DNA of 64,000 nt. Origin: Moheibacter lacus (GTDB taxonomy: Bacteria; Bacteroidota; Bacteroidia; Flavobacteriales; Weeksellaceae). Below, piece by piece: positions 1 to 64,000 of the stretch (position 1 is the stretch's first letter; every line of letters starts with the position of its first letter). Where the stretch lies: the NCBI RefSeq assembly GCF_014042165.1, contig NZ_JACDZE010000001.1, positions 580,595 through 644,594 of the forward strand, given 5' to 3'. The notes under the pieces are model-generated. The model did no database searches. It worked only from the letters and a program-made list of their open reading frames with translations, and had not been told where the DNA came from. Position numbers and translations under genes: made by a program.

Positions 1-34
1 AAAACTGAATAATTTAGAATTAAATCAAGCTTCC

Positions 35-1447
35 TTATTCATGCTCTATGATTTGAATTCTAAATGATTTTTCCGGTAAAATGATGGAGTGTTTTTTAAC
101 ATAAATTTTCAATACTTCATAATCTGGCAATGATTTTTGATGTTGCGCAGGAATTAAAACCGATTCAAATTGCTTTAATTTTTGGAAATTGTATTCATTC
201 AAAGCCAATGTATAAATTTCATTCTCGTCAATGTTTTGAAACACAAGTTTCCTATTCATTTTATCCCAAGTATAAGCAAAACCGGAAACTTGAATCAGTT
301 TTGGTTTTTCTAAAAATATTTGACTTTCTATGAATTGGATCAAATCTCTTCCTTTTATACGCACAACCACTATTTTATTCCCAAAAGGTAGAAGTGTTCT
401 GATTTTACCCAATGTAAATTCTCCTTTTTCTACACTTTTTCTGATTCCGCTCCCATCGATTATGGCAAAATCGGATTGGTAAAATTCCCTCATGGCATCC
501 GTTACCAAATTCCCAGCGAGTGATTCAGATTTTAAACTTTCAAATGCATCTAAATCCACTTCAAGTATCCCGATTTTATCATTCATCAATTCATCTATTT
601 TTAACTTTTCCCTTGCCTCCCATTCCTCAAATATTTCATTTTTAGGATGTTTCTGATCCAGTGAAATGATTTCAATCTTAGGATTTTCATTTTTCGACAA
701 TTGAATTTTTGCGGCAGTGCTCATATTTCCTGCGGTCGCAACAATCGGCGTGTTGTTTATATAATTGATCTGCGAATGGTATTCGTCAACTTCTTCTGTC
801 AATATAATGTTGATTTCCGGAAATTTTTGAATGAGTTTTTTGTTCTTTTCCAAATCTATTTGTGATAAGACGATGATTTGATCATATTCATTTTTTGAAA
901 CGGAATTTAGAATTTCTCCCACCGCAAGATCGATATTTTGTTGGATCAAACGCAAGTCTTTTTGTGTAGTTGAGATTTGGTCTGTAAGCGCTATCCATAG
1001 GAGTTTCAGCCCAGCTTTTTGGGTCAACAAATATTTCGGAAGATGAAGAATTGTGTTTTGATTTTGATCGATTAAATTGGAAGAGAAAAATTTCCCATTT
1101 GATCTTCCTACCAATTGACTTAAATGGTCATATCCATAATCAAATTCATGTTGTCCGAAATTGAAAATATCTACAGGAATTTGATTAAAGGCATCCACCA
1201 TCGTTTCCCCTTTGAAAATTCCGCCATATAAAACACCACCTACAAAATCACCTCCATGGATGGTGTAAGTTTCAGGTTCATCGACTTTAGATTCATCTAC
1301 CAAATACTTCAATCTGGCAATTCCACCACGACCTCCTTCTACATCATTTAGTTCATACAATTGATGCGCATCTGTAAAATAAATCAATTGAATTTGAGCA
1401 GTTGTAATAGCACTCAAAAACAAAAAAAACAAACTTAAAATTTTCAT
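35..1447 (-). CDS. UshA/5'-nucleotidase-family exported protein with degenerate phosphatase site
   Basis: 470 aa. Residues 1-18 form a signal peptide, so it is exported. The N-terminal half is a calcineurin-like metallophosphatase domain (TDAH near residue 26, then HGGD), and the C-terminal half is a 5'-nucleotidase C domain (AGNLVTDAMRE, GSGIRK, LPFGNKIVVVRIKG). The family hydrolyses extracellular nucleotides. Here the GNHEFD motif reads GQHEFD, the expected HxG reads SQID, and the GGHSH metal-ligand loop reads LTEEVDEYH, so several metal ligands are missing. It may be inactive or specialised. I chose the ATG at 1447 because it begins the signal peptide directly; a TTG at 1465 is the alternative. 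Confidence 0.8.
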   Translation of the reverse strand: MKILSLFFLFLSAITTAQIQLIYFTDAHQLYELNDVEGGRGGIARLKYLVDESKVDEPETYTIHGGDFVGGVLYGGIFKGETMVDAFNQIPVDIFNFGQHEFDYGYDHLSQLVGRSNGKFFSSNLIDQNQNTILHLPKYLLTQKAGLKLLWIALTDQISTTQKDLRLIQQNIDLAVGEILNSVSKNEYDQIIVLSQIDLEKNKKLIQKFPEINIILTEEVDEYHSQINYINNTPIVATAGNMSTAAKIQLSKNENPKIEIISLDQKHPKNEIFEEWEAREKLKIDELMNDKIGILEVDLDAFESLKSESLAGNLVTDAMREFYQSDFAIIDGSGIRKSVEKGEFTLGKIRTLLPFGNKIVVVRIKGRDLIQFIESQIFLEKPKLIQVSGFAYTWDKMNRKLVFQNIDENEIYTLALNEYNFQKLKQFESVLIPAQHQKSLPDYEVLKIYVKKHSIILPEKSFRIQIIEHE

Positions 1448-1515
1448 TGCACCAAAGGTAAGCAAGCCGAATTATCAGTTTGCCATTTTTTTGAAGTTAA
1501 ATCTTTCTTTTTTTT

Positions 1516-1550
1516 AAAAGAAAAATTCCCTCAAGATTTCGAGGGAATTT
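1516..1550 (-). terminator. Rho-independent terminator after the FG-GAP gene
   Basis: A 10-bp perfect stem (AAATTCCCTC / GAGGGAATTT, 1523-1532 with 1541-1550) is followed on the minus strand by a T-rich run. It sits just past the stop of the 1563-3305 gene and before the next minus-strand gene. Confidence 0.75.
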
Positions 1551-1562
1551 CGAATTGATCGT

Positions 1563-3305
1563 TTATTTTTTTATCCATTTTTGCGACCGGAGATTTCCAT
1601 CTGCATTTAAATAGAGGATATAAGTTCCGGGCGGTAAATGAATGAGATTTAGATTTTGGATTTTGGACGAATGGGAAAATTCGTTTTGAAATACCGTTTT
1701 ACCGGAAAGATTAAAGATTTTGAGTTCCAATTTTTTCACTGATTTCTGAAATTCAATATTTAGATTTCCGTTAGAAGGATTGGGATAAACTGCAAAAGAA
1801 TTGGCGTCAAAATCAATAGTTCCCATGGTTTCTTCATGCAATAATCCATCGCGGGTATTGCTTCCTTTGTATCCGTTTCGGAGAATTTTTGATTCGTCAA
1901 ATGGCACATTTAAATTATAGGAATTCACATACATAGAATCCACTTCAGCTCCAAAATTCAAGGTATAAGAATTGGCCGTCAGGTCCATCAAACCATCATC
2001 ATCCACATCACCCAGTACGGCTCCGTTTAGAAACGTAAAACCCTTTGGTCGTAAAGGAAAACCGTCAATTTCACCTGAACCATCAACCGAAAAAGCATGA
2101 ATATATCCGTTTCCTTCAGCATCGGTAATGTTACTTCCAAATATCAGTTCATAAACACCGTCATCGTTGACATCGGCAATGTTGATCATCCCTTCATTTC
2201 CACCAATTTTCTCTATTGGGAAATTCTCCAAATCTGATCCTTCAGGTGAAATTCCATAAATCGTAGGCAAAGGCGTTCCTTCAGAAAAATTAGGATTTCC
2301 TCCATAGACTTCGTAAACATCATCATTATCGATATCGGCAACTGTAACCGGAGCATAAGTCCAACCTGAAAGCGAATAAGGCCATCCTGTCAAATAACTT
2401 CCATCTGATTTCATCGCATAAAAAGCTGCGGAATCACCATGGTTGGCACCGACAATTTCCAAATTTTCATCTCCATCCAAATCGACCAAAATTGGGGATT
2501 GATACGAATAACTTACCGTAGGACTATGAACAGGAAATCCTGAAAAAACAGAACCATCTTGCTTAAAAACAAACATTCCAGTTGAAGAACCTGCAATGAC
2601 GATGTCTTTCATACCATCATTGTCAACATCGCCAATTGAAGGTGTGAAAGCTGGTGTAGCACCAAGGTCAACCGGCCAATTATCATTAAACGAAGTTCCA
2701 TCCAATTTTAAAACATGGACAAAACCAACCGAGCCACTCACCCTTTCTCCTGTCACTATTTCCATGATTTCATCTCCATCCAAATCTGCAACTGCAGGCG
2801 CATTGATCATCCAATGTCCGTCAAAACTAAGCGGCCAACCCGGTAAATCTTCACCTGTATGATCCAAAACATAAATCCCTCCGACAGTCGTTGGATATCC
2901 GCAATTGATCACAACCTCCAAATCTCCATCCGAATCTAAATCCGCCACAGTAGGAGGAAGTAAAATGGCGCCCGACAATTCTTTTTCAAATAAAATCGTC
3001 CCATCTCCTTTTAAAGCATAAAAAGTTTGGTTGATGCCGATCAGAATTTCATCTACTCCATCCATATCCAAATCTGCCAATGCAACACCTCGGGTGTTTT
3101 TAGTAATAGGAAATGCAGGCATTCCAAAATTCATAAATGGCTCAGGATCTACTTCAGAAGGCGAAATTTGGTAATGAGAATCTACATAAAATTCCTGAAC
3201 GCTTAGCGTTCCATCTTCATGGAGACTGGCCTGTTTCAATAGATTTTGGGAAAAAACCATACTTGAAACCAAAAAGCCAAATCCGATAAAATAAATTTTC
3301 TTCAT
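1563..3305 (-). CDS. Secreted FG-GAP/VCBS beta-propeller protein with T9SS sorting domain
   Basis: 580 aa with an N-terminal signal peptide (residues 1-19). The body holds about eight calcium-loop repeats of the DxDxDG type (such as DLDMDGVDE, DLDSDGDLE, DVDNDGMKD, DVDDDGLMD), as in integrin-like beta-propellers. The last 80 residues (VYPNPSNGNLNIEF, then LPPGTYILYL and a final KK) form a type A C-terminal domain read by the type IX secretion system. It is therefore expected to cross the outer membrane and be released or anchored at the surface. The ligand or substrate is unknown; no catalytic domain is visible. It is followed by its own terminator, so it is probably monocistronic. Confidence 0.88.
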   Translation of the reverse strand: MKKIYFIGFGFLVSSMVFSQNLLKQASLHEDGTLSVQEFYVDSHYQISPSEVDPEPFMNFGMPAFPITKNTRGVALADLDMDGVDEILIGINQTFYALKGDGTILFEKELSGAILLPPTVADLDSDGDLEVVINCGYPTTVGGIYVLDHTGEDLPGWPLSFDGHWMINAPAVADLDGDEIMEIVTGERVSGSVGFVHVLKLDGTSFNDNWPVDLGATPAFTPSIGDVDNDGMKDIVIAGSSTGMFVFKQDGSVFSGFPVHSPTVSYSYQSPILVDLDGDENLEIVGANHGDSAAFYAMKSDGSYLTGWPYSLSGWTYAPVTVADIDNDDVYEVYGGNPNFSEGTPLPTIYGISPEGSDLENFPIEKIGGNEGMINIADVNDDGVYELIFGSNITDAEGNGYIHAFSVDGSGEIDGFPLRPKGFTFLNGAVLGDVDDDGLMDLTANSYTLNFGAEVDSMYVNSYNLNVPFDESKILRNGYKGSNTRDGLLHEETMGTIDFDANSFAVYPNPSNGNLNIEFQKSVKKLELKIFNLSGKTVFQNEFSHSSKIQNLNLIHLPPGTYILYLNADGNLRSQKWIKK

Positions 3306-3407
3306 GTGTAATAATTTAATTTCCTTAAAGTTAGGTTTTTATTTTTTTATGGAATTTTTAGTGAAAAATTTTAGGGAATTCATGACAAATCTGATTGAAT
3401 CTGAGGA

Positions 3408-3433
3408 TTGTATCAAAAATAAACTTACATTTG
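3408..3433 (+). promoter_or_regulatory. Probable promoter of rpsP-rimM
   Basis: A -7 box TACATTTG (3426-3433) of the Bacteroidetes TAnnTTTG type lies about 50 bp before the rpsP ATG. A TTG at 3408-3410 could be the -33 element, although the 15-bp spacer is short. Confidence 0.5.
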
Positions 3434-3484
3434 CACCCTCAAAATGGATTTAACCGGGACAGAGTTCCCAAAATACATATCAAA

Positions 3485-4048
3485 ATGGCAACAAAAATTA
3501 GATTGCAAAGACACGGAAGAAAAGGAAAAGCATTCTTCCACATCGTTATCGCCGATTCAAGATCACCACGTGATGGTCGATTCATCGAGAAAATCGGAAC
3601 GTACAATCCAGTTACCAATCCTGCAACGATCGATTTAGATTTGGATCGCGCTGTACATTGGTTACAAGTAGGTGCTGAACCTACCAACACTGCAAAAAAC
3701 ATCCTTTCTTACAAAGGTGCTTTGATGAAAAAACACTTACTAGGTGGAGTAGCAAAAGGTGCTTTTAATGAAGAAGAAGCTGAAAAAAGATTTGAAGCTT
3801 GGTTGGAAGAAAGAGCAAATGCAGTTCAAGCCAAAAAAGACGGTTTAGCAAAAGCAAAAGAAGATGCAAAAGCGGCTGCTCTTGAAGCGGAAAAGAAAAA
3901 ATCTGATGCAAGAATCGCAGTGGAAGAAGAAGCGCCAGCTGAAGAAGTTGAAGCAACTGAAGAAACTGCTGAAGTTGTAGCAGAAGAAACATCTGAAGAA
4001 GCTCCTGCAACTGAGGAAGCTGCTGAAGAACCAAAAACAGAAGAATAA
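3485..4048 (+). CDS. rpsP: 30S ribosomal protein S16
   Basis: 187 aa. The first ~85 residues are canonical S16 ([43 protein letters not shown]), a protein that helps assemble the 5' domain of the 30S subunit. Bacterial S16 is often about 80-90 aa; here a further ~100 residues follow, first a helical Lys/Ala/Glu stretch and then an acidic Glu/Ala-rich tail ([16 protein letters not shown]). Extended S16 tails are common in Bacteroidetes. I chose the ATG at 3485 because it gives the conserved MATK start; the open frame runs further upstream with no family similarity. rimM follows 15 bp downstream, the classical pairing. Confidence 0.95.
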
Positions 4049-4063
4049 TTCTTTCGCTTTCAG

Positions 4064-4582
4064 ATGCAAAAAGAAGATTGTTATTACCTCGGTAAAATCA
4101 CAAAACTTCATGGATTCAAAGGAAATCTGATTTTGCATTTGGATACAGATGAACCGGAATTATATGAAAATATGGAATCAGTATTCGTTGAAACAAACGG
4201 AATGCTGGTTCCATTCTTTTTTGAATTCATCCAACCGCATTCTCGCGGAAAAATGTTGGTGAAATTTGAAGATGTTTCACCCGAAGAAGCGGAAAAACTC
4301 ATCAACAAAGAACTTTATTTACCGCTTGAAACCCTTCCTGAATTGGATGGAAATGATTTTTATTACCACGAAATCATCGGATTCACACTTTATGACCAGT
4401 CCAATACGGAAATTGGTCTGATCAAAAATGTAAACGACAATTCTGCTCAGGCTTTATTTGAAATCGATCTCAACGGAAAAGAAATCCTGATTCCCATCGT
4501 AGAAGATTGGATTTTGGAAGTAGATCGCGAAAACAAAGCTATTCTGGTAGAAATTCCGGAAGGTTTGATCGATTTGAATTAG
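4064..4582 (+). CDS. rimM: Ribosome maturation factor RimM
   Basis: 172 aa, the usual length. The N-terminal RimM beta-barrel (LGKITKLHGFKGNL, residues 9-22) is followed by a PRC-barrel domain (DFYYHEIIGFTLYD, from about residue 100, and LIPIVEDWILEVD). RimM binds S19 and helps mature the head of the 30S subunit and process 16S rRNA. It is cotranscribed with rpsP. Its stop codon overlaps the stop of the convergent GLPGLI gene by 4 bp. Confidence 0.95.
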   Translation: MQKEDCYYLGKITKLHGFKGNLILHLDTDEPELYENMESVFVETNGMLVPFFFEFIQPHSRGKMLVKFEDVSPEEAEKLINKELYLPLETLPELDGNDFYYHEIIGFTLYDQSNTEIGLIKNVNDNSAQALFEIDLNGKEILIPIVEDWILEVDRENKAILVEIPEGLIDLN

Positions 4583-5310
4583 TCTTTATCCACGCCTTCG
4601 CTGTACATTTCCATCATTTTTTCATTTTGTTTGTTGATGATTTCTTCTAATTCCTCTGAAGTAACTTTTTTTCCTTTTGTAGGCTTTTGAATAACAGTAA
4701 AATTATTCAAAACCTCAACTTTCGAAGCTTTATAAGTAAATCCTTCACTTCCGCCATCTTCATATTTAAATCCTGATTCCAATTCCAAAATGATTCCCGG
4801 AAGTCCCCAATATTTATCGGGTCCGGTTTTTACATTCAACTTCGGCGCGTACCAAGCGGTGATTTGGGTTTTATGTTTGTCATCAAGTACGGCAGTAGCC
4901 TTTCTCACTTCAAAACCGAGGATATTTTTGGACGCTTTGCTTATGTTCCATTTAAAATCTTTCAATTGATCTTCAATCAAATAGTCTTTTCCATAAATCG
5001 AAGTTTCTTCTAACACTAAATTTTCAGCCGTATTTTTATAAATTTTCCCTCTGCTGCCCATCTGAATAGTCGCACCAAAACCTTCTTTTGGCTGGTCATT
5101 TCTGATTTTATCCAAATATTGATAAGAAGATTCACTTCCGTTGATAAATAATTCATAATAGGCATTCAACATCGTGATCGGCATGGTTTCCTTTTTATTT
5201 TGAGCAGGGTTATAATAAGGAATCATTTCATATTCCACTTTCAATTGTTCCTGCGCAAAAATTTGAGTTCCCATAAAAATAATCCAAAGAAAAAGTGAAA
5301 GTCGTTTCAT
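4579..5310 (-). CDS. GLPGLI family exported protein
   Basis: 243 aa with a signal peptide (residues 1-19). The family signature GLPGLI reads GLPGII here (residues ~169-174, in KYWGLPGIILELESG), preceded by the typical ITAWYAPKLNVKTGP segment. GLPGLI proteins occur in Bacteroidetes, often as paralogs near TonB-dependent transporters, and have no known biochemical function. The C-terminal ~45 residues are charged and probably helical. It overlaps the convergent rimM by 4 bp. Confidence 0.85.
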   Translation of the reverse strand: MKRLSLFLWIIFMGTQIFAQEQLKVEYEMIPYYNPAQNKKETMPITMLNAYYELFINGSESSYQYLDKIRNDQPKEGFGATIQMGSRGKIYKNTAENLVLEETSIYGKDYLIEDQLKDFKWNISKASKNILGFEVRKATAVLDDKHKTQITAWYAPKLNVKTGPDKYWGLPGIILELESGFKYEDGGSEGFTYKASKVEVLNNFTVIQKPTKGKKVTSEELEEIINKQNEKMMEMYSEGVDKD

Positions 5311-5397
5311 AAAATTGTTTTTTGTTAAATCTGAATTGGATTGAATTATTGTTAAACCTTGCGTTTATTCAAAGATAAAAGAATAAAGGAATTTTCC

Positions 5398-5430
5398 TTT
5401 GTAGGTTTGTCTCGAAATGAATTAAATTTG
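5398..5430 (+). promoter_or_regulatory. Probable glnS promoter
   Basis: TTTG (5398-5401), a 21-bp spacer and TAAATTTG (5423-5430) match the Bacteroidetes -33/-7 pattern, 19 bp before the glnS ATG. Confidence 0.6.
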
Positions 5431-5449
5431 CATCTTATTTCAAATTCAG

Positions 5450-7135
5450 ATGGAAGAAGAAAAAAAATCACTCAATTTTTTAGAGCAAATTATAGAAGAG
5501 GATTTGGCCAACGGCTATACAAAAGAAAATTTACGTTTTCGTTTTCCGCCAGAACCAAACGGTTATCTGCACATCGGTCATGCCAAAGCGATTTGTATCA
5601 ACTTTGGTTTGGGTGAAAAATATAATTCGCCTGTCAACTTGCGCTTTGACGATACCAATCCTGCCAAAGAAGAACAGGAGTTTGTGGATTCCATTCGAGA
5701 AGATGTAAAATGGTTGGGATTCAATTGGGCGGAAGAGCGATTTGCTTCTGATTATTTTCAACAATTGTATGATTGGGCGGTTCAAATGATCAAGGACGGA
5801 AAAGCTTATGTGGAAGACCAAACTTCCGAACAAATCAATGAACAACGAAAAACGCCATTTGAACCTGGAATTGAAAGCCCAAACCGTAATCGTCCAGTTG
5901 AAGAGAGTTTGGCGCTTTTTGAAAAAATGAAAAACGGCGAATTTCCGGAAGGAAGTCATGTGCTTCGTGCAATTGGCGACATGAACTCGCCCAATATGAA
6001 TATGCGCGATCCTGTGATGTACCGAGTTTTACACAAAGAACACCATAGAACGGGTGACAAATGGAAAATCTATCCGATGTACGATTGGGCGCATGGCGAA
6101 TCGGATTATATCGAAGGAATTTCACATTCGCTTTGTTCATTGGAATTTGAAAACCATCGTCCACTTTACGAATGGTATTTGAACCAAGTCGAAATACCTG
6201 AACATCCGTTAAAACCGAAACAAAGAGAATTTGCACGTGGAAATGTGAGTTATATGATTACTTCCAAACGGAAATTGAAATTATTGGTTGATGAAAACAT
6301 TGTGACCGGCTGGGACGATCCGCGAATGCCGACGATTTCCGGACACAGAAGACGCGGTTATACACCAGAATCCATTCGTGTATTTTGGGACAAAGCCGGC
6401 GTAGCGAAACGGGATAATTTGATTGATATATCCTTGTTGGAATTTGCAATTCGTGACCATTTGAATAAAATCGCACCGCGGGTAATGGCGGTTATCGATC
6501 CGGTAAAATTGGTGATTGAGAATTTTCCGGAAGGAAAAACAGAAATGCTTCCCATCGAAAACAATCCGGAGGATGAAAATGCGGGTGAAAGAGAAATTCC
6601 ATTTACCAGAGAATTGTACATCGAACGGGATGATTTTATGGAAGAGGCACCGAAAAAATTCTTCCGACTTTCCATCGGCAATGAAGTTCGGCTGAAAGGA
6701 GCTTATATCATCAAAGCGACCCGCGTAGAAAAAGATGCGGAAGGAAATATCACGACGATTTTTGCTGAATATGATCCAGACACCAAATCAGGTTCGGACT
6801 CAGAAGCTGCTAAAAGAAAAGTAAAAGGAACACTTCACTGGGTTTCGGCGACGGAAAATCTACCGATTGAAGTTCGTTTGTACGACCGATTATTTACGGT
6901 TGAATCTCCGGATGAAGCGGGTGATGGTGATTTCTTACAATTTGTAAATTCCGATTCGATGAAAATCGTACATGGTTTTGCGGAACCTTCCTTAAAAAAT
7001 GCGAAAGTAGAAGATAAATTCCAGTTTCAGCGCATCGGCTATTTTACGTTGGATAAGGATTCGACGGCGGATAATTATGTTTTCAATCGAACGGTTGGCT
7101 TGAGAGATACTTGGGCGAAGGAACAGAAGAAATAG
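5450..7135 (+). CDS. glnS: Glutaminyl-tRNA synthetase
   Basis: 561 aa, class Ic aminoacyl-tRNA synthetase that charges tRNA-Gln directly. The ATP-site HIGH motif is in PPEPNGYLHIGHAKA (residues ~33-47); the second signature reads ITSKRKL (~residue 270), the GlnRS form of KMSKS. The C-terminal two-barrel anticodon-binding region runs from about residue 345 to the end (RLSIGNEVRLKGAYIIK, DFLQFVNSDSMKIVHGFAEP). Length matches the family. It has its own promoter and is monocistronic. Confidence 0.96.
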   Translation: MEEEKKSLNFLEQIIEEDLANGYTKENLRFRFPPEPNGYLHIGHAKAICINFGLGEKYNSPVNLRFDDTNPAKEEQEFVDSIREDVKWLGFNWAEERFASDYFQQLYDWAVQMIKDGKAYVEDQTSEQINEQRKTPFEPGIESPNRNRPVEESLALFEKMKNGEFPEGSHVLRAIGDMNSPNMNMRDPVMYRVLHKEHHRTGDKWKIYPMYDWAHGESDYIEGISHSLCSLEFENHRPLYEWYLNQVEIPEHPLKPKQREFARGNVSYMITSKRKLKLLVDENIVTGWDDPRMPTISGHRRRGYTPESIRVFWDKAGVAKRDNLIDISLLEFAIRDHLNKIAPRVMAVIDPVKLVIENFPEGKTEMLPIENNPEDENAGEREIPFTRELYIERDDFMEEAPKKFFRLSIGNEVRLKGAYIIKATRVEKDAEGNITTIFAEYDPDTKSGSDSEAAKRKVKGTLHWVSATENLPIEVRLYDRLFTVESPDEAGDGDFLQFVNSDSMKIVHGFAEPSLKNAKVEDKFQFQRIGYFTLDKDSTADNYVFNRTVGLRDTWAKEQKK

Positions 7136-7140
7136 TTTTA

Positions 7141-7240
7141 CCCGCGCCCGGGATATGGAGTGGCAGCGAGGAACGAGCTGGTCCGCCGCGGCGGACCGAA
7201 GCAAAGCGGAGCCCGGAGAAGCCCGAAAAGGCGCCCAAAA
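7141..7240. repeat. GC-rich intergenic element with palindrome
   Basis: About 100 bp of GC-rich DNA in an AT-rich neighbourhood, between glnS and the convergent lipoprotein gene. It contains a perfect 18-bp palindrome GGTCCGCCGCGGCGGACC (7180-7197), followed by GCGGAGCCCGG and GGCGCCC runs. A shorter, similar stretch (GAGAGCCCGACCCGCAGC) lies at 42612-42629. It codes for nothing recognisable and looks like a dispersed non-coding element. Confidence 0.6.
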
Positions 7241-7253
7241 AAAATAATCAATC

Positions 7254-7289
7254 ATAAAAAAATCCCGAATTCTTACGAGTTCGGGATTT
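7254..7289 (-). terminator. Terminator of the 7308-8270 lipoprotein gene
   Basis: Stem AAATCCCGAA / TTCGGGATTT (7260-7269 with 7280-7289), followed on the minus strand by seven or more T. It could also stop glnS transcripts from the other side. Confidence 0.8.
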
Positions 7290-7307
7290 GTATTTTAAGA
7301 ATTCAAT

Positions 7308-8270
7308 TTAATTCAAACCAGCCAAAAGTGTTTGCAAATCTTGAATGGTCGCCGGTGCCACCACCAAATCAAATGAATCGTCTCCGGCGATGGTCACATC
7401 TTGTGAACCGATTTGTAAAGATCCTTCAACCAATGAAATCGCAATGATTTTACCCTGAGCACCTGTCGGAATGCTTCCGGTATACGTGGTCAAAGCATCG
7501 CCCATCACTGTGGTCAAAGCGGCAACCGTAGAGAAATCGTTTAACGCAAAGAAAACTTGGGTATTGGCAAAATCGGGTGCATTTGGAACGCGTACTGAAA
7601 ACTGGGTCACATCGCCGCTCAAAAGGTCATAAAACGCATCACAATTGCTCCATCCGCCCACTATATTCCAAATCGTAAATTCGCCATTGGTTCCAGCCGT
7701 TTCATCCCAACTCAAATCTGAATTCCCGGTTCCCCATGAAATTACAGGACCTGAAGGTGCATTTACCGTTGTTCCTGTGAAATATTGCATCGAATTTTCA
7801 TATCCTGTCGCATCGGTTTGATATGGTAAAATCGCTTGAACGCCGTTCATGGTCAATTCTGCTCCGGTTGCATCTGTCACTTCTAACCAAAACATACCGC
7901 CGGAAACGAGTGGATCTTCACCTGCAAACGTATGGATGTTGTGTTTGATCATATCGCCTCTAGTAAAGATTTCAATCAGTTTGATGGTAAAAGGTGCAGT
8001 TGGCGCTCCTCCTCCATTTAATGTACAAGAATTGGCAGGAAAAACCAATCGGATGTCTTGTCCTTCAAGGATATTTTCAATCGTTGGGTCTGTAAGCGTT
8101 AAGACAATAGTGTCAGCAAGCGTCATCGTATCATGTACTTCCTGGAGATTTGTAAAATCACTTTCCGTAGGGAAACCTTGAAAAATTTCTTCATCATTTG
8201 TACACTGATAAAAACTAACCACTGAGAGTATCGTAACTATCATCAGGGTTATCGGGTTCAATTTTTTCAT
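7308..8270 (-). CDS. Putative lipoprotein, unknown function
   Basis: 320 aa. The N-terminus MKKLNPITLMIVTILSVVSF followed by YQC suggests a lipoprotein signal with Cys at residue 23. The rest is beta-rich with many Thr, Asp and Gly, compatible with an exposed surface domain. I do not recognise a catalytic motif. The C-terminal 60 residues (GAQGKIIAISLVEGSLQIGSQDVTIAGD) are followed by a short helix. It stands alone between terminators and tag. Confidence 0.7.
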   Translation of the reverse strand: MKKLNPITLMIVTILSVVSFYQCTNDEEIFQGFPTESDFTNLQEVHDTMTLADTIVLTLTDPTIENILEGQDIRLVFPANSCTLNGGGAPTAPFTIKLIEIFTRGDMIKHNIHTFAGEDPLVSGGMFWLEVTDATGAELTMNGVQAILPYQTDATGYENSMQYFTGTTVNAPSGPVISWGTGNSDLSWDETAGTNGEFTIWNIVGGWSNCDAFYDLLSGDVTQFSVRVPNAPDFANTQVFFALNDFSTVAALTTVMGDALTTYTGSIPTGAQGKIIAISLVEGSLQIGSQDVTIAGDDSFDLVVAPATIQDLQTLLAGLN

Positions 8271-8312
8271 TTATCTAATTTTTATTCTTACTTAATTATG
8301 ACGAAAATTCAC

Positions 8313-8894
8313 TCAAAAGGTTGCGTCTTCCTTTACTTCAATGTGCCTGAAACAGTCAGTGGTATGGTCATTTATCAAACCTGTTGCTTGAAGATGTGCA
8401 TAAACCACCGTACTTCCCACAAATTTAAATCCTCTTTTTTTCAAATCTTTGCTCAATCGGTCAGAAATCTCGTTGGTTGCCGGAACTTCTTTTATCGACT
8501 TTCTTTTTTCGTTGACCGATTTTCCGTTTACAAATCCCCAAATATAATCCGTAAAACTCCCAAATTCTTTCTGAATTTCCATAAAAGCTTGTGCATTTGT
8601 TACAGTTGCACGGACTTTCAATTGATTTCGGATGATGCCTTCGTTTTCTAATAACGATTGAATCTTCTCTTCATTGTATAGCGCGATTTTTTTATAGTCG
8701 AAATTGTCAAATGCTTTTCTGAAATTTTCTCTTTTTCTAAGAACCGTAATCCAACTCAATCCGGCTTGAAAGGTTTCTAAAATCAAGAATTCAAATTGTC
8801 GCGCATCATCTCTGACAGGCACGCCCCATTCTTCGTCATGGTATTTGACATAGATATCTTCTTTTCCTACCCAAGCGCATCTTGTTTTTTCCAT
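8313..8894 (-). CDS. tag: DNA-3-methyladenine glycosylase I
   Basis: 193 aa, normal length. The signature residues of Tag are present: CAWVGKEDIYVKYHDEEWGVP near the N-terminus (Cys6 and His19, zinc-snap residues), FQAGLSWITVLRKRENFRKAF, and a C-terminal DCFRH that supplies further zinc ligands. It removes 3-methyladenine from alkylated DNA. It ends close to the preceding lipoprotein gene start and probably has its own promoter. Confidence 0.95.
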   Translation of the reverse strand: MEKTRCAWVGKEDIYVKYHDEEWGVPVRDDARQFEFLILETFQAGLSWITVLRKRENFRKAFDNFDYKKIALYNEEKIQSLLENEGIIRNQLKVRATVTNAQAFMEIQKEFGSFTDYIWGFVNGKSVNEKRKSIKEVPATNEISDRLSKDLKKRGFKFVGSTVVYAHLQATGLINDHTTDCFRHIEVKEDATF

Positions 8895-8930
8895 TTTAAT
8901 AGTTGAATGTTGAAAGGTAAGTTTTTTCCA

Positions 8931-8958
8931 TAAAAAACCGCATTGGAAAAATGCGGTT
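8931..8958 (-). terminator. Terminator after ndk
   Basis: Stem AACCGCATT / AATGCGGTT (8936-8944 with 8950-8958), then a T run on the minus strand, about 70 bp past the ndk stop. Confidence 0.75.
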
Positions 8959-9031
8959 ATAAAAGATTTTATTTCATAGCAATCAATTCACGCTAGGAAA
9001 CGCTAATATCGTTTCGCTTGAATTCACTGAA

Positions 9032-9457
9032 TTAATAATTGTACAATTCTCTTCTTGAAAAATGGAAATCGCTCTCGATGATTGCGTTTTCATCACTATC
9101 AGAACCATGGATAGCGTTTGCAGCAATGGATTCAGCGTATTTCTGACGAATGGTTCCTTCTGCAGCTTCTTGTGGATTGGTCGCACCGATTAGGTTTCTG
9201 AATTCCTCGATGGCATTGTCTTTTTCCAAAACCGCAGCCACGATCGGACCTGAAATCATAAAGTCTACCAATTCACCAAAAAACGGACGCTCTTTGTGTA
9301 CTTCATAAAACAATTCTGCATCACGGCGTGAAAGTTGGGTCAATTTCAAAGCTTTGATTTTGAAACCGGCGTTGGTGATATCCGCCAAAATATTTCCGAT
9401 GTGCCCGTTTTTCACGGCATCGGGTTTAATCATTGTAAGTGTAATCTTTCCAGACAT
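9032..9457 (-). CDS. ndk: Nucleoside diphosphate kinase
   Basis: 141 aa from the ATG at 9457, which gives the usual [15 protein letters not shown] start; a TTG 24 bp upstream is less likely. The phospho-accepting histidine lies in [11 protein letters not shown] (residues ~115-125), with substrate-binding TMIKPDAV and the ERPFF segment. It equilibrates NTP and NDP pools. Monocistronic with a downstream terminator. Confidence 0.96.
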
Positions 9458-9626
9458 TTTGTTTATTTTTTTGAGCGGCAAAAATAATGCGTTTCGCAGA
9501 AATTAAAAAGTATAATGCTAAAACTATAACGTAAAGTGCTGAAAAATTAACACTTAACTTGATTGATAAATCGAATTTTTGATATGTAATTCAAATGAAA
9601 GCCCTCCTTTGTAGAGCTGGGAGTCA

Positions 9627-10511
9627 TCATTCTCTATATATCAATGGAGCAAATTTGGATTGGTTAAACTCCGCTTCTTTTTCAAATTTGGTGATGGAAT
9701 GTATTTTCTTTTCGTCTACTTTTACCACTTCTACAAAAACCGGTTCTTTCTCGGAATTGGCAAAAAGATTGTAAATGTAGATTTCAAAAAATTCCTTCTC
9801 CAAAAATCCATCGGTCACCAAAATTTTATCGGAAGCTTTGCATTTTTCAATTAAAGATTTATAAGGCTCAGAGCTCTCCAATTCATTCAATGTCAAAAAT
9901 TTACCTAAAAAACTGAATTGATCATCTTTGATTTCATATACTTTGATGTCCTTTCCTTTATAAAGTCGGATTTCATACCTCAACTCAGCTTCATCTAACA
10001 AAGTAAACAAAACGATTTCATCTACAGGATAAATAAAATCAGCCAATTTTTCTTCTTTTTTCTCCAATTGGTAATGGATAGGAATTTGAAATACCAAATT
10101 TACAACTGTTCCATCCTTCAATTTTGCAGGTCTTATCGGTGGCAATTCCATTGCGATTTTTTCCATGGCCATAACGGCAGCCTCTCCCAAAATCGGATCA
10201 CTACCTTCCATTTCCTTCATTCCAAATAAAATTCCTTCTTTTGAAATGATGAATTGAACATCGGCTCTCGCATCATAAATTCCACTATGGATTAAAAATT
10301 CATCCACACCTTTCATGTTTTGAAGTAATCGATCCGAAAGGTTCGCTGCGATACATTTGGTCATATCCTTTTTGTCCTGTGGATCTACCGTTTCACAACC
10401 GGGAAACACTGGCATTTCTTTGACTTTATTTTCCGTGTACAATTGATGCGATTGACTGAAAATGAAGTTTCCAAAGAATAAAATCGACAAGAAAGAAATT
10501 AATGGCTTCAT
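9627..10511 (-). CDS. TonB C-terminal-like domain exported protein (paralog 1)
   Basis: 294 aa with a signal peptide (1-19). Residues ~30-145 hold a flavobacterial TonB-C-like domain: the opening MPVFPGCE with a paired downstream Cys (TKCIAANLSD), then ADVQFIISKEGILFGMK and LPPIRPAKLKDGTVVNLVFQIPI. No proline-rich periplasmic spanner or membrane anchor is seen, so it is not a classical energy transducer. The C-terminal ~140 residues are specific to this group. It is first of three tandem paralogs. Confidence 0.8.
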   Translation of the reverse strand: MKPLISFLSILFFGNFIFSQSHQLYTENKVKEMPVFPGCETVDPQDKKDMTKCIAANLSDRLLQNMKGVDEFLIHSGIYDARADVQFIISKEGILFGMKEMEGSDPILGEAAVMAMEKIAMELPPIRPAKLKDGTVVNLVFQIPIHYQLEKKEEKLADFIYPVDEIVLFTLLDEAELRYEIRLYKGKDIKVYEIKDDQFSFLGKFLTLNELESSEPYKSLIEKCKASDKILVTDGFLEKEFFEIYIYNLFANSEKEPVFVEVVKVDEKKIHSITKFEKEAEFNQSKFAPLIYRE

Positions 10512-10535
10512 ACTGAATTATTTACAAAAGTAAAC

Positions 10536-11414
10536 TTAATTTCGCAAAACGACAGCAAGATAATTGCGATATCCCTCGATTTCGGATTGGAGAATGGATT
10601 CAATCCATACTTCTTCACCATCCACTACTTTAAAAATATCAATGGAGTTGGGTTTTTCAGTGGAATAATACAATCGGTACAATATCTTTTTTACCGTTTT
10701 TTCTGCCAATAAAATATGTTGATTATCCCTTATCAAAATGGATTTATAGGGCTCGGAATTAAAAATTTCTTGTGTAGAAAGAAATTTACCTAGAAAAGTC
10801 TCTTTTCCATTTAGAATTTCATAAACTTTTATATTTTTTGACTTGTCTTGTCGAATTTCATAAATTTTATTTTCTTCTTTTAAAGTCGCTATTGTCATTT
10901 CTTTCCATTGAAATTCATGCAAAAAAGAAACCTCAAGCTGCAAACGTATAGGAAGCTGAAAAACCAAATTCACCGGAGTTCCATCTTTCAAAGCCGCCGG
11001 TTTTATTTTTTTTAATTTTGAAGAAATGCGCTCAAAAGCCATTTCAGAAGCAATCCCCAAATCCTCATTTGCCCCCTTTAATGCTTCAATTTGAACGATT
11101 TTCCCATTTTTATCTATGACGAATTGAACTTTTGCAACCGCTCGGCTGTAACCGTCCTTTTCCATTTGACCATAAAAAGGCTTTAACTCTTTGGTCAACA
11201 AAGCCGATAATTCTTTTGAAACACATTTCTGCAGATTGATTTTGTCATTTTCATCGATGCTTTCACAGCCCGGAAAAATCGCCATATACCCAACTTGCCG
11301 AACCGTAAAACCCTCTTCTGAATTTACATCGACCGGAAGTTTATCGAGACTTTCTTGGGCAATTAAAAAGCTGATTTGAAATAAAGTTAAGGCAAAAAGT
11401 AATTGTTTTTTCAT
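10536..11414 (-). CDS. TonB C-terminal-like domain exported protein (paralog 2)
   Basis: 292 aa, collinear with the 9627-10511 protein: signal peptide, MAIFPGCESIDENDK, LQKCVSKELSALL, AKVQFVIDKNGKIVQIEALKG, KKIKPAALKDGTPVNLVFQLPI, and a related C-terminal part (ENKIYEIRQDKSKNIKVYEI; ETFLGKFLSTQEIFNSEPYKS). Only ~24 bp separate it from its neighbour, so the group is probably one operon. Function unknown; the conserved Cys pair may form a disulfide in the periplasm. Confidence 0.8.
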   Translation of the reverse strand: MKKQLLFALTLFQISFLIAQESLDKLPVDVNSEEGFTVRQVGYMAIFPGCESIDENDKINLQKCVSKELSALLTKELKPFYGQMEKDGYSRAVAKVQFVIDKNGKIVQIEALKGANEDLGIASEMAFERISSKLKKIKPAALKDGTPVNLVFQLPIRLQLEVSFLHEFQWKEMTIATLKEENKIYEIRQDKSKNIKVYEILNGKETFLGKFLSTQEIFNSEPYKSILIRDNQHILLAEKTVKKILYRLYYSTEKPNSIDIFKVVDGEEVWIESILQSEIEGYRNYLAVVLRN

Positions 11415-11420
11415 TTTTAT

Positions 11421-11930
11421 CTAATTCAAGTTTTTGATAAATTCTTCATACTTGGTTGCTGTCAAATCAAAAGAAATAGGCAGTTTGTACAGAAATCTGG
11501 AACAAGTCCCATTTTCATATTTGGCGGGAACAATTCCAGTTGTTTCCGTTGAAATTTCATTTAAAACCAATTCCAATTCATCTTCAAAAGCATTTTCCCT
11601 TCTGTTTTCGATGCTCAATGCCAATTTTCCTTGAAAACTAATGTTCATCAAAACCGCAACTTTATAATATTGCCTCGAATCATCATGTTTCGCATCTGGA
11701 GAGAATTCACTGTCCATTTTTTCTGCAATTTTACTTGCGATGAAATTTCGATTACAAATATTGAGCGAATCATTTTTTTCTTTAAATGATTCACATCCAA
11801 GGAAAATAGGAAGCGTTTTCGGCGTATAGGTTGTAAAACCAACTTGTTTGTATTCCTCACAAAGTTTTTCTTGTTGCGCTGATAAAATACAAAAAGGAAA
11901 AATCAATAAAACCAATAAAACGTCTTTCAT
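11421..11930 (-). CDS. Short TonB C-terminal-like domain protein (paralog 3)
   Basis: 169 aa. It keeps the signal peptide, the LPIFLGCESFKEKND opening, the second Cys (LNICNRNFIASKI) and the GIVPAKYENGTCSRFLYKLPISFDL end of the TonB-C-like domain, but lacks the ~120-residue C-terminal extension of the other two. It lies 6 bp upstream of paralog 2, as the likely first gene of the operon. Confidence 0.75.
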   Translation of the reverse strand: MKDVLLVLLIFPFCILSAQQEKLCEEYKQVGFTTYTPKTLPIFLGCESFKEKNDSLNICNRNFIASKIAEKMDSEFSPDAKHDDSRQYYKVAVLMNISFQGKLALSIENRRENAFEDELELVLNEISTETTGIVPAKYENGTCSRFLYKLPISFDLTATKYEEFIKNLN

Positions 11931-11962
11931 TTAAAATTCGCAATTTTTAATTCAAAATATAT

Positions 11963-13537
11963 TTACTTCAAATCCTTATTAAAAAAAGCGCCGCGGTTTT
12001 CTTTTCGTTCCTGACTTTGAATAATAATCAACCAAGCCACGGAAACCAGATTCCTTAGTTCGGATAATTGGGGCGACAATAAATTCATTTTGTAAATTTC
12101 CTTTACCGAACGATAAATTTCTTCTTCACGGACTTTTGCCAATTCCAATCGTTCATTTGACCGAACAATCGAAACCAAATCACTCATCATGATTTGCAAT
12201 TGTTTTTTCAAATAATTCAACAAAACCATTTCTTTGGTTACGCTCAATCCTTCATCTTTCCATTCGGGGACCAAATCGATCAAATCAAAACGGAAAATAT
12301 TTTCTTTCAGTAATTCCACGGTTTTGATCGCCGCACGATGCCCGAAAACCATCGCTTCCAACAGTGAATTCGATGCCAAACGGTTTGCGCCGTGAAGACC
12401 GGTGTTGGTACATTCGCCAACGGCAAACATATTCTGGATCGTCGATTGCCCATCCAAATCGACCTCAATTCCGCCGCACAAATAATGCGAAGCCGGAACC
12501 ACCGGAATCAAATCTTTGAACATATCGAGGCCCTCTTCTTTGCATTTTTCATAAATATTGGGAAAATGCTCGAGAAATTTCTCCTGATCCAAATTCCGAC
12601 AATCCAAACACACATAATCATCGCCTCGCAATTTCATTTCGTTATCGATCGCACGTGCCACTATATCTCTTGAAGCTAATTCTTCGCGTTCATCATATTT
12701 GTGCATAAACGGTTTTCCGTCGCGTGTCAACAATTTTGCTCCAAATCCGCGAACTGCTTCCGAAATCAAAAACAATTGACCGGAAATATGACTGTACAAA
12801 GCCGTCGGATGAAATTGAATGAATTCCATATTGGAAATTTTGGCTTTCGCTCTGTGCGCCAAACCGATTCCGTCGCCGGTTGCTATTTCAGGATTGGTCG
12901 TATTTTTATAGACGTGTCCACAACCGCCTGTTGCCATCAAAGTGATTTTGGACGTAATTCTTTTGATTTCTTCCGATTTTACATCCAAGACATACGCACC
13001 AAAACAATTCAATTTATCTCGGTCAAATTCTTCCCCATCGATATGATGTTCTGTAATCAAATCAATCACATAATGATGCGTTAATAATTCGATATTGGGT
13101 GTTTTTTCGACAACAGCCAGAAGCGCGCGTTCTATTTCATATCCGGTGATGTCTTTATGATGCACTACCCGATTTTCCGTATGACCGCCTTCACGCCCCA
13201 AATCATATGTTCCGACATCACTTTTGTCAAATTGAGCGCCCCATTCCACGATTTCTCGGAAGCGAATTGGTCCTTCTTTTACGACGATTTCTACCGCTTC
13301 CCGATTGCAAAGTCCATCTCCGGCTCGCAAAGTATCTTCAATGTGCTTCTGGAAACTATCGTTCTCAAAATCGGTTACGACAGCGACGCCGCCTTGCGCA
13401 TATTTGGTGTTGGATTCTTCATCGTCTGCTTTTGTGACGATGGTGATTTGGGTTTCGGGTAATTTTTGGGCAACTTTTATCGCATAGGAAAGTCCGGAAA
13501 TGCCGGAACCGATGACCAAAACGTCTGTAACTAACAT
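11963..13537 (-). CDS. nadB: L-aspartate oxidase
   Basis: 524 aa. The N-terminal FAD-binding motif is VIGSGISGLSYAIKVA (residues ~8-23). Family blocks follow: KYAQGGVAVV, GREGGHTENRVVHHKD, MATGGCGHVYKNTTNP, FIQFHPTAL, HYLCGGIEVDLDGQS and GLHGANRLASNSLLEAMVFG. It oxidises aspartate to iminoaspartate, the first step of de novo NAD synthesis. nadA and nadC are not adjacent; pnuC at 50.3 kb in this window imports an alternative NAD precursor. Confidence 0.95.
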   Translation of the reverse strand: MLVTDVLVIGSGISGLSYAIKVAQKLPETQITIVTKADDEESNTKYAQGGVAVVTDFENDSFQKHIEDTLRAGDGLCNREAVEIVVKEGPIRFREIVEWGAQFDKSDVGTYDLGREGGHTENRVVHHKDITGYEIERALLAVVEKTPNIELLTHHYVIDLITEHHIDGEEFDRDKLNCFGAYVLDVKSEEIKRITSKITLMATGGCGHVYKNTTNPEIATGDGIGLAHRAKAKISNMEFIQFHPTALYSHISGQLFLISEAVRGFGAKLLTRDGKPFMHKYDEREELASRDIVARAIDNEMKLRGDDYVCLDCRNLDQEKFLEHFPNIYEKCKEEGLDMFKDLIPVVPASHYLCGGIEVDLDGQSTIQNMFAVGECTNTGLHGANRLASNSLLEAMVFGHRAAIKTVELLKENIFRFDLIDLVPEWKDEGLSVTKEMVLLNYLKKQLQIMMSDLVSIVRSNERLELAKVREEEIYRSVKEIYKMNLLSPQLSELRNLVSVAWLIIIQSQERKENRGAFFNKDLK

Positions 13538-13628
13538 GAATTCAAATTATGTTGCAATATAGTCTAATTTGATTTTCGAAAAGCTCAGGATGACAAAAAT
13601 GTAATAATTAGAAGATTTGAAAATTAAC

Positions 13629-13662
13629 TAAAAACGCCAACAAAATGAATTGTTAGCGTTTA
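13629..13662 (-). terminator. recA terminator
   Basis: Imperfect stem AAACGCCAACAA / TTGTTAGCGTTT (13633-13644 with 13651-13662), followed on the minus strand by a T run, ~65 bp past the recA stop. Confidence 0.65.
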
Positions 13663-13702
13663 ATTTTTAAAAAGGAATAAATTTCAAATTAACTCATTTT
13701 CA

Positions 13703-13716
13703 TCCATCGCGGCGGA
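13703..13716. repeat. TCCGCC-type palindrome, degenerate copy
   Basis: TCCATCGCGGCGGA, a diverged copy of the 14-bp palindrome family, just past the recA stop. Confidence 0.45.
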
Positions 13717-13725
13717 CAAATTAAT

Positions 13726-14724
13726 TTAGCCTTCCTTGATTGCTTCTTTGATTTTTTCTTCCAATTCTTCTGCCAATTCTGGATTGTCTTTCAACAATTC
13801 TTTTACAGCATCACGTCCTTGACCCAATTTGCTTTCATCATAACTGTACCAAGAACCGCTTTTTTGAACAATTCCTTTTTCAACTCCGACATCGAGAATT
13901 TCACCTACTTTGGAAATTCCTTCGCCGAACATAATATCGAATTCCGCCTGACGAAAAGGTGGCGCCACTTTGTTTTTCACGACTTTCACCCGAACATGGT
14001 TTCCGGTCGCTTCGTCGCCGGTTTTGATTTGCGAAGCACGGCGGATGTCCAAACGAACCGAAGCATAAAATTTCAATGCGTTTCCTCCGGTTGTCGTTTC
14101 AGGATTTCCAAACATCACTCCGATTTTTTCACGCAATTGGTTGATGAAAATACATGTACATTTTGTTTTAGAAATCGTTGCAGTCAATTTTCGTAAGGCT
14201 TGCGACATCAATCGAGCTTGCAATCCCATTTTGCTATCACCCATTTCACCTTCGATTTCGGCCTTTGGTGTCAACGCCGCAACGGAGTCGATCACGATGA
14301 TGTCAATCGCTCCGGAACGAATCAAATTATCCGCAATTTCTAGTGCTTGTTCGCCATTGTCCGGTTGAGAAATAATTAGATTTTCTACATCCACGCCCAA
14401 TTTTTGCGCATAATAGCGATCAAATGCATGCTCAGCATCCACAAAAGCTGCAATTCCTCCGGCTTTTTGTGCTTCGGCAATCGCATGCAACGTCAATGTC
14501 GTTTTACCGGAAGATTCCGGCCCGTAAATTTCGATGACACGTCCACGCGGATATCCGCCGATTCCCAACGCAATGTCCAGTCCCAATGATCCGGTGGGAA
14601 TCACACCAATTCCTTCATCCACTGCGCTGTCGCCCATCCGCATTACCGTTCCTTTTCCGTAGGTTTTGTCCATTTTGTCCAAAACCAATTGGAGTGCTTT
14701 CTTTTTATTATCTAAATCGCTCAT
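13726..14724 (-). CDS. recA: Recombinase RecA
   Basis: 332 aa. Walker A is GPESSGKTT (residues ~68-76); the substrate loops are seen in [21 protein letters not shown] and [29 protein letters not shown]. The C-terminus is short but ends in an acidic/basic helix ([14 protein letters not shown]). It forms the presynaptic filament for homologous recombination and repair. A box TAATTTTG (minus strand, 14789-14796) lies 65 bp before the ATG. Confidence 0.97.
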
Positions 14725-14732
14725 TTTTAATT

Positions 14733-14785
14733 TGTTTAAAGTTTAATGTTCAATCCGCCACGGCGGACAAGAGTTTCAAGTTGTT
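14733..14785. repeat. Heptamer array interrupted by TCCGCC palindrome
   Basis: Three 7-bp units TGTTTAA, AGTTTAA, TGTTCAA (14733-14753), then the 14-bp palindrome TCCGCCACGGCGGA (14754-14767), then AGTTTCA, AGTTGTT (14772-14785). It lies in the recA leader. Confidence 0.65.
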
Positions 14786-14788
14786 TGT

Positions 14789-14796
14789 CAAAATTA
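14789..14796 (-). promoter_or_regulatory. Probable recA -7 box
   Basis: TAATTTTG on the minus strand matches TAnnTTTG. The heptamer/palindrome repeat lies between it and the recA start, so it would be transcribed in the leader. Confidence 0.45.
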
Positions 14797-14935
14797 AAGG
14801 TTAAAAATGACAAAATATGTCGTTGGGGATATTTTTATTCACAAAATCATTTAATGCAGAATCGTACAAATTACACTTTCAATGATTTGACTAAAAATAA
14901 GCGATTTGATAGTTTGGGAAAATATATGGGCTTAA

Positions 14936-15148
14936 TTAATAAATTGTTTCATAATTACTCCAGTCGGTGTATCTTCTTGTGGTACCGTCCTGAAGATAAA
15001 CAACCAAGGAATTCCCCATCCAAACGGCTCTTTCCACCGGTCTTCCTACGTAGAGATTTTCATACGTATAAGTTGCTCTGTAAAGTTTAACGGTTGAATT
15101 ATCGATTTTTAAAACACCGTAATTAGCTGATTCATTCCAAATGTCCAT
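14936..15148 (-). CDS. Small protein of unknown function
   Basis: 70 aa from the ATG at 15148 (76 aa if a GTG at 15166 is used). It is rich in Tyr, Trp and Val (VKLYRATYTYENLYVGRPVE; GTTRRYTDWSNYETIY) and looks like a small beta-sheet domain. No signal peptide. I do not recognise it. It stands alone between recA and the WYL operon, transcribed away from the latter, with the inverted repeat at 15190-15228 just upstream. Confidence 0.5.
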   Translation of the reverse strand: MDIWNESANYGVLKIDNSTVKLYRATYTYENLYVGRPVERAVWMGNSLVVYLQDGTTRRYTDWSNYETIY

Positions 15149-15189
15149 CTTTTCTAAGTTTTTCACAAAGTTGAGATGTGCTATTATAT

Positions 15190-15228
15190 TCTATTTACAA
15201 TGAGGGATTTTTTCTCATTGTAAATAGA
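15190..15228. repeat. Perfect 15-bp inverted repeat
   Basis: TCTATTTACAATGAG (15190-15204), a 9-nt loop GGATTTTTT, and its exact complement (15214-15228). It lies between the divergent 14936 gene and the WYL operon. Its right arm is part of the operator-like block described next, so the left arm supplies a third half-site in opposite orientation. Confidence 0.85.
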
Positions 15229-15252
15229 TTACAACGACATAATTTAATTTCG
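15214..15252 (+). promoter_or_regulatory. Operator/promoter-like block of the WYL operon
   Basis: TTGTAA-N5-TTACAA (15218-15234 region) inside a block that begins CTCATTGTAAAT and continues CATAATTT. The same block recurs at 17988-18025. The first TTG (15218-15220) lies 19 bp before TAATTTAA (15240-15247), a plausible -33/-7 pair, so a protein bound to the palindrome would cover the promoter. The WYL regulator encoded by this operon is the obvious candidate binder (inference). Confidence 0.5.
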
Positions 15253-15408
15253 CAACCCTTCAAGATTCGCTCATTGAAATAATTGAAACGACCAAATCCT
15301 ACGCAAAATAAACTGTTGAGAAACAAATAAAGGTGGTAGGGAAGGAATTTTCAATGTATCTAAATTTTTAATCTAACTAAATTTATAAATTAATCAAAAA
15401 ATAACTTT

Positions 15409-16155
15409 ATGAGTAAAATAGATTTTTCAAAATACTTAAAAAGCACTGACGAATATTCGCAAATTAAATTAACTGAATTTGTAACAAATTTAAACGAACA
15501 ACCTTATTTTTATAATTCCGTAATCGAACATAAAACATTGATTGAAAATTTAATCGATGATTCTGAAGTAGATTTTTGTCTTTTGGAATTTCAGTCGCAT
15601 TTTGACATTGTCGCTTCTGACTTATTTCAAATCGACTTGAACGAGGTTAAAAATGAATTAAGAAGAAACAATAAAACCGCAAATGCTATTTTGACTGCCT
15701 TTGAAATTACTCCGAGATTAGCCGAAAAAGCAACCCGAACACTTGTTTGGTACAAAATGTATTTTAAAGCGATCCTGCAAAAGATTCTTGATGTAGACGT
15801 TTTACATCACGATTTTATATTTGGTTGTGATATACACGATGATGATGACGTTTTGGAAAATGGAAAATTCGCTGATATATTCATTCACAAACCTGCTCTT
15901 TTACAAATTACTTCCGTAGATTTTATTGATTCTTATGAATCCATTCTATTGGAAGAATTGGGAATAACTCCGGAAGAATACAAACAAATATTTGAATTTC
16001 CCTTTGCTTTACTTTTTGATGTGGGAATTAAGATTGAAGGACAAAAAAACCTAATCAGGAAACCTTTTCTGATGAGCATGGGGCGAGATCTGTTTTTTAT
16101 GTTTGATTCTGTCACAAAACATCGTTTCACTAATGAATTCAGTAGAAAATCCTAA
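15409..16155 (+). CDS. Protein of unknown function, first gene of WYL operon
   Basis: 248 aa, soluble and acidic, no signal peptide or membrane segment. I do not recognise a family. Notable segments are FGCDIHDDDDVLENGKFADIF (residues ~143-163; Asp-rich) and KIEGQKNLIRKPFLMSMGRD (~208-227). It ends 6 bp before the WYL regulator gene, so the two are cotranscribed and probably work together. The ~160-bp leader between the operator-like block and the ATG is AT-rich and shows nothing else. Confidence 0.7.
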   Translation: MSKIDFSKYLKSTDEYSQIKLTEFVTNLNEQPYFYNSVIEHKTLIENLIDDSEVDFCLLEFQSHFDIVASDLFQIDLNEVKNELRRNNKTANAILTAFEITPRLAEKATRTLVWYKMYFKAILQKILDVDVLHHDFIFGCDIHDDDDVLENGKFADIFIHKPALLQITSVDFIDSYESILLEELGITPEEYKQIFEFPFALLFDVGIKIEGQKNLIRKPFLMSMGRDLFFMFDSVTKHRFTNEFSRKS

Positions 16156-16161
16156 TTAATT

Positions 16162-17142
16162 ATGGCAGGAAAAAACGCTTATTTACGCTATCGAATCATT
16201 GACGAATGTCTGAACAGCAACAAAAACTATGATGCTAATTCATTATTGGAACGAATTTCAGAACGTCTTGATTTAAAGGTTTCCAAAAGCACTTTAGACA
16301 AAGATATCCGGGCGATGAAAGAGGAACTGTCCGCCCCAATAAATTGGAACAAAGACGGATTCTATCAGTACGAATACGAGTTTTCGCTTACCGGAATTAC
16401 TCTTGCCGATGAAGAAGAAGATGCTCTTAAAACAAGTCTTGCCATTTTGGATATTCTGAAAGAAACAAAATTCCTGAAATCTTATCAATCACTTTTTGAA
16501 CGACTTTTGGTTCGTTCTCAAAACCAACCCGACGAAAACCATTTTATAGAATGGGAAAAACCGGCGGAGTTTCTCGGAAAAGAATGGTTTGATTTGATTC
16601 TTAAAGCCATTCGGGAACGGCAAACATTGCAGATTACACACAAAGTTTATGACAAAGAACCTAAACAACATACTGTTTCACCTTTTATGATAAAAGAACA
16701 CCGAAACCGTTTTTATTTAATTGCGCTGAAACACAAAAAAGGAAAAGAAAATGCCATTTACAGTTTTGGATTTGACCGAATTTTGGATGTGAAAACATCA
16801 AAGGAAAAATTCAAATCAACTCCCGGATTTAATTCAAAAGAATTCTTCAAATACAGTATGGGAATTACCCGAAAACTAAATGAAGAACCTCTGAAAATGA
16901 AACTCAAAGTAAATGCTTTTGATGCAAATTACGTTTTGTCAGACCCTTGGCATTCCTCCCAAAAAGTCGTGGAACAAACCGATGAACATTTAATTTTCAC
17001 GATTGAAGTTTACGACTCAAACGAATTGGATTTAAAAATCAGAAGTTATGGAGCCGAAATCGAAGTACTGGAACCGGAAAGCTATCGCCGAAAAATAAAA
17101 GAAACCGCCGAAAAGATGCTGCGCATTTACGGAAAACCGTAA
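16162..17142 (+). CDS. WYL-domain transcriptional regulator
   Basis: 326 aa. Residues ~1-60 form a winged-helix DNA-binding domain (YRIIDECLNS, SKSTLDKDIRAMKEEL). Residues ~150-225 are a WYL domain: TVSPFMIKEHRNRFYLIAL, with FYL replacing WYL, followed by the FDRI turn. The C-terminal ~80 residues are a WCX-like extension (DPWHSSQKVVEQ; KIRSYGAEIEVLEPESYR). WYL domains bind ligands such as nucleic acids, and WYL regulators frequently control phage-defence operons. It is second in a tight operon and probably regulates it through the TTGTAA-N5-TTACAA sites. Confidence 0.88.
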   Translation: MAGKNAYLRYRIIDECLNSNKNYDANSLLERISERLDLKVSKSTLDKDIRAMKEELSAPINWNKDGFYQYEYEFSLTGITLADEEEDALKTSLAILDILKETKFLKSYQSLFERLLVRSQNQPDENHFIEWEKPAEFLGKEWFDLILKAIRERQTLQITHKVYDKEPKQHTVSPFMIKEHRNRFYLIALKHKKGKENAIYSFGFDRILDVKTSKEKFKSTPGFNSKEFFKYSMGITRKLNEEPLKMKLKVNAFDANYVLSDPWHSSQKVVEQTDEHLIFTIEVYDSNELDLKIRSYGAEIEVLEPESYRRKIKETAEKMLRIYGKP

Positions 17143-17195
17143 AATTTCTCTGAAAATTTAGTATATTATTGTAAAAACTTTTAAAATTTAAAACT

Positions 17196-17978
17196 ATGAA
17201 TGAAATTAACCCAGAATGGATCCAAAATCGAATTGAAAACTTTTTTGGATATGGAAATTTAAATTCCCCGATTTGGTTTATTGGTATTGAAGAAGGTTTT
17301 AGAGTACGAGATAGATACCAAAACGGAATTGATTTGTTAAAATTAAGATTTGAAAGAACCTATAATCAAAACTCAATTGATGTCGTTGGTGGTATGGAAG
17401 GCGTTTCAGACCATCTAAAATGGTATCAAAATGCAACAGAGATTCAAGATACTTATAAACGGCTAATACAGATTCTACTTCAATGGAGAGGACAACCTAT
17501 TGATGATTCGTCCGTTTTAGGTGTTTTTAATGATAATGTCAATGGGTTGGGAAGAATTAATAGCGATAACGCTATATTAGAGTTGTTACCACTTCCAAAT
17601 CCTGATTTGGGACAATGGATATATGAAGAATACGCAGAAGGTGACTTAGACTTTTTGAGGGATAGAAAAACTTATCAAAAATCCGTAAGAAAAGAACGGG
17701 TTGAAGGATTAAAAAGATTGGTTCAAGAATATGAACCAGAAGTTATTGTTTTTTACTCCCGAAGCTATGTGAATGAAGCAAAAAAATTAATTGAGAACCC
17801 TGTATTACATAACGAAGAAGACACAGAATTATACTATCATTTTTCAAGTGGAAAAACCCATTTATTTGTTACGCCTCACCCAACTCATAGATACAAACTA
17901 AAAACTGGCAGAGTACCAGATGACAATGATTGGACAACAATCAGAAATGCAATTGTAGATGTTTTAAACAACAACTAA
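17196..17978 (+). CDS. Unknown protein, possible uracil-DNA-glycosylase fold
   Basis: 260 aa, cytoplasmic. Near the N-terminus it has FFGYGNLNSPIWFIGIEEG (residues ~17-35), resembling the first motif of UDG-superfamily proteins (strand, then GxxPG). Near the C-terminus THLFVTPHPTHRYK (~220-233) resembles the second, HPS-type motif. The middle part is helical. This two-motif layout is the only support for the fold; no substrate can be assigned. It follows the WYL gene by 53 bp (with a half-site ATTGTAAA at 17168-17175) and is followed by an operator-like palindrome and a hairpin. Confidence 0.6.
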   Translation: MNEINPEWIQNRIENFFGYGNLNSPIWFIGIEEGFRVRDRYQNGIDLLKLRFERTYNQNSIDVVGGMEGVSDHLKWYQNATEIQDTYKRLIQILLQWRGQPIDDSSVLGVFNDNVNGLGRINSDNAILELLPLPNPDLGQWIYEEYAEGDLDFLRDRKTYQKSVRKERVEGLKRLVQEYEPEVIVFYSRSYVNEAKKLIENPVLHNEEDTELYYHFSSGKTHLFVTPHPTHRYKLKTGRVPDDNDWTTIRNAIVDVLNNN

Positions 17979-17987
17979 ATTACATCC

Positions 17988-18025
17988 TCATTGTAAATCC
18001 TTTACAATCCCGCAACATAATTTTA
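17988..18025 (+). promoter_or_regulatory. Second operator-like block, before the AAA ATPase gene
   Basis: A perfect palindrome ATTGTAAA-TCC-TTTACAAT (17990-18008), which contains TTGTAA-N5-TTACAA exactly as at 15218-15234, and the same flanks CTCATTGTAAAT and CATAATTT. It begins 10 bp past the stop of the upstream gene. TAATTTTA (18018-18025) may be a weak -7 box. Confidence 0.55.
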
Positions 18026-18028
18026 CAG

Positions 18029-18060
18029 CCCTGATTCGGAAAAACGAATCAGGGTTTTTC
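18029..18060 (+). terminator. Terminator or attenuator hairpin before the AAA gene
   Basis: A perfect 10-bp stem CCCTGATTCG / CGAATCAGGG with a 6-nt loop, followed by TTTTTC: a textbook intrinsic terminator. Only 25 bp remain before the AAA ATPase start, so there is little room for a separate promoter. Either it ends the upstream operon with partial read-through, or it attenuates transcription started at 17988-18025. Confidence 0.8.
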
Positions 18061-18085
18061 TTTCACTAAAAAACAAATCCATTTT

Positions 18086-19744
18086 ATGACAAAAAACCGG
18101 ACAGGACTTCTGAATTTAGCAGAAATGCTTCATTCGCTGAACCATCAAAACAGATTAAGCGAAGAAATCTACCAACAAAATTTCCAGGAAACAGAAGAAT
18201 TTGCAGAATATTGCGAACTGAGTGAAACACAGGCGCTTATTTTCGCAAGCTGTCTGATTTTGGGGTATTCAGGCTCTTCGATAGCAGCGGTTTTCCGACA
18301 TTTCGGGTTGGAGGAACACGAGCTTCTCCACTACAGGAAAGATATAGAAGTTTTATTCAAAAGAAAACTTCTGGAAAAAGTCCGGAACAAAGACAAGAGA
18401 AGGTTTCATTTTTCTATCCCTGATGAGGTTTACAGTGCTGTTTGTATAGGCAGCCCACTTCCCGATCATCAGAAAATTGAACAAAAAAACTTAGTGGATT
18501 TGCTTCAAATATTTAATGAACTAAGTGATGAATTTGATAATCATTTATTATCAGAATTTGAATTTAAAAATCATCTCGAAACATTTATAGACGAAAACGC
18601 AGAACGCCCGGTATTCAATGAGATGAAACTGAAGAATCTGAATTTATTTGAAATATTCTTCTTTTTAGACACAATTTGGGATGCCATAGAATCCGGAAAC
18701 AATCGTTTCAATACTAATGTGGAATCAACCATCAATGATTTCTTTATATCCAAATCAAAAGCATTTGCTGCTTTAACAAATATCACAGATGGATTTTCTA
18801 TTTTGACCAAATCCGATTTTATTGAACTCTCCAGCTCCGAGTTCAGAAACCGCTGCCGGGCAAAAATATCCAAACGGATGATTCAGTTTTTGAAGAATGA
18901 AGAAAAATTGGAAATAAACGATAACTCCGTCCGAGATTCAAAATTAATTTCGCATCGTTCCATAGCTGAAAAGAAATTATTTTATAATGAACGAACCGCC
19001 GAAAATCTTATCCTGTTAGATTCTCTTTTAGCTGAAAAATCATTTTCAGTCATCCAGAAAAGATTAAAAAACAAGTCAATGCCCATAGGCGTTGCTGTTC
19101 TTCTATATGGAGAACCCGGTGTCGGAAAAACAGAATCAGTTTATCAATTGGCAAAATCGACCCAAAGAAACATATTTCACGTGGACATTTCTGACACCCG
19201 TTCTATGTGGTTTGGAGAAAGCCAGAAATTGGTCAAAAAAATATTTTCGGATTACTACGAAATCCGGAAAAAGGAAAAAAATTGTCCCATTTTATTATTC
19301 AATGAAGCTGATGCCGTTATTGGAAAAAGAAAGCCGTCTGGAAACAGCGGTGTTTCGGATACCGAAAATGCGATTCAAAACATTCTGCTTGAAGAAATGG
19401 AAAAATTTAACGGGATACTCTTTGCGACTACCAATTTGCAGGAAAATATAGATAATGCTTTTGAACGAAGATTCCTTTTTAAAGTAAAGTTTGAAAAGCC
19501 AACCACTGAAAATGCCTTCAAAATCTGGAAAGAAAAACTGCCTTACCTCAACGACAACCAGGCAAAAATTCTTAGTCAGGATTTTCCGTTTTCAGGAGGC
19601 GAAATAGAAAATATTTCTCGTAAATGCCTAATGAACGAAATTATTTATGGGAAACCATTTTCTTTTGAAGAAATTCAAATAATTTGTTCCGAAGAAAAAT
19701 GGGGAAAACATTCTCAGGTGAAAATCGGGTTTCAAAAAGTCTAA
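18086..19744 (+). CDS. AAA-family ATPase with unknown N-terminal region
   Basis: 552 aa. Residues ~1-330 are a helical region I do not recognise; it starts with a LAEMLHSLNHQNRLSEE helix and has a possible helix-turn-helix around residues 50-110 (SETQALIFASCLILGYSG; ELLHYRKDIEVLFKRKLL). The C-terminal AAA domain has Walker A GEPGVGKT (~342-349), Walker B ILLFNEAD (~401-408; Asn replaces the usual first Asp), a TTNL sensor 1 and an FERRF arginine finger. Such single-copy AAA proteins remodel a partner or nucleic acid. It lies behind the second operator-like site, so it is probably coregulated with the WYL operon. Confidence 0.85.
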   Translation: MTKNRTGLLNLAEMLHSLNHQNRLSEEIYQQNFQETEEFAEYCELSETQALIFASCLILGYSGSSIAAVFRHFGLEEHELLHYRKDIEVLFKRKLLEKVRNKDKRRFHFSIPDEVYSAVCIGSPLPDHQKIEQKNLVDLLQIFNELSDEFDNHLLSEFEFKNHLETFIDENAERPVFNEMKLKNLNLFEIFFFLDTIWDAIESGNNRFNTNVESTINDFFISKSKAFAALTNITDGFSILTKSDFIELSSSEFRNRCRAKISKRMIQFLKNEEKLEINDNSVRDSKLISHRSIAEKKLFYNERTAENLILLDSLLAEKSFSVIQKRLKNKSMPIGVAVLLYGEPGVGKTESVYQLAKSTQRNIFHVDISDTRSMWFGESQKLVKKIFSDYYEIRKKEKNCPILLFNEADAVIGKRKPSGNSGVSDTENAIQNILLEEMEKFNGILFATTNLQENIDNAFERRFLFKVKFEKPTTENAFKIWKEKLPYLNDNQAKILSQDFPFSGGEIENISRKCLMNEIIYGKPFSFEEIQIICSEEKWGKHSQVKIGFQKV

Positions 19745-19755
19745 ATCTTTATTCT

Positions 19756-20154
19756 ATGAAAAAATATCTTTATATTTTCATACTTGTCTTGAGCATAAAT
19801 CTCTTCTCTCAAACCGCAGACAAAAACATCCTAAAAACCATCATCATCACCGAACTCAACAACCATCAAAAATTTGGCAACAAAATTCATTTACTGAATG
19901 AATTTGATGAAAATTATACGCATTTAATTACATTGGATGACATTATGATTAGTTTCAGCAAAGAATTACATTCAGACGGAAAGGAGATTTATTCCGACAC
20001 CAAATACGATTATGATAAATTCAGAAAAGATTTTGTTGAGAAGATGCAAGACGTCTGTTTCAGGCATCTATTGAATGAGAAAAACATTGCTCAGTTATAC
20101 ATTCAAATTTCCACTAAAGTTGATTTGTTTTACGATATAAAATTGTATTATTAA
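19756..20154 (+). CDS. Small exported protein, unknown function
   Basis: 132 aa. A clear signal peptide (MKKYLYIFILVLSINLFSQ) supports the ATG at 19756 rather than an earlier in-frame start inside the AAA gene. The mature part is acidic and Lys-rich (DENYTHLITLDDIMISFSKE), without cysteines apart from one near residue 115. It lies 11 bp after the AAA gene and may be cotranscribed, but its export makes a direct partnership doubtful. Confidence 0.6.
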   Translation: MKKYLYIFILVLSINLFSQTADKNILKTIIITELNNHQKFGNKIHLLNEFDENYTHLITLDDIMISFSKELHSDGKEIYSDTKYDYDKFRKDFVEKMQDVCFRHLLNEKNIAQLYIQISTKVDLFYDIKLYY

Positions 20155-20187
20155 AACATCATAGTCAGCATTTTGAGTAAAAACACT

Positions 20188-20195
20188 TAACTTTG
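20188..20195 (+). promoter_or_regulatory. Probable promoter of mntA-hepT
   Basis: TAACTTTG matches the -7 box and ends 5 bp before the mntA ATG, implying a nearly leaderless mRNA. Confidence 0.5.
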
Positions 20196-20199
20196 TTTT

Positions 20200-20487
20200 A
20201 TGTTGTCAGAAAATCAAATTAATATCATCATAGATACCTTGAAACCATATAATCCCACAAAAATCGGGATTTTTGGTTCATTTGCCCGTGGAGAAAATTC
20301 GCCTGACAGCGATATTGATATTTTGTATTCATTTAAAAACACAATTAGTTTATTCAAACTCGTTGGCATTCAGCTGAATTTAGAAAGCCAATTGAATAAA
20401 AAAGTGGATCTGGTTTCGGAAGAATACATTCATCCCAAGTTGAAGCCCTATATACTAAATGACCTGAAAATCATCTATGGAAATTGA
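20200..20487 (+). CDS. mntA: MntA-type nucleotidyltransferase antitoxin
   Basis: 95 aa, minimal nucleotidyltransferase fold. The signature GSFARGENSPDSDIDIL (residues ~26-42) is the full GS-x10-DxD metal and nucleotide site. In MntA/HepT systems this protein neutralises the HEPN toxin by transferring AMP to a tyrosine beside its active site. It overlaps hepT by 11 bp. Confidence 0.9.
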   Translation: MLSENQINIIIDTLKPYNPTKIGIFGSFARGENSPDSDIDILYSFKNTISLFKLVGIQLNLESQLNKKVDLVSEEYIHPKLKPYILNDLKIIYGN

Positions 20488-20833
20488 TAAGAATTTGTTC
20501 CGGCTTGAACACATTGCGGAAAATATTGAAAGAATTGAAAATCTCATTAAAATCTTACATTCTTTTGATAATTTTGAGAGGAAATGGATTGAGAGTGAAG
20601 CTATGATCCAGTGTTTTGAAATCATCGGAGAAGCGGCTAACCATATTTCCGAAGACCTGAAAGGTAAATATCCGGAAGTTGCGTGGAATGAAATACGCGG
20701 AATGAGAAACTATATCAGCCACGAATATTTCGGGCTTCAACTGGACTCGCTTTGGGATGCAGCAATAAACGATATTCCCATTCTGAAAAAGCAAATCCTG
20801 AAAATTAAATCAGATTTAACAACAAAATCCTAA
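20477..20833 (+). CDS. hepT: HepT-like HEPN ribonuclease toxin
   Basis: 118 aa HEPN protein. The catalytic Rx4-6H motif is RNYISHEYF (residues ~78-86), giving Arg, four residues and His, with the Tyr that MntA AMPylates in related systems at the conserved place. The GEAANHISEDL segment is family-typical. It cleaves RNA when not modified. It sits at the right edge of the accessory island, next to the convergent peroxiredoxin gene. Confidence 0.9.
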   Translation: MEIDKNLFRLEHIAENIERIENLIKILHSFDNFERKWIESEAMIQCFEIIGEAANHISEDLKGKYPEVAWNEIRGMRNYISHEYFGLQLDSLWDAAINDIPILKKQILKIKSDLTTKS

Positions 20834-20859
20834 CTAGGTTTGAAACCCCGCTAAGGTTG

Positions 20860-21312
20860 TTAATTCAACTCCAAAATCTGTTTTGCGTGTTCTTTGGTTT
20901 TCACTTTGTTTATTACCTCTTCGATGATTCCGTTTTCATCGACGAGAAATGTCGTTCTGAGAATTCCGTCAAACTCTCTTCCCATAAATTTCTTTCTTCC
21001 CCAAACACCGAATGCTTCAATAATTTTTTTGTCCTCATCGGCAATTAACGGATAATTCAAATCATATTTTGTCGCGAAATTTTTCTGTCGTTTTACCGAA
21101 TCGGCACTCACACCAATTATTTTATAGCCTTTGGCTTTCAACGCTTCTTCATTATCCCGCAAATCACAGGCTTCAGCCGTACAGCCCGGCGTACTGGCTT
21201 TCGGATAAAAAAACAGAACATATTTTTTTCCTTTGTATTCTTCTGATTTTATAACTTTTCCGTTCTGGTCGATTCCTTCAAATTCGGGGGCTTTGTCTCC
21301 TTTTTCTAACAT
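20860..21312 (-). CDS. bcp: Thioredoxin-dependent peroxiredoxin, BCP/PrxQ type
   Basis: 150 aa. Peroxidatic and resolving cysteines lie five apart in TPGCTAEACDLRD (residues ~42-54), the two-cysteine PrxQ pattern. YPKAS and the downstream RTTFLVDENG segment also match. It reduces hydrogen and organic peroxides in the cytoplasm. Confidence 0.95.
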   Translation of the reverse strand: MLEKGDKAPEFEGIDQNGKVIKSEEYKGKKYVLFFYPKASTPGCTAEACDLRDNEEALKAKGYKIIGVSADSVKRQKNFATKYDLNYPLIADEDKKIIEAFGVWGRKKFMGREFDGILRTTFLVDENGIIEEVINKVKTKEHAKQILELN

Positions 21313-21412
21313 TTATTCATTTTATTGATTCAAAAGCTAAAGTTAGCCTAAATTTGTAAAAAGCAAAGTCAAGCTTAGGCTATTAATTGCGAAAAGCTTT
21401 AAAATACACGCT

Positions 21413-21934
21413 ATGAGTTACTTTAAATTTTGTCCAAATTGTGCTTCCCAAAACATAGAATTTGAAAACCATCGAAGATTTGAATGTTTTGATTGCGGAA
21501 TGGTTTATTATCAAAATGTTGCCGCTGCGGTTGCCGTGATTATGGAAAGAAACGACGAAATTTTATTTACCGTCCGAAACCGAGAACCGAAATTGGGCAT
21601 GTTGGATTTACCCGGTGGATTTACCGATTCCGACGAAACTTCGGAAGAAACTTGCCAACGTGAATTAATGGAAGAACTCGATCTGGAAATTCCGTTGGAG
21701 AATTTTAATTATTTCAAATCCCAACCGAACAATTATTTGTACAAAGGCATTCCTTACAAAACGGAAGATTTGGTTTTCATTGCTCAATTTCCTGAAAATG
21801 CTGAATTGAAATTGGAAGAAAGTGAAATCCGGGAAATAAAATGGATCAAAAAGTCCGAAATCAGATTGGAAGAAATTGGATTTGATTCTTTGAGAAAAGC
21901 AGTCGAAGAATATATTGAGATGGAAGTTGGATGA
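21413..21934 (+). CDS. Nudix hydrolase with zinc ribbon
   Basis: 173 aa. A short zinc ribbon (FCPNCASQN ... FECFDCGMVYY) precedes a Nudix domain with the complete box GGF-x5-E-x7-REL-x2-EE (residues ~63-85). This architecture is shared with NADH pyrophosphatase NudC-like enzymes, but the long NudC N-terminus is absent, so the substrate is unassigned. Its stop lies inside the 14-bp tandem duplication at 21919-21946. Confidence 0.88.
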   Translation: MSYFKFCPNCASQNIEFENHRRFECFDCGMVYYQNVAAAVAVIMERNDEILFTVRNREPKLGMLDLPGGFTDSDETSEETCQRELMEELDLEIPLENFNYFKSQPNNYLYKGIPYKTEDLVFIAQFPENAELKLEESEIREIKWIKKSEIRLEEIGFDSLRKAVEEYIEMEVG

Positions 21935-21946
21935 TGGAAGTTGGAT
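21919..21946. repeat. Two exact copies of a 14-bp unit over the Nudix stop
   Basis: GATGGAAGTTGGAT occurs twice in tandem (21919-21932, 21933-21946). The unit is two heptamers of the family seen elsewhere in the window; the TGA stop of the Nudix gene spans the junction. Confidence 0.7.
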
Positions 21947-22083
21947 GATTAATTAAAATCAACCAAATCAAAATCGGTTATTATTTATTTGTTTTGAATT
22001 TAATAGCTATTCTTTATTTTTCTAAGAAACTTCAAAATGAAAATGAATTACTAAAGGAATAATTTTTGTTAACTCAACTCATT

Positions 22084-22605
22084 ATGAAAAATCTAATTTT
22101 ATTTTTTAGTTCCATTTTTCTTATTTCCTGCAGTACCCAAACCGTTTCCGTAGATTACGACCGGAATCAGGACTTTTCGAAAATCCAAGATTATCATTTT
22201 GAATTTATGGAAAATACGATGAGCGAATTGGACATTCAAAGAATTCAATCTGCTATTCAACAAGAATTGCATTTAAAAGGAATGAATTATGATGAAAATT
22301 CTACTGTGAAAATCAAAATCGTACAGGAAGAATATATTTCGGAAAAACAGGATTCGCAGGTTGGAATCGGCGTGGGCGGAGGAAATTATGGATTTGGGAC
22401 TTCGGTCGGAATGAGCATTCCGATCAATTCGGAGAAATTGAACCAACACTATTTGGTTTCGATTTTTAATGCGGAAAACCAATTGGTTTGGGACGGAAGA
22501 CTCGACATCCAAATGCCTGCCAATGCCAATCCGGAAACCATCGACGCCAATGTTAAAAAAGGCGTCCGGAAATTATTTAAGAAATATCCACCGGCGAAAA
22601 AGTGA
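22084..22605 (+). CDS. DUF4136-type lipoprotein
   Basis: 173 aa. Lipoprotein signal MKNLILFFSSIFLIS followed by Cys16. The mature part follows the DUF4136 pattern: VDYDRNQDFSKIQDYHF near the N-terminus, a glycine-rich hairpin GVGGGNYGFGTSVGMS (~residues 97-112), LVWDGRLD, and VKKGVRKLFKKYPP at the end. Function unknown; probably an outer-membrane lipoprotein. The ATG at 22084 gives the signal peptide; the frame opens 18 bp earlier. Confidence 0.82.
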   Translation: MKNLILFFSSIFLISCSTQTVSVDYDRNQDFSKIQDYHFEFMENTMSELDIQRIQSAIQQELHLKGMNYDENSTVKIKIVQEEYISEKQDSQVGIGVGGGNYGFGTSVGMSIPINSEKLNQHYLVSIFNAENQLVWDGRLDIQMPANANPETIDANVKKGVRKLFKKYPPAKK

Positions 22606-22689
22606 TGGAGTGGATGAGTGGTTGAATGTAGAAAAATAAAAACGCCGCAAGACATTGCAGCTTTACAAATGATGGATATTTTAATAAAA

Positions 22690-22896
22690 TTATAGACTAT
22701 TTTTGGAAGCTTTTTCAGCTTCTTGCGCTGCCTTCTCAGCTTCAATTTCTGCTTTTTCAGCGGCTCTCACAGAGTCAGGGGCCGATTTTTCGATTACGAT
22801 TATTTTCTTTTTAAATTCAGGAGAATTATATTGCTTTTCTAATTCTTCTGCCTTTCTTTCGATTTCTTTAATCTTATTCTTAAATTCTTGAAGCCT
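22690..22896 (-). pseudogene. C-terminal remnant of an M56/BlaR1-like or other coiled-coil protein
   Basis: An open minus-strand frame of 68 codons with no start codon, preceded in frame by TAG. It encodes FKNKIKEIERKAEELEKQ, then YNSPEFKKKIIVIEKSAPDS and a KAEIEAEKAAQEAEKA tail. The ERKAEELEKQYNSPEFKKK phrase resembles the C-terminal repeats of flavobacterial M56 (BlaR1-type) peptidases, from memory. The rest of the gene is absent, so this is a decayed fragment. Confidence 0.5.
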
Positions 22897-22955
22897 CTAT
22901 TCCCAATGTTAAGAATTGCATTTCCAATGTTAAGTTTTCAATTTAGCCTTGTTTC

Positions 22956-22995
22956 AATGTAAATTTAATGTTAATTTTACATTAATTAAATGTAA
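22956..22995. promoter_or_regulatory. Repeated TGTA half-sites before the TonB-C gene
   Basis: AATGTAAA (22956-22963), TTTACATT (22976-22983) and AATGTAA (22989-22995) make two overlapping inverted repeats, including TTACAT-N7-ATGTAA (22977-22995). Position just upstream of the gene suggests an operator; the binder is unknown. Confidence 0.4.
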
Positions 22996-23024
22996 CATAA
23001 TCATTAACTTAAAAACATAACGAC

Positions 23025-23402
23025 ATGAAATATAGTATTTTAACAATAGCAGCGGTTTTGATTTCAGGATTTAGTTTTGCACAAAACAAAATGGAAAAGT
23101 GTAACAAATTGGTGCAAGAAGAGCAAAAAGTTTGCAAAGACAACGTGATTACTTCTATCGTTTCCGATTATGTGGAATATCCGGAAAATGCGTTGTTCAA
23201 TGAAAATGAAGGGACGGTGTATGTTCGGTTTGCGACAGATGAAAATCAAAATTTGAAATCTGTAAGGGTATTGGGAGAATCTGATAAAGAATTGGCTGAA
23301 GCAGCTCAGAAAGCCATCGAAAGATTTGCATATGCAGAAGGAAAAATGATGTTGGCACAAAGTGAAGTTTACCGAATTCCGGTAAAATTTGAGTTAGAAT
23401 AA
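23025..23402 (+). CDS. Exported TonB C-terminal domain protein
   Basis: 125 aa. Signal peptide (1-19), then a short Cys pair (MEKCNKLVQEEQKVCKD) and a TonB-C domain: YPENALFNENEGTVYVRFAT, LKSVRVLGESDKELAEAAQKAI, YRIPVKFELE. It lacks a membrane anchor and a proline-rich linker, so it is a free periplasmic TonB-C domain rather than a full energy transducer. It is distinct from the three paralogs at 9.6-11.9 kb. Confidence 0.85.
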   Translation: MKYSILTIAAVLISGFSFAQNKMEKCNKLVQEEQKVCKDNVITSIVSDYVEYPENALFNENEGTVYVRFATDENQNLKSVRVLGESDKELAEAAQKAIERFAYAEGKMMLAQSEVYRIPVKFELE

Positions 23403-23429
23403 AAATTCAATTTTTATAATTACGAGAAG

Positions 23430-23457
23430 CCTCAAGAAAAATTTCTTGGGGTTTTTT
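23430..23457 (+). terminator. Terminator of the TonB-C gene
   Basis: Stem CCTCAAGAAA / TTTCTTGGGG followed by TTTTTT, in the 60-bp gap before the convergent mfd stop. Confidence 0.8.
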
Positions 23458-23462
23458 ATTGA

Positions 23463-26400
23463 TCAATTCTCTACTCCAGTCAAGATTTCAGGTTTCAAAA
23501 CACTCAATTTCTCCAATGCTTTTTGAACCGATTTCACTTCTTCAAATCGCAACATTAAGGAATTCTCATCTTCTTTGTTCTTTGCTGCTTTTTCTTTAAA
23601 AGTAGCCAATCTTGGATTTTGATGTAATGTAGAAATGATATTTTGAAACTTGGAAGTTTGGAAATAATCAGACTGAGGTTTGCTAATGAAATAAGCGAGC
23701 ATCACGCTCTTTTTCAACACAATTCGCTCAAAACCTAAATCTTTGGCCAACCATTTCAATTGCATACTTTCCAGTAAATTGGAAACTTCCTTTGGATATT
23801 CCCCAAATCGGTCAACTAAATTCGATTCAAATTCAGCCAATTTTTCTTTGGATTCAATTCCGGCCAACTCGTTGTAAAGCGCCAAACGTTCTTCCACATT
23901 GTTCACATAATCATCGGGAATTAAAATCTGCAAATCTGTATCGATCTGAACTTCAGAAACATAATTTTTCTCTTCGATATTTTTTTCTTCAAACAAATCT
24001 TTGAAATCGGTTTCTTTTAATTCTTCGATGGCTTCGTTTAAAATTTTCTGATACGTATCAAATCCGATGTCCGAAATAAATCCGGACTGTTCTGCTCCCA
24101 ATAAATTTCCCGCACCACGGATTTCCAAATCTTTCATGGAAATATTGAATCCCGAACCTAAATCTGAAAATTGCTCGATGGCTTGAAGCCGTTTTCTTGC
24201 TTCATTGGTCAAAGTTGAAACCGGCGGCGAAATCAAATAACAAAATGCTTTCCGGTTGCTACGCCCCACTCTTCCCCGCATTTGGTGCAAATCAGCCAAT
24301 CCAAAATTCTGTGCATCACCGATCAAAATCGTATTGGCATTCGGAACATCCAAACCACTTTCCACAATAGTTGTCGAAACCAAAACATCATATCGACCGT
24401 CCATAAAATCAAGCATCACTTTTTCCAATTCATCACCTTTCATCTGACCGTGTCCCGTAACGATTTTTGCATCTGGAACGAGTCTTTGAAGCATCCCGGC
24501 GATTTCTTTCAGGGAATCAATTCGGTTGTGGATGAAAAAAACCTGACCTCCACGTTGTAATTCATAAAAAACCGCATCTCGAATTTGTTCTTCGTTAAAT
24601 CCGATCAATTGGGTTTGAATCGGCTGACGGTTTGGTGGTGGAGTTTTGATAATGGACAAATCGCGAGCCGCCATAAGTGAAAACTGCAATGTCCGCGGAA
24701 TTGGCGTAGCTGTCAATGTCAAAGTATCGATATTAGCGCGCAGCGTTTTCAATTTATCTTTTACGCCCACCCCAAATTTATGTTCTTCATCGACAATCAA
24801 CAATCCCAAATCTTTGTATTTCACGTCTTTATTAACCAATTGATGCGTACCGATGATGATATCAATTTTGCCTTCGGCTAATTTTTCGAGGATTTCTTTT
24901 TTCTGTTTTGCCGATTTGAATCGGTTCAAATAAGCCACTGTAACCGGCATATCGCCCAAACGTTCCGTAAAGGTTTTAAAATGTTGGAACGCCAAAATAG
25001 TCGTCGGAACTAAAACGGCCACTTGTTTTCCGTCGGTTGCAGCCTTAAACGCCGCCCGAATCGCCACTTCGGTTTTACCAAATCCGACATCGCCACACAC
25101 TAATCGGTCCATGGAACGTTCACTTTCCATGTCCGCTTTCACGTCGTTGGTCGCTTTTAATTGGTCGGGCGTGTCTTCATAAATAAAGGAAGCTTCCAAT
25201 TCGTTTTGCAAATAACTATCAGGAGTGAATTGAAAACCTTTTTGAGTTCGCCGTTTGGCGTATAATTTAATCAAATCAAAGGCAATTTCTTTGACTTTGG
25301 TTTTGGTTTTGTTTTTTAAATTTTTCCAAGCCGGTGAACCCAATTTGTTGATTTTCGGTTCTACTCCGTCTTTTCCGGTAAATTTGGCGATTTTATGTAA
25401 GGAATGAATCCTGACGTATAAGATATCGTTGTCCCGATAAAAAAGCTTGATTGCTTCCTGTTTGCTTCCTTGCACATCGATTTTGACCAAACCTGCAAAT
25501 TTCCCTACGCCATGATCGATATGTGTTACATAATCGCCGATTTGTAAGGAAGTCAATTCTTTTAAGGTAATCGCTTCCTTTTTGGCGAATGAATTTCTTA
25601 AGTTGAATTTATGGTAACGTTCAAAAATCTGATGATCTGTAAAACAGGTGATTTTCAAATCTTCGTCTACAAATCCTTGATGAATAGAGCCGATTACCGG
25701 TTCAAATTTTACCTCTTTGGCGATGTCTTCAAAAATATCGTGAAAACGTTGCACTTGTTTTTCACCTGAACAAAACAGATAATTGGTAAAACCTTCTTTT
25801 GTTTTTTGGTTCAATTCTTCAGCCAACAAATCAAATTGTTTGTTGAAAGAAGGTTGCGGTTTCTGCTGAAGCGAAATTTCTAAAGAATGATCAAAATAAG
25901 GTGTCAAGGAAAATTCGACAACCGGAAATTTTTGAAGTCCTGATTTGAATTCAACTTCATCCAAAAACAATTCCTTTGGAGATGCATGTTTGATGTCTTT
26001 TGACAATCGCTCAAATGATTCGCCTGCCAATGTGAAATTCCGGTGAATGGTAGACTGAATGACATTTAAATTTTTTGCTAAAATGATGGATTTGTCCGCT
26101 ATATAATCCAAAAAACTTTCGCGTGAATCAGAAGTAAATTTGTTTTCCAAATTGGGAACGATGGTAAATTCTTTTACTTTTTCGACTGACAATTGGGTTT
26201 CGATATCAAAAACGCGGATGGTTTCGATTTCGTCACCAAACAATGAAATCCGGTAAGGTTTTTCTTCTGAAAAAGAAAAAACATCGACGATTCCGCCACG
26301 GATGGAAAATTCGCCCGGTTCTGAAACAAAATCAACCCGGTGAAATTCGTAAGAAAATAAAACTTCATTAAGAAAATCGATATCCAAAGAATTCCCGACA

Positions 26401-26849
26401 GAAACTTTCAAAGTATTTTTGCTCAAAACCTTACGGGTAACCACTTTTTCAAAAAGTCCTTCTGCATAGGTGACGACGATTCTCGGTTTCTTTGCTCCGT
26501 TTAGAGAATTCAAAACTTCCGTTCGAAGAACCACATTTGCATTGTTTGTTTCTTCTATTTCATATGGACGCCGATAGGAATCGGGCAGAAATAAAACTTC
26601 GTCTTTTGAAAAAAGGCTTTCCAATTCATTCAACACATAAGCCGCTTCTTCTTTGTCATCCAGGATCAATAATACTGGATTTCCTGAGGCTTGCATGATT
26701 TGTGCAGCGAGAAAAGAGATCGATGAACCGACTTGACCGGTAACATGGATTTTTGAAGTGGTGTTTTTTTGAAATTGAGCAATTGTATTCTGTACAAAAT
26801 CGGAAGACTCGTATTTTTTCAGAACATCATGAAGGGTTTTTGTTTCCAA
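23463..26849 (-). CDS. mfd: Transcription-repair coupling factor
   Basis: 1128 aa. N-terminal UvrB-like modules (residues ~1-440), an RNA-polymerase-interacting domain (LTSLQIGDYVTHIDHGVGKF, ~435-500), then SF2 translocase motifs: GDVGFGKTEVA (~590), DEEH (~690), TATPIPRT, and the RQ..GRVGRS box. The C-terminal TRCF domain ends the protein. It removes stalled RNA polymerase and recruits UvrA. No ATG lies near the start; TTG at 26849 is used, 8 bp after a TACCTTTG -7 box (minus strand), so the transcript is nearly leaderless. Confidence 0.95.
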   Translation of the reverse strand: METKTLHDVLKKYESSDFVQNTIAQFQKNTTSKIHVTGQVGSSISFLAAQIMQASGNPVLLILDDKEEAAYVLNELESLFSKDEVLFLPDSYRRPYEIEETNNANVVLRTEVLNSLNGAKKPRIVVTYAEGLFEKVVTRKVLSKNTLKVSVGNSLDIDFLNEVLFSYEFHRVDFVSEPGEFSIRGGIVDVFSFSEEKPYRISLFGDEIETIRVFDIETQLSVEKVKEFTIVPNLENKFTSDSRESFLDYIADKSIILAKNLNVIQSTIHRNFTLAGESFERLSKDIKHASPKELFLDEVEFKSGLQKFPVVEFSLTPYFDHSLEISLQQKPQPSFNKQFDLLAEELNQKTKEGFTNYLFCSGEKQVQRFHDIFEDIAKEVKFEPVIGSIHQGFVDEDLKITCFTDHQIFERYHKFNLRNSFAKKEAITLKELTSLQIGDYVTHIDHGVGKFAGLVKIDVQGSKQEAIKLFYRDNDILYVRIHSLHKIAKFTGKDGVEPKINKLGSPAWKNLKNKTKTKVKEIAFDLIKLYAKRRTQKGFQFTPDSYLQNELEASFIYEDTPDQLKATNDVKADMESERSMDRLVCGDVGFGKTEVAIRAAFKAATDGKQVAVLVPTTILAFQHFKTFTERLGDMPVTVAYLNRFKSAKQKKEILEKLAEGKIDIIIGTHQLVNKDVKYKDLGLLIVDEEHKFGVGVKDKLKTLRANIDTLTLTATPIPRTLQFSLMAARDLSIIKTPPPNRQPIQTQLIGFNEEQIRDAVFYELQRGGQVFFIHNRIDSLKEIAGMLQRLVPDAKIVTGHGQMKGDELEKVMLDFMDGRYDVLVSTTIVESGLDVPNANTILIGDAQNFGLADLHQMRGRVGRSNRKAFCYLISPPVSTLTNEARKRLQAIEQFSDLGSGFNISMKDLEIRGAGNLLGAEQSGFISDIGFDTYQKILNEAIEELKETDFKDLFEEKNIEEKNYVSEVQIDTDLQILIPDDYVNNVEERLALYNELAGIESKEKLAEFESNLVDRFGEYPKEVSNLLESMQLKWLAKDLGFERIVLKKSVMLAYFISKPQSDYFQTSKFQNIISTLHQNPRLATFKEKAAKNKEDENSLMLRFEEVKSVQKALEKLSVLKPEILTGVEN

Positions 26850-26857
26850 AACTTTTG

Positions 26858-26865
26858 CAAAGGTA
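26858..26865 (-). promoter_or_regulatory. Probable mfd -7 box
   Basis: TACCTTTG on the minus strand, 8 bp before the TTG start, supports that start. Confidence 0.5.
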
Positions 26866-26914
26866 GGGTTTTAATTTGGAGATTTGAAAATGTGGAAATT
26901 AGTAGAAATATAAA

Positions 26915-27331
26915 TTAGTCCAAAAGAAAATTACCATATCCACCAATTCTTGTTGCAAATCGCATTTTTCCTTTTTCATCCTTTGATCCGAAATTCCTTA
27001 AATTGGAACGATGAAGGGTATCGAATTTTTCACCAATTTGTTTGATTACAAATACTTCCAACTTTGATTTCTCTGTCAATTCCATCATCGTATGACGAGG
27101 ATACATAAAATATTCAATCCTCTGAGAATCATTCTTTTCCAAATATTTTTCAATGGGAATGGATCGTGTGACTTTGTATTGGCTTTCGTTTTTATAAATT
27201 TCTTTGTTGTTCACCAAAATGAAGAAATAACAATCTGTACTGGAGTAACTTACGGTATAAATCGGCTGGACTGGATTTTGCATAAAAGACGTACTAAAAA
27301 AGACACAACCCAGAAAGATAAAAAGTTTCAT
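26915..27331 (-). CDS. Small exported protein, paralog of 27365-27781
   Basis: 138 aa from the ATG at 27331 (a TTG nine bases upstream is unlikely). Signal peptide MKLFIFLGCVFFSTSF. The mature protein has YTVSYSSTDCYFFILVNNKEIY, where one Cys precedes a strand ending in VN, and KYLEKNDSQRIEYFMYPR. These align with the neighbouring gene product of identical length. Function unknown. Confidence 0.7.
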   Translation of the reverse strand: MKLFIFLGCVFFSTSFMQNPVQPIYTVSYSSTDCYFFILVNNKEIYKNESQYKVTRSIPIEKYLEKNDSQRIEYFMYPRHTMMELTEKSKLEVFVIKQIGEKFDTLHRSNLRNFGSKDEKGKMRFATRIGGYGNFLLD

Positions 27332-27364
27332 TATTCCCAAACGGAAATATGACCCAATTCGTAT

Positions 27365-27781
27365 TTATTCTTTTTGAAATTCAATTGATCCGCCGATAGA
27401 ATGCGGTTGTACTTCGTCATCGTCATAAGGAAAAGTCGGCAATTTCACTTCTTTAATTAGTTCAGTAGAATCACCTGAAATTTTTTCCAATTTCAAATTG
27501 ACATAGGCTTGAGTCGATTTTAAGGGCATTTCACGGGAAATCCGGATCATTTTCACATCAATTTTCTGATCACCACTATCGATCAATTCTTTGTTGATGT
27601 TCAAATTTCTGGTCACCATTTGATAAGATTTTCCATCCATCACCATTTTCTCGTTGACCATCACTTGGAAATGACAACCTTTTGCGACCAATGAAAGTTC
27701 ATATTTCACTTCCAACTCAGGGTTTTTCACAAATGAGACCATGAAAAAACTAAAAATCATCAAAACAACTACCCTATGCAT
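27365..27781 (-). CDS. Small exported protein, paralog of 26915-27331
   Basis: 138 aa from the ATG at 27781. Signal peptide MHRVVVLMIFSFFMVSF. The core YELSLVAKGCHFQVMVNEKM, followed by SYQMVTRNLNINKELIDSGD, parallels SQYKVTRSIPIEKYLEKND in the next gene, showing a tandem duplication that has diverged strongly. Probably one operon with a 33-bp gap. Function unknown. Confidence 0.7.
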   Translation of the reverse strand: MHRVVVLMIFSFFMVSFVKNPELEVKYELSLVAKGCHFQVMVNEKMVMDGKSYQMVTRNLNINKELIDSGDQKIDVKMIRISREMPLKSTQAYVNLKLEKISGDSTELIKEVKLPTFPYDDDEVQPHSIGGSIEFQKE

Positions 27782-27897
27782 TTTCAATTTTCTAACGATT
27801 AATTATTCGATTCTTAAGCAATCTGGCGAAAATAAAAAATTGTTTCTGAAAATTCTTTTTAAGAACTCTAAAAGGTTTGTTAAAACAAAAAGATATT

Positions 27898-28722
27898 TTA
27901 TCCGATTTTCACCGAAGTCATGGAAAGCGATCCCGCAACACAATGATTATTAAACACTTCGATTTGGTCATTAAAATCTTGTAATCCCAAACTATACATT
28001 AGTGGAAAATAATGGTCGGGAGTCGGTACCGCCAATTTTCCAGCTTCGCCCAAATCGGACAAATCAAAGAGTTTTCTGTGTTCTTTTTTCTCAATTATTT
28101 CGACGAATTTCGCATTCATTTCTTCCGCCCAATCAAAACCAAAATTAGCGTCGATGTGCTTCCAATCTACCATTCGCAGATTATGCACCATATTCCCACT
28201 CCCTATGATGAGCACTCCTTTTTTACGTAAGTTGGCCAATTGTTGGGCTAAATTATAATGGTATTGCGCCGGTTTATGATAATCGATACTCAATTGTAAA
28301 ACGGGAACATCGGCTTCCGGAAACATATGCCGGACGACCGTCCAGGCGCCGTGATCCAATCCCCATTCGTGATCCAATCCTACTTCAGCTGTTCGGATTT
28401 CGTTTTGAATTTGTTTCGCCAATTCGGGATTTCCCGGCGCCGGATACTCAACCTCAAATAATTCCTGTGGAAATCCCCCAAAATCGTGAATGGTTTTTGG
28501 GAAATCCATTGCCGTGACATGCGAACCATGGGTCAACCAATGTGCCGAAACCACCAAAACCGCACTGGGCACATCCATCGTTTTTACGACATCAGCCCAA
28601 GCTTTTGAAAATTCGTTTTCACGAATTCCGTTCATAGGCGAACCGTGCCCGATGAAAAGCGCGGGCATCTTCTCATCGCGTTCCTTAAAATCGTTTAGGT
28701 AATTTTTATAAGCCAAATCCAT
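27898..28722 (-). CDS. ygiD: 4,5-DOPA dioxygenase extradiol family protein
   Basis: 274 aa, class III extradiol ring-cleavage dioxygenase fold of the LigB/YgiD type. Metal-binding candidates: His in FIGHGSPMN (residue ~25), His in LDHEWGLDHGAWTVVRHMFP (~115-130), and His in SGNMVHNLR (~173-181). YgiD-like enzymes use zinc or iron and act on catecholic compounds; the natural substrate is unclear. Starts at ATG 28722. Confidence 0.9.
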   Translation of the reverse strand: MDLAYKNYLNDFKERDEKMPALFIGHGSPMNGIRENEFSKAWADVVKTMDVPSAVLVVSAHWLTHGSHVTAMDFPKTIHDFGGFPQELFEVEYPAPGNPELAKQIQNEIRTAEVGLDHEWGLDHGAWTVVRHMFPEADVPVLQLSIDYHKPAQYHYNLAQQLANLRKKGVLIIGSGNMVHNLRMVDWKHIDANFGFDWAEEMNAKFVEIIEKKEHRKLFDLSDLGEAGKLAVPTPDHYFPLMYSLGLQDFNDQIEVFNNHCVAGSLSMTSVKIG

Positions 28723-28901
28723 AATACAAAGTTCCGGACTAAACCGGGTTTTTTCATTGACATAAGATAGGAATTTGGCATTTGCTTTATTTTTATCTTA
28801 AATAAGTTGGCAACTTAAAAAAATGAATAGACAAACGAAAGTTCCATATAAAGTCAAGCGGATTTTTAAGATCGTTATTTAACAGGAAAATACAAAAATA
28901 G

Positions 28902-29298
28902 TGGAGCTGGCGGGATTCGAACCCGCGTCCAAACAAGCAACCTATGCGCTTTCTACATGTTTATTTTGTCATTGTTTTTCGACTGCAGAACGGGGACAAA
29001 CACCCAAACTACAGCTTAGTTCCTTAAATTTCGGCAAAACTCCGGAACACCGTCCTACCTATCCTCACATTCCTGTGCCTCTGGATCAAGCGCCGTAAGG
29101 AAAGGCCCTTGAGAGACATTTAGCTTCCGTACCTTGTACAGATGCGCCAAGATCTACTATGATTCGATCAATTAGGCAGCTAAAGCGTAATTGTTGTTGC
29201 CAGTTAAAAAGTTGAAGTGCCTGATTTACGTGGGTTCACAACCTGCCACGACATGCTTACATCATCCATTGACCTTGCTGTCAAAACCAGTCAGCCCC
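28902..29298 (-). ncRNA. ssrA: tmRNA (ssrA), tag ending GNNNYALAA
   Basis: 397 nt on the minus strand. The 5' end GGGGCTGACTGGTTTTGAC (29298 downward) pairs as an acceptor stem with the 3' CAGCTCC next to discriminator A (28902); the T-arm GGTTCGAATCC is intact. CCA is not encoded (CTA follows), so it must be added. The tag reading frame (about 29204-29172) encodes T-GNNNYALAA and stops with TAA. tmRNA with SmpB rescues stalled ribosomes and tags their products for proteolysis. Confidence 0.97.
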
Positions 29299-29333
29299 AT
29301 ATTTCAATTAACGTATCGATAAAAATCGGACTG

Positions 29334-29341
29334 CAAAATTA
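29334..29341 (-). promoter_or_regulatory. Probable ssrA -7 box
   Basis: TAATTTTG on the minus strand, ~35 bp before the mature 5' end, so a short 5' leader would be removed by RNase P. Confidence 0.45.
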
Positions 29342-29434
29342 CAAAATAAATACCAAATCTTCATTTCTGACAATTTTTCATCTTTTCTCCCCTATTTTCT
29401 TATAATTTTATCTTTCAATTTGAATCATAAAAAA

Positions 29435-31075
29435 ATGACAGTCGGAAAATCATATGCAAGCGGCACCTCCAACCACCCTTTATTGGGCGAAACAATTGGT
29501 CAAAATCTTCTCAAAACCGTATCCAAATTCCCCAATCATGACGCCCTCATTTCAGTCCACCAAAACTATAAAGCCAGTTATTCTGAATTCTATACCCAAA
29601 CCGAAAAAATTGCAAAAGCGCTATTAGCAGTTGGCCTTGAAAAAGGTGACCGAGTTGGCATTTGGTCACCCAACCGATATGAATGGGTCTTACTTCAATA
29701 TGCAACTGCTCGAATTGGCATCATACTCGTCAACATCAATCCGGCTTATAGGGTCCACGAATTGGAATATGCATTGAATCAATCCGGAATTCGCGTTTTA
29801 TTTTCCACCAAAACATTCAAAACCAGCAATTATGTCAAGATGATTCAAGAAATCCGACCAAAAGTTCCTTCTTTACGTCTTTCCATCTTTTTTGAACAAG
29901 ATTGGGATCAATTTTTAGAATTGGCCACAAACATCAGCCAACAACAATTGAACGCAATAGAAGAATCTGTCCAATTTGACGAACCGATCAATATCCAATA
30001 CACTTCCGGCACTACAGGTTTCCCAAAAGGTGTCACCCTGACGCACCATAACATTTTGAACAATGGCTATTTCATCGGGCTAAGATTAAATTATTCTCAC
30101 ATCGATCGCGTTTGTATCCCTGTACCATTTTACCATTGTTTCGGGATGGTGATTGGCAATTTGGCTTGCACTTCTCACGGTGCAACCATGGTGATTCCAA
30201 ACGATAGTTTTGATCCAGAACTGACACTAAAAGCGGTAGAATCGGAACAATGCACTTCACTTTACGGTGTTCCAACTATGTTTATAGCAGAACTCAATTT
30301 ATCCAATTTTGAGAAATTCAATTTAAGTTCACTAAGAACAGGCGTGATGGCAGGTTCTCCATGTCCTGTAGAAATCATGAAACAAGTTCAATCTAGAATG
30401 AACATGAAAGACGTAAGCATTTGTTATGGTATGACTGAAACTTCTCCCGTTTCAACCCAAACCATCATCGGAACACCATTTGAGAAACAAATCAGCACCG
30501 TTGGAACCGTAATGGATCATCTTGAAATCAAAATTGTAAATCCGGAAACCGACCAAATTGTTCCAAATGGTGTTTCGGGAGAACTTTGTACAAGAGGCTA
30601 TTCTGTTATGTTGAAATATTGGGAAACCCCAGAGGCCACAAAAAACGTATTAGACGCTGCAGGATGGATGCATACTGGAGATTTAGCGACCATGGACACA
30701 GAAGGATATATCAACATTACCGGAAGAATCAAAGACCTCATCATCCGTGGAGGTGAAAACATTTCACCAAAAGAAATTGAAGACTTTCTCTATTCCCACC
30801 AATCCATTGCTGATGCTCAAATCATCGGTATTCCCGATGAAAAATTTGGAGAAGAAGTCATGGCTTGGGTGAAATTAAAAGAGGGACATACGCCAAATGT
30901 TGAAGAATTGAACCAATTTTGTACGGCCATCGCACATTTCAAACGCCCAAAACATTGGAAATTCGTATCTGAATTCCCCATGACCATTTCTGGAAAAGTC
31001 CGCAAAATCGACATGAGGGAAACTTCTATCAAAGAATTGGGTTTGGAACATTTGAAAAACATCAAACATACTTAG
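29435..31075 (+). CDS. AMP-binding acyl-CoA synthetase
   Basis: 546 aa. The adenylate-forming P-loop is YTSGTTGFPKGVTLTHHN (residues ~195-212); other motifs are CYGMTETSP (~329-337), GWMHTGDLATMD and GRIKDLIIRGGENISPKEIE, and the catalytic Lys in SGKVRKIDMRE near the C-terminus. It resembles AcsF/fatty-acyl-CoA ligases and activates a carboxylic acid through an acyl-AMP. I chose the ATG at 29435; a TTG at 29420 is in frame. It stands alone after ssrA. Confidence 0.9.
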   Translation: MTVGKSYASGTSNHPLLGETIGQNLLKTVSKFPNHDALISVHQNYKASYSEFYTQTEKIAKALLAVGLEKGDRVGIWSPNRYEWVLLQYATARIGIILVNINPAYRVHELEYALNQSGIRVLFSTKTFKTSNYVKMIQEIRPKVPSLRLSIFFEQDWDQFLELATNISQQQLNAIEESVQFDEPINIQYTSGTTGFPKGVTLTHHNILNNGYFIGLRLNYSHIDRVCIPVPFYHCFGMVIGNLACTSHGATMVIPNDSFDPELTLKAVESEQCTSLYGVPTMFIAELNLSNFEKFNLSSLRTGVMAGSPCPVEIMKQVQSRMNMKDVSICYGMTETSPVSTQTIIGTPFEKQISTVGTVMDHLEIKIVNPETDQIVPNGVSGELCTRGYSVMLKYWETPEATKNVLDAAGWMHTGDLATMDTEGYINITGRIKDLIIRGGENISPKEIEDFLYSHQSIADAQIIGIPDEKFGEEVMAWVKLKEGHTPNVEELNQFCTAIAHFKRPKHWKFVSEFPMTISGKVRKIDMRETSIKELGLEHLKNIKHT

Positions 31076-31169
31076 CCACTATTTAAATTTTGACAAAAAT
31101 CATTTCGAATAGAATTCTATTTTATCCTAAAATCAATTTTCCTTTCTATTTTTACCAAAAAGATCGAAA

Positions 31170-31865
31170 ATGGGAATTATCATTGACAAATTGTCAAAAA
31201 ATTATGGAAATCAAAAAGCACTGGATGCCGTCTCCTTTTCAATCAAAAATGGTGAAGTCGTGGGGCTTCTCGGACCAAATGGCGCCGGAAAATCTACGCT
31301 GATGAAAAGCATTACAGGAGCCATTCTGCCTGATTCAGGGGAAATAAAAATCGATGAATTTTCTGTTCTCAACCAACCCATCGAAACCAAAAAACGAATC
31401 GGATTTTTACCCGAAAACAATCCACTTTATTTCGAAATGTATGTCCGCGAATATTTAAAATTTGTTGCGGACATTCGAAACGAAAAGAAAGAACGCATCG
31501 AAGAAGTCATCCAAAAAGTAGGACTCACTCCGGAAAGTCATAAAAAAATCGGACAACTTTCAAAAGGGTACAAACAACGTGTCGGACTCGCTCAAGCGAT
31601 TTTATCGAATCCCGAAATTCTGATTCTCGATGAACCGACAAACGGACTCGACCCCAACCAAATTCTCGAAATCCGGGAAGTCATCCGCGAAATCGGGAAA
31701 AGCAAAACCGTGATTTTGTCCACACATATTATGCAAGAAGTCGAAGCTTTGTGTTCAAGAGTGATTTTGTTAAACAAAGGAAAAATTGTTTCAGACTCAC
31801 CGATTGAAGAATTCAAAGGCCAATATAAATCGTTGGAAGATGCATTTCGACAATTGACGAATTAA
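31170..31865 (+). CDS. gldA: GldA-like ABC transporter ATPase
   Basis: 231 aa. Walker A GPNGAGKS (residues ~35-42), Q-loop GFLPENNPLYFEMYVREYL, signature LSKGYKQRVGLAQA (~130), Walker B ILILDEPTNGLDP (~153), switch His in LSTHIMQEVEALC. The sequence resembles GldA of the gliding-motility GldAFG transporter, but I recall GldA as ~300 aa; this one lacks the C-terminal ~70 residues and no gldF or gldG is nearby. It may serve another two-component exporter. Confidence 0.75.
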   Translation: MGIIIDKLSKNYGNQKALDAVSFSIKNGEVVGLLGPNGAGKSTLMKSITGAILPDSGEIKIDEFSVLNQPIETKKRIGFLPENNPLYFEMYVREYLKFVADIRNEKKERIEEVIQKVGLTPESHKKIGQLSKGYKQRVGLAQAILSNPEILILDEPTNGLDPNQILEIREVIREIGKSKTVILSTHIMQEVEALCSRVILLNKGKIVSDSPIEEFKGQYKSLEDAFRQLTN

Positions 31866-31877
31866 ATTTGAATTTAA

Positions 31878-32441
31878 ATGTCCATTCGTTCCGCTAAAAA
31901 ATCAGATTTCAAACAAGTTTCCCCATTGATTATACAAGCAATGGAAGATCTGGCGATGAAATTTACCCAAAGTTCAACTATAGAAAAAGCCATTTCACTA
32001 TTTGAACATTTTTTCCAATTGGAAAATAACCAATACAGTTATGAAAACACCCTGGTTTATGAAGAAAATAACGAAATTATGGGCTCAATTACGGCTTATG
32101 ATGGAAGTAAATTAAATGAATTGCGAAAGCCTTTTTTGGATTATTTATTGGAGAATTATGGATTTGAACAAATTCCTGAAAATGAAACAGGAAAAGGAGA
32201 ATTCTACTTCGACACCATCAGCGTTTCACCACAACATCAAGGAAAAGGAATTGGAAAAAAATTAATCCTGGCCATGCTCAATTTGGCTAAAGAAAAAGGA
32301 TTTGAAAAAGCAGGTTTATTGGTCGATGTAGAAAATCCTTCTGCCAAAAAACTATACAAACGAATTGGTTTTCAGATTGTTGGAAATAAAGATTTAATGG
32401 GCGGAAAATATGAGCATTTGGTTTATGAAATTTCAAATTAA
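31878..32441 (+). CDS. GNAT family N-acetyltransferase
   Basis: 187 aa. The acetyl-CoA-binding motif A is DTISVSPQHQGKGIGKKLI (residues ~112-130), followed by LVDVENPSAKKLYKRIGFQIV. It acetylates an unknown small molecule or protein. It starts 12 bp after the GldA-like gene and could be cotranscribed. Confidence 0.85.
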   Translation: MSIRSAKKSDFKQVSPLIIQAMEDLAMKFTQSSTIEKAISLFEHFFQLENNQYSYENTLVYEENNEIMGSITAYDGSKLNELRKPFLDYLLENYGFEQIPENETGKGEFYFDTISVSPQHQGKGIGKKLILAMLNLAKEKGFEKAGLLVDVENPSAKKLYKRIGFQIVGNKDLMGGKYEHLVYEISN

Positions 32442-32454
32442 TTCAACTTCTCGA

Positions 32455-34023
32455 CTACGCTCGAATTGACAAAACCACCGCTTCCGCCACTCTTTCTCCA
32501 TCCATCGCCGCTGAAATAATTCCGCCTGCATAGCCTGCGCCTTCGCCACAAGGAAACAGACCTTTGATTTCCGTGTGTTGTAAATCATCCAAATTTCTCG
32601 GAATTTTTACCGGAGAAGAAGTCCGGCTTTCGGTCGCCAAAACGATAGCTTCTTCCGTATAATATCCTTTCATTTTTTTTCCAAACGACTCAAAACCACG
32701 ACGCATAGAAGCATAAATTTCAATCGGTAAAACAGAATTCAACTGCGCAGAATTTGTGCCCGGCAGATAAGAACAATCGGGCAAAGTCTCTGAAACTACA
32801 CCTTTCACAAAATCGGTCATCCGTTGCGCCGGCGCCACCAGTTTTCCACCTCCCGCATTCCAGGCATTTTTTTCCACCATCTGCTGAAATTCCATTCCCG
32901 CCAGCGGTCCCGTAAATCCATAACTCGCAAAATCCTTTTCATCTACCGTTACCACCATTCCGGAATTGGCAAAAATCCCATCGCGTTTGGAAGGCGACCA
33001 GCCATTTACAACCAATTCTCCTTCCTCCGTACTCGCCGGCGCAATGATGCCGCCCGGACACATACAAAAAGAAAAAACACCTCTTCCCGCTTCCTGACTT
33101 ACAACCGAATAAGCCGCTGCCGGAAGGAATTCGTTTCGGGAATCATTTGGTGAACAATGGTATTGAATGCTGTCGATCAATTGCTGCGGATGCTCAATCC
33201 GAACGCCTAAAGCAAAAGGTTTGGCTTCAATTAAAATCTTTTTGTTGTACAACAAATGAAAAATATCCCGCGCCGAATGTCCGGTTGCGAGAATCAAAGC
33301 ATCAGCTTTTAGATCGTATTCATCGTTAATTCTTATGCCAACCAATTGATTTCCTTCGATTAAAACATCGGTCATTTTGGAATTGAAAAGCACTTCACCA
33401 CCACATTCCACGATGGTTTCCTGCATTTTGGAAATGATGCCGGGCAATTTATTCGTCCCGATATGTGGATGCGCTTCTTGCAAAATTTTTTCTGTCGCTC
33501 CGAAATGATGGAACCACTGCAAACTTTTCAGCACATTTCCTCGTTTAGTGGATCGTGTGTATAATTTTCCATCCGAATAAGTTCCGGCGCCACCTTCCCC
33601 AAAACAATAATTGGATTCAGGATTGACAATTCCTTCTTTGTTCATCGCTGCCAAATCCCGTCTTCGTTCCCGCACATCTTTTCCGCGCTCGATGATGATC
33701 GGTTTTAGCCCCAATTCGATCAAACGCAAGGCCGCAAACAATCCCGCCGGACCGGCTCCCGCGATCAATACCGGTTTGGCATTTTCCACATTTTTCAGTT
33801 CGGGTTCAAACGCAAATGCATCTTCAAAGGGTTCGTTGACAAAAACATTGACTTGCAATTGATAGAGAATGTTTCGGTTGCGGGCATCCAAAGATTGTCG
33901 CAAAATCTGATAGGCATTGATTTGATCGGGTTTTACGCCAACGACTTGCCCCAATTGTTTTTTCAAAGTTTTTTCATTTGAGACATCTTGTGGCGAAATA
34001 CGGATGGAAATTTGTTTGGGCAT
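32455..34023 (-). CDS. COG2509-type FAD-dependent oxidoreductase
   Basis: 522 aa. An N-terminal domain of ~90 residues precedes the FAD-binding GAGPAGLFAALRLIELG (~residue 96). Family blocks: NYCFGEGGAGTYSDGKLYTR (~147-166), LILATGHSARDIFHLL, GVRIEHPQ, FCMCPGGIIAPAST and PCGEGAGYAGGIISAAMDG near the end. These proteins are widespread uncharacterised dehydrogenases. The ATG at 34023 gives MPKQISIRISPQ; an ATG 33 bp upstream is possible. Confidence 0.85.
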   Translation of the reverse strand: MPKQISIRISPQDVSNEKTLKKQLGQVVGVKPDQINAYQILRQSLDARNRNILYQLQVNVFVNEPFEDAFAFEPELKNVENAKPVLIAGAGPAGLFAALRLIELGLKPIIIERGKDVRERRRDLAAMNKEGIVNPESNYCFGEGGAGTYSDGKLYTRSTKRGNVLKSLQWFHHFGATEKILQEAHPHIGTNKLPGIISKMQETIVECGGEVLFNSKMTDVLIEGNQLVGIRINDEYDLKADALILATGHSARDIFHLLYNKKILIEAKPFALGVRIEHPQQLIDSIQYHCSPNDSRNEFLPAAAYSVVSQEAGRGVFSFCMCPGGIIAPASTEEGELVVNGWSPSKRDGIFANSGMVVTVDEKDFASYGFTGPLAGMEFQQMVEKNAWNAGGGKLVAPAQRMTDFVKGVVSETLPDCSYLPGTNSAQLNSVLPIEIYASMRRGFESFGKKMKGYYTEEAIVLATESRTSSPVKIPRNLDDLQHTEIKGLFPCGEGAGYAGGIISAAMDGERVAEAVVLSIRA

Positions 34024-34060
34024 AGTTTGAAATCTTTGCAAAAATAAAAATTTCATTTCA

Positions 34061-34088
34061 GGTTTCAGGTTTAAAGTTCCAAGTTGTA
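34061..34088. repeat. Heptamer array upstream of the COG2509 gene
   Basis: Units GGTTTCA, GGTTTAA, AGTTCCA, AGTTGTA in exact 7-bp phase. Confidence 0.65.
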
Positions 34089-34157
34089 TTTTCTTTCATC
34101 CATTTTCAAATTACCTAATTTCCAAATCTTCAAATTTCCAATTCAAACAATTAGAAT

Positions 34158-34165
34158 TATCTTTG
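34158..34165 (+). promoter_or_regulatory. Probable ychF -7 box
   Basis: TATCTTTG, about 135 bp before the ychF start, would put the duplicated repeats at 34188-34296 into the mRNA leader. Confidence 0.55.
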
Positions 34166-34187
34166 CACGAAATTTTTAAGATTCAAC

Positions 34188-34296
34188 CAAATGAAACGAA
34201 TGGAATGAGTTCCATTTGTCCTTTGAAAAACAATAAATATACATCAAATGAAACGGACACGTTCCATTTGACATTTAAAAAACAATAAATTTACAT
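34188..34296 (+). repeat. Tandem duplicated leader of ychF with inverted repeats
   Basis: Unit 1 (34188-34244, 57 bp) and unit 2 (34245-34296, 52 bp) are diverged copies, each opening with CAAATGAAACG; a third opening CAAATGAAATG contains the real ychF ATG. In each unit the opening pairs with a downstream GTTCCATTTG, forming a hairpin, and each ends in AAAAACAATAAAT-ATACAT or a close variant. Each copied ATG starts a tiny frame: MKRME and MKRTRSI. Confidence 0.8.
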
Positions 34297-34299
34297 CAA

Positions 34300-35391
34300 A
34301 TGAAATGTGGAATTGTCGGCTTACCGAACGTAGGAAAATCAACGCTTTTTAACTGTTTGTCAAACGCCAAAGCGCAGTCGGCAAACTATCCTTTCTGTAC
34401 CATAGAACCTAACGTAGGAACGGTTTCCGTGCCGGATCCAAGGTTGTACAAATTGGAGGAATTGGTCAATCCAGAGCGTGTAATTCCTGCTGTCGTAGAA
34501 ATCGTGGACATCGCCGGTTTGGTGAAAGGAGCGAGTAAAGGCGAAGGTTTGGGAAATCAGTTTTTGGCCAACATCCGCGAGTGTAACGCCATCATCCACG
34601 TTTTACGTTGTTTTGAAAATGACAATATCACCCACGTTGACGGTTCGATCAATCCCGTTCGGGACAAAGAAACCATCGACATCGAATTGCAATTGAAAGA
34701 TTTGGAGACGGTGGAAAAACGCATTGAAAAATCCAAAAAAGCAGCAAGAGTCGGCGACAAAAAAGAAATCGAAATATTGGAGGTTTTGACCAAAGCCAAA
34801 GCGCACTTGGAACAAGGAAAAAATGTTCGTGAAATGGATTTGGATGAAAATGAGACCGAAATCATGGAAGACCTTCATTTGATTACTTTCAAACCGGTTT
34901 TGTATTTATGTAATGTGGACGAATCGGCCGTGAAAAACGGAAATCCACTCGTGGATGCAGTAAAGGAAACCGTGAAAAATGAAAAAGCAGAAGTTTTGGT
35001 TTTGGCTGCCCAAATCGAATCCGACATCATGGAACTGGAAACCTATGAAGAGCGACAAATCTTTTTAGAAGAATTAGGATTGGAAGAACCGGGTGTAAAT
35101 CGCTTAATTCGTGCGGCTTATGATTTATTGGAATTGCAAACTTATTTTACGGCAGGTGTGAAAGAAGTCCGCGCTTGGACGATCCACAAAGGTTCGACTG
35201 CACCACAAGCTGCGGGTGTGATCCATACCGATTTTGAAAAAGGATTTATCCGAGCGGAAGTAATTTCCTATGATAATTTTGTGCAATTCGGATCGGAATC
35301 CAAAGCAAGAGAAGCAGGTAAATTAGGCGTGGAAGGAAAAAATTACATCGTAAAAGACGGCGATGTGATGCATTTCTTATTTAATGTTTAA
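34300..35391 (+). CDS. ychF: Redox-regulated ATPase YchF
   Basis: 363 aa, the normal length. G1 GLPNVGKS (residues 7-14), G3 [10 protein letters not shown] (~69-78), and NVDE at the G4 position instead of NKxD, which explains ATP rather than GTP preference in this Obg-related family. A coiled-coil lies at ~130-200 and a TGS domain at the end ([12 protein letters not shown]). It binds ribosomes and is linked to stress responses and translation. Its leader carries a duplicated hairpin unit. Confidence 0.95.
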
Positions 35392-35394
35392 TAA

Positions 35395-35483
35395 AACATT
35401 AGTTGTGGACTTTGAGTAACCTTAGTGCCCTTTATGGTTTAATGTTATCACTAAGTTCACAACGAATGGCACAAAGAACAAAA
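35395..35483. repeat. Imperfect inverted repeat of the AACCACTAAG class, copy A
   Basis: Left arm contains TAACCTTAGTGCCCTTTATGG, right arm ATCACTAAGTTCACAACG and GCACAAAGAAC. It fills the gap between the convergent ychF and aminotransferase genes and may end transcription in both directions. Confidence 0.55.
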
Positions 35484-35488
35484 TTTAT

Positions 35489-36631
35489 CTAAATTTTATT
35501 CAAAAGTTCAATCGCCTTTTCCAGTGTTTCCTCCTTTTTGGCAAAACAAATTCTAAGTAATTTTTGTTGAGGCGGAATTTCATAAAAAGCTGACAAAGGA
35601 ATGGTTGCCACTTTATATTTTTCGGTTAAATATTTGGAAAATTCCAAATCATTCAAATCCGAAATTTGAGAATAATCCGCCAACAAATAATAAGTTCCTT
35701 TGGGTGGAATGATTTCAAAAGGAGTTGACTTCAGTCCTTCAATTAAAAAATCCCGTTTTTGCTGAAAGAATTCAGGAAGATGTAAATATTCCGATTTGTT
35801 TTTCAAGAATTCCGCAATCGCAAATTGGAAAGGTGTACTGACGGAAAAAGTATTGTATTGGTGCACCTTTCTGACTTCTCGGGTCAATTCTTCCGGCGCC
35901 AAAAAATATCCGACTTTCCATCCCGTGATATGAAATAATTTTCCAAATGAAGCCACTACAAAACTCCGGTTTTTCAATTCCGGAAATTGGCTTACGCTGA
36001 TGAATTTCTCCTCGTCAAAAACCATATGTTCATAAACTTCATCACTTAAAACTAGAATTTCCGTGTCTTGAACAATTTTGATTAAACTCTGAAAGTCAGA
36101 TGGTTTCAAAAGATAGGTTGCCGGATTATTGGGATTGTTCAACAAAATCATTTTGGTTTTGGGCGAAATCAAATTTTTTACTTCATTCCAATCAATCGTA
36201 AATTCAGGTGCTTTTAGTTGAACCGCTTTTACTTTTCCACCAAATAATTCAATCACCGGCCGATACAAATCAAATGCCGGTTCAAATAGGATAACTTCGT
36301 CTCCGGAATGAATAAAAGCCGAAATAATCGAAAAAATCGCTTCCGAACCGCCGGTGGTTACGGTAACTTCGGATTCAGGATGATAAATAGAGCCATAGAT
36401 TTCTTCAGATTTTTTGGCAATTTCCTCCCGCAATTCTTTTACGCCACTCATAGTTGCATATTGATTATGTCCCGATTTCATGGCAATTGTAACCAAATCC
36501 ATCAATTTCGGAGAAGGATCAAAATCAGGAAAACCTTGAGAAAGATTAACCGCATGATTTTCTTGTGCCAATTTGGACATTATGGTAAAAATCGTAGTGC
36601 CGACATTTGGGAGTTTAGAAAGGAAATTCAT
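35489..36631 (-). CDS. PLP-dependent aminotransferase, methionine/kynurenine type
   Basis: 380 aa fold-type I class I/II aminotransferase. NLSQGFPDFDPS near the N-terminus, NNPNNPAT (~residues 165-172), DEVYEHMVF, and the PLP lysine in ASFGKLFHITGWKVGY (~228-243). These features match YbdL-type methionine aminotransferases. It probably works in methionine salvage or amino acid catabolism. It is divergent from parE. Confidence 0.88.
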   Translation of the reverse strand: MNFLSKLPNVGTTIFTIMSKLAQENHAVNLSQGFPDFDPSPKLMDLVTIAMKSGHNQYATMSGVKELREEIAKKSEEIYGSIYHPESEVTVTTGGSEAIFSIISAFIHSGDEVILFEPAFDLYRPVIELFGGKVKAVQLKAPEFTIDWNEVKNLISPKTKMILLNNPNNPATYLLKPSDFQSLIKIVQDTEILVLSDEVYEHMVFDEEKFISVSQFPELKNRSFVVASFGKLFHITGWKVGYFLAPEELTREVRKVHQYNTFSVSTPFQFAIAEFLKNKSEYLHLPEFFQQKRDFLIEGLKSTPFEIIPPKGTYYLLADYSQISDLNDLEFSKYLTEKYKVATIPLSAFYEIPPQQKLLRICFAKKEETLEKAIELLNKI

Positions 36632-36703
36632 GAAATAAAGTTGTTGTTCAAAACTATCAATTTTTTAAACAATTCACACTTAAGAAAAAAGCCTAAATTT
36701 TCC

Positions 36704-36711
36704 TATTTTTG
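36704..36711 (+). promoter_or_regulatory. Probable parE -7 box
   Basis: TATTTTTG ends 5 bp before the parE ATG, so the mRNA would be leaderless or nearly so. Confidence 0.55.
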
Positions 36712-36716
36712 TAGCT

Positions 36717-38582
36717 ATGGCAGAAAATTTATTGGGAACATCCACTTCAAAACCCAACTCCAATTATACGGAAGACAATATTAAAACCCTAGATTGGCGT
36801 GAACATATCCGCATGCGTCCGGGAATGTATATCGGGAAACTCGGTGATGGTTCTTCGCAAGACGATGGGATTTATATTTTGTTGAAAGAAATCATCGATA
36901 ATTCGATTGATGAATATGTCATGGGAGCAGGAAAAACCATCGAAATTTCCGTTTCAGAAAGTGAAGTAACTGTTCGGGATTATGGTCGTGGGATTCCGCT
37001 TGGAAAAATGGTCGATGTGGTCTCCAAAATGAATACCGGTGGAAAATACGATTCTCGTGCCTTTAAAAAATCAGTCGGTTTAAATGGTGTCGGAACCAAA
37101 GCAGTCAATGCGCTTTCGTCCTATTTCCGTGTTCAATCTGTCCGTGACAATAAAACCAGAATTGCCGAATTTGAATATGGGAATTTAATTCAGGAAGAAC
37201 CTGAAAAAGACAGTTCGCTGCGCAAGGGAACCAAAATGACGTTTATTCCCGATGCTGAAATTTTCAAGAATTACAAATTCAGAAAAGAATATGTCGAGCG
37301 AATGCTCAAAAATTATGTCTACCTAAATCCGGGATTGAGAATTCTTTTTAATGGAGAAGAATATTATTCGGAAAATGGATTAAAGGACTTGTTGAACGAC
37401 AACATCGATGAAGAAATTGTTTATGACATCATCCATTTAAAAGGAGAAGACATCGAAATCGCCTTAACGCATAGCGGAAAATCTTATTCAGAAACTTACC
37501 ATTCCTTTGTCAACGGCCAAAACACTACACAAGGAGGAACGCATTTAACGGCTTTTAAAGAAGCAATTGTGAAAACCGTTCGGGAATTTTACAATAAAAA
37601 TTACGATCCGAGTGACATCAGAAAGTCCATCATCGCGGCAATTGCTGTAAAAGTGGAAGAACCGGTTTTTGAATCCCAAACCAAAACCAAATTGGGCTCA
37701 ACGGATATGGGGCCTAATTTACCGACAGTTCGATCCTTTGTAAATGATTTTGTGAAAACCCAATTGGACAATTATTTACATAAAAATCCCGATGCGGCAC
37801 AAAATCTGGAACGAAAAATCAAACAAGCGGAACTCGAACGAAAAGAGCTTTCCGGCATACAGAAATTGGCGCGTGAACGTGCGAAAAAAGTAAGTTTGCA
37901 CAATAAAAAACTGCGGGATTGTCGCCAACATTATAACGACCAAAAGTCTGAATTAAAGCTAGATACGACGATTTTCATCACGGAAGGAGATTCGGCGAGT
38001 GGTTCGATTACCAAAAGCCGAAGTGTGGAAACCCAAGCCGTTTTTAGTTTGCGTGGTAAACCTTTGAATTCCTATGGTTTGACCAAAAAAATCGTCTATG
38101 AAAATGAAGAATTCAATTTACTTCAAGCTGCGCTGAACATCGAGGACGGATTAGAAGAATTGCGTTACAACAATGTGGTCATCGCAACCGATGCCGATGT
38201 GGACGGAATGCACATCAGACTGCTGATCATTACTTTCTTTTTACAATTTTTCCCTGATTTGATCAAAGAAGGACATTTGTACATTTTACAAACGCCATTG
38301 TTTAGGGTTCGGAATAAAAAGGAAACGAGATATTGTTATACGGAAGAAGAAAGGGTGAATGCAATCAACGAATTGGGAAAAAACCCGGAAATCACGCGAT
38401 TCAAGGGTTTGGGAGAAATTTCGCCTGACGAATTCAAGAATTTCATCGGGAAAGACATGCGACTAGAACCGGTAATGATCGGAAAAGACACGACGATCGA
38501 AAAATTATTGGAATTTTATATGGGAAAAAACACGCCCGACAGACAAGAATTCATCGTAAAAAACCTAAAAACAGATGTTTAA
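36717..38582 (+). CDS. parE: DNA topoisomerase IV subunit B
   Basis: 621 aa. GHKL ATPase motifs: [19 protein letters not shown] (catalytic Glu and Asn), [23 protein letters not shown]. The Toprim part has [15 protein letters not shown] (EGDSA) and [13 protein letters not shown] (DxD). Its length matches the ParE type and it is paired with parC. The enzyme decatenates daughter chromosomes. A small membrane-protein gene lies between parE and parC. Confidence 0.93.
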
Positions 38583-38624
38583 CCTCAGCTTGTACTCAAA
38601 CTAAAATTTATTAGAAAATCACAA

Positions 38625-39134
38625 ATGCGCATCAACAACAAAAGAATAAATTTTTTGATAGAAATATTTTACACGCTTCTTTTTATAGGGTTGATATTCA
38701 GCGTTTTATTGGTATTCGTGCCAATACCTACGATTACGCGTTGGGTCAATCCTTATACCCTAATCGCTATCTTCATTAGCTCCATCTATTTGTTTTATAA
38801 ATTTGGACATCAACATGTAGAATACAGTAGCGATGGTGAGGTTTTGAACATCAAGACACAAGATGCATTTTGGGTGAAATATTTCCCACAAACCAGAAGA
38901 ATAGTGGATTTCCCAAAGAGTAAATTGATTTCATATAAAGTAAAAAATAGTTTACTCAATAAAAAACTGGAACTTTATGTAACGAGCAGACGTACGCAAT
39001 CGGGTTTTAAGAAACTAAGTTTTAACATCACTTATTTAAACAAAAGTGAAATTTCCGATTTGAAACGATCCTTAAATAAAATTGTGAAACGGAACGCTGA
39101 TATCAAGACGTCCCAATTAGAAGAAGTGAATTAA
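38625..39134 (+). CDS. Small membrane protein between parE and parC
   Basis: 169 aa with two predicted transmembrane segments (residues ~9-31 and 42-58), then a cytoplasmic, beta-rich domain (VEYSSDGEVLNIKTQDAFWV; KLELYVTSRRTQSGFKKLSF) that could be a PH-like fold. I do not recognise a family. It lies 42 bp after parE and 1 bp before parC, so it is translationally linked to parC; I know of no function in topology. Confidence 0.75.
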   Translation: MRINNKRINFLIEIFYTLLFIGLIFSVLLVFVPIPTITRWVNPYTLIAIFISSIYLFYKFGHQHVEYSSDGEVLNIKTQDAFWVKYFPQTRRIVDFPKSKLISYKVKNSLLNKKLELYVTSRRTQSGFKKLSFNITYLNKSEISDLKRSLNKIVKRNADIKTSQLEEVN

Positions 39135-39135
39135 A

Positions 39136-41739
39136 ATGAGCGAACAGCAGCACGAAGAATCAATAAAAAAAATATCGGGAATGTATGAGGATTGGTTCCT
39201 CGATTATGCTTCCTATGTCATACTGGAAAGAGCCATTCCTTCTATTTTTGACGGATTGAAACCCGTTCAACGCCGCATCATGCACTCCATGCGAGAACTG
39301 GAAGATGGCCGATACAACAAAGTCGCAAACATCGTCGGGAATACCATGAAATACCATCCGCATGGCGATATGGCGATCACAGACGCCATGGTTCAAATCG
39401 GTCAAAAAGAACTGCTCATCGATACCCAAGGAAACTGGGGGAATATTTTAACAGGTGATGGTGCCGCTGCAGCCCGATACATCGAAGCAAGACTAACTCC
39501 TTTTGCGCTTGAAGTCGTTTTTAATCCCAAAACAACCGAATGGCTTCCCTCCTATGACGGCCGAAACAAAGAACCGGACAACCTTCCCGTGAAATTCCCT
39601 TTGCTTTTGACCCAAGGCGTTGAAGGAATTGCCGTAGGACTTTCCACCAAAATTTTGCCGCATAATTTTAACGAAGTGATCGATGCTTCCATCAATTATT
39701 TACGTGGAAAGAAATTTGTGTTATATCCCGATTTTTTGACCGGTGGCTACATCGATGTCAGTGATTACAACGATGGTCAACGCGGCGGAAAAGTCAGAGT
39801 CAGAGCCAAAATCCAACAAGAAGACAAACTCACACTTAAAATTACCGAAATTCCCTTTGGGACGACGACCGGAAGTTTGATTGATTCGATTTTGAAAGCC
39901 AATGACAAAGGAAAAATCAAAATCAAAAAAATTGAGGACAATACTTCTGAGTTCGTAGAAATATTGGTTCATTTATCACCGGGCATTTCGCCCGACAAAA
40001 TGATCGATGCACTCTATGCTTTTACTGACTGCGAAATTTCCATTTCGCCCAATGCTTGTGTGATCAATGTGAATCGACCTGAGTTTTTAAATGTTTCTGA
40101 AATTTTACGGAGAAATACGGAGAATACGGTCGAATTGCTGAAACGTGAATTGGAAATCGAACTCAACGAATTGCAAGAACAATGGCATTTTTCTTCCTTG
40201 GAACGCATTTTCATCGAAAACCGAATTTACCACGACATCGAAGAAGAAGAAACTTGGGAAGGTGTAATCCAAGCCATTGATAAAGGTTTGAAACCTTTTA
40301 CCGGACATTTGCTTCGCGAAGTAACGGAAGAAGACATCGTCAGACTGACCGAAATCCGCATCAAACGCATCTCCAAATTCGATTTAGATAAAGCGCAACA
40401 ATTCCTCGAATCCCTCGAAGAAAAAATTGAAAAAGTCAAATTCCATTTGGCCAATTTGATCGATTATGCGGTGGATTATTTTAAAAATCTAAAAACCAAA
40501 TACGGAAAAGGCCGCGAACGTAAAACTGAAATCCGTGTTTTTGACAACATCGATGCGACCAAAGTTGCCGTTGCCAATGTCCGATTCTATGTAGACAAGT
40601 CGGAAGGTTTCATCGGAACTTCTTTGCGTAAAGACGAATTTTTATTTGAATGTTCGGACATCGACGACATCATCGTTTTCCGAAATGATGGCGTAATGAT
40701 GGTTTCGAAAGTCGATGCCAAAACCTTTGTTGGAAAAGGGATCATCCACATTGCGGTTTGGCAGAAAAACGACAAACGCACCATTTACAATCTGATTTAT
40801 CGGGATGGGAAAAACGGTCCATCTTACATGAAAAGATTTGCGGTAACTGGCATTACCCGTGACAAAGAATATGATTTGACCAATGGAACCAAAGGTTCTG
40901 AATTGCTTTATTTTTCCGCCAATCCAAACGGTGAAGCCGAAGTCGTTCAAATCCTTTTGAAACCCAATCAACGTTTGAAAAAACTGAAATTGGACATCAA
41001 CTTTTCAGAATTGGCCGTAAAAGGAAGGGCTTCAAAAGGAAATTTGGTGACGAAATATCCGGTGAAAAAAGTGGAACTAAAAGAAGAAGGCGTTTCAACT
41101 TTGGCGCCGCGGAAAATTTGGTTTGACGATACGGTAAAACGTTTGAATGCCGATGGACGCGGCGAACTGCTCGGCGCTTTTAAAGGAACGGATAAGATAT
41201 TGACCATCAACGACAAAGGTGATGCGAAGTTGACCAGTTTTGATTTAAGCAATCGTTATGATGATGAGTTGTTGACCATCGAAAAATGGAGACCTGAGAA
41301 GCCGATTTCTTGTATTTATTATGATGCGGAAAAAGAGCGTTATTTCGTGAAAAGATTTTTATTGGAAGATACTTTGAATCCTCAAACCTTTTATTTTTCA
41401 GAACATCCCAATTCTTTTGTAGAAATGGTAACGACGCAGAAAATTCCGGTAGTCGATTTGATTTTTTCAAAAGTAAAAGGTGTAGAAAGAGAAATGGAAA
41501 CGGTGAATTTGGAAGAATTCATTACGGTAAAAGGCATCAAAGCACAAGGCAATCAATTGACGACTTATAAAATCAAACAAATCAATCTGCATCCGGCACC
41601 GGAAGAACCGGAAGAAGAAGAATTGCCAAAAATAGAACCAGACGAACTGGACGGTGCAACGGGTGAACAAGCTTCGCTTTTTGATTTCCCAAGAAAACAA
41701 GCTGAAAACGGCGAAGAAAACCAAGAAGAAAAAGAATAG
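39136..41739 (+). CDS. parC: DNA topoisomerase IV subunit A
   Basis: 867 aa. Winged-helix breakage domain with the catalytic Tyr in AAARYIEARLTPFA (~residues 110-123), after the YHPHGD motif (~73-78). Coiled coil and tower follow (residues ~330-460), then a beta-pinwheel C-terminal domain with divergent blades (~490-800) and an acidic/Gln-rich tail (EEPEEEELPKIEPDELDG). Long for a ParC, as usual in Bacteroidetes. It forms the topoisomerase IV heterotetramer with the nearby parE product. Confidence 0.93.
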   Translation: MSEQQHEESIKKISGMYEDWFLDYASYVILERAIPSIFDGLKPVQRRIMHSMRELEDGRYNKVANIVGNTMKYHPHGDMAITDAMVQIGQKELLIDTQGNWGNILTGDGAAAARYIEARLTPFALEVVFNPKTTEWLPSYDGRNKEPDNLPVKFPLLLTQGVEGIAVGLSTKILPHNFNEVIDASINYLRGKKFVLYPDFLTGGYIDVSDYNDGQRGGKVRVRAKIQQEDKLTLKITEIPFGTTTGSLIDSILKANDKGKIKIKKIEDNTSEFVEILVHLSPGISPDKMIDALYAFTDCEISISPNACVINVNRPEFLNVSEILRRNTENTVELLKRELEIELNELQEQWHFSSLERIFIENRIYHDIEEEETWEGVIQAIDKGLKPFTGHLLREVTEEDIVRLTEIRIKRISKFDLDKAQQFLESLEEKIEKVKFHLANLIDYAVDYFKNLKTKYGKGRERKTEIRVFDNIDATKVAVANVRFYVDKSEGFIGTSLRKDEFLFECSDIDDIIVFRNDGVMMVSKVDAKTFVGKGIIHIAVWQKNDKRTIYNLIYRDGKNGPSYMKRFAVTGITRDKEYDLTNGTKGSELLYFSANPNGEAEVVQILLKPNQRLKKLKLDINFSELAVKGRASKGNLVTKYPVKKVELKEEGVSTLAPRKIWFDDTVKRLNADGRGELLGAFKGTDKILTINDKGDAKLTSFDLSNRYDDELLTIEKWRPEKPISCIYYDAEKERYFVKRFLLEDTLNPQTFYFSEHPNSFVEMVTTQKIPVVDLIFSKVKGVEREMETVNLEEFITVKGIKAQGNQLTTYKIKQINLHPAPEEPEEEELPKIEPDELDGATGEQASLFDFPRKQAENGEENQEEKE

Positions 41740-41781
41740 AAAAACCTATTTTTCAAAAACAAAACAAACAAAAAACTTTAA

Positions 41782-42444
41782 ATGGCATTAATTACCATCA
41801 TCATAATCGTAGTCACAGGGCTTTTCAGTTATCGCGCCTTTAGCGATTATAATTTATTTGAACGATTTAAATTTCAACCACAAGCGATTACTGAAGGAAA
41901 ACAATACGATCGTCTTTTGATGTCCGGATTCCTCCACGTCGATATGGGACACCTGATTTTCAACATGTTGACGCTTTATTTCTTTGCAACGCCGGTTATT
42001 CAGTTTTTTGCCATGCAATTTGGTGGAAGCATCGCAACGGGGTCGGTTGTTTTTGCGGTGATTTATTTATTGTCAATTGTAGGCGGAAATCTGTTGGCAC
42101 TTTTTTTCCAAAAAAATAATCCGAGATATTCGGCGGTTGGTGCTTCGGGAGGCGTGATGGGCATCGTAATGGCAGCAATCGCTATTTTCCCAAATGAATT
42201 GCAGATTTACGGATTCATTCCGGGATGGCTTTTTGCGATTTTGTATTTGGGTTATACAGTTTATGGCGTTCAGAAACAATTGGGGAACATCGGTCATGAA
42301 GCGCATATGGGCGGCGCGATCGTCGGTTTGGTTGCGCCAATTGTTATATATCCGCCGTTGTTTGAGCTGAATATGGTTTATATTTTGGGCATGTTGGTGC
42401 CGATTGCTGCTTTGTTCGTGTTGGCGATGAAATCGAGGAAATAA
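41782..42444 (+). CDS. Rhomboid family intramembrane serine protease
   Basis: 220 aa with six or so membrane segments. Catalytic Ser in VGASGGVMG (~residues 116-124) and His in GHEAHMGGA (~173-181), with the HVDMGHLIFNML motif on the second helix. Rhomboids cleave membrane proteins within the bilayer. It starts 42 bp after parC, so read-through is possible. The downstream gap holds heptamers and an inverted repeat. Confidence 0.9.
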   Translation: MALITIIIIVVTGLFSYRAFSDYNLFERFKFQPQAITEGKQYDRLLMSGFLHVDMGHLIFNMLTLYFFATPVIQFFAMQFGGSIATGSVVFAVIYLLSIVGGNLLALFFQKNNPRYSAVGASGGVMGIVMAAIAIFPNELQIYGFIPGWLFAILYLGYTVYGVQKQLGNIGHEAHMGGAIVGLVAPIVIYPPLFELNMVYILGMLVPIAALFVLAMKSRK

Positions 42445-42450
42445 ATACGA

Positions 42451-42478
42451 AGTTCGAAGTTTGAGTTTTGAAGTTCGC
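42451..42478. repeat. Heptamer array after the rhomboid gene
   Basis: AGTTCGA, AGTTTGA, GTTTTGA, AGTTCGC in 7-bp phase, immediately past the stop codon. Confidence 0.6.
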
Positions 42479-42564
42479 ATTTACAGCTATTTCTTTTCGA
42501 ATCAAGTTTCAATTTTGATTTCGATTCCGGACTTGTGTAAGGGATAGAGGCATTTGTTTGAGCT

Positions 42565-42602
42565 CTTTTTGTTGTCTGAGGTTCTCGAAGACAACAAAAA
42601 AG
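42565..42602. repeat. AT-rich inverted repeat between convergent genes
   Basis: CTTTTTGTTGTCT (42565-42577) pairs with AGACAACAAAAAAG (42589-42602) around an 11-nt loop. There is no U-run after the stem in either direction, so it is not a standard terminator. It is followed by GC-rich DNA resembling the element at 7141-7240. Confidence 0.6.
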
Positions 42603-42654
42603 CGAGTGCCGAGAGCCCGACCCGCAGCTTTTGCGGAGGGTTACACCCAAAGAT

Positions 42655-43353
42655 TTACAAATAATTTTTCAATTCAATCAATTGATCGATCACCGGAATT
42701 TCTTCTACCCAAAGATGGTTTTCGTTGAGCGGATTAAAGAAAATTGCTCGCATCCCAAATCTTGTGGCGCCCATCATGTCGGCAATCCAGTCATCGCCGA
42801 TGTAAATCGATTCTTCTTTTTGTGCATTGGCTTTGTCCAAAGCGGTTTGAAATGCTTTAGCGTCTGGTTTTGGGGCGCCTGCTCCTTCAGCAGTTGTGAT
42901 GGTTTGGATGAAATCTTTGATCAAACTTCCATTGATTTTTTGATGCGTAACCTCCTCAAAACCATTGGATAAAATATGTAATTCATATTTGTCTTTTAGA
43001 TAATTCAGGATTTCTTCTGTTCCTTCAACCGTAAAATTGGAAGTCGTGACTTCTTCCACAAATCGTTTTTCATATTCGAGTGCAAAATCGGCATCGGGAA
43101 TGCCTAAATTTTCAAAAGCTTCGGGAAATCGTCTAGCGCGTAATTCTTCTTTGGTTACTTTTCCATCGCGATAATCCGCCCAAAGCTGTTCGTTGGATTC
43201 GTAATAAAAAGGATAAAATTCGTCAAAAGAATAACCGTATTTTTCTTGAATTTGAAATGCTTCAAAGAGTTTGACCAGCGTGATTCTCGCATTTCTGCGG
43301 TAATCCCAAAGGGTATTGTCCAAATCAAAAAAGATGTGCTTGATGTTTTCCAT
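42655..43353 (-). CDS. YjjG family HAD pyrimidine nucleotidase
   Basis: 232 aa HAD-superfamily phosphatase. Motif I FFDLDNTLWDYRRNA (~residues 9-23), motif II ILSNGF (~126), motif III Lys in APKPDAKAF, motif IV YIGDDWIADMMGA (~188). The long helical cap fits YjjG, a house-cleaning nucleotidase that removes non-canonical pyrimidine nucleotides. Confidence 0.9.
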   Translation of the reverse strand: MENIKHIFFDLDNTLWDYRRNARITLVKLFEAFQIQEKYGYSFDEFYPFYYESNEQLWADYRDGKVTKEELRARRFPEAFENLGIPDADFALEYEKRFVEEVTTSNFTVEGTEEILNYLKDKYELHILSNGFEEVTHQKINGSLIKDFIQTITTAEGAGAPKPDAKAFQTALDKANAQKEESIYIGDDWIADMMGATRFGMRAIFFNPLNENHLWVEEIPVIDQLIELKNYL

Positions 43354-43397
43354 AAGCAGGCAAATGTATAAAGTTTCAATGGAATTCTTTGGGTAGA

Positions 43398-43432
43398 AGT
43401 TTAAAGTTTAAGGTTTAAAGTTCAAGGTTCAA
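43398..43432. repeat. Heptamer array directly before the flippase gene
   Basis: Five contiguous 7-bp units AGTTTAA, AGTTTAA, GGTTTAA, AGTTCAA, GGTTCAA, ending 5 bp before the ATG at 43438. The clearest member of this family in the window. Confidence 0.8.
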
Positions 43433-43437
43433 CGTTA

Positions 43438-44739
43438 ATGTGTAGTTTTGTGGTAAAATTCGAGGCGATTTTGAAAATCAACCGCAAACAATTTCAAACC
43501 AAAAATTTCAAAGGCGTACTTTCGTTGCTTGCCGGCAATACGATTTCAAAAATGATCGTAACGATCGGCGGTTTGGTGTTGGCCAATTTTTATGGACCTG
43601 ACAGTTATGGGATTTACAATGTGTTCATCAGTTACATCATGATTTTACCGGTGCTATCCGGATTTCGGTTGGACAACATCATGATTTTACAAAAAGGAAG
43701 CAAGGAAATCCGAAATTTATTCAGTGGAATCGTGAGCATCACGTTGATCATGACGATTTTGATGATTTCGGTGATGGGCGTTTTGAAATTATTGGACGTT
43801 GCTTCATTTCAAATTTCCTTTTTTGTTTTATTTCTGACGGGAATCGGTGCGGTTTTAACTGGATGGAACATTTCGCAAAATAATTTGTTCACCAAATTCA
43901 AATTGTTCAAACAAATTTCCACGGCATTTGTGCTTTCTTCACTGGTTTCGGTGATTTTCCAAGCGATTTTTTATTTTTTGGGATGGACAGAAAATGGATT
44001 GATTTATGGTTGGATCGTCGGTTTGATTGCTTCTTTCACGTACAATGCGCGCGTAGCGAAAGGTCAATTGATCAAAGTGAACATTCCGCTTTTTAAAGAA
44101 AGCGTGAAGGAACACATCAACATCGTAAAATTTACGTATCCGTCTGATGCGCTCAACGCGATTGCCAACAACATCATGCCGATTTTGATCCTATTTTATT
44201 TCACAAAAGCGGAAGTTGGGATTTATGGAATGGCTTTCAAAATCTTGTCTGTTCCTTTGGTTTTATTGTCCGGCTCTGTTTCCAGAGTGTATTTCCAAAA
44301 GGCGGTTTCGCTGAGTCAATCTGATAAAAAATCTTTAGAAAAATTGACCTATAAAGTGATTTTCACCAATGTTGCGCTCATCGCTGGATTTGTTTTGGTG
44401 ATGAATACGCTTGGGATTTATTTGTTGGATTGGTTTTTAACGGAGAGTTGGGATGGGCTGGGGAGTTATGTTTTGGCGTTGTCGTTCTGGATTTTGGCAC
44501 GAAGTGCGATGAATCCGATTGCTTCGATAGTGATGGTGATCAATAAAAATCATTATTCGCTGATTTTCAATATTTATTTATTGTTGGTCAATTTCATCGG
44601 GATTTATGTAGGTGTACAGCAAAATGATTTTCTATATTGCGTTTGGATTTTCTCGATTTTGTCGGGGATTGGATATTTGGTTTTATTGGCTGCGGTTTTA
44701 TACAATTTAAAGAAAAATGTCAAAGTATCAAAAGGTTAA
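43438..44739 (+). CDS. Polysaccharide/oligosaccharide flippase (Wzx-like)
   Basis: 433 aa with about twelve membrane segments, the first at residues ~28-50 (VLSLLAGNTISKMIVTIGG). The overall pattern is that of the MATE/MVF superfamily polysaccharide transporters, which move lipid-linked sugars across the inner membrane. It overlaps the next gene, a hexapeptide acyltransferase, by 23 bp. The start at 43438 is the first ATG of the frame; a start 30-40 bases further down is possible. Confidence 0.85.
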   Translation: MCSFVVKFEAILKINRKQFQTKNFKGVLSLLAGNTISKMIVTIGGLVLANFYGPDSYGIYNVFISYIMILPVLSGFRLDNIMILQKGSKEIRNLFSGIVSITLIMTILMISVMGVLKLLDVASFQISFFVLFLTGIGAVLTGWNISQNNLFTKFKLFKQISTAFVLSSLVSVIFQAIFYFLGWTENGLIYGWIVGLIASFTYNARVAKGQLIKVNIPLFKESVKEHINIVKFTYPSDALNAIANNIMPILILFYFTKAEVGIYGMAFKILSVPLVLLSGSVSRVYFQKAVSLSQSDKKSLEKLTYKVIFTNVALIAGFVLVMNTLGIYLLDWFLTESWDGLGSYVLALSFWILARSAMNPIASIVMVINKNHYSLIFNIYLLLVNFIGIYVGVQQNDFLYCVWIFSILSGIGYLVLLAAVLYNLKKNVKVSKG

Positions 44740-45349
44740 TTGGAAGAAGAAATTGGACTTTCTATTATTTGGATGGTTGGTGAATTGGGCTTATCCTGAA
44801 TATTACAGACCTAAATATGGTTACAAATCTTACCGAAAAATTATTTTATATAATTTCATTTCTCAGAAAATTTTAGGTATCAATCGAAAAACGCCGTGGC
44901 CGGTTCATTTCACTTCAATTGTGAGAAGTCCGGAAAAAATTCAAAAAGGAATATTATGTGACCCGGGTGATAATATAGGTGTATATATACAAGCAGTAAA
45001 TGGGATTATTTTGGGAAATAATGTTGGGATAAGTCCGGGATGTAAAATCATTTCTGCTAACCATAACGTTTGCCAACATTCAAAACATGATACTTCTCCT
45101 CCTATCATTATAGGAAATAATGTTTTTATTTTTGCTAATTCTGTTGTTTTGCCCGGTGTGAAAATTGGAGACAATGTAACCATAGGTGCTGGATCCGTCG
45201 TGGTCAAAGACATTCCTTCAAATTCCATAGCTGTTGGAAATCCATGTCGGGTGATCAAAGCTAAAGAACCTTATGCTGAGCGGTTTGAAGCGATCGAATT
45301 TAACCGAAAGATTCCGGAAAATTTAAGAAAGTATTTTAGTTCCTATTGA
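44717..45349 (+). CDS. Left-handed beta-helix (hexapeptide) acyltransferase
   Basis: 210 aa. Hexapeptide repeats are visible at ~90-175: NGIILGNNVGISPGCKIISA, PIIIGNNVFIFANSVVLPGV, KIGDNVTIGAGSVVVKDI, SIAVGNPCRVIK, with the likely catalytic His in ANHNVCQHSKHDT. It resembles colanic-acid-type acetyltransferases that decorate exopolysaccharides. Cotranscribed with the flippase (23-bp overlap); it overlaps the convergent metzincin gene by 7 bp. Confidence 0.88.
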   Translation: MSKYQKVNWKKKLDFLLFGWLVNWAYPEYYRPKYGYKSYRKIILYNFISQKILGINRKTPWPVHFTSIVRSPEKIQKGILCDPGDNIGVYIQAVNGIILGNNVGISPGCKIISANHNVCQHSKHDTSPPIIIGNNVFIFANSVVLPGVKIGDNVTIGAGSVVVKDIPSNSIAVGNPCRVIKAKEPYAERFEAIEFNRKIPENLRKYFSSY

Positions 45350-46506
45350 TAGATTATTTGGGCAGTTCTATGTTTTTCAAAATTCTTGAATTCTTTTCCA
45401 TTAGCATCGACTATTTTTCCTTTTCCAGAAAAAATGATTTTGGCATTTTTATTTAGTTTCACATAACCTTGTGGGGGTAAAATAATGGAATCGGATATGT
45501 TCAATGTATGATTTTGTGCCAGCTCGAAATTATGATAAAAACGTCTAGGTTTATCCCAATTCGTATTTTCATTCAACACCCAAACCGCTCCATAAGCAGA
45601 TTCCGGTGTGACGAATTGCATCAAATTTGTCCGTGTCAGATTCCAGTGGATTTTTTTTATTTCGGTTGGTTGTAACCAATTTCTTTTGTGTTCATTTTTT
45701 TGGGACATTATGGTATAGATACATTTGTTTGAACTATGGTATTCATTGGAGTGACCCAGCCCGAAATCATGTCCTAACTCATGCGCTAAGGCATAGCCCA
45801 ACCACCATTGTTTTACTTCTGACCAAGGTTTGTTGTATTCCTTGGTTGCGTGGTAGCGCATGTATTTGGATTTCATGTACTGATTTGCCATGTGCAGTTG
45901 AGAGCTTCTTTTTAGATTGGATGTTGAGGGCAATTGCCCTGCATTATTTCCACTCAAATCATAACCTTCTCCATTTTTTGCAAACAAATCATCGAAGCGT
46001 TTTCCATTTTGGGTAAAATATGCGTTGATGCCTTTGGGCGTGTTTTTTAGTGAGGAAATGGAATCGTCCAAAGGTTTTATGTACCAATTTTCGGTTGGAG
46101 AAAATCCACCATATTTTCGCTCTTCAGGTATGGCCCCGCTGTTCAAATAATTCCAATAGTAAGTGTTTTTCACTTTCAACACATTAAAATCTATACGAAT
46201 TCTTGCATCCTTTATAAAATCTGTTCCGGTATAACACCCCGTCAAATCGGGTGGTTCCTGAAAATTAGCATAAACTTCATTGGTGCGTTCCAGATACTCC
46301 ATAAACAAAGCTTTGTCTTCGGAATTATTCATGTCGAAATTACCCGTTCCATCGTTTCGGTAAAGCAGTATTGCGTTTATTCTTAAAGTCAGTGGTTCGT
46401 AAGACTCTTCAAACGGATAGCTGTAATGTTCGGGATCTTTTTTTTCTTGAGCGTTTAATGCTGTGAGGATAAAACTAAAAAATAGGATTTGGCAAATGGG
46501 TTTCAT
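45343..46506 (-). CDS. Exported metzincin-type zinc metalloprotease
   Basis: 387 aa from the ATG at 46506 (upstream TTG rejected). Signal peptide MKPICQILFFSFILTALNAQ. The extended zinc-binding motif HELGHDFGLGH (residues ~244-254) is followed ~20 residues later by TIMSQKN, the Met-turn, so it belongs to the metzincins. The C-terminal ~100 residues look like a beta domain (YVKLNKNAKIIFSGKGKI). The substrate is unknown; no T9SS sorting domain is evident. Confidence 0.83.
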   Translation of the reverse strand: MKPICQILFFSFILTALNAQEKKDPEHYSYPFEESYEPLTLRINAILLYRNDGTGNFDMNNSEDKALFMEYLERTNEVYANFQEPPDLTGCYTGTDFIKDARIRIDFNVLKVKNTYYWNYLNSGAIPEERKYGGFSPTENWYIKPLDDSISSLKNTPKGINAYFTQNGKRFDDLFAKNGEGYDLSGNNAGQLPSTSNLKRSSQLHMANQYMKSKYMRYHATKEYNKPWSEVKQWWLGYALAHELGHDFGLGHSNEYHSSNKCIYTIMSQKNEHKRNWLQPTEIKKIHWNLTRTNLMQFVTPESAYGAVWVLNENTNWDKPRRFYHNFELAQNHTLNISDSIILPPQGYVKLNKNAKIIFSGKGKIVDANGKEFKNFEKHRTAQIIYQ

Positions 46507-46554
46507 CTGTTCATTTTTGTAAAAATACAAAAGAGATTTTAAATTTCTTTGTGA

Positions 46555-47451
46555 TCATCGCCGAGAAAATTTGACGCTAAAGTTGGTGTAGCTTGTATAA
46601 TGCCTTTTTTCCGGTGAAAAACCTTCCATAAAATGAGCTACTTCTAGAATCATAGATCCTTCAAAATCTAAAAAGAATTCTTGGCCGGAAAGCTCTTCAA
46701 TCAAATGATTTTTCACAAATGCCGAGGCATTATGATTTTCTGTTTCTTTGTTGCGAGCAAAACCTATACAAATTCTCCTATTGCCCGAATCCAAAAAAAA
46801 TTGTGAGGCAATCAATTCTCTTTCCTGATTCAAAACATCATAATGAACCAATTTATTTTTGTTCATAAGAACTTCTGTATATTTTATAAGAAAAGATTCC
46901 GAAACTTGTCTTTTTATATGAGAATAATATTGTTTAAAAAGTTCGATAAACGAATTTTTATTTTTTGCCAATTCAATTATAACTCCGAGACGTTCCGACT
47001 TCCGAATGTCTTTTCTCCTATGTTTGGAGTAATTCTGAAAAGTTTCGTCATATGGCCGGTTTAAATCCAACACATAATTTACCCTTTTTTCCCCTTCCGG
47101 CTGATACCTTTCCGTATTTTCCTCGTTAAAATGATAAGCGCGAACACGGTATTTATGCAGTTTGTTCTCAAATTCACGGAACAATTCATCGGAAATTTCT
47201 TCTCGATAAAAAACACCCAATTGCTGACAATAAATCGGCTGCAACACGAATTTAATCCCAAATTTAAATTGTAATGGAACCGGCATGATCACTTCATAAT
47301 CTCCATAGATCCAACATTCCCATTGCTCATCAGTCAACAAATCCAAATACCAATGCTCGGCATAAATCCGGTAATTGATGGAGTAGTTCAATGCTCGGGA
47401 ATACTTTTCCAGATCAAGGTTTTTGCGTTTTATTTTTTGGAGTTGGGACAT
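46555..47451 (-). CDS. GNAT/FemAB-like acyltransferase
   Basis: 298 aa from the ATG at 47451. Tandem-GNAT architecture: the first half YGDYEVIMPVPLQFKFGIK, the central YSKHRRKDIRKSERLGVII (typical of the BioF2-like acetyltransferase family), and LIASQFFLDSGNRRICIGFA. Members attach acyl or aminoacyl groups to sugars or peptidoglycan precursors. Probably part of the surface-polysaccharide group. Confidence 0.75.
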   Translation of the reverse strand: MSQLQKIKRKNLDLEKYSRALNYSINYRIYAEHWYLDLLTDEQWECWIYGDYEVIMPVPLQFKFGIKFVLQPIYCQQLGVFYREEISDELFREFENKLHKYRVRAYHFNEENTERYQPEGEKRVNYVLDLNRPYDETFQNYSKHRRKDIRKSERLGVIIELAKNKNSFIELFKQYYSHIKRQVSESFLIKYTEVLMNKNKLVHYDVLNQERELIASQFFLDSGNRRICIGFARNKETENHNASAFVKNHLIEELSGQEFFLDFEGSMILEVAHFMEGFSPEKRHYTSYTNFSVKFSRR

Positions 47452-47497
47452 CTCGGCAAATATATAAAATCCCACTTTAAAGATTGAAAAATCAGAT

Positions 47498-47571
47498 TTT
47501 GTGTTCCTTGTGCCTTCTTAGTGAACTTAGTGGTTCAATTTTACCACAAAGAACACATCCGCCGCGACGGA
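47498..47571. repeat. Inverted repeat copy B plus TCCGCC palindrome
   Basis: CTTAGTGAACTTAGTGGTT and a downstream ACCACAAAGAACAC form an imperfect hairpin; TCCGCCGCGACGGA (47558-47571) abuts it. It separates the GNAT/FemAB-like gene from the polysaccharide deacetylase gene. Confidence 0.55.
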
Positions 47572-47595
47572 CGCATTGGACACGGTTTTCTCATT

Positions 47596-48837
47596 TTATT
47601 CAAACAAACTTTCTATCACTTTCTCCCAACCTTCCCAATCTTCTTTAAGATTCGAATTATGAAAAAGCACACAGAAATTTCCATTTACTTTTTGGATTTC
47701 CGATTTCAGTCGCTGGATTTCTTGAATCGCTTCATCAATGGACAATTTCATATAATTCCGCATCGTGACATCCATCGCGCAAAAAGGAAAAATCTTCAAA
47801 TCGGTCTTTTCTTCTTTTGATACATCATACCAGTAAAACGGGGTACAAGTTCCCGCTCTAAATCCGGTTTCATCTGCATAACCCATCGAATAATCCTCTT
47901 GAATTCCTTTTTGAATCAAGTTTTGATAGGTTTCAGGGAAACTCAATTTGATGTAATGTTGGCGGGATTTTCTGATTTTTTTACCTAGAATTTTTTCTAA
48001 ACGTTTGATTTCGACTTCCAATTTTTCAGGATTTGAATTCGAAGCATAAGACGGATGAACTCCAGACTCTGACCAAGCAGCAATTTCTTTGATTTTTTCT
48101 TGAAAAGCCAAATTTGAGACCGGATTATTTTTATCAAATGCACCATAATCTGCCATCAACCAAAAGAAAATCATTTTCACATTTTTGTCATTCCGAAGAA
48201 TGAAGGAATCCATCCATTTTTTAATCACCTCAAACGTATCAAAAGGATCTTTTTCTTTTCCCGAAATAATTTTTTTTCGCTTCGCGAATTCTTTGAAATT
48301 CAATTTCACAAAATCCCTCAAAAATGCGCCATACGTTCGTTTAAAACCTTTGTGTTTGTATTGCCAAACTTGGTCCACATCACAAGTCATCGTGATGCCA
48401 AATTCCCGATTTTTGAATTCAAGTTGCGGATATTTAGATTTCAATTTTTCTTGAAAACCCAAAATCCAGCTGTCCACAAAAGGCGTTTTATACACTTTCC
48501 CTTTTCCTGAAATTCGGCCATGTTGGTCTTTTTCCTGTGGCCAATATTCTTCATATCGGCTGAGTGCAAAAAAAATCTTCCCAATTTCGTTTAGTTCTTC
48601 AAATTTGATGGTTTCGGAAATCGTGTTTTCAAATAAAAATTTGTCCGGAATCAATTGAATTACATCTAAAATTAAATTCCTTGAAAAATTAATTTTAGGT
48701 CGATTTGAATTTTTAAATTCTTCCAAATCAATTGTCAATTCAAATTCCAATCCTGAAAATTCGCTAAAAATGAAATCAAATACATATTCGATTCGTGGTG
48801 ATAATTGTTCAGTATAAATCAGGATTATATTTTTCAT
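47596..48837 (-). CDS. Polysaccharide deacetylase-like protein
   Basis: 413 aa. A ~140-residue N-terminal domain precedes a NodB-like region: MTCDVDQVW (~residues 149-157, the DxD of the metal site), GVHPSYASNSNP (~258-269, metal-binding His), SRQHYIKLSFPETYQNL (~289-305) and ADETGFRAGTCTPFYWYD. The family is common in Bacteroidetes polysaccharide loci. No signal peptide is evident. Substrate unknown. Confidence 0.8.
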   Translation of the reverse strand: MKNIILIYTEQLSPRIEYVFDFIFSEFSGLEFELTIDLEEFKNSNRPKINFSRNLILDVIQLIPDKFLFENTISETIKFEELNEIGKIFFALSRYEEYWPQEKDQHGRISGKGKVYKTPFVDSWILGFQEKLKSKYPQLEFKNREFGITMTCDVDQVWQYKHKGFKRTYGAFLRDFVKLNFKEFAKRKKIISGKEKDPFDTFEVIKKWMDSFILRNDKNVKMIFFWLMADYGAFDKNNPVSNLAFQEKIKEIAAWSESGVHPSYASNSNPEKLEVEIKRLEKILGKKIRKSRQHYIKLSFPETYQNLIQKGIQEDYSMGYADETGFRAGTCTPFYWYDVSKEEKTDLKIFPFCAMDVTMRNYMKLSIDEAIQEIQRLKSEIQKVNGNFCVLFHNSNLKEDWEGWEKVIESLFE

Positions 48838-48848
48838 CGGATTTAAAT

Positions 48849-48955
48849 TCGTAGTGCACGTTGTGCATTTTTTGGAGAACTTAGTGGTTAAAAAATTCCA
48901 TTTTATTCATTAACCACAATGTACACAATGATAGCACAAAGGAACACAAAGGTAA
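48849..48955. repeat. Imperfect inverted repeat of the AACCACTAAG class, copy C
   Basis: AACTTAGTGGTTAA (48879-48892) faces TTAACCACAATGTAC (48910-48924); the flanks continue as CACAATGATAGCACAAAGG and GTGCACGTTGTGC. The most complete of three copies. Confidence 0.65.
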
Positions 48956-48959
48956 AAAG

Positions 48960-49652
48960 TTAAAGAATTCCTTCATCGGCAAAGCTAAAATAGGCTTTTT
49001 GGGTGACAATGAGGTGGTCGAGCACCGCAATGTCCATGGTTTGTCCGGAGGCTTTTATTTTTTGGGTGATTTGTCGGTCAGACTCGCTGGGTTTCAGGTT
49101 TCCGGACGGATGATTATGCGCCAAAATGATGCCGGTCGCCATTTCTTCCAAAGCGGTTTTCAAAATCACTCGAACATCGACAGAAGTCTGGCTGATTCCA
49201 CCTTTGCTGATTTGTTCTTTTCTGATAACAAAATTCGCTTGGTTCAGAAACAAAACCCAAAATTCTTCGATTTGTGTGTCGCCGATTAAACTTTGGAAAA
49301 TCACAAAAGCATCCTGACTGCAAGTAATTTTCGGTTTTTCAATCAATCCTTGCGCTGCTCTCCTTCTTCCGATTTCCAATGCCGTGATGATGCTGATGGC
49401 TTTTGCTTCGCCAACTCCTTTGAATTTGCATAAATCTTTGACCGAAAGCGTCGATAAATTGTTCCAATTGTTTTCCACCGAATTCAAAATTCGCTTTGCT
49501 AATTCCACCGCCGATTCGTCCCGTGAGCCGCTTCCCATGATGATGGCTAGCAGTTCGGAATCGGAAAGCGAATTCCGTCCTTTTAGCAATAATTTCTCTC
49601 GCGGTCGGTCGTCTTCCGCCCAGTTTTTGATGGATTTTTGTTGGTAGGACAT
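48960..49652 (-). CDS. radC: RadC family JAB/MPN protein
   Basis: 230 aa. An N-terminal helix-hairpin-helix region (LSVKDLCKFKGVGEAKAISI, ~residues 65-84) precedes the MPN+ metal motif HNHPSGNLKPSESD (~178-191; His-x-His and Asp). A Glu upstream (EEFWVLFLN) completes the JAMM site. Despite its name no repair function is firmly shown for RadC. Its start is preceded by a heptamer array. Confidence 0.92.
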   Translation of the reverse strand: MSYQQKSIKNWAEDDRPREKLLLKGRNSLSDSELLAIIMGSGSRDESAVELAKRILNSVENNWNNLSTLSVKDLCKFKGVGEAKAISIITALEIGRRRAAQGLIEKPKITCSQDAFVIFQSLIGDTQIEEFWVLFLNQANFVIRKEQISKGGISQTSVDVRVILKTALEEMATGIILAHNHPSGNLKPSESDRQITQKIKASGQTMDIAVLDHLIVTQKAYFSFADEGIL

Positions 49653-49655
49653 TCG

Positions 49656-49690
49656 GGATTCAGGTTTGACGTTTCAGGTTTAAAGTTAAT
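49656..49690. repeat. Heptamer array between radC and the toxin-antitoxin pair
   Basis: Units GGATTCA, GGTTTGA, CGTTTCA, GGTTTAA, AGTTAAT in 7-bp phase. Confidence 0.65.
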
Positions 49691-49728
49691 CATTCCGAAT
49701 TGAATGCAAAAATCCATACCTTTACATT

Positions 49729-49989
49729 ATGAGTACTGACGAATTAAAAATTAACATTGCCCAAAGAATTTTCAATATTTCTGACGAGAAAATTTTGAGC
49801 AAAATCAATGATTTACTTCAATCTGAAAACATCATTGGATACCGAACGGATAATTCTCCCATTTTTGAACGTCAATATTTACTAGAAATGGAGTCGCAAC
49901 AAGAAAGCATCAAAAAGGGTGAAGCTGTTTTTTTTACATCTGATGAAATCCGAAAAAAAATCATGAATGAAAATCATTTGGGAAAATGA
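49729..49989 (+). CDS. Putative antitoxin of a RelE/ParE-type pair
   Basis: 86 aa, charged and helical (LKINIAQRIFNISDEKILSK; SIKKGEAVFFTSDEIRKKIM). No DNA-binding domain is obvious. Its size, the 23-bp overlap with the toxin gene and the C-terminal helix that could wrap the toxin all fit an antitoxin. The helical N-terminus is common in Bacteroidetes antitoxins. Confidence 0.72.
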   Translation: MSTDELKINIAQRIFNISDEKILSKINDLLQSENIIGYRTDNSPIFERQYLLEMESQQESIKKGEAVFFTSDEIRKKIMNENHLGK

Positions 49990-50260
49990 AGCTTATTTGG
50001 ATCTAAATGAGGCAATTGCGTTTATTTCGGCCAAAAGTCCACAAAATGCGATCATGGTTTTAGATGGATTAATTGAATTGGCTGAATCATTAACTATATT
50101 CCCCGACAAATATCCCGTCGAACCAATTTTCAATCAACCCAACATTCGGTTTGTAACAAAATTCAATCATAAATTGATTTATCAAGTGGAAAAGGATTCC
50201 ATCATCATCCTTAGAATTTTTCCAGGCAAAATGAATCCTGATAACCTTATAAATCATTAG
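49967..50260 (+). CDS. RelE/ParE superfamily toxin
   Basis: 97 aa with the compact ParE/RelE fold: MKIIWENEAYLDLNEAIAFI, an alpha pair, then PNIRFVTKFNHKLIYQVEKD and IIILRIFPGKMNPD. ParE-type members inhibit gyrase and RelE-type members cleave mRNA on ribosomes; the sequence does not decide between them. It overlaps the antitoxin by 23 bp and the convergent pnuC by 4 bp. Confidence 0.8.
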   Translation: MKIIWENEAYLDLNEAIAFISAKSPQNAIMVLDGLIELAESLTIFPDKYPVEPIFNQPNIRFVTKFNHKLIYQVEKDSIIILRIFPGKMNPDNLINH

Positions 50261-50952
50261 CCATTTAATCCGATTTCATTTATTTCATCTTGTTTCTTCG
50301 AATTCTTCATCCATAAATAAAATCCGATGGAAGCCAAAATCGTAAACACCAAATATTGGATCGAAGTAATTCCTAAACCTTTGTACAAAAACATCGGGAT
50401 ACAAATCAAATCCCCGATGATCCAGAAAATCCAGTTTTCGATGCGTTGTTTGGCCATGAACCACATCCCGACCAGAAAAATCGAAGTTGTGAAAACATCC
50501 AACCAGTTCGCCCAATCCAAATGATACAAGCCCAAATCCACGCCCGACATTGAAAATTGATTGTCAATCCAAGGTTTGAAATAATAAACCAGCGTGACTA
50601 AGGAAACACTTAAAATGAACAGTAAAATCCCCCATTTCCATTCTTTTCGGGTTGCCCAAGAAACTTCTACATGAACTTGATCTTCTGAACTTTTGGACCA
50701 TAAAATCCAGCCATAAACGCTCATGGCGGTATAATACACATTGATCAACATATCGCCCAAAAGCCCAAATACAAACAAAATATAAACATAAATCACCGTG
50801 GAAATGATGCCAGTCGGAAACACCCAAATGTTGCGCAACATGGAAAAAACAACGCTGGAAATTCCTAAAATCGTGGCGGAAAGTTCCAACCAGATTTGCC
50901 AAGTTTCATAGGTTTTATAGGGTTCAACTAAATAGTTGATCAATTCATTCAT
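50257..50952 (-). CDS. pnuC: Nicotinamide riboside transporter PnuC
   Basis: 231 aa, seven or so membrane segments. Family features: NIWVFPTGIISTVIYVYIL (~residues 41-59), YYTAMSVYGWILW (~73-85), HLDWANWLDVFTTSIF, and IENWIFWIIGDLICIPMFLY. PnuC imports nicotinamide riboside for NAD salvage. It precedes the phosphopantetheinyl transferase gene in the same direction only as the downstream member of the pair, with a 9-bp gap. Confidence 0.93.
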   Translation of the reverse strand: MNELINYLVEPYKTYETWQIWLELSATILGISSVVFSMLRNIWVFPTGIISTVIYVYILFVFGLLGDMLINVYYTAMSVYGWILWSKSSEDQVHVEVSWATRKEWKWGILLFILSVSLVTLVYYFKPWIDNQFSMSGVDLGLYHLDWANWLDVFTTSIFLVGMWFMAKQRIENWIFWIIGDLICIPMFLYKGLGITSIQYLVFTILASIGFYLWMKNSKKQDEINEIGLNG

Positions 50953-50961
50953 CTTTTATAT

Positions 50962-51591
50962 TTATTCAAAATCCAACGTCCAAACCAAATAATAATCTTC
51001 CATCAGCGTATATTTGGCTTCATAATTCCGGCTTTTGGTTTCATCTGAAATCCAACAAGAAATCGGCTCATTTTCTTTTAATTCAAAAGGATCTACCCGA
51101 TAATGATGCAAAAAATTCCAAAGATTTCCACCATCCAATTTGTACAAACCTTCTTTGATTCCCCAAATCACATGAAAATATTCTTCTTCTCTTTCCTTTG
51201 GAATCCAGTCTGCTTCATCTTTTCTGATGAATTTCTCTTTGATATTCAAAATTTTATGCGGACGATTTTTCTCGATGTCAATGCCGATTTTGAATTTGCT
51301 CAAACCGATGCATACCATATCAAAGGAATGCGTGATGGACAATTGTTTGTTGGAAGGCAAATAAGGTTTCCCTTTTTTATTATAATACACATCAAAATCC
51401 AAATTCAATTCCTTTAAACAACAACGAAGCCCCAAATATTCTTTGGCTTGTTTCGGTCCCAATGTCAAGTATTTCATGATCCGATAAGGACTTAAATCCA
51501 AGTATGCCAAGAGTTCTTCGTCCGATTCCTGCGTCTTCCAACCCACAATTCGGGTAAATTCATCCTGATGTAAAGAATTGATAAGCGGCAT
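50962..51591 (-). CDS. 4'-phosphopantetheinyl transferase superfamily protein
   Basis: 209 aa, Sfp-like. The magnesium and CoA site is in IGIDIEKNRPHKI (~residues 97-109), with the second signature VIWGIKEGLYKLDG (~141-154; W-x2-KE-x3-K). It transfers phosphopantetheine to carrier proteins. No carrier-protein gene is nearby, so its target is unknown. A 9-bp gap suggests cotranscription with pnuC. Confidence 0.87.
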   Translation of the reverse strand: MPLINSLHQDEFTRIVGWKTQESDEELLAYLDLSPYRIMKYLTLGPKQAKEYLGLRCCLKELNLDFDVYYNKKGKPYLPSNKQLSITHSFDMVCIGLSKFKIGIDIEKNRPHKILNIKEKFIRKDEADWIPKEREEEYFHVIWGIKEGLYKLDGGNLWNFLHHYRVDPFELKENEPISCWISDETKSRNYEAKYTLMEDYYLVWTLDFE

Positions 51592-51613
51592 TTTAAATTG
51601 GTAAATTAGTTTG

Positions 51614-51621
51614 TAACTTTG
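51614..51621 (+). promoter_or_regulatory. Probable ahcY -7 box
   Basis: TAACTTTG, 49 bp before the ahcY ATG. I saw no SAH or SAM riboswitch fold in the short leader. Confidence 0.5.
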
Positions 51622-51670
51622 CAGTCCAAAAACTTAAACGAATTCAAAATTAGATAAATATTTTATAAAT

Positions 51671-52984
51671 ATGAGTACACAAGTCGAATACATTCCTTAC
51701 AAAGTGAAAGATATTGCTCTAGCGGACTGGGGAAGAAAAGAAATCAAATTGGCAGAAGCTGAAATGCCGGGATTGATGGCAATCCGTGAAGAATACGGCC
51801 CATCACAACCTTTAAAAGGTGCTCGAATCGCCGGATGTTTGCATATGACGATCCAAACTGCGGTTTTGATCGAAACTTTAGTTGCACTGGGTGCGGAAGT
51901 AACTTGGTCTTCTTGTAATATTTTTTCAACTCAGGACCACGCTGCGGCTGCAATCGCTGCTGCCGGAATTCCGGTTTATGCTTGGAAAGGATTAAACGAA
52001 GAAGAATTTGATTGGTGTATCGAACAAACTTTATTTTTCGGAGAAGATAGAAAACCATTGAACATGATTTTGGATGATGGTGGAGATTTGACCAATATGG
52101 TTTTTGATAAATATCCTGAATTAACCGCCGAAATCAAAGGTCTTTCTGAAGAAACAACTACCGGAGTTCACCGATTGTATGAACGTATGCAAAATGGAAC
52201 TTTGGTGATGCCGGCAATTAATGTAAATGATTCGGTTACCAAATCAAAATTTGACAACAAATACGGATGTCGTGAGTCTGCTGTGGATGCGGTAAAACGT
52301 GCTACAGATGTGATGATTGCCGGAAAACGTGTTGTAGTTTGTGGATATGGTGATGTAGGAAAAGGAACGGCGGCTTCTTTTAAAGGTGCTGGTGCGATCG
52401 TTACGGTTACGGAAATTGATCCGATTTGTGCTTTGCAAGCGGCAATGGAAGGTTATGAAGTGAAAAAGTTGGATTCTGTTGTTGACAATGCAGACATCAT
52501 CATCACGACGACCGGAAATTTCAACATCGTTCAAGGAAAGCATTTCGAGAAAATGAAAGACAAAACCATCGTTTGTAACATCGGGCATTTCGACAACGAA
52601 ATCGACATGGCTTGGTTGAACAATAAATTTGGTGCAACGAAATACGAAGTGAAACCACAAGTAGATGTTTATAACGTAAACGGAAACGAAATCATCATTC
52701 TGGCAGAAGGTCGTTTGGTGAATTTAGGTTGTGCAACTGGACATCCATCTTTTGTGATGTCGAATTCATTCTCCAACCAAACTTTGGCACAAATCGAGTT
52801 GTGGAACCATTCCGATAAATACGAAAACAAAGTTTATACTTTGCCGAAACATTTAGATGAAAAGGTTGCTGCTTTGCATTTGGCTAAACTGGGTGTGGAA
52901 TTGGAAACATTGACGCCGGAACAAGCGAAATACATCGGTGTAGAAGTGGAAGGGCCATACAAACCGGAATATTACAGATATTAA
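51671..52984 (+). CDS. ahcY: Adenosylhomocysteinase
   Basis: 437 aa. Substrate domain with [13 protein letters not shown] and [13 protein letters not shown]-binding Rossmann segment [19 protein letters not shown] (~residues 217-235); the conserved C-terminal [10 protein letters not shown] supplied to the neighbouring subunit. It splits S-adenosylhomocysteine into adenosine and homocysteine, keeping methylation reactions running. Monocistronic, with promoter and terminator. Confidence 0.97.
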
Positions 52985-53024
52985 TTCGAAGTTCGATATA
53001 CGATTTACGAAGTTAGAATTAAGA
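52983..53024. repeat. Heptamer array after ahcY
   Basis: AATTCGA, AGTTCGA, TATACGA, TTTACGA, AGTTAGA, ATTAAGA, six units in phase (more diverged, GA-ending form). Confidence 0.55.
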
Positions 53025-53030
53025 AATACA

Positions 53031-53063
53031 ACCTCCAAGAATTAAAAACTTGGAGGTTTTTTT
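53031..53063 (+). terminator. ahcY terminator
   Basis: Perfect stem ACCTCCAAG / CTTGGAGGT (53031-53039 with 53049-53057) followed by seven T. Confidence 0.88.
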
Positions 53064-53081
53064 ATGACCTAAATATTTCGC

Positions 53082-53116
53082 GCAAAAAAAATCCCGAAAG
53101 TTGCCTTTCGGGATTT
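53082..53116 (-). terminator. atpDC terminator
   Basis: Stem AATCCCGAAAG / CTTTCGGGATT with a TTGC loop, followed on the minus strand by eight T, ~40 bp past the atpC stop. Confidence 0.85.
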
Positions 53117-53155
53117 TGCTATTTACTTGTTACTTTTTACTAATTTCTCTAAAGA

Positions 53156-53449
53156 TCAATTCGCCAAAATCGTAACTATGTTGTTGCTCATTTCGACTAC
53201 ACCACCGCTTACGTCAAACAAATAAACCAATTCATTTCCGGGTGCTTTTTCCAATTTTCCTGAAAGGTTATCAAAATCGGCTACCGTTTTTGAATGCAAT
53301 TTGATTTTGATGGTTCCTTTGTCCAATGAAGAAACGATCGCAGCATGATTATCCAACATCTGGAATTCACCGTCCTTACCAGGAACTGATACTGAATCCA
53401 CTTCTCCTTCAAAAATGACGTGCTGTGGTGTTATGATATGTAATTTCAT
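53156..53449 (-). CDS. atpC: ATP synthase F1 epsilon subunit, short form
   Basis: 97 aa. It contains only the N-terminal beta-sandwich (MKLHIITPQHVIFEGEVDSV; VPGKDGEFQMLDNHAAIVSS); the C-terminal helical hairpin of ~45 residues that inhibits ATP hydrolysis in E. coli is absent. Truncated epsilon is common in Bacteroidetes. It lies 125 bp after atpD, separated by a heptamer/palindrome repeat, and ends in its own terminator. Confidence 0.9.
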   Translation of the reverse strand: MKLHIITPQHVIFEGEVDSVSVPGKDGEFQMLDNHAAIVSSLDKGTIKIKLHSKTVADFDNLSGKLEKAPGNELVYLFDVSGGVVEMSNNIVTILAN

Positions 53450-53465
53450 TTTAAAATTTGTTTAA

Positions 53466-53572
53466 TCCGCCACGTCGGACGGAGGGTTAGGTTCAAAGTT
53501 TAAGGTTTTCACCTTTATGAAAATTGTAAAACAATTCTCCAACTTGAAACTTTAAACGTGGAACGTTAAACT
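53466..53572. repeat. TCCGCC palindrome with two opposed heptamer arrays in the atpD-atpC gap
   Basis: TCCGCCACGTCGGA (53466-53479), then GGTTCAA, AGTTTAA, GGTTTTC (53490-53510), then five units in inverted orientation (53538-53572: TCCAACT, TGAAACT, TTAAACG, TGGAACG, TTAAACT). The two arrays face each other and could fold as a weak hairpin in the mRNA. Confidence 0.7.
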
Positions 53573-53574
53573 TT

Positions 53575-55104
<1,530 letters not shown>

Positions 55105-55117
55105 TTAAAATTTTGTG

Positions 55118-55125
55118 CAAATATA
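55118..55125 (-). promoter_or_regulatory. Probable atpDC -7 box
   Basis: TATATTTG on the minus strand, about 35 bp before the atpD ATG. Confidence 0.5.
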
Positions 55126-55283
55126 AGCCAATCAACTGATTCTTAACCTACGAATAATAAGATTTTTATCATTCTTTTAAACTTTATCAATTTCTTACAA
55201 ATGGTTCAGTATTTCAACTGCTTACAAAGTAAAATTTAAGAATTTTATTCCAAATTTCTTTTACTAAATTCAATTCGAACCAA

Positions 55284-55291
55284 TACATTTG
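55284..55291 (+). promoter_or_regulatory. Probable ribF -7 box
   Basis: TACATTTG ends 6 bp before the ribF ATG; a nearly leaderless mRNA is implied. Confidence 0.5.
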
Positions 55292-55297
55292 CCGTCG

Positions 55298-56224
55298 ATG
55301 AAGATTTTTCACCATATCGACGAATGTAAATACCTAAAAAATCCGGTGCTGACGCTTGGGATGTTTGACGGCATCCACATCGGCCATCAAGCCATCATCT
55401 CTCAACTCAACGAAATTGCAGAAAGAATAAATGGCGAAAGTGTCTTGTTAACATTTGAACCGCATCCCAGAGTGGTTTTGGGGAAAGGAGCTGATGATTT
55501 GATGCTGTTGACGACCTTAGATGAAAAAATCGAATTGCTCGAAAAATCAGGATTGAAAAATCTGATTTTTCATCCGTTTACACAGGAATTTGCAGATTTG
55601 AGTTCAGAGGAGTTTGTCAAAGAATTATTGGTGAACCAAATTGGCATCCACACCATTGTGATCGGTTACGATCATCATTTCGGAAAAAATCGTCAAGGAA
55701 ACTTTGAACAACTCAACGAACTTTCCAAAAAACACGGATTTCAAGTTGTAAAAATCTCAGAAGTAAAATCGGCCGAAAACCACATCAGTTCGACCCAAAT
55801 CCGAAATGCTTTGCTGGAAGGAAATATAGAATTTGCAAATTCCGGTTTGAAACGAAATTATTCGTTCAGCGGAAAAGTGATTCATGGCGATAAAATAGGA
55901 CGAACACTTGGTTTTCCTACGGCCAATTTGGAAATTGAACCCTACAAATTGATTCCCGGAAACGGCGTTTATGTCGTAAAAGTTATAATTAAAGACGAAA
56001 TTTTCAAAGGACTTCTAAACATCGGAACACGACCAACCGTTACGAATTCCAATGAAAAACGAGTGGAGGTCTATATTTTGGAATTTGATCAAAATATTTA
56101 TGACGAAATGATTACGGTGGAATTGCTTCATAAAATCAGGGACGATCAAAAATTTGATTCCATGGAAGAATTGGTCGATCAAATGAATGAGGATAAGAAA
56201 TTCGCTGAAAATTTTATGGTTTAA
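55298..56224 (+). CDS. ribF: Bifunctional riboflavin kinase/FAD synthetase
   Basis: 308 aa from the ATG at 55298 (a TTG three codons earlier rejected because it overlaps the -7 box). N-terminal adenylyltransferase with TLGMFDGIHIGHQAII (residues ~20-35) and ISSTQIRNALLEG (~165-177); C-terminal kinase with GRTLGFPTANLEI (~205-217) and LLNIGTRPTV (~245-254). It converts riboflavin to FMN and FAD. Confidence 0.95.
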   Translation: MKIFHHIDECKYLKNPVLTLGMFDGIHIGHQAIISQLNEIAERINGESVLLTFEPHPRVVLGKGADDLMLLTTLDEKIELLEKSGLKNLIFHPFTQEFADLSSEEFVKELLVNQIGIHTIVIGYDHHFGKNRQGNFEQLNELSKKHGFQVVKISEVKSAENHISSTQIRNALLEGNIEFANSGLKRNYSFSGKVIHGDKIGRTLGFPTANLEIEPYKLIPGNGVYVVKVIIKDEIFKGLLNIGTRPTVTNSNEKRVEVYILEFDQNIYDEMITVELLHKIRDDQKFDSMEELVDQMNEDKKFAENFMV

Positions 56225-56274
56225 ACCCATTATATATATTTTTCTTTTATAAATAATTTAAACTCTTTACAAAC

Positions 56275-56706
56275 ATGAACATGATAGATTGGTACAAAAA
56301 AGTTTTATTTGAAAATTATGCAAACTTCAGTGGTAGAGCGAGGCGAAGTGAATATTGGTATTTTACTTTAACCAATTTCATCATAACCCTAGTTCTTTAT
56401 ATCCCGATGGTTGCATCAATTGGATTATCTCAAAATCAAGAGCCGGGCGCCATGTTTTGGCTTTTATATGGAATATTAATGATTTATGGTTTGGCTACGT
56501 TCATACCATCTTTGGCTGTGGCAGTTCGCCGACTTCACGACATAGGAAAAAGTGGCTGGTATTTACTTTTTTACTTAATCCCACTTGTGGGTCCAATTCT
56601 TTTATTGGTTTGGTTTTTCACTGAAGGAGAAGGCAATACCAATCAATGGGGACCAGATCCAAAAGATATTTTTGGAAATATCCATGAAATTGGAAAGCCA
56701 AATTGA
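56275..56706 (+). CDS. DUF805 membrane protein
   Basis: 143 aa. DUF805 hallmarks: MIDWYKKVLFENYANFSGRA and RRSEYWYFTLTNFI, four membrane segments, VRRLHDIGKSGWYLLFYLIP (~residues 84-103) and a C-terminal GEGNTNQWGPDP. Function unknown, probably inner membrane. Ends in its own terminator. Confidence 0.9.
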   Translation: MNMIDWYKKVLFENYANFSGRARRSEYWYFTLTNFIITLVLYIPMVASIGLSQNQEPGAMFWLLYGILMIYGLATFIPSLAVAVRRLHDIGKSGWYLLFYLIPLVGPILLLVWFFTEGEGNTNQWGPDPKDIFGNIHEIGKPN

Positions 56707-56726
56707 TAAGCAACTTAAATATTACT

Positions 56727-56763
56727 AAAACCTTTATTGTAGAAAAATGATAAAGGTTTTTTT
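56727..56763 (+). terminator. Terminator of the DUF805 gene
   Basis: Stem AAAACCTTTAT / ATAAAGGTTTT (56727-56737 with 56750-56760), continuing into a T run. Confidence 0.82.
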
Positions 56764-56821
56764 ATATAATTTTTTGGTTCAAGATTTGCAGCAATGCGTT
56801 TGAATTTCAATTGTTTGAACT

Positions 56822-57511
56822 ATGAAAAGCAAATCCATCATTCTTTCTCTTTTATTTTCTGCTGTACTATTTTCCTGTTCCGATAAAAAAGATGAATCCG
56901 TTTCCGAGGAAATTCTTACGGAGACCGATTCCCTCGATTATGCAGAAGAACCGGAAACGGAAAATTCGGCGCTTGCCGATTTACAATCCAACGCTACTTT
57001 TAAAAATTGGCGCAAACATTATCAATCCACTGATCCATCTTTCTCCATGAACAATTTCAATTTGGAACAAACGCAAAAATTGGAAATGCAACCCGGAAGT
57101 GTAAAAGGAAATTTTGAAGCGGAATTTGACAAAACCTATGAACCTTTTCTAATCTACAATCCGTCTCGAACTTTTTATCTCGACATCGACAGTTACAATT
57201 GGTCAAAGGATGAAGAGGGCAATGCTCTATTTGAGGCAGATCAAGCGGTGAATATGGTAGATGTGAAAAAGAAAACAGTTCAACAAGTTGCCTTTTTCGG
57301 ACCATCTTATTGGGTGGAAGATGCTTTTTGGGTAAGTGATTCCATCTTTATTTTGTTGCAAAACAATGATGAAAATGTACCGGAAATTTCAACCTATAAT
57401 TTAAAGGACAATTCGGTTTTCTTATTTCAAAATGATGCGCCGATTCAAAAGTCGGATAGTTCGTATACAAAAATGCGATTGGCGAAAAAAGGCGTGAAAA
57501 TGATGCCTTAG
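56822..57511 (+). CDS. Putative lipoprotein, unknown function
   Basis: 229 aa. Lipoprotein signal MKSKSIILSLLFSAVLFS followed by Cys19, then an acidic linker (DKKDESVSEEILTETDSLDY). The C-terminal part is beta-rich with Trp and Phe (KTVQQVAFFGPSYWVEDAFW; SIFILLQNNDENVPEISTYN), which may be a propeller-like domain. I do not recognise a family. Confidence 0.72.
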   Translation: MKSKSIILSLLFSAVLFSCSDKKDESVSEEILTETDSLDYAEEPETENSALADLQSNATFKNWRKHYQSTDPSFSMNNFNLEQTQKLEMQPGSVKGNFEAEFDKTYEPFLIYNPSRTFYLDIDSYNWSKDEEGNALFEADQAVNMVDVKKKTVQQVAFFGPSYWVEDAFWVSDSIFILLQNNDENVPEISTYNLKDNSVFLFQNDAPIQKSDSSYTKMRLAKKGVKMMP

Positions 57512-57637
57512 GATTATTGAATTAGAATTTTGTCATGATTTTTGATTGTTTCACATCAAAAATACACGCAAAAATAATCTTGAGCTCCAACCAAGGCTAC
57601 CAACATATAACTCCTCCGGAGTATGTTTTTGATGAAA

Positions 57638-58795
57638 TTATTTAAATAATTCTCGTAATACTTGTTCTAATTTCAATTGATTGGGTTCTCCTCCACCACG
57701 CCATCTTTGGATAATTTTTCCATTTGGATCAATCAATATTTTTATCGGAATAACATTTACAAAATAATCCGATTTTACCGAACTTTGATTTTGCTCAATG
57801 GAAAATTGTCTCCAAGCCGAAAGTTCAAATTTTTCGATGGCATCTTTCCATTTCTGAACATTTTTATCTTCAGAAATTCCAATTATTTCTAATCCTTCTG
57901 ATTTGTATTTTTGATTCAATTCTTTGATATGGGGCATATCTTCCAAACAAGGTTTGCACCAGCTCGCCCAAAAATCCAATAACACATATTTCCCTCTGAA
58001 ATCTTCCAATTTCACTATTTCTTCATTTAAATCTTTCATTTCAAATTCGGGTGCCGGAACACCAACTTGACTTTTAGTGAAATTTTCTATTCCCAATTTT
58101 AATTCTTCCGATTTAGGAGAATTTTTGATTTCATCGTCCAAATTTTCAAAGGCCGATTTAATATCGTCGAAATAAATAGAACTTCCATTTCGAGTTAACG
58201 CATAATAAAGTTGTTCGGGCGCTAAATAGGATTTGGGATGAGATTTTGCAAACGCCAAACTTAATTTTCCCAATTCGAGCTTCAAGGAATCTGAAATCCT
58301 TTCATATTGATTGATTTCAGTTTGGAGAGTCTTTTTCTGTTCTGCCTCTTTTTCTGTTTCCTTGTTTTTGTAAAGTTCGCTGAGAATAGTATTGTTTTCA
58401 ACAATAAGATTTGATAACGGTATTTTTGATGCTCGTAATGATTGTCTCTCAGTTTCAGTTTTCACACCTTGAATTTTGACTGTACTTAAATCATCAAAGT
58501 CAAAATCAAACTCAATTTTCCCCGGCTCTATATAAAATGTGACAATATCTTTTTCAGAGTAGTAGAAATTACTATCCTTACTCAGATAAAAATTTATAGG
58601 TTCTTTAATTGAAATTGAATATTCAAATTTATTGTCTTGAATTTGAACCGAATCTTTTAATCCCGGGCCATCATAACCAACATATATATACTTACCATTA
58701 GCATCAGCAGAAGTATTTCCAATTATTGTTGATGCTTGTTGAGCCACTAAAAAATAACTCAAAAGCAAATTAATAAAAAGAAATAAAAACCTCAA
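57638..58795 (-). CDS. TlpA-type thiol-disulfide oxidoreductase
   Basis: 385 aa. Signal peptide MRFLFLFINLLLSYFLVAQ, an N-terminal DUF4369-like beta domain (~residues 25-130), a helical linker, then a TlpA/ResA thioredoxin domain with WASWCKPC (~residues 273-280) and a cis-Pro near VIPIKILID. Periplasmic reductant. The only start before an in-frame stop is TTG (58795), 10 bp after the subtilase gene stop, so translation is probably coupled. Confidence 0.85.
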   Translation of the reverse strand: MRFLFLFINLLLSYFLVAQQASTIIGNTSADANGKYIYVGYDGPGLKDSVQIQDNKFEYSISIKEPINFYLSKDSNFYYSEKDIVTFYIEPGKIEFDFDFDDLSTVKIQGVKTETERQSLRASKIPLSNLIVENNTILSELYKNKETEKEAEQKKTLQTEINQYERISDSLKLELGKLSLAFAKSHPKSYLAPEQLYYALTRNGSSIYFDDIKSAFENLDDEIKNSPKSEELKLGIENFTKSQVGVPAPEFEMKDLNEEIVKLEDFRGKYVLLDFWASWCKPCLEDMPHIKELNQKYKSEGLEIIGISEDKNVQKWKDAIEKFELSAWRQFSIEQNQSSVKSDYFVNVIPIKILIDPNGKIIQRWRGGGEPNQLKLEQVLRELFK

Positions 58796-58805
58796 TTCAA
58801 TAATA

Positions 58806-60416
58806 TTATTTCTTCACCAATTTCTGAACTTCCATTTTTCCATTCTCCAATTGGATTTTCAAGACATAAACGCCTTTTGGTAATTCTTGGATATTGATTT
58901 GGGAAGCGGAAGGATATTTTCGTACAATTTTCCCTTCCATGGAAATCAATTGAACTTGTTGAATCGCTCTGTCAGAATCAATATTTACGATTCCCGAAGT
59001 TGGATTCGGATAAATTACAACCGTTGCTTCAGCAACATCTGTTACGGACATCATACTTTCATAAGCTTCTCCGAAATCCGGGATTCCATATCCGAGTTGA
59101 TCAGTTGGATTTTCAAACAAATGTCCGGATTCTCTCACCTTTTGACGCATTTCAGTAGTAATGGTTTCCGGAAATGCTTGAATAAAACATGCCATGGCAC
59201 CCGCCATTATCGGCGATGAAAATGAAGTTCCACTAGCATCTTCAACCTCGCCATCGGGACGAATCACAGCTGCTCCCGAACCCAAAGCATCTACGTCGGG
59301 TTTGATACGTCCGTCATAGGTAGGTCCAAAAGATGAAAAACTGGCAGCTTGACCATTTTCACGAACCGCACCGATGGTAAACACATCCACACCATCTGCC
59401 GGAGCCGTAATATAATGCCAAGAATCATTTCCTGAATTTCCTGCTGAATTCACCACCATGATTCCTTTTTCGGCTGCAATTTGTGCTCCTCGGGTGATAA
59501 AGGTCGTTTGACCATCCATATCTTCATAGGTATAATCATAGCGTGGATCATCAAATTGACTATACCCCAATGAAGTATTGATTACATCTACGCCTATGCT
59601 ATCCGCTCTTTCTGCTGCTTCTATCCAATTGACTTCTTCGTCCGGCAATTCATGCGTATTGTTTTCTGTGATGAACAAATAAAAATCGGCATCGATGGCA
59701 GTTCCTACAAATTCGTTTTCCAAATAACCTCCGATTGTAGACAAAACAACCGTTCCATGCGTTCCTCGTCCATAAACTTGTTCGTTATCATCGATAAAAT
59801 TATAAACACCTTTAATCTGTCCATTGTCTCGGATATAAGCAAATCCTGATCTGGACTCCACACCCGGAAAACCGTTATCCATCACAGCGATGGTAATTCC
59901 ATCACCTGTAAATCCGAGGTTATGCAAGTATTCCAAATTCAATTGGGTTACTTGTGTTTCAGTTGCTCCATACACAAAATCCAAAATCCCGTTAGATTCT
60001 TGAGGAATTTCAGTCGGAAGATTGAATTTATCGGCAAGCGGAATCCCATCGGACATTTTAGAATCATCTTGAACAAAGGTTTCTACTTCCGAAACAAAAG
60101 ACAATCCTTCTGCTTGTGAAATTTGATTGGCGGTACACCAAGCAAAAACGCCATTGAACCATTTGGAAACGGCAATCGGATCGATCCCTAAAGCTTCCAC
60201 TTGCGTGACATAAGAAGCCTCTACCGGTACATCTTGTAAATTAAGGTCGATGTTATATTTATCTCTTCTATCGAGCGCTTTTTGGGAAAGCATCAAAAGA
60301 GGGTTGTCAAAATAGGTTTGGGAAGATGGTTTGTCGGAAAATTTAATCAGAACCAAATCTTGGGAAAAACTTAGACCGGCCAAAATTAAAAAGAATAAAG
60401 TAATAAATGATTTCAT
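58806..60416 (-). CDS. Secreted subtilisin-like serine protease with T9SS sorting domain
   Basis: 536 aa. Signal peptide (1-18), a propeptide-like region (~20-150), then the S8 triad: Asp in IAVMDNGFPG (~179), His in GRGTHGTVVLS (~220), Ser in ASGTSFSSPIMAGAM (~395-409). The C-terminal 75 residues (VVIYPNPTSGIVNIDS, then LPKGVYVLKIQ and a final KK) are a type A T9SS domain. It should be exported and anchored at the surface; likely operonic with the TlpA-like gene. Confidence 0.92.
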   Translation of the reverse strand: MKSFITLFFLILAGLSFSQDLVLIKFSDKPSSQTYFDNPLLMLSQKALDRRDKYNIDLNLQDVPVEASYVTQVEALGIDPIAVSKWFNGVFAWCTANQISQAEGLSFVSEVETFVQDDSKMSDGIPLADKFNLPTEIPQESNGILDFVYGATETQVTQLNLEYLHNLGFTGDGITIAVMDNGFPGVESRSGFAYIRDNGQIKGVYNFIDDNEQVYGRGTHGTVVLSTIGGYLENEFVGTAIDADFYLFITENNTHELPDEEVNWIEAAERADSIGVDVINTSLGYSQFDDPRYDYTYEDMDGQTTFITRGAQIAAEKGIMVVNSAGNSGNDSWHYITAPADGVDVFTIGAVRENGQAASFSSFGPTYDGRIKPDVDALGSGAAVIRPDGEVEDASGTSFSSPIMAGAMACFIQAFPETITTEMRQKVRESGHLFENPTDQLGYGIPDFGEAYESMMSVTDVAEATVVIYPNPTSGIVNIDSDRAIQQVQLISMEGKIVRKYPSASQINIQELPKGVYVLKIQLENGKMEVQKLVKK

Positions 60417-60470
60417 GTGTTAATGATTTGAAGACTGCAATTTAGGTAATTTTTAAAAGATTGACCTATA

Positions 60471-60509
60471 AAAAAAACACTTCAAATTCTATTCATCTGA
60501 AGTGTTTTT
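60471..60509 (-). terminator. gdhA terminator
   Basis: Stem AAAACACTTCA / TGAAGTGTTTT around a 13-nt loop, then a T run on the minus strand, ~20 bp past the gdhA stop. Confidence 0.8.
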
Positions 60510-60528
60510 CATATAATCTAATTTATAT

Positions 60529-61869
60529 TCAAACCACGCCTTGCGCCAGCATGGCATCCGCCACTTTTACAAATCCGGCGATATTAGCTCCTTTGACATA
60601 ATCGATGTAACCGTCTTCTTGTTTACCATATTTGGCACATTGTTCATGGATGTCGCCCATGATTTTGGTAAGTATTCTATCCACTTCATCTGCAGACCAT
60701 TCGATGCGCAAAGAGTTCTGCGACATCTCCAAGCCTGAAGTAGCAACTCCACCGGCGTTGGAAGCTTTTCCAGGAGAGAAAAGGACTTTATTTTGCTGAA
60801 ACCATTCCATTGCATCTGGAGTCGTTGGCATATTGGCTCCTTCTACTACACATTGTACACCATTTTCCACCAACATTTTTGCATCTTCTAGACGCAATTC
60901 GTTTTGAGTGGCACAAGGCATGGCGATATCCACTTTTTGCATCCATGGACTTTTTCCTTCAAAATAAGGAACACCATATTTTTCTGCATAAGGCTTTACC
61001 ACATCATTGTTGGTAGCACGCAATTCCAACATATACTCGATTTTCTCACCTGAAATACCGTCTTCGTCATAAATATGTCCATCAGGCCCTGAAAGTGTTA
61101 CAACCTTAGCGCCCAATTCCGCAGCTTTTGTCACAGCTCCCCAAGCTACATTCCCAAATCCGGAAACCGCAATTCTTTTCCCTTTTATTTCCTGACCTTG
61201 AGTAGCAAGCATAGCTTTTAAAAAGTAGACTGCTCCAAATCCGGTTGCTTGCGGGCGCAATAAAGATCCGCCCCATGACATTCCTTTTCCGGTAATCACA
61301 CCGGTAAATTCATTTTTCAATTTCTTGTACATCCCAAACATGTATCCGATCTCACGAGCTCCAACTCCTATATCACCTGCCGGCACGTCAGTATTGGGCC
61401 CGACGTGTCTGTATAATTCTTGCATAAAAGCATGACAAAAACGCATGATTTCGCCTTCAGATTTACCTCTTGGATCAAAATCTGAACCTCCTTTTGCACC
61501 ACCCATCGGAAGAGTAGTCAATGCATTTTTGAAAGTTTGTTCAAAAGCCAAAAATTTTAAGATGCTTAAATTTACGCTGGGATGGAATCGCAAACCTCCT
61601 TTATAGGGACCGATTGCTGAATTCATCTGGATTCTATATCCTCGGTTGACCTGAATCTGTCCTTTATCATCAACCCATGGCACACGAAAGGTTATCGTTC
61701 TTTCCGGCTCGGTCATGCGCAACAATAAATTTTGACCAAAATAAATATCTTTATCTACGATATACGGCAAAATCGTTTCTGCTACTTCTTTTACCGCTTG
61801 TAAAAATTCAGGCTCGTGCGGATTCCTCTTTTCCACATCTGCTATAAAATCATGAATGATTTGCTCCAT
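60529..61869 (-). CDS. gdhA: NADP-dependent glutamate dehydrogenase
   Basis: 446 aa, the hexameric ~450-aa type. The catalytic Lys lies in LPMGGAKGGSDFDPRGKSEG (~residues 120-139), followed by PAGDIGVGAREIGYMFG and GKGMSWGGSLLRPQATGFGA; the nucleotide site is VSGFGNVAWGAV. It aminates 2-oxoglutarate for ammonium assimilation. Confidence 0.96.
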   Translation of the reverse strand: MEQIIHDFIADVEKRNPHEPEFLQAVKEVAETILPYIVDKDIYFGQNLLLRMTEPERTITFRVPWVDDKGQIQVNRGYRIQMNSAIGPYKGGLRFHPSVNLSILKFLAFEQTFKNALTTLPMGGAKGGSDFDPRGKSEGEIMRFCHAFMQELYRHVGPNTDVPAGDIGVGAREIGYMFGMYKKLKNEFTGVITGKGMSWGGSLLRPQATGFGAVYFLKAMLATQGQEIKGKRIAVSGFGNVAWGAVTKAAELGAKVVTLSGPDGHIYDEDGISGEKIEYMLELRATNNDVVKPYAEKYGVPYFEGKSPWMQKVDIAMPCATQNELRLEDAKMLVENGVQCVVEGANMPTTPDAMEWFQQNKVLFSPGKASNAGGVATSGLEMSQNSLRIEWSADEVDRILTKIMGDIHEQCAKYGKQEDGYIDYVKGANIAGFVKVADAMLAQGVV

Positions 61870-61891
61870 ATTGACTCTTGTTTGTTTTCAA

Positions 61892-61899
61892 CAAATTTA
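61892..61899 (-). promoter_or_regulatory. Probable gdhA -7 box
   Basis: TAAATTTG on the minus strand, 22 bp before the gdhA ATG. Confidence 0.5.
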
Positions 61900-61938
61900 T
61901 ATTTTTCTGAATTTTTACAAATGAATTTTTATTTTTTT

Positions 61939-63027
61939 TTAATTTAAACCATAAATTTTTCCTGAAAAAGCTTGAACCACGCCTTTTAATTCTAAATTCA
62001 ACAAAGTAGAATTGAGCTTAAAAACCGGGATTTGAAGGTAATTCGCCATGAAATCGATCTGTTGATTTCCATTGGCTTTTAGGAATTCATAAATCAATTT
62101 TTCTTCGGGTTCCAATTCGACAAACAACTGAGTTTGAATCGGTTTGGGTTTCGCTTTCACATTAAAATACCGCAAAACATCTTCAGCTCCTCTGACCATC
62201 ACAGCTTGATTGCTCTGAATCAACTCATTACAACCCAAACTGAATTTATCCTGCACCCTTCCCGGAACAGCAAAAACTTCACGGTTATAGGAATTAGCAA
62301 ATTGCGCAGTCGCCAAAGCACCGCCTCTTACATCTGATTCTACAACGATTACAGCATCACATAGACCGGCGATGATCCGGTTTCTCAAAATAAAATTAAT
62401 GGGTTCGGCATTGTGAAATGAAGAATATTCAGAAAGCAAAGCGCCGTTTTTAACGATTTCTTTTGCTTCTTTTTTATGCGCCGATGGCGAAATCCGATTT
62501 AAACCATGTGCCAATACCCCTAAATTGGGGATTTGATGTTTGATACAATTCCGATGTGCTTCTATGTCGCAACCAAATGCCAAACCGCTGACAATTGCGA
62601 TGTTTTGACCTGCTATATTTTCAATGAATTCTTCGATGAATTTTTTACCATAAACCGTCATTTTACGCGTTCCAACAATACCGATCATCAATTTTTCTTT
62701 CCAACCATAATTTCCTTTTTTAAATAAAATCAAAGGCGATTCTGTGCAGTTTTTTAATTTTTCGGGATAATTTTCAGTATCAAAACCCAATATTTCGATT
62801 TCATGTTTGGAACAAAAATCCATTTCTTTCTGTACCAAATCCAATAATTCTTGAGATTGGAAATAAGAGATGAACTCTTTACGTCCTCTGAAAATTTCTT
62901 TTAATTCTTTTTCAGAAAGATCCCACAGCGTTTTTGGATCAATCGTCTTCATGATTTTACGCTGATTGACAGGGCCTAAACCAGGAATATAAGTCAAGGC
63001 CATTTGGTATAGTAGGTCAGAGTTCAT
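61939..63027 (-). CDS. dprA: DNA-processing protein DprA
   Basis: 362 aa. N-terminal helical region (~1-60), the Rossmann-like core with GIVGTRKMTVYGKKFI (~residues 115-130), SGLAFGCDIEAHR, LLSEYSSFHNAEPINFILRN and VVESDVRGGALATAQFAN, and a C-terminal winged helix (~300-362). DprA loads RecA on incoming single-stranded DNA. It is divergent from the next gene with a 79-bp gap. Confidence 0.95.
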   Translation of the reverse strand: MNSDLLYQMALTYIPGLGPVNQRKIMKTIDPKTLWDLSEKELKEIFRGRKEFISYFQSQELLDLVQKEMDFCSKHEIEILGFDTENYPEKLKNCTESPLILFKKGNYGWKEKLMIGIVGTRKMTVYGKKFIEEFIENIAGQNIAIVSGLAFGCDIEAHRNCIKHQIPNLGVLAHGLNRISPSAHKKEAKEIVKNGALLSEYSSFHNAEPINFILRNRIIAGLCDAVIVVESDVRGGALATAQFANSYNREVFAVPGRVQDKFSLGCNELIQSNQAVMVRGAEDVLRYFNVKAKPKPIQTQLFVELEPEEKLIYEFLKANGNQQIDFMANYLQIPVFKLNSTLLNLELKGVVQAFSGKIYGLN

Positions 63028-63080
63028 GACTTAAATGTAGGGAAAGTTTATTAACAATTTATTTACCACAGGTGATTTTC

Positions 63081-63088
63081 TATATTTG
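63081..63088 (+). promoter_or_regulatory. Probable promoter of the HU-CCDC81/SPOR gene
   Basis: TATATTTG, 18 bp before the ATG. Confidence 0.5.
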
Positions 63089-63106
63089 TTTTTGTAATTT
63101 TGGATT

Positions 63107-63994
63107 ATGAATTTGGAAAAACACATCTCATTTTTATTGTACCGCCATGATTGTGTGGTCGTTCCGGAATTTGGGGCATTTATCACCCAAAAATCCAATT
63201 CGGCATATACACCGGAAACCGCTGTTTTCTCGCCTCCCTCTAAAAAAATCGCTTTCAATCCATCTTTGATTTTAAATGATGGGTTATTGGTTCAAGAATT
63301 GGCGCAATCTACAGGAATTTCTTTTGAAAAAGCAAAAGAAGAAATCGAAACAACGGTTCGGTTTTGGAAGAATCATTTGAACACCAATTCCAGCTTGGTT
63401 TTGGCTGAATTGGGAAATTTCACAAAAGATGAGACCGGACGATTAGAATTCGAGCCCAATGCTGAAAATTATCTATTGGAAGCATTTGGACTAGAAAGTA
63501 TCAGAGCCAAATACATATTACCGACAGAAAACAATCAAAGTTCATCGACCATTTGGTGGAAAGCCGCAGCTATGGTTCCTATTTTAATCGGTGGATTCCT
63601 TTATTTCGGGAAACCTCAGCCTGTCACTGATTACGTCAACCAACAATGGAGCGGTTTTGTTTCTCCTGTTTTCAACCCAAATACTGAAGCTGCAAAAGCC
63701 GTTGCTTCACCTATCAAAATAGTTGAATCGGAAGCGACAACTTATAAAGAAGAAGTTTTGACCGTTTACGATCACCAAGTCATTTCGGGTTCATTCCGAA
63801 AACTTGAAGAAGCAAATGCTCAAGTAGAAAAATTGCATGAACAGGGATTTACAGCCGCAAAAATGACACAGAAAAAAGGAAGTTATTATTATGTGGCTTT
63901 TAAAACATTTCCAACCAAAGATGAAGCGCAACAATACCGAAGAGAAATTGGGGAAGAATTCCCTGAAACTTGGGTTTTATCTCTGAAAGATTAA
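63107..63994 (+). CDS. HU-CCDC81 and SPOR domain protein
   Basis: 295 aa. N-terminal HU-CCDC81 repeats (LEKHISFLLYRHDCVVVPEF; AFITQKSNSAYTPETAVFSP; ~residues 1-130), one membrane segment (WKAAAMVPILIGGFLYFG, ~residues 148-165), a periplasmic linker, and a SPOR domain (HQVISGSFRKLEEANAQVEK; ~220-295). SPOR domains bind denuded peptidoglycan at division sites, so a role in cell division is likely. The last 6 bases of the window follow its stop. Confidence 0.9.
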   Translation: MNLEKHISFLLYRHDCVVVPEFGAFITQKSNSAYTPETAVFSPPSKKIAFNPSLILNDGLLVQELAQSTGISFEKAKEEIETTVRFWKNHLNTNSSLVLAELGNFTKDETGRLEFEPNAENYLLEAFGLESIRAKYILPTENNQSSSTIWWKAAAMVPILIGGFLYFGKPQPVTDYVNQQWSGFVSPVFNPNTEAAKAVASPIKIVESEATTYKEEVLTVYDHQVISGSFRKLEEANAQVEKLHEQGFTAAKMTQKKGSYYYVAFKTFPTKDEAQQYRREIGEEFPETWVLSLKD

Positions 63995-64000
63995 GAAAGA

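Follow-up and report, generated by a model that had tools for sequence, protein, structure and literature searches.

The stretch of about 6 kb next to recA in the genome of Moheibacter lacus is acquired DNA, and the four genes that it carries are best read as a defence module under BrxR/CapW-style control, whose effector would be UDG-like and would have an AAA ATPase as its partner, a reading to which we give a probability of roughly 45%. We infer the enzymology and the defence role of the module, as well as its regulation, the latter by analogy with BrxR and CapW. The four genes were found within the window (the whole stretch of 64,000 nucleotides that was analysed) on one strand and at the positions reported by an earlier sequence-only reading, as confirmed by the coordinates of the open reading frames (ORFs). 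These are P1 (15409-16155, +), an orphan protein of 248 aa with no fold assigned; a regulator of 326 aa with Pfam WYL and WCX domains (16162-17142, +); P3 (17196-17978, +), a putative UDG-superfamily-like protein of 260 aa; and an AAA ATPase of 552 aa (18086-19744, +; PF00004). The intergenic gaps between them are 6, 53 and 107 bp, respectively.

The acquired segment was delimited by nucleotide comparison of the window with four congeners, in which similarity breaks at 14844-14862 and restarts at 20860-20870, leaving a segment of ~6.0 kb (14862-20859) between recA and bcp. Out of six genomes of the genus that were searched with recA, including that of M. lacus itself, one (G079) gave no recA match, and in all four congeners with a readable junction (L063, L068, L069 and L070) recA and bcp are adjacent and the segment is absent. 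Its G+C content (0.335) is below that of the window (0.373). The same segment contains a MntA/HepT-type pair (20200-20833, +), which lies outside the unit defined by the two boxes described below. The claim that such a pair adjoins the four genes stands at the level of Pfam domains, both of which are above cut-off (PF01909, 5.3e-16; PF01934, 2.4e-21), but not at that of the curated NCBIfam models, below whose cut-offs both genes remain (49.6 and 27.2 bits versus 60). Two smaller ORFs were observed in the segment. One, of 76 aa on the reverse strand at its recA edge (14936-15166), had no relatives among the 611 ORFs compared. The other, of 132 aa between the AAA gene and the MntA/HepT pair (19756-20154), has a signal-peptide-like start and reads like a secreted protein; no family above cut-off was found for it in Pfam or NCBIfam, and no relatives among the 611 ORFs.

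The predicted two-promoter layout under WYL control is supported by a 17-bp palindrome, TTGTAA-N5-TTACAA, common to the regions upstream of P1 and of the AAA gene. Box 1 (15218-15234, +) is part of a feature at 15191-15234 that includes an extra inverted half-site at 15191-15204, and box 2 (17991-18007, +) precedes the AAA gene, which bears out the earlier claim that the same operator-like block stands in front of the operon (at 15218) and in front of the AAA gene (at 17991). At an equal distance, 27 nt past the start of the box, each is followed by a TAATTT-type element, TAATTTCG (15245-15252, +) and TAATTTTA (18018-18025, +), respectively; these are putative -7 promoter elements, which we take to resemble the Bacteroidota -7 box. 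A direct repeat of 46 nt, 72% identical, starts at 15214 and 17987 and is the longest one listed for 15100-20210. Within the 2.77-Mb genome, the exact pattern occurs in two places, both in this locus, versus none for the reversed control pattern, and any equal-spacing 6-bp inverted repeat common to both intergenic stretches was obtained in 22 of 20,000 Markov re-samplings. Given that, by 24-mers, the AAA upstream region was no more similar to an 18-kb part of the window than expected by chance (19 versus 18-19), the case for the repeat relies on the palindrome and on its genome-wide rarity. Downstream of box 2, and still ahead of the AAA gene, there is a perfect intrinsic-terminator-like hairpin (18029-18054, +) followed by a T run (minimum free energy of 18010-18085, -20.3 kcal/mol; z, -5.53). 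The hairpin begins at the very place expected for the transcription start belonging to box 2, and it may be either the end of the P3 operon or an attenuator of the AAA transcript.

The regulator itself was readily assigned, with both Pfam matches above cut-off (PF25583, 4.6e-12; PF13280, 2e-9; 37.7 and 46.5 bits for the WYL and WCX domains versus cut-offs of 21.8 and 23.9), whereas the HTH_11 match at its N-terminus (E 0.055) was below it. Its best matches among solved structures were WYL-domain proteins (best E, 3.9e-05), PafBC being among the matches. BrxR is described as binding, at the promoter of its own gene, inverted repeats whose arms are separated by a 5-bp spacer, with a second such box at another promoter of the island (excerpts of PMC9122601), and the two exact boxes, as predicted operators, reproduce this arrangement of an inverted repeat at the regulator's own and at a second promoter. 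The likeness to BrxR-controlled islands thus comprises the WYL regulator, the 5-bp spacer and the placing of the boxes; the arms differ, being 6 bp here versus 11 bp for BrxR (excerpts of PMC9122601), and the box sequence here is local to the island. Also, no BREX model of PADLOC was matched by the seven window proteins. CapW is described as repressing through promoter palindromes with release on infection (excerpts of PMC9122588), and the regulator type and the palindromes over promoters are shared with CapW-controlled CBASS. On the other hand, no CBASS gene was found among the PADLOC matches here, the TRIP13-like matches were limited to the AAA domain, and the first gene here is the orphan P1.

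The linkage of this AAA family to WYL regulators is an observation that extends beyond the window. The AAA protein matches PF00004 at 4.5e-25, with what we take to be a Walker A motif at residue 342, a Walker B motif at 400-409 and an arginine-finger-like RR pair at 461-462. Among the matches listed in order of score, near-full-length relatives were found in 15 of 196 other family genomes (one of the 15 in two pieces), and these 15 chromosomal loci, together with the best 5 of 15 plasmid records and the window, make up a set of 21 AAA loci. In 19 of the 21, a WYL gene was located no more than 8 kb from the full-length AAA gene, as detected with a WYL profile built partly from the WYL genes of these loci, and 17 of the 19 have both genes on one strand; the exceptions are L054 and L049, in which the contig extends for only 183 bp upstream of the AAA gene. 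When the WYL protein of the window was the sole BLAST query, a WYL gene was recovered in 13 of the 15 chromosomal loci. All five plasmid regions that were opened carry an annotated WYL protein, and one of the five comes from Aliarcobacter, which does not belong to Bacteroidota. As a control, loci of shorter AAA relatives were considered, and none of the 18 had a WYL gene nearby, a comparison that is weaker than its number since 14 of the 18 come from one genus and may represent one inherited place. The AAA family is thus strongly WYL-linked, while its further neighbours vary (type I restriction, GmrSD/DUF262-type genes, GTPases).

The box of the window is not used in the other AAA loci, where the palindrome upstream of the AAA gene has a different sequence and is mostly single; many of these genes have a palindrome like CTACGCC-N7-GGCGTAG beside a CATCTTTG promoter-like element. 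Therefore, we rejected a general rule of one box on every gene. In L048, where the palindrome is repeated ahead of other genes within a longer duplication, there are three exact copies of TACGCCACGTTTCGGCGTA at 4151, 6095 and 7960, the start of the last one being 55 bp upstream of the AAA gene. The promoter stretch around them recurs with them upstream of other island genes; in L098 the recurrence is limited to a promoter stretch.

For P3, the features shared with UDG enzymes are weak, and a UDG fold is suggested by profile comparisons of its family. P3 itself matches the Pfam UDG family at E 0.0069 and 16.9 bits, below the cut-off of 24.3, with motifs at residues 30-34, 129-134 and 228-229. 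Relatives were collected by a search of 395 phylum genomes and used to build a profile, A3, which matches 9 of the 395 genomes, that of M. lacus included; one further relative is encoded in a viral contig. P3 as query found nothing in plasmids, phages, viral contigs or species contigs, and three of its relatives as queries found nothing in plasmids. Four order-level matches of 40-72 residues (E 0.001-0.005) were dropped, being read as unrelated, and so was G678, which was absent from the matches of the A3 family profile. Against the PDB, A3 gave two matches, the second of which, after an RNA polymerase chain, was the UDG 4zbx (E 0.82, below significance), aligned in two pieces that come in the same order in both, the first of them without statistical weight. 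Within the family, the Pfam UDG domain was found in two of six members (best, 1e-05), and the HP[ST] motif is missing from its C-terminal place in four of the six. Glu129 of P3 can be read from its motif as the counterpart of the UDG Asn, a position that by the same motif reading is Glu in four and Asn in two of the six A3 rows. The P3 structure prediction reached a pLDDT of 40 and was left unused. With an E-value limit of 1, the Pfam UDG family as query recovered two other places of the genome, and P3 was not among them; the genome has another UDG above cut-off.

A second family of UDG-like genes, A2 (228-238 aa), was identified downstream of the AAA gene in 5 of the 21 loci (L041, L042, L043, L044 and L047). 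The best of the two PDB matches of its profile was again 4zbx (E 0.19, below significance). Sequence comparisons make a relation between the P3 family and A2 suggestive: hhalign of A3 against A2 gave 67% at E 5.2e-5, and a search of the 611 ORFs with A3 retrieved two members of A2, both at about 2e-4. Against this relation, P3 alone gave 0.9% against A2, and a larger P3 profile, of 10 members, failed to retrieve A2. In the 18 control loci, which comprise 253 ORFs, the A2, A3 and P3 profiles were all without a match. Counting the P3 of the window, 6 of the 21 loci therefore combine AAA and WYL with a UDG-like gene, be it P3 or one with a weak relation to it, although L042/L044 and L041/L047 look like shared arrangements and the independent cases are thus fewer than six. 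In addition, a divergent genome (L095) has two UDG-like genes, an AAA gene and a WYL gene in one run, one of the UDG-like genes being retrieved by A3 at 2.5e-7 and the other being related to the first at 6.7e-18. The AAA protein of L095 (PF00004, 1.4e-15) belongs to another branch and was not matched by the full-length profile of the window's AAA.

Seen from the side of P3, the company is more varied. A WYL gene lies near 3 of the 10 P3-family loci (the window, L079 and L095) and, according to a Pfam scan of part of the ORFs, an AAA gene near two of them (the window and L095), with no relative of either AAA found in the other eight. The P3 relative is found beside a MutH-type gene in L097, with a SNF2/PLD helicase and a methylase in L081, and with a Fic-type gene in L080; around that of L077 there was no nameable defence gene. 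The P3 relative of L097 also has a weak PADLOC BrxA match (E 1.9e-4).

None of Pfam, PADLOC, NCBIfam and PHROGs gave a match to P1, and no convincing relative was found in overlapping samples of 197, 196 and 213 genomes, in viral contigs, plasmids or phages, or in a pattern scan, reaching close relatives alone, of the contigs of 84,980 species. Matches at E 0.0009-0.006 were dropped in four genomes, in two of them for frames with stops (G123 and G447) and in the others because they read as a methyltransferase (G348) and as DNA polymerase I (G214). The structure prediction (pLDDT 36) was left unused. The proposal that the four genes stay together as a strict set has thus failed: P1 is without a convincing relative anywhere searched, P3 was found in no other genome among the 197 of the family, and the complete set in no other genome searched. 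The weaker idea that their products act together survives as co-occurrence of AAA with WYL (19/21 versus 0/18) and of UDG-like genes with both (6/21 versus 0/18, and L095), with P1, an orphan, falling outside it. In Pfam and NCBIfam, neither P1 nor P3 matched a family of ordinary metabolism.

In the mechanism that we propose, the locus would be a self-contained acquired module beside recA, in which the WYL protein would bind TTGTAA-N5-TTACAA over the P1-WYL-P3 promoter and the AAA promoter and repress both. By the example of BrxR and CapW, an infection or DNA-damage signal would reach the WYL domain and release both promoters. P3, once released, would attack DNA, most plausibly by excision of unusual phage bases, while the AAA ATPase, judging from its class, would remodel or load a partner, and P1 may be an accessory or target-specific part. 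We counted in favour of this mechanism the two rare boxes with their BrxR-like plan, the absence of the island from all four congeners, the AAA-WYL linkage (19/21 versus 0/18, with the BLAST result and the plasmid annotations), the presence of A2 in five loci versus none of the controls, the hhalign result, the common PDB match 4zbx, and the company kept by P3 and AAA relatives. Against it were counted the orphan P1, the 9 of 395 genomes with P3 matches, the sub-threshold UDG match, the genome search with the UDG family that missed P3, the non-significant PDB match, the HP[ST] motif missing from four of six family members, the negative comparisons of P3 and of its 10-member profile with A2, the pLDDT of 40, the four-gene set found nowhere else, the different palindromes of other AAA loci, the hairpin before the AAA gene, the WYL genes near only 3 of 10 P3 loci, and the BrxA match of L097.

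Alternatively, the locus may be a defence island of separately acting genes, in which the P1-WYL-P3, AAA and MntA/HepT units have in common their location and regulator only, with P3 and AAA in separate pathways. This is a serious possibility: the neighbours of AAA genes differ widely (restriction genes, GmrSD-type pairs, GTPases), the eight P3-family loci other than the window and L095 had no relative of either AAA in the Pfam scan of part of their ORFs, and the terminator-like hairpin splits two transcription units. However, the identical box at both promoters and the combination of UDG-like, AAA and WYL genes, present in L095 as well as in 6 of the 21 loci, argue against it. It is also conceivable, if unlikely, that P3 is not UDG-like, the weak matches being due to chance and the module unrelated to base excision. 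Every UDG match of P3 itself is below thresholds and the structure model is at pLDDT 40, yet both the A3 and the A2 profile reach 4zbx, the pieces come in the same order in A3 and in the UDG (even if the first is without statistical weight), and two of the six family members have the Pfam domain (best, 1e-05). UDG enzymes are classically repair enzymes, and in a further reading the locus would be a WYL-controlled DNA-damage or stress module in which P3 repairs host DNA, the AAA protein is a chaperone and phages are not the target. We consider this improbable: WYL regulators of DNA-damage responses such as PafBC are known (excerpts of PMC9122588), and PafBC is among the structure matches of the regulator, but the locus is patchy and acquired rather than core, the genome already has another UDG above cut-off, and P3 and AAA relatives are found among restriction-type and Fic-type genes.

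The proposed defence module also has to be compared with known systems having a similar effector or ATPase. Brig1, an antiviral glycosylase reported in 2024, is UDG-like, its model being similar to UDG enzymes, and it carries Glu147 in a position that is often occupied by Asn in related enzymes (excerpts of PMC11078745). With Brig1 and Brig3 the locus would share a UDG-like protein in a defence context (excerpts of PMC11078745 and PMC13160076), and P3 Glu129, in what seems to be the place of the UDG Asn, would correspond to Brig1 E147, by a reading of motifs and not of structures (PMC11078745). They differ in that the excerpts of neither paper contain the term "WYL", nor those of the Brig3 paper the term "ATPase" (PMC11078745, PMC13160076). 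The AAA domain resembles IetA of the IetAS system (PADLOC, 3.3e-23, residues 322-530), but the NCBIfam IteA model gave 72.6 bits versus a cut-off of 510, and no protease/subtilase IetS domain was found by Pfam in the seven proteins scanned. By titles and abstract starts among the matches listed, we recognised no paper on the combination of WYL, uracil-DNA glycosylase and defense island; a figure legend of predicted systems in the DefensePredictor paper names a UDG domain (excerpts of PMC13092281). A distinct glycosylase-AAA system has a real but unproven chance and, if true, a WYL-switched, AAA-coupled Bacteroidota version would widen the Brig1 class and add to it a regulator and an energy-using partner. 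More doubtful is a whole undescribed class of immunity in Bacteroidota under a WYL switch, where non-canonical phage bases would be excised or bound by a protein with the UDG fold and a dedicated AAA would load this protein or process abasic DNA. For the UDG-like subunit, two or more families with a weak mutual relation (P3 type and A2 type) would there replace each other, and accessory subunits like P1 would turn over fastest because they would carry the target specificity.

Independently of P3, the AAA family, which has a WYL gene no more than 8 kb away in 19 of 21 loci, can serve as a marker in the search for uncharacterised defence islands. A gene of ~77 aa was observed between AAA and WYL in L048 (9808-10041), L053 (4890-5123) and L101 (9808-10041). 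The cluster containing those of L048 and L053 is represented in 10 of the 15 chromosomal AAA loci, its member in L042 having no Pfam match, and the gene of L101 was likened to them by position and size alone. L101 is a plasmid of Chryseobacterium balustinum, in which the AAA gene (8132-9804) is annotated as two ORFs, beside a DUF262 (GmrSD-type) pair and a WYL gene.
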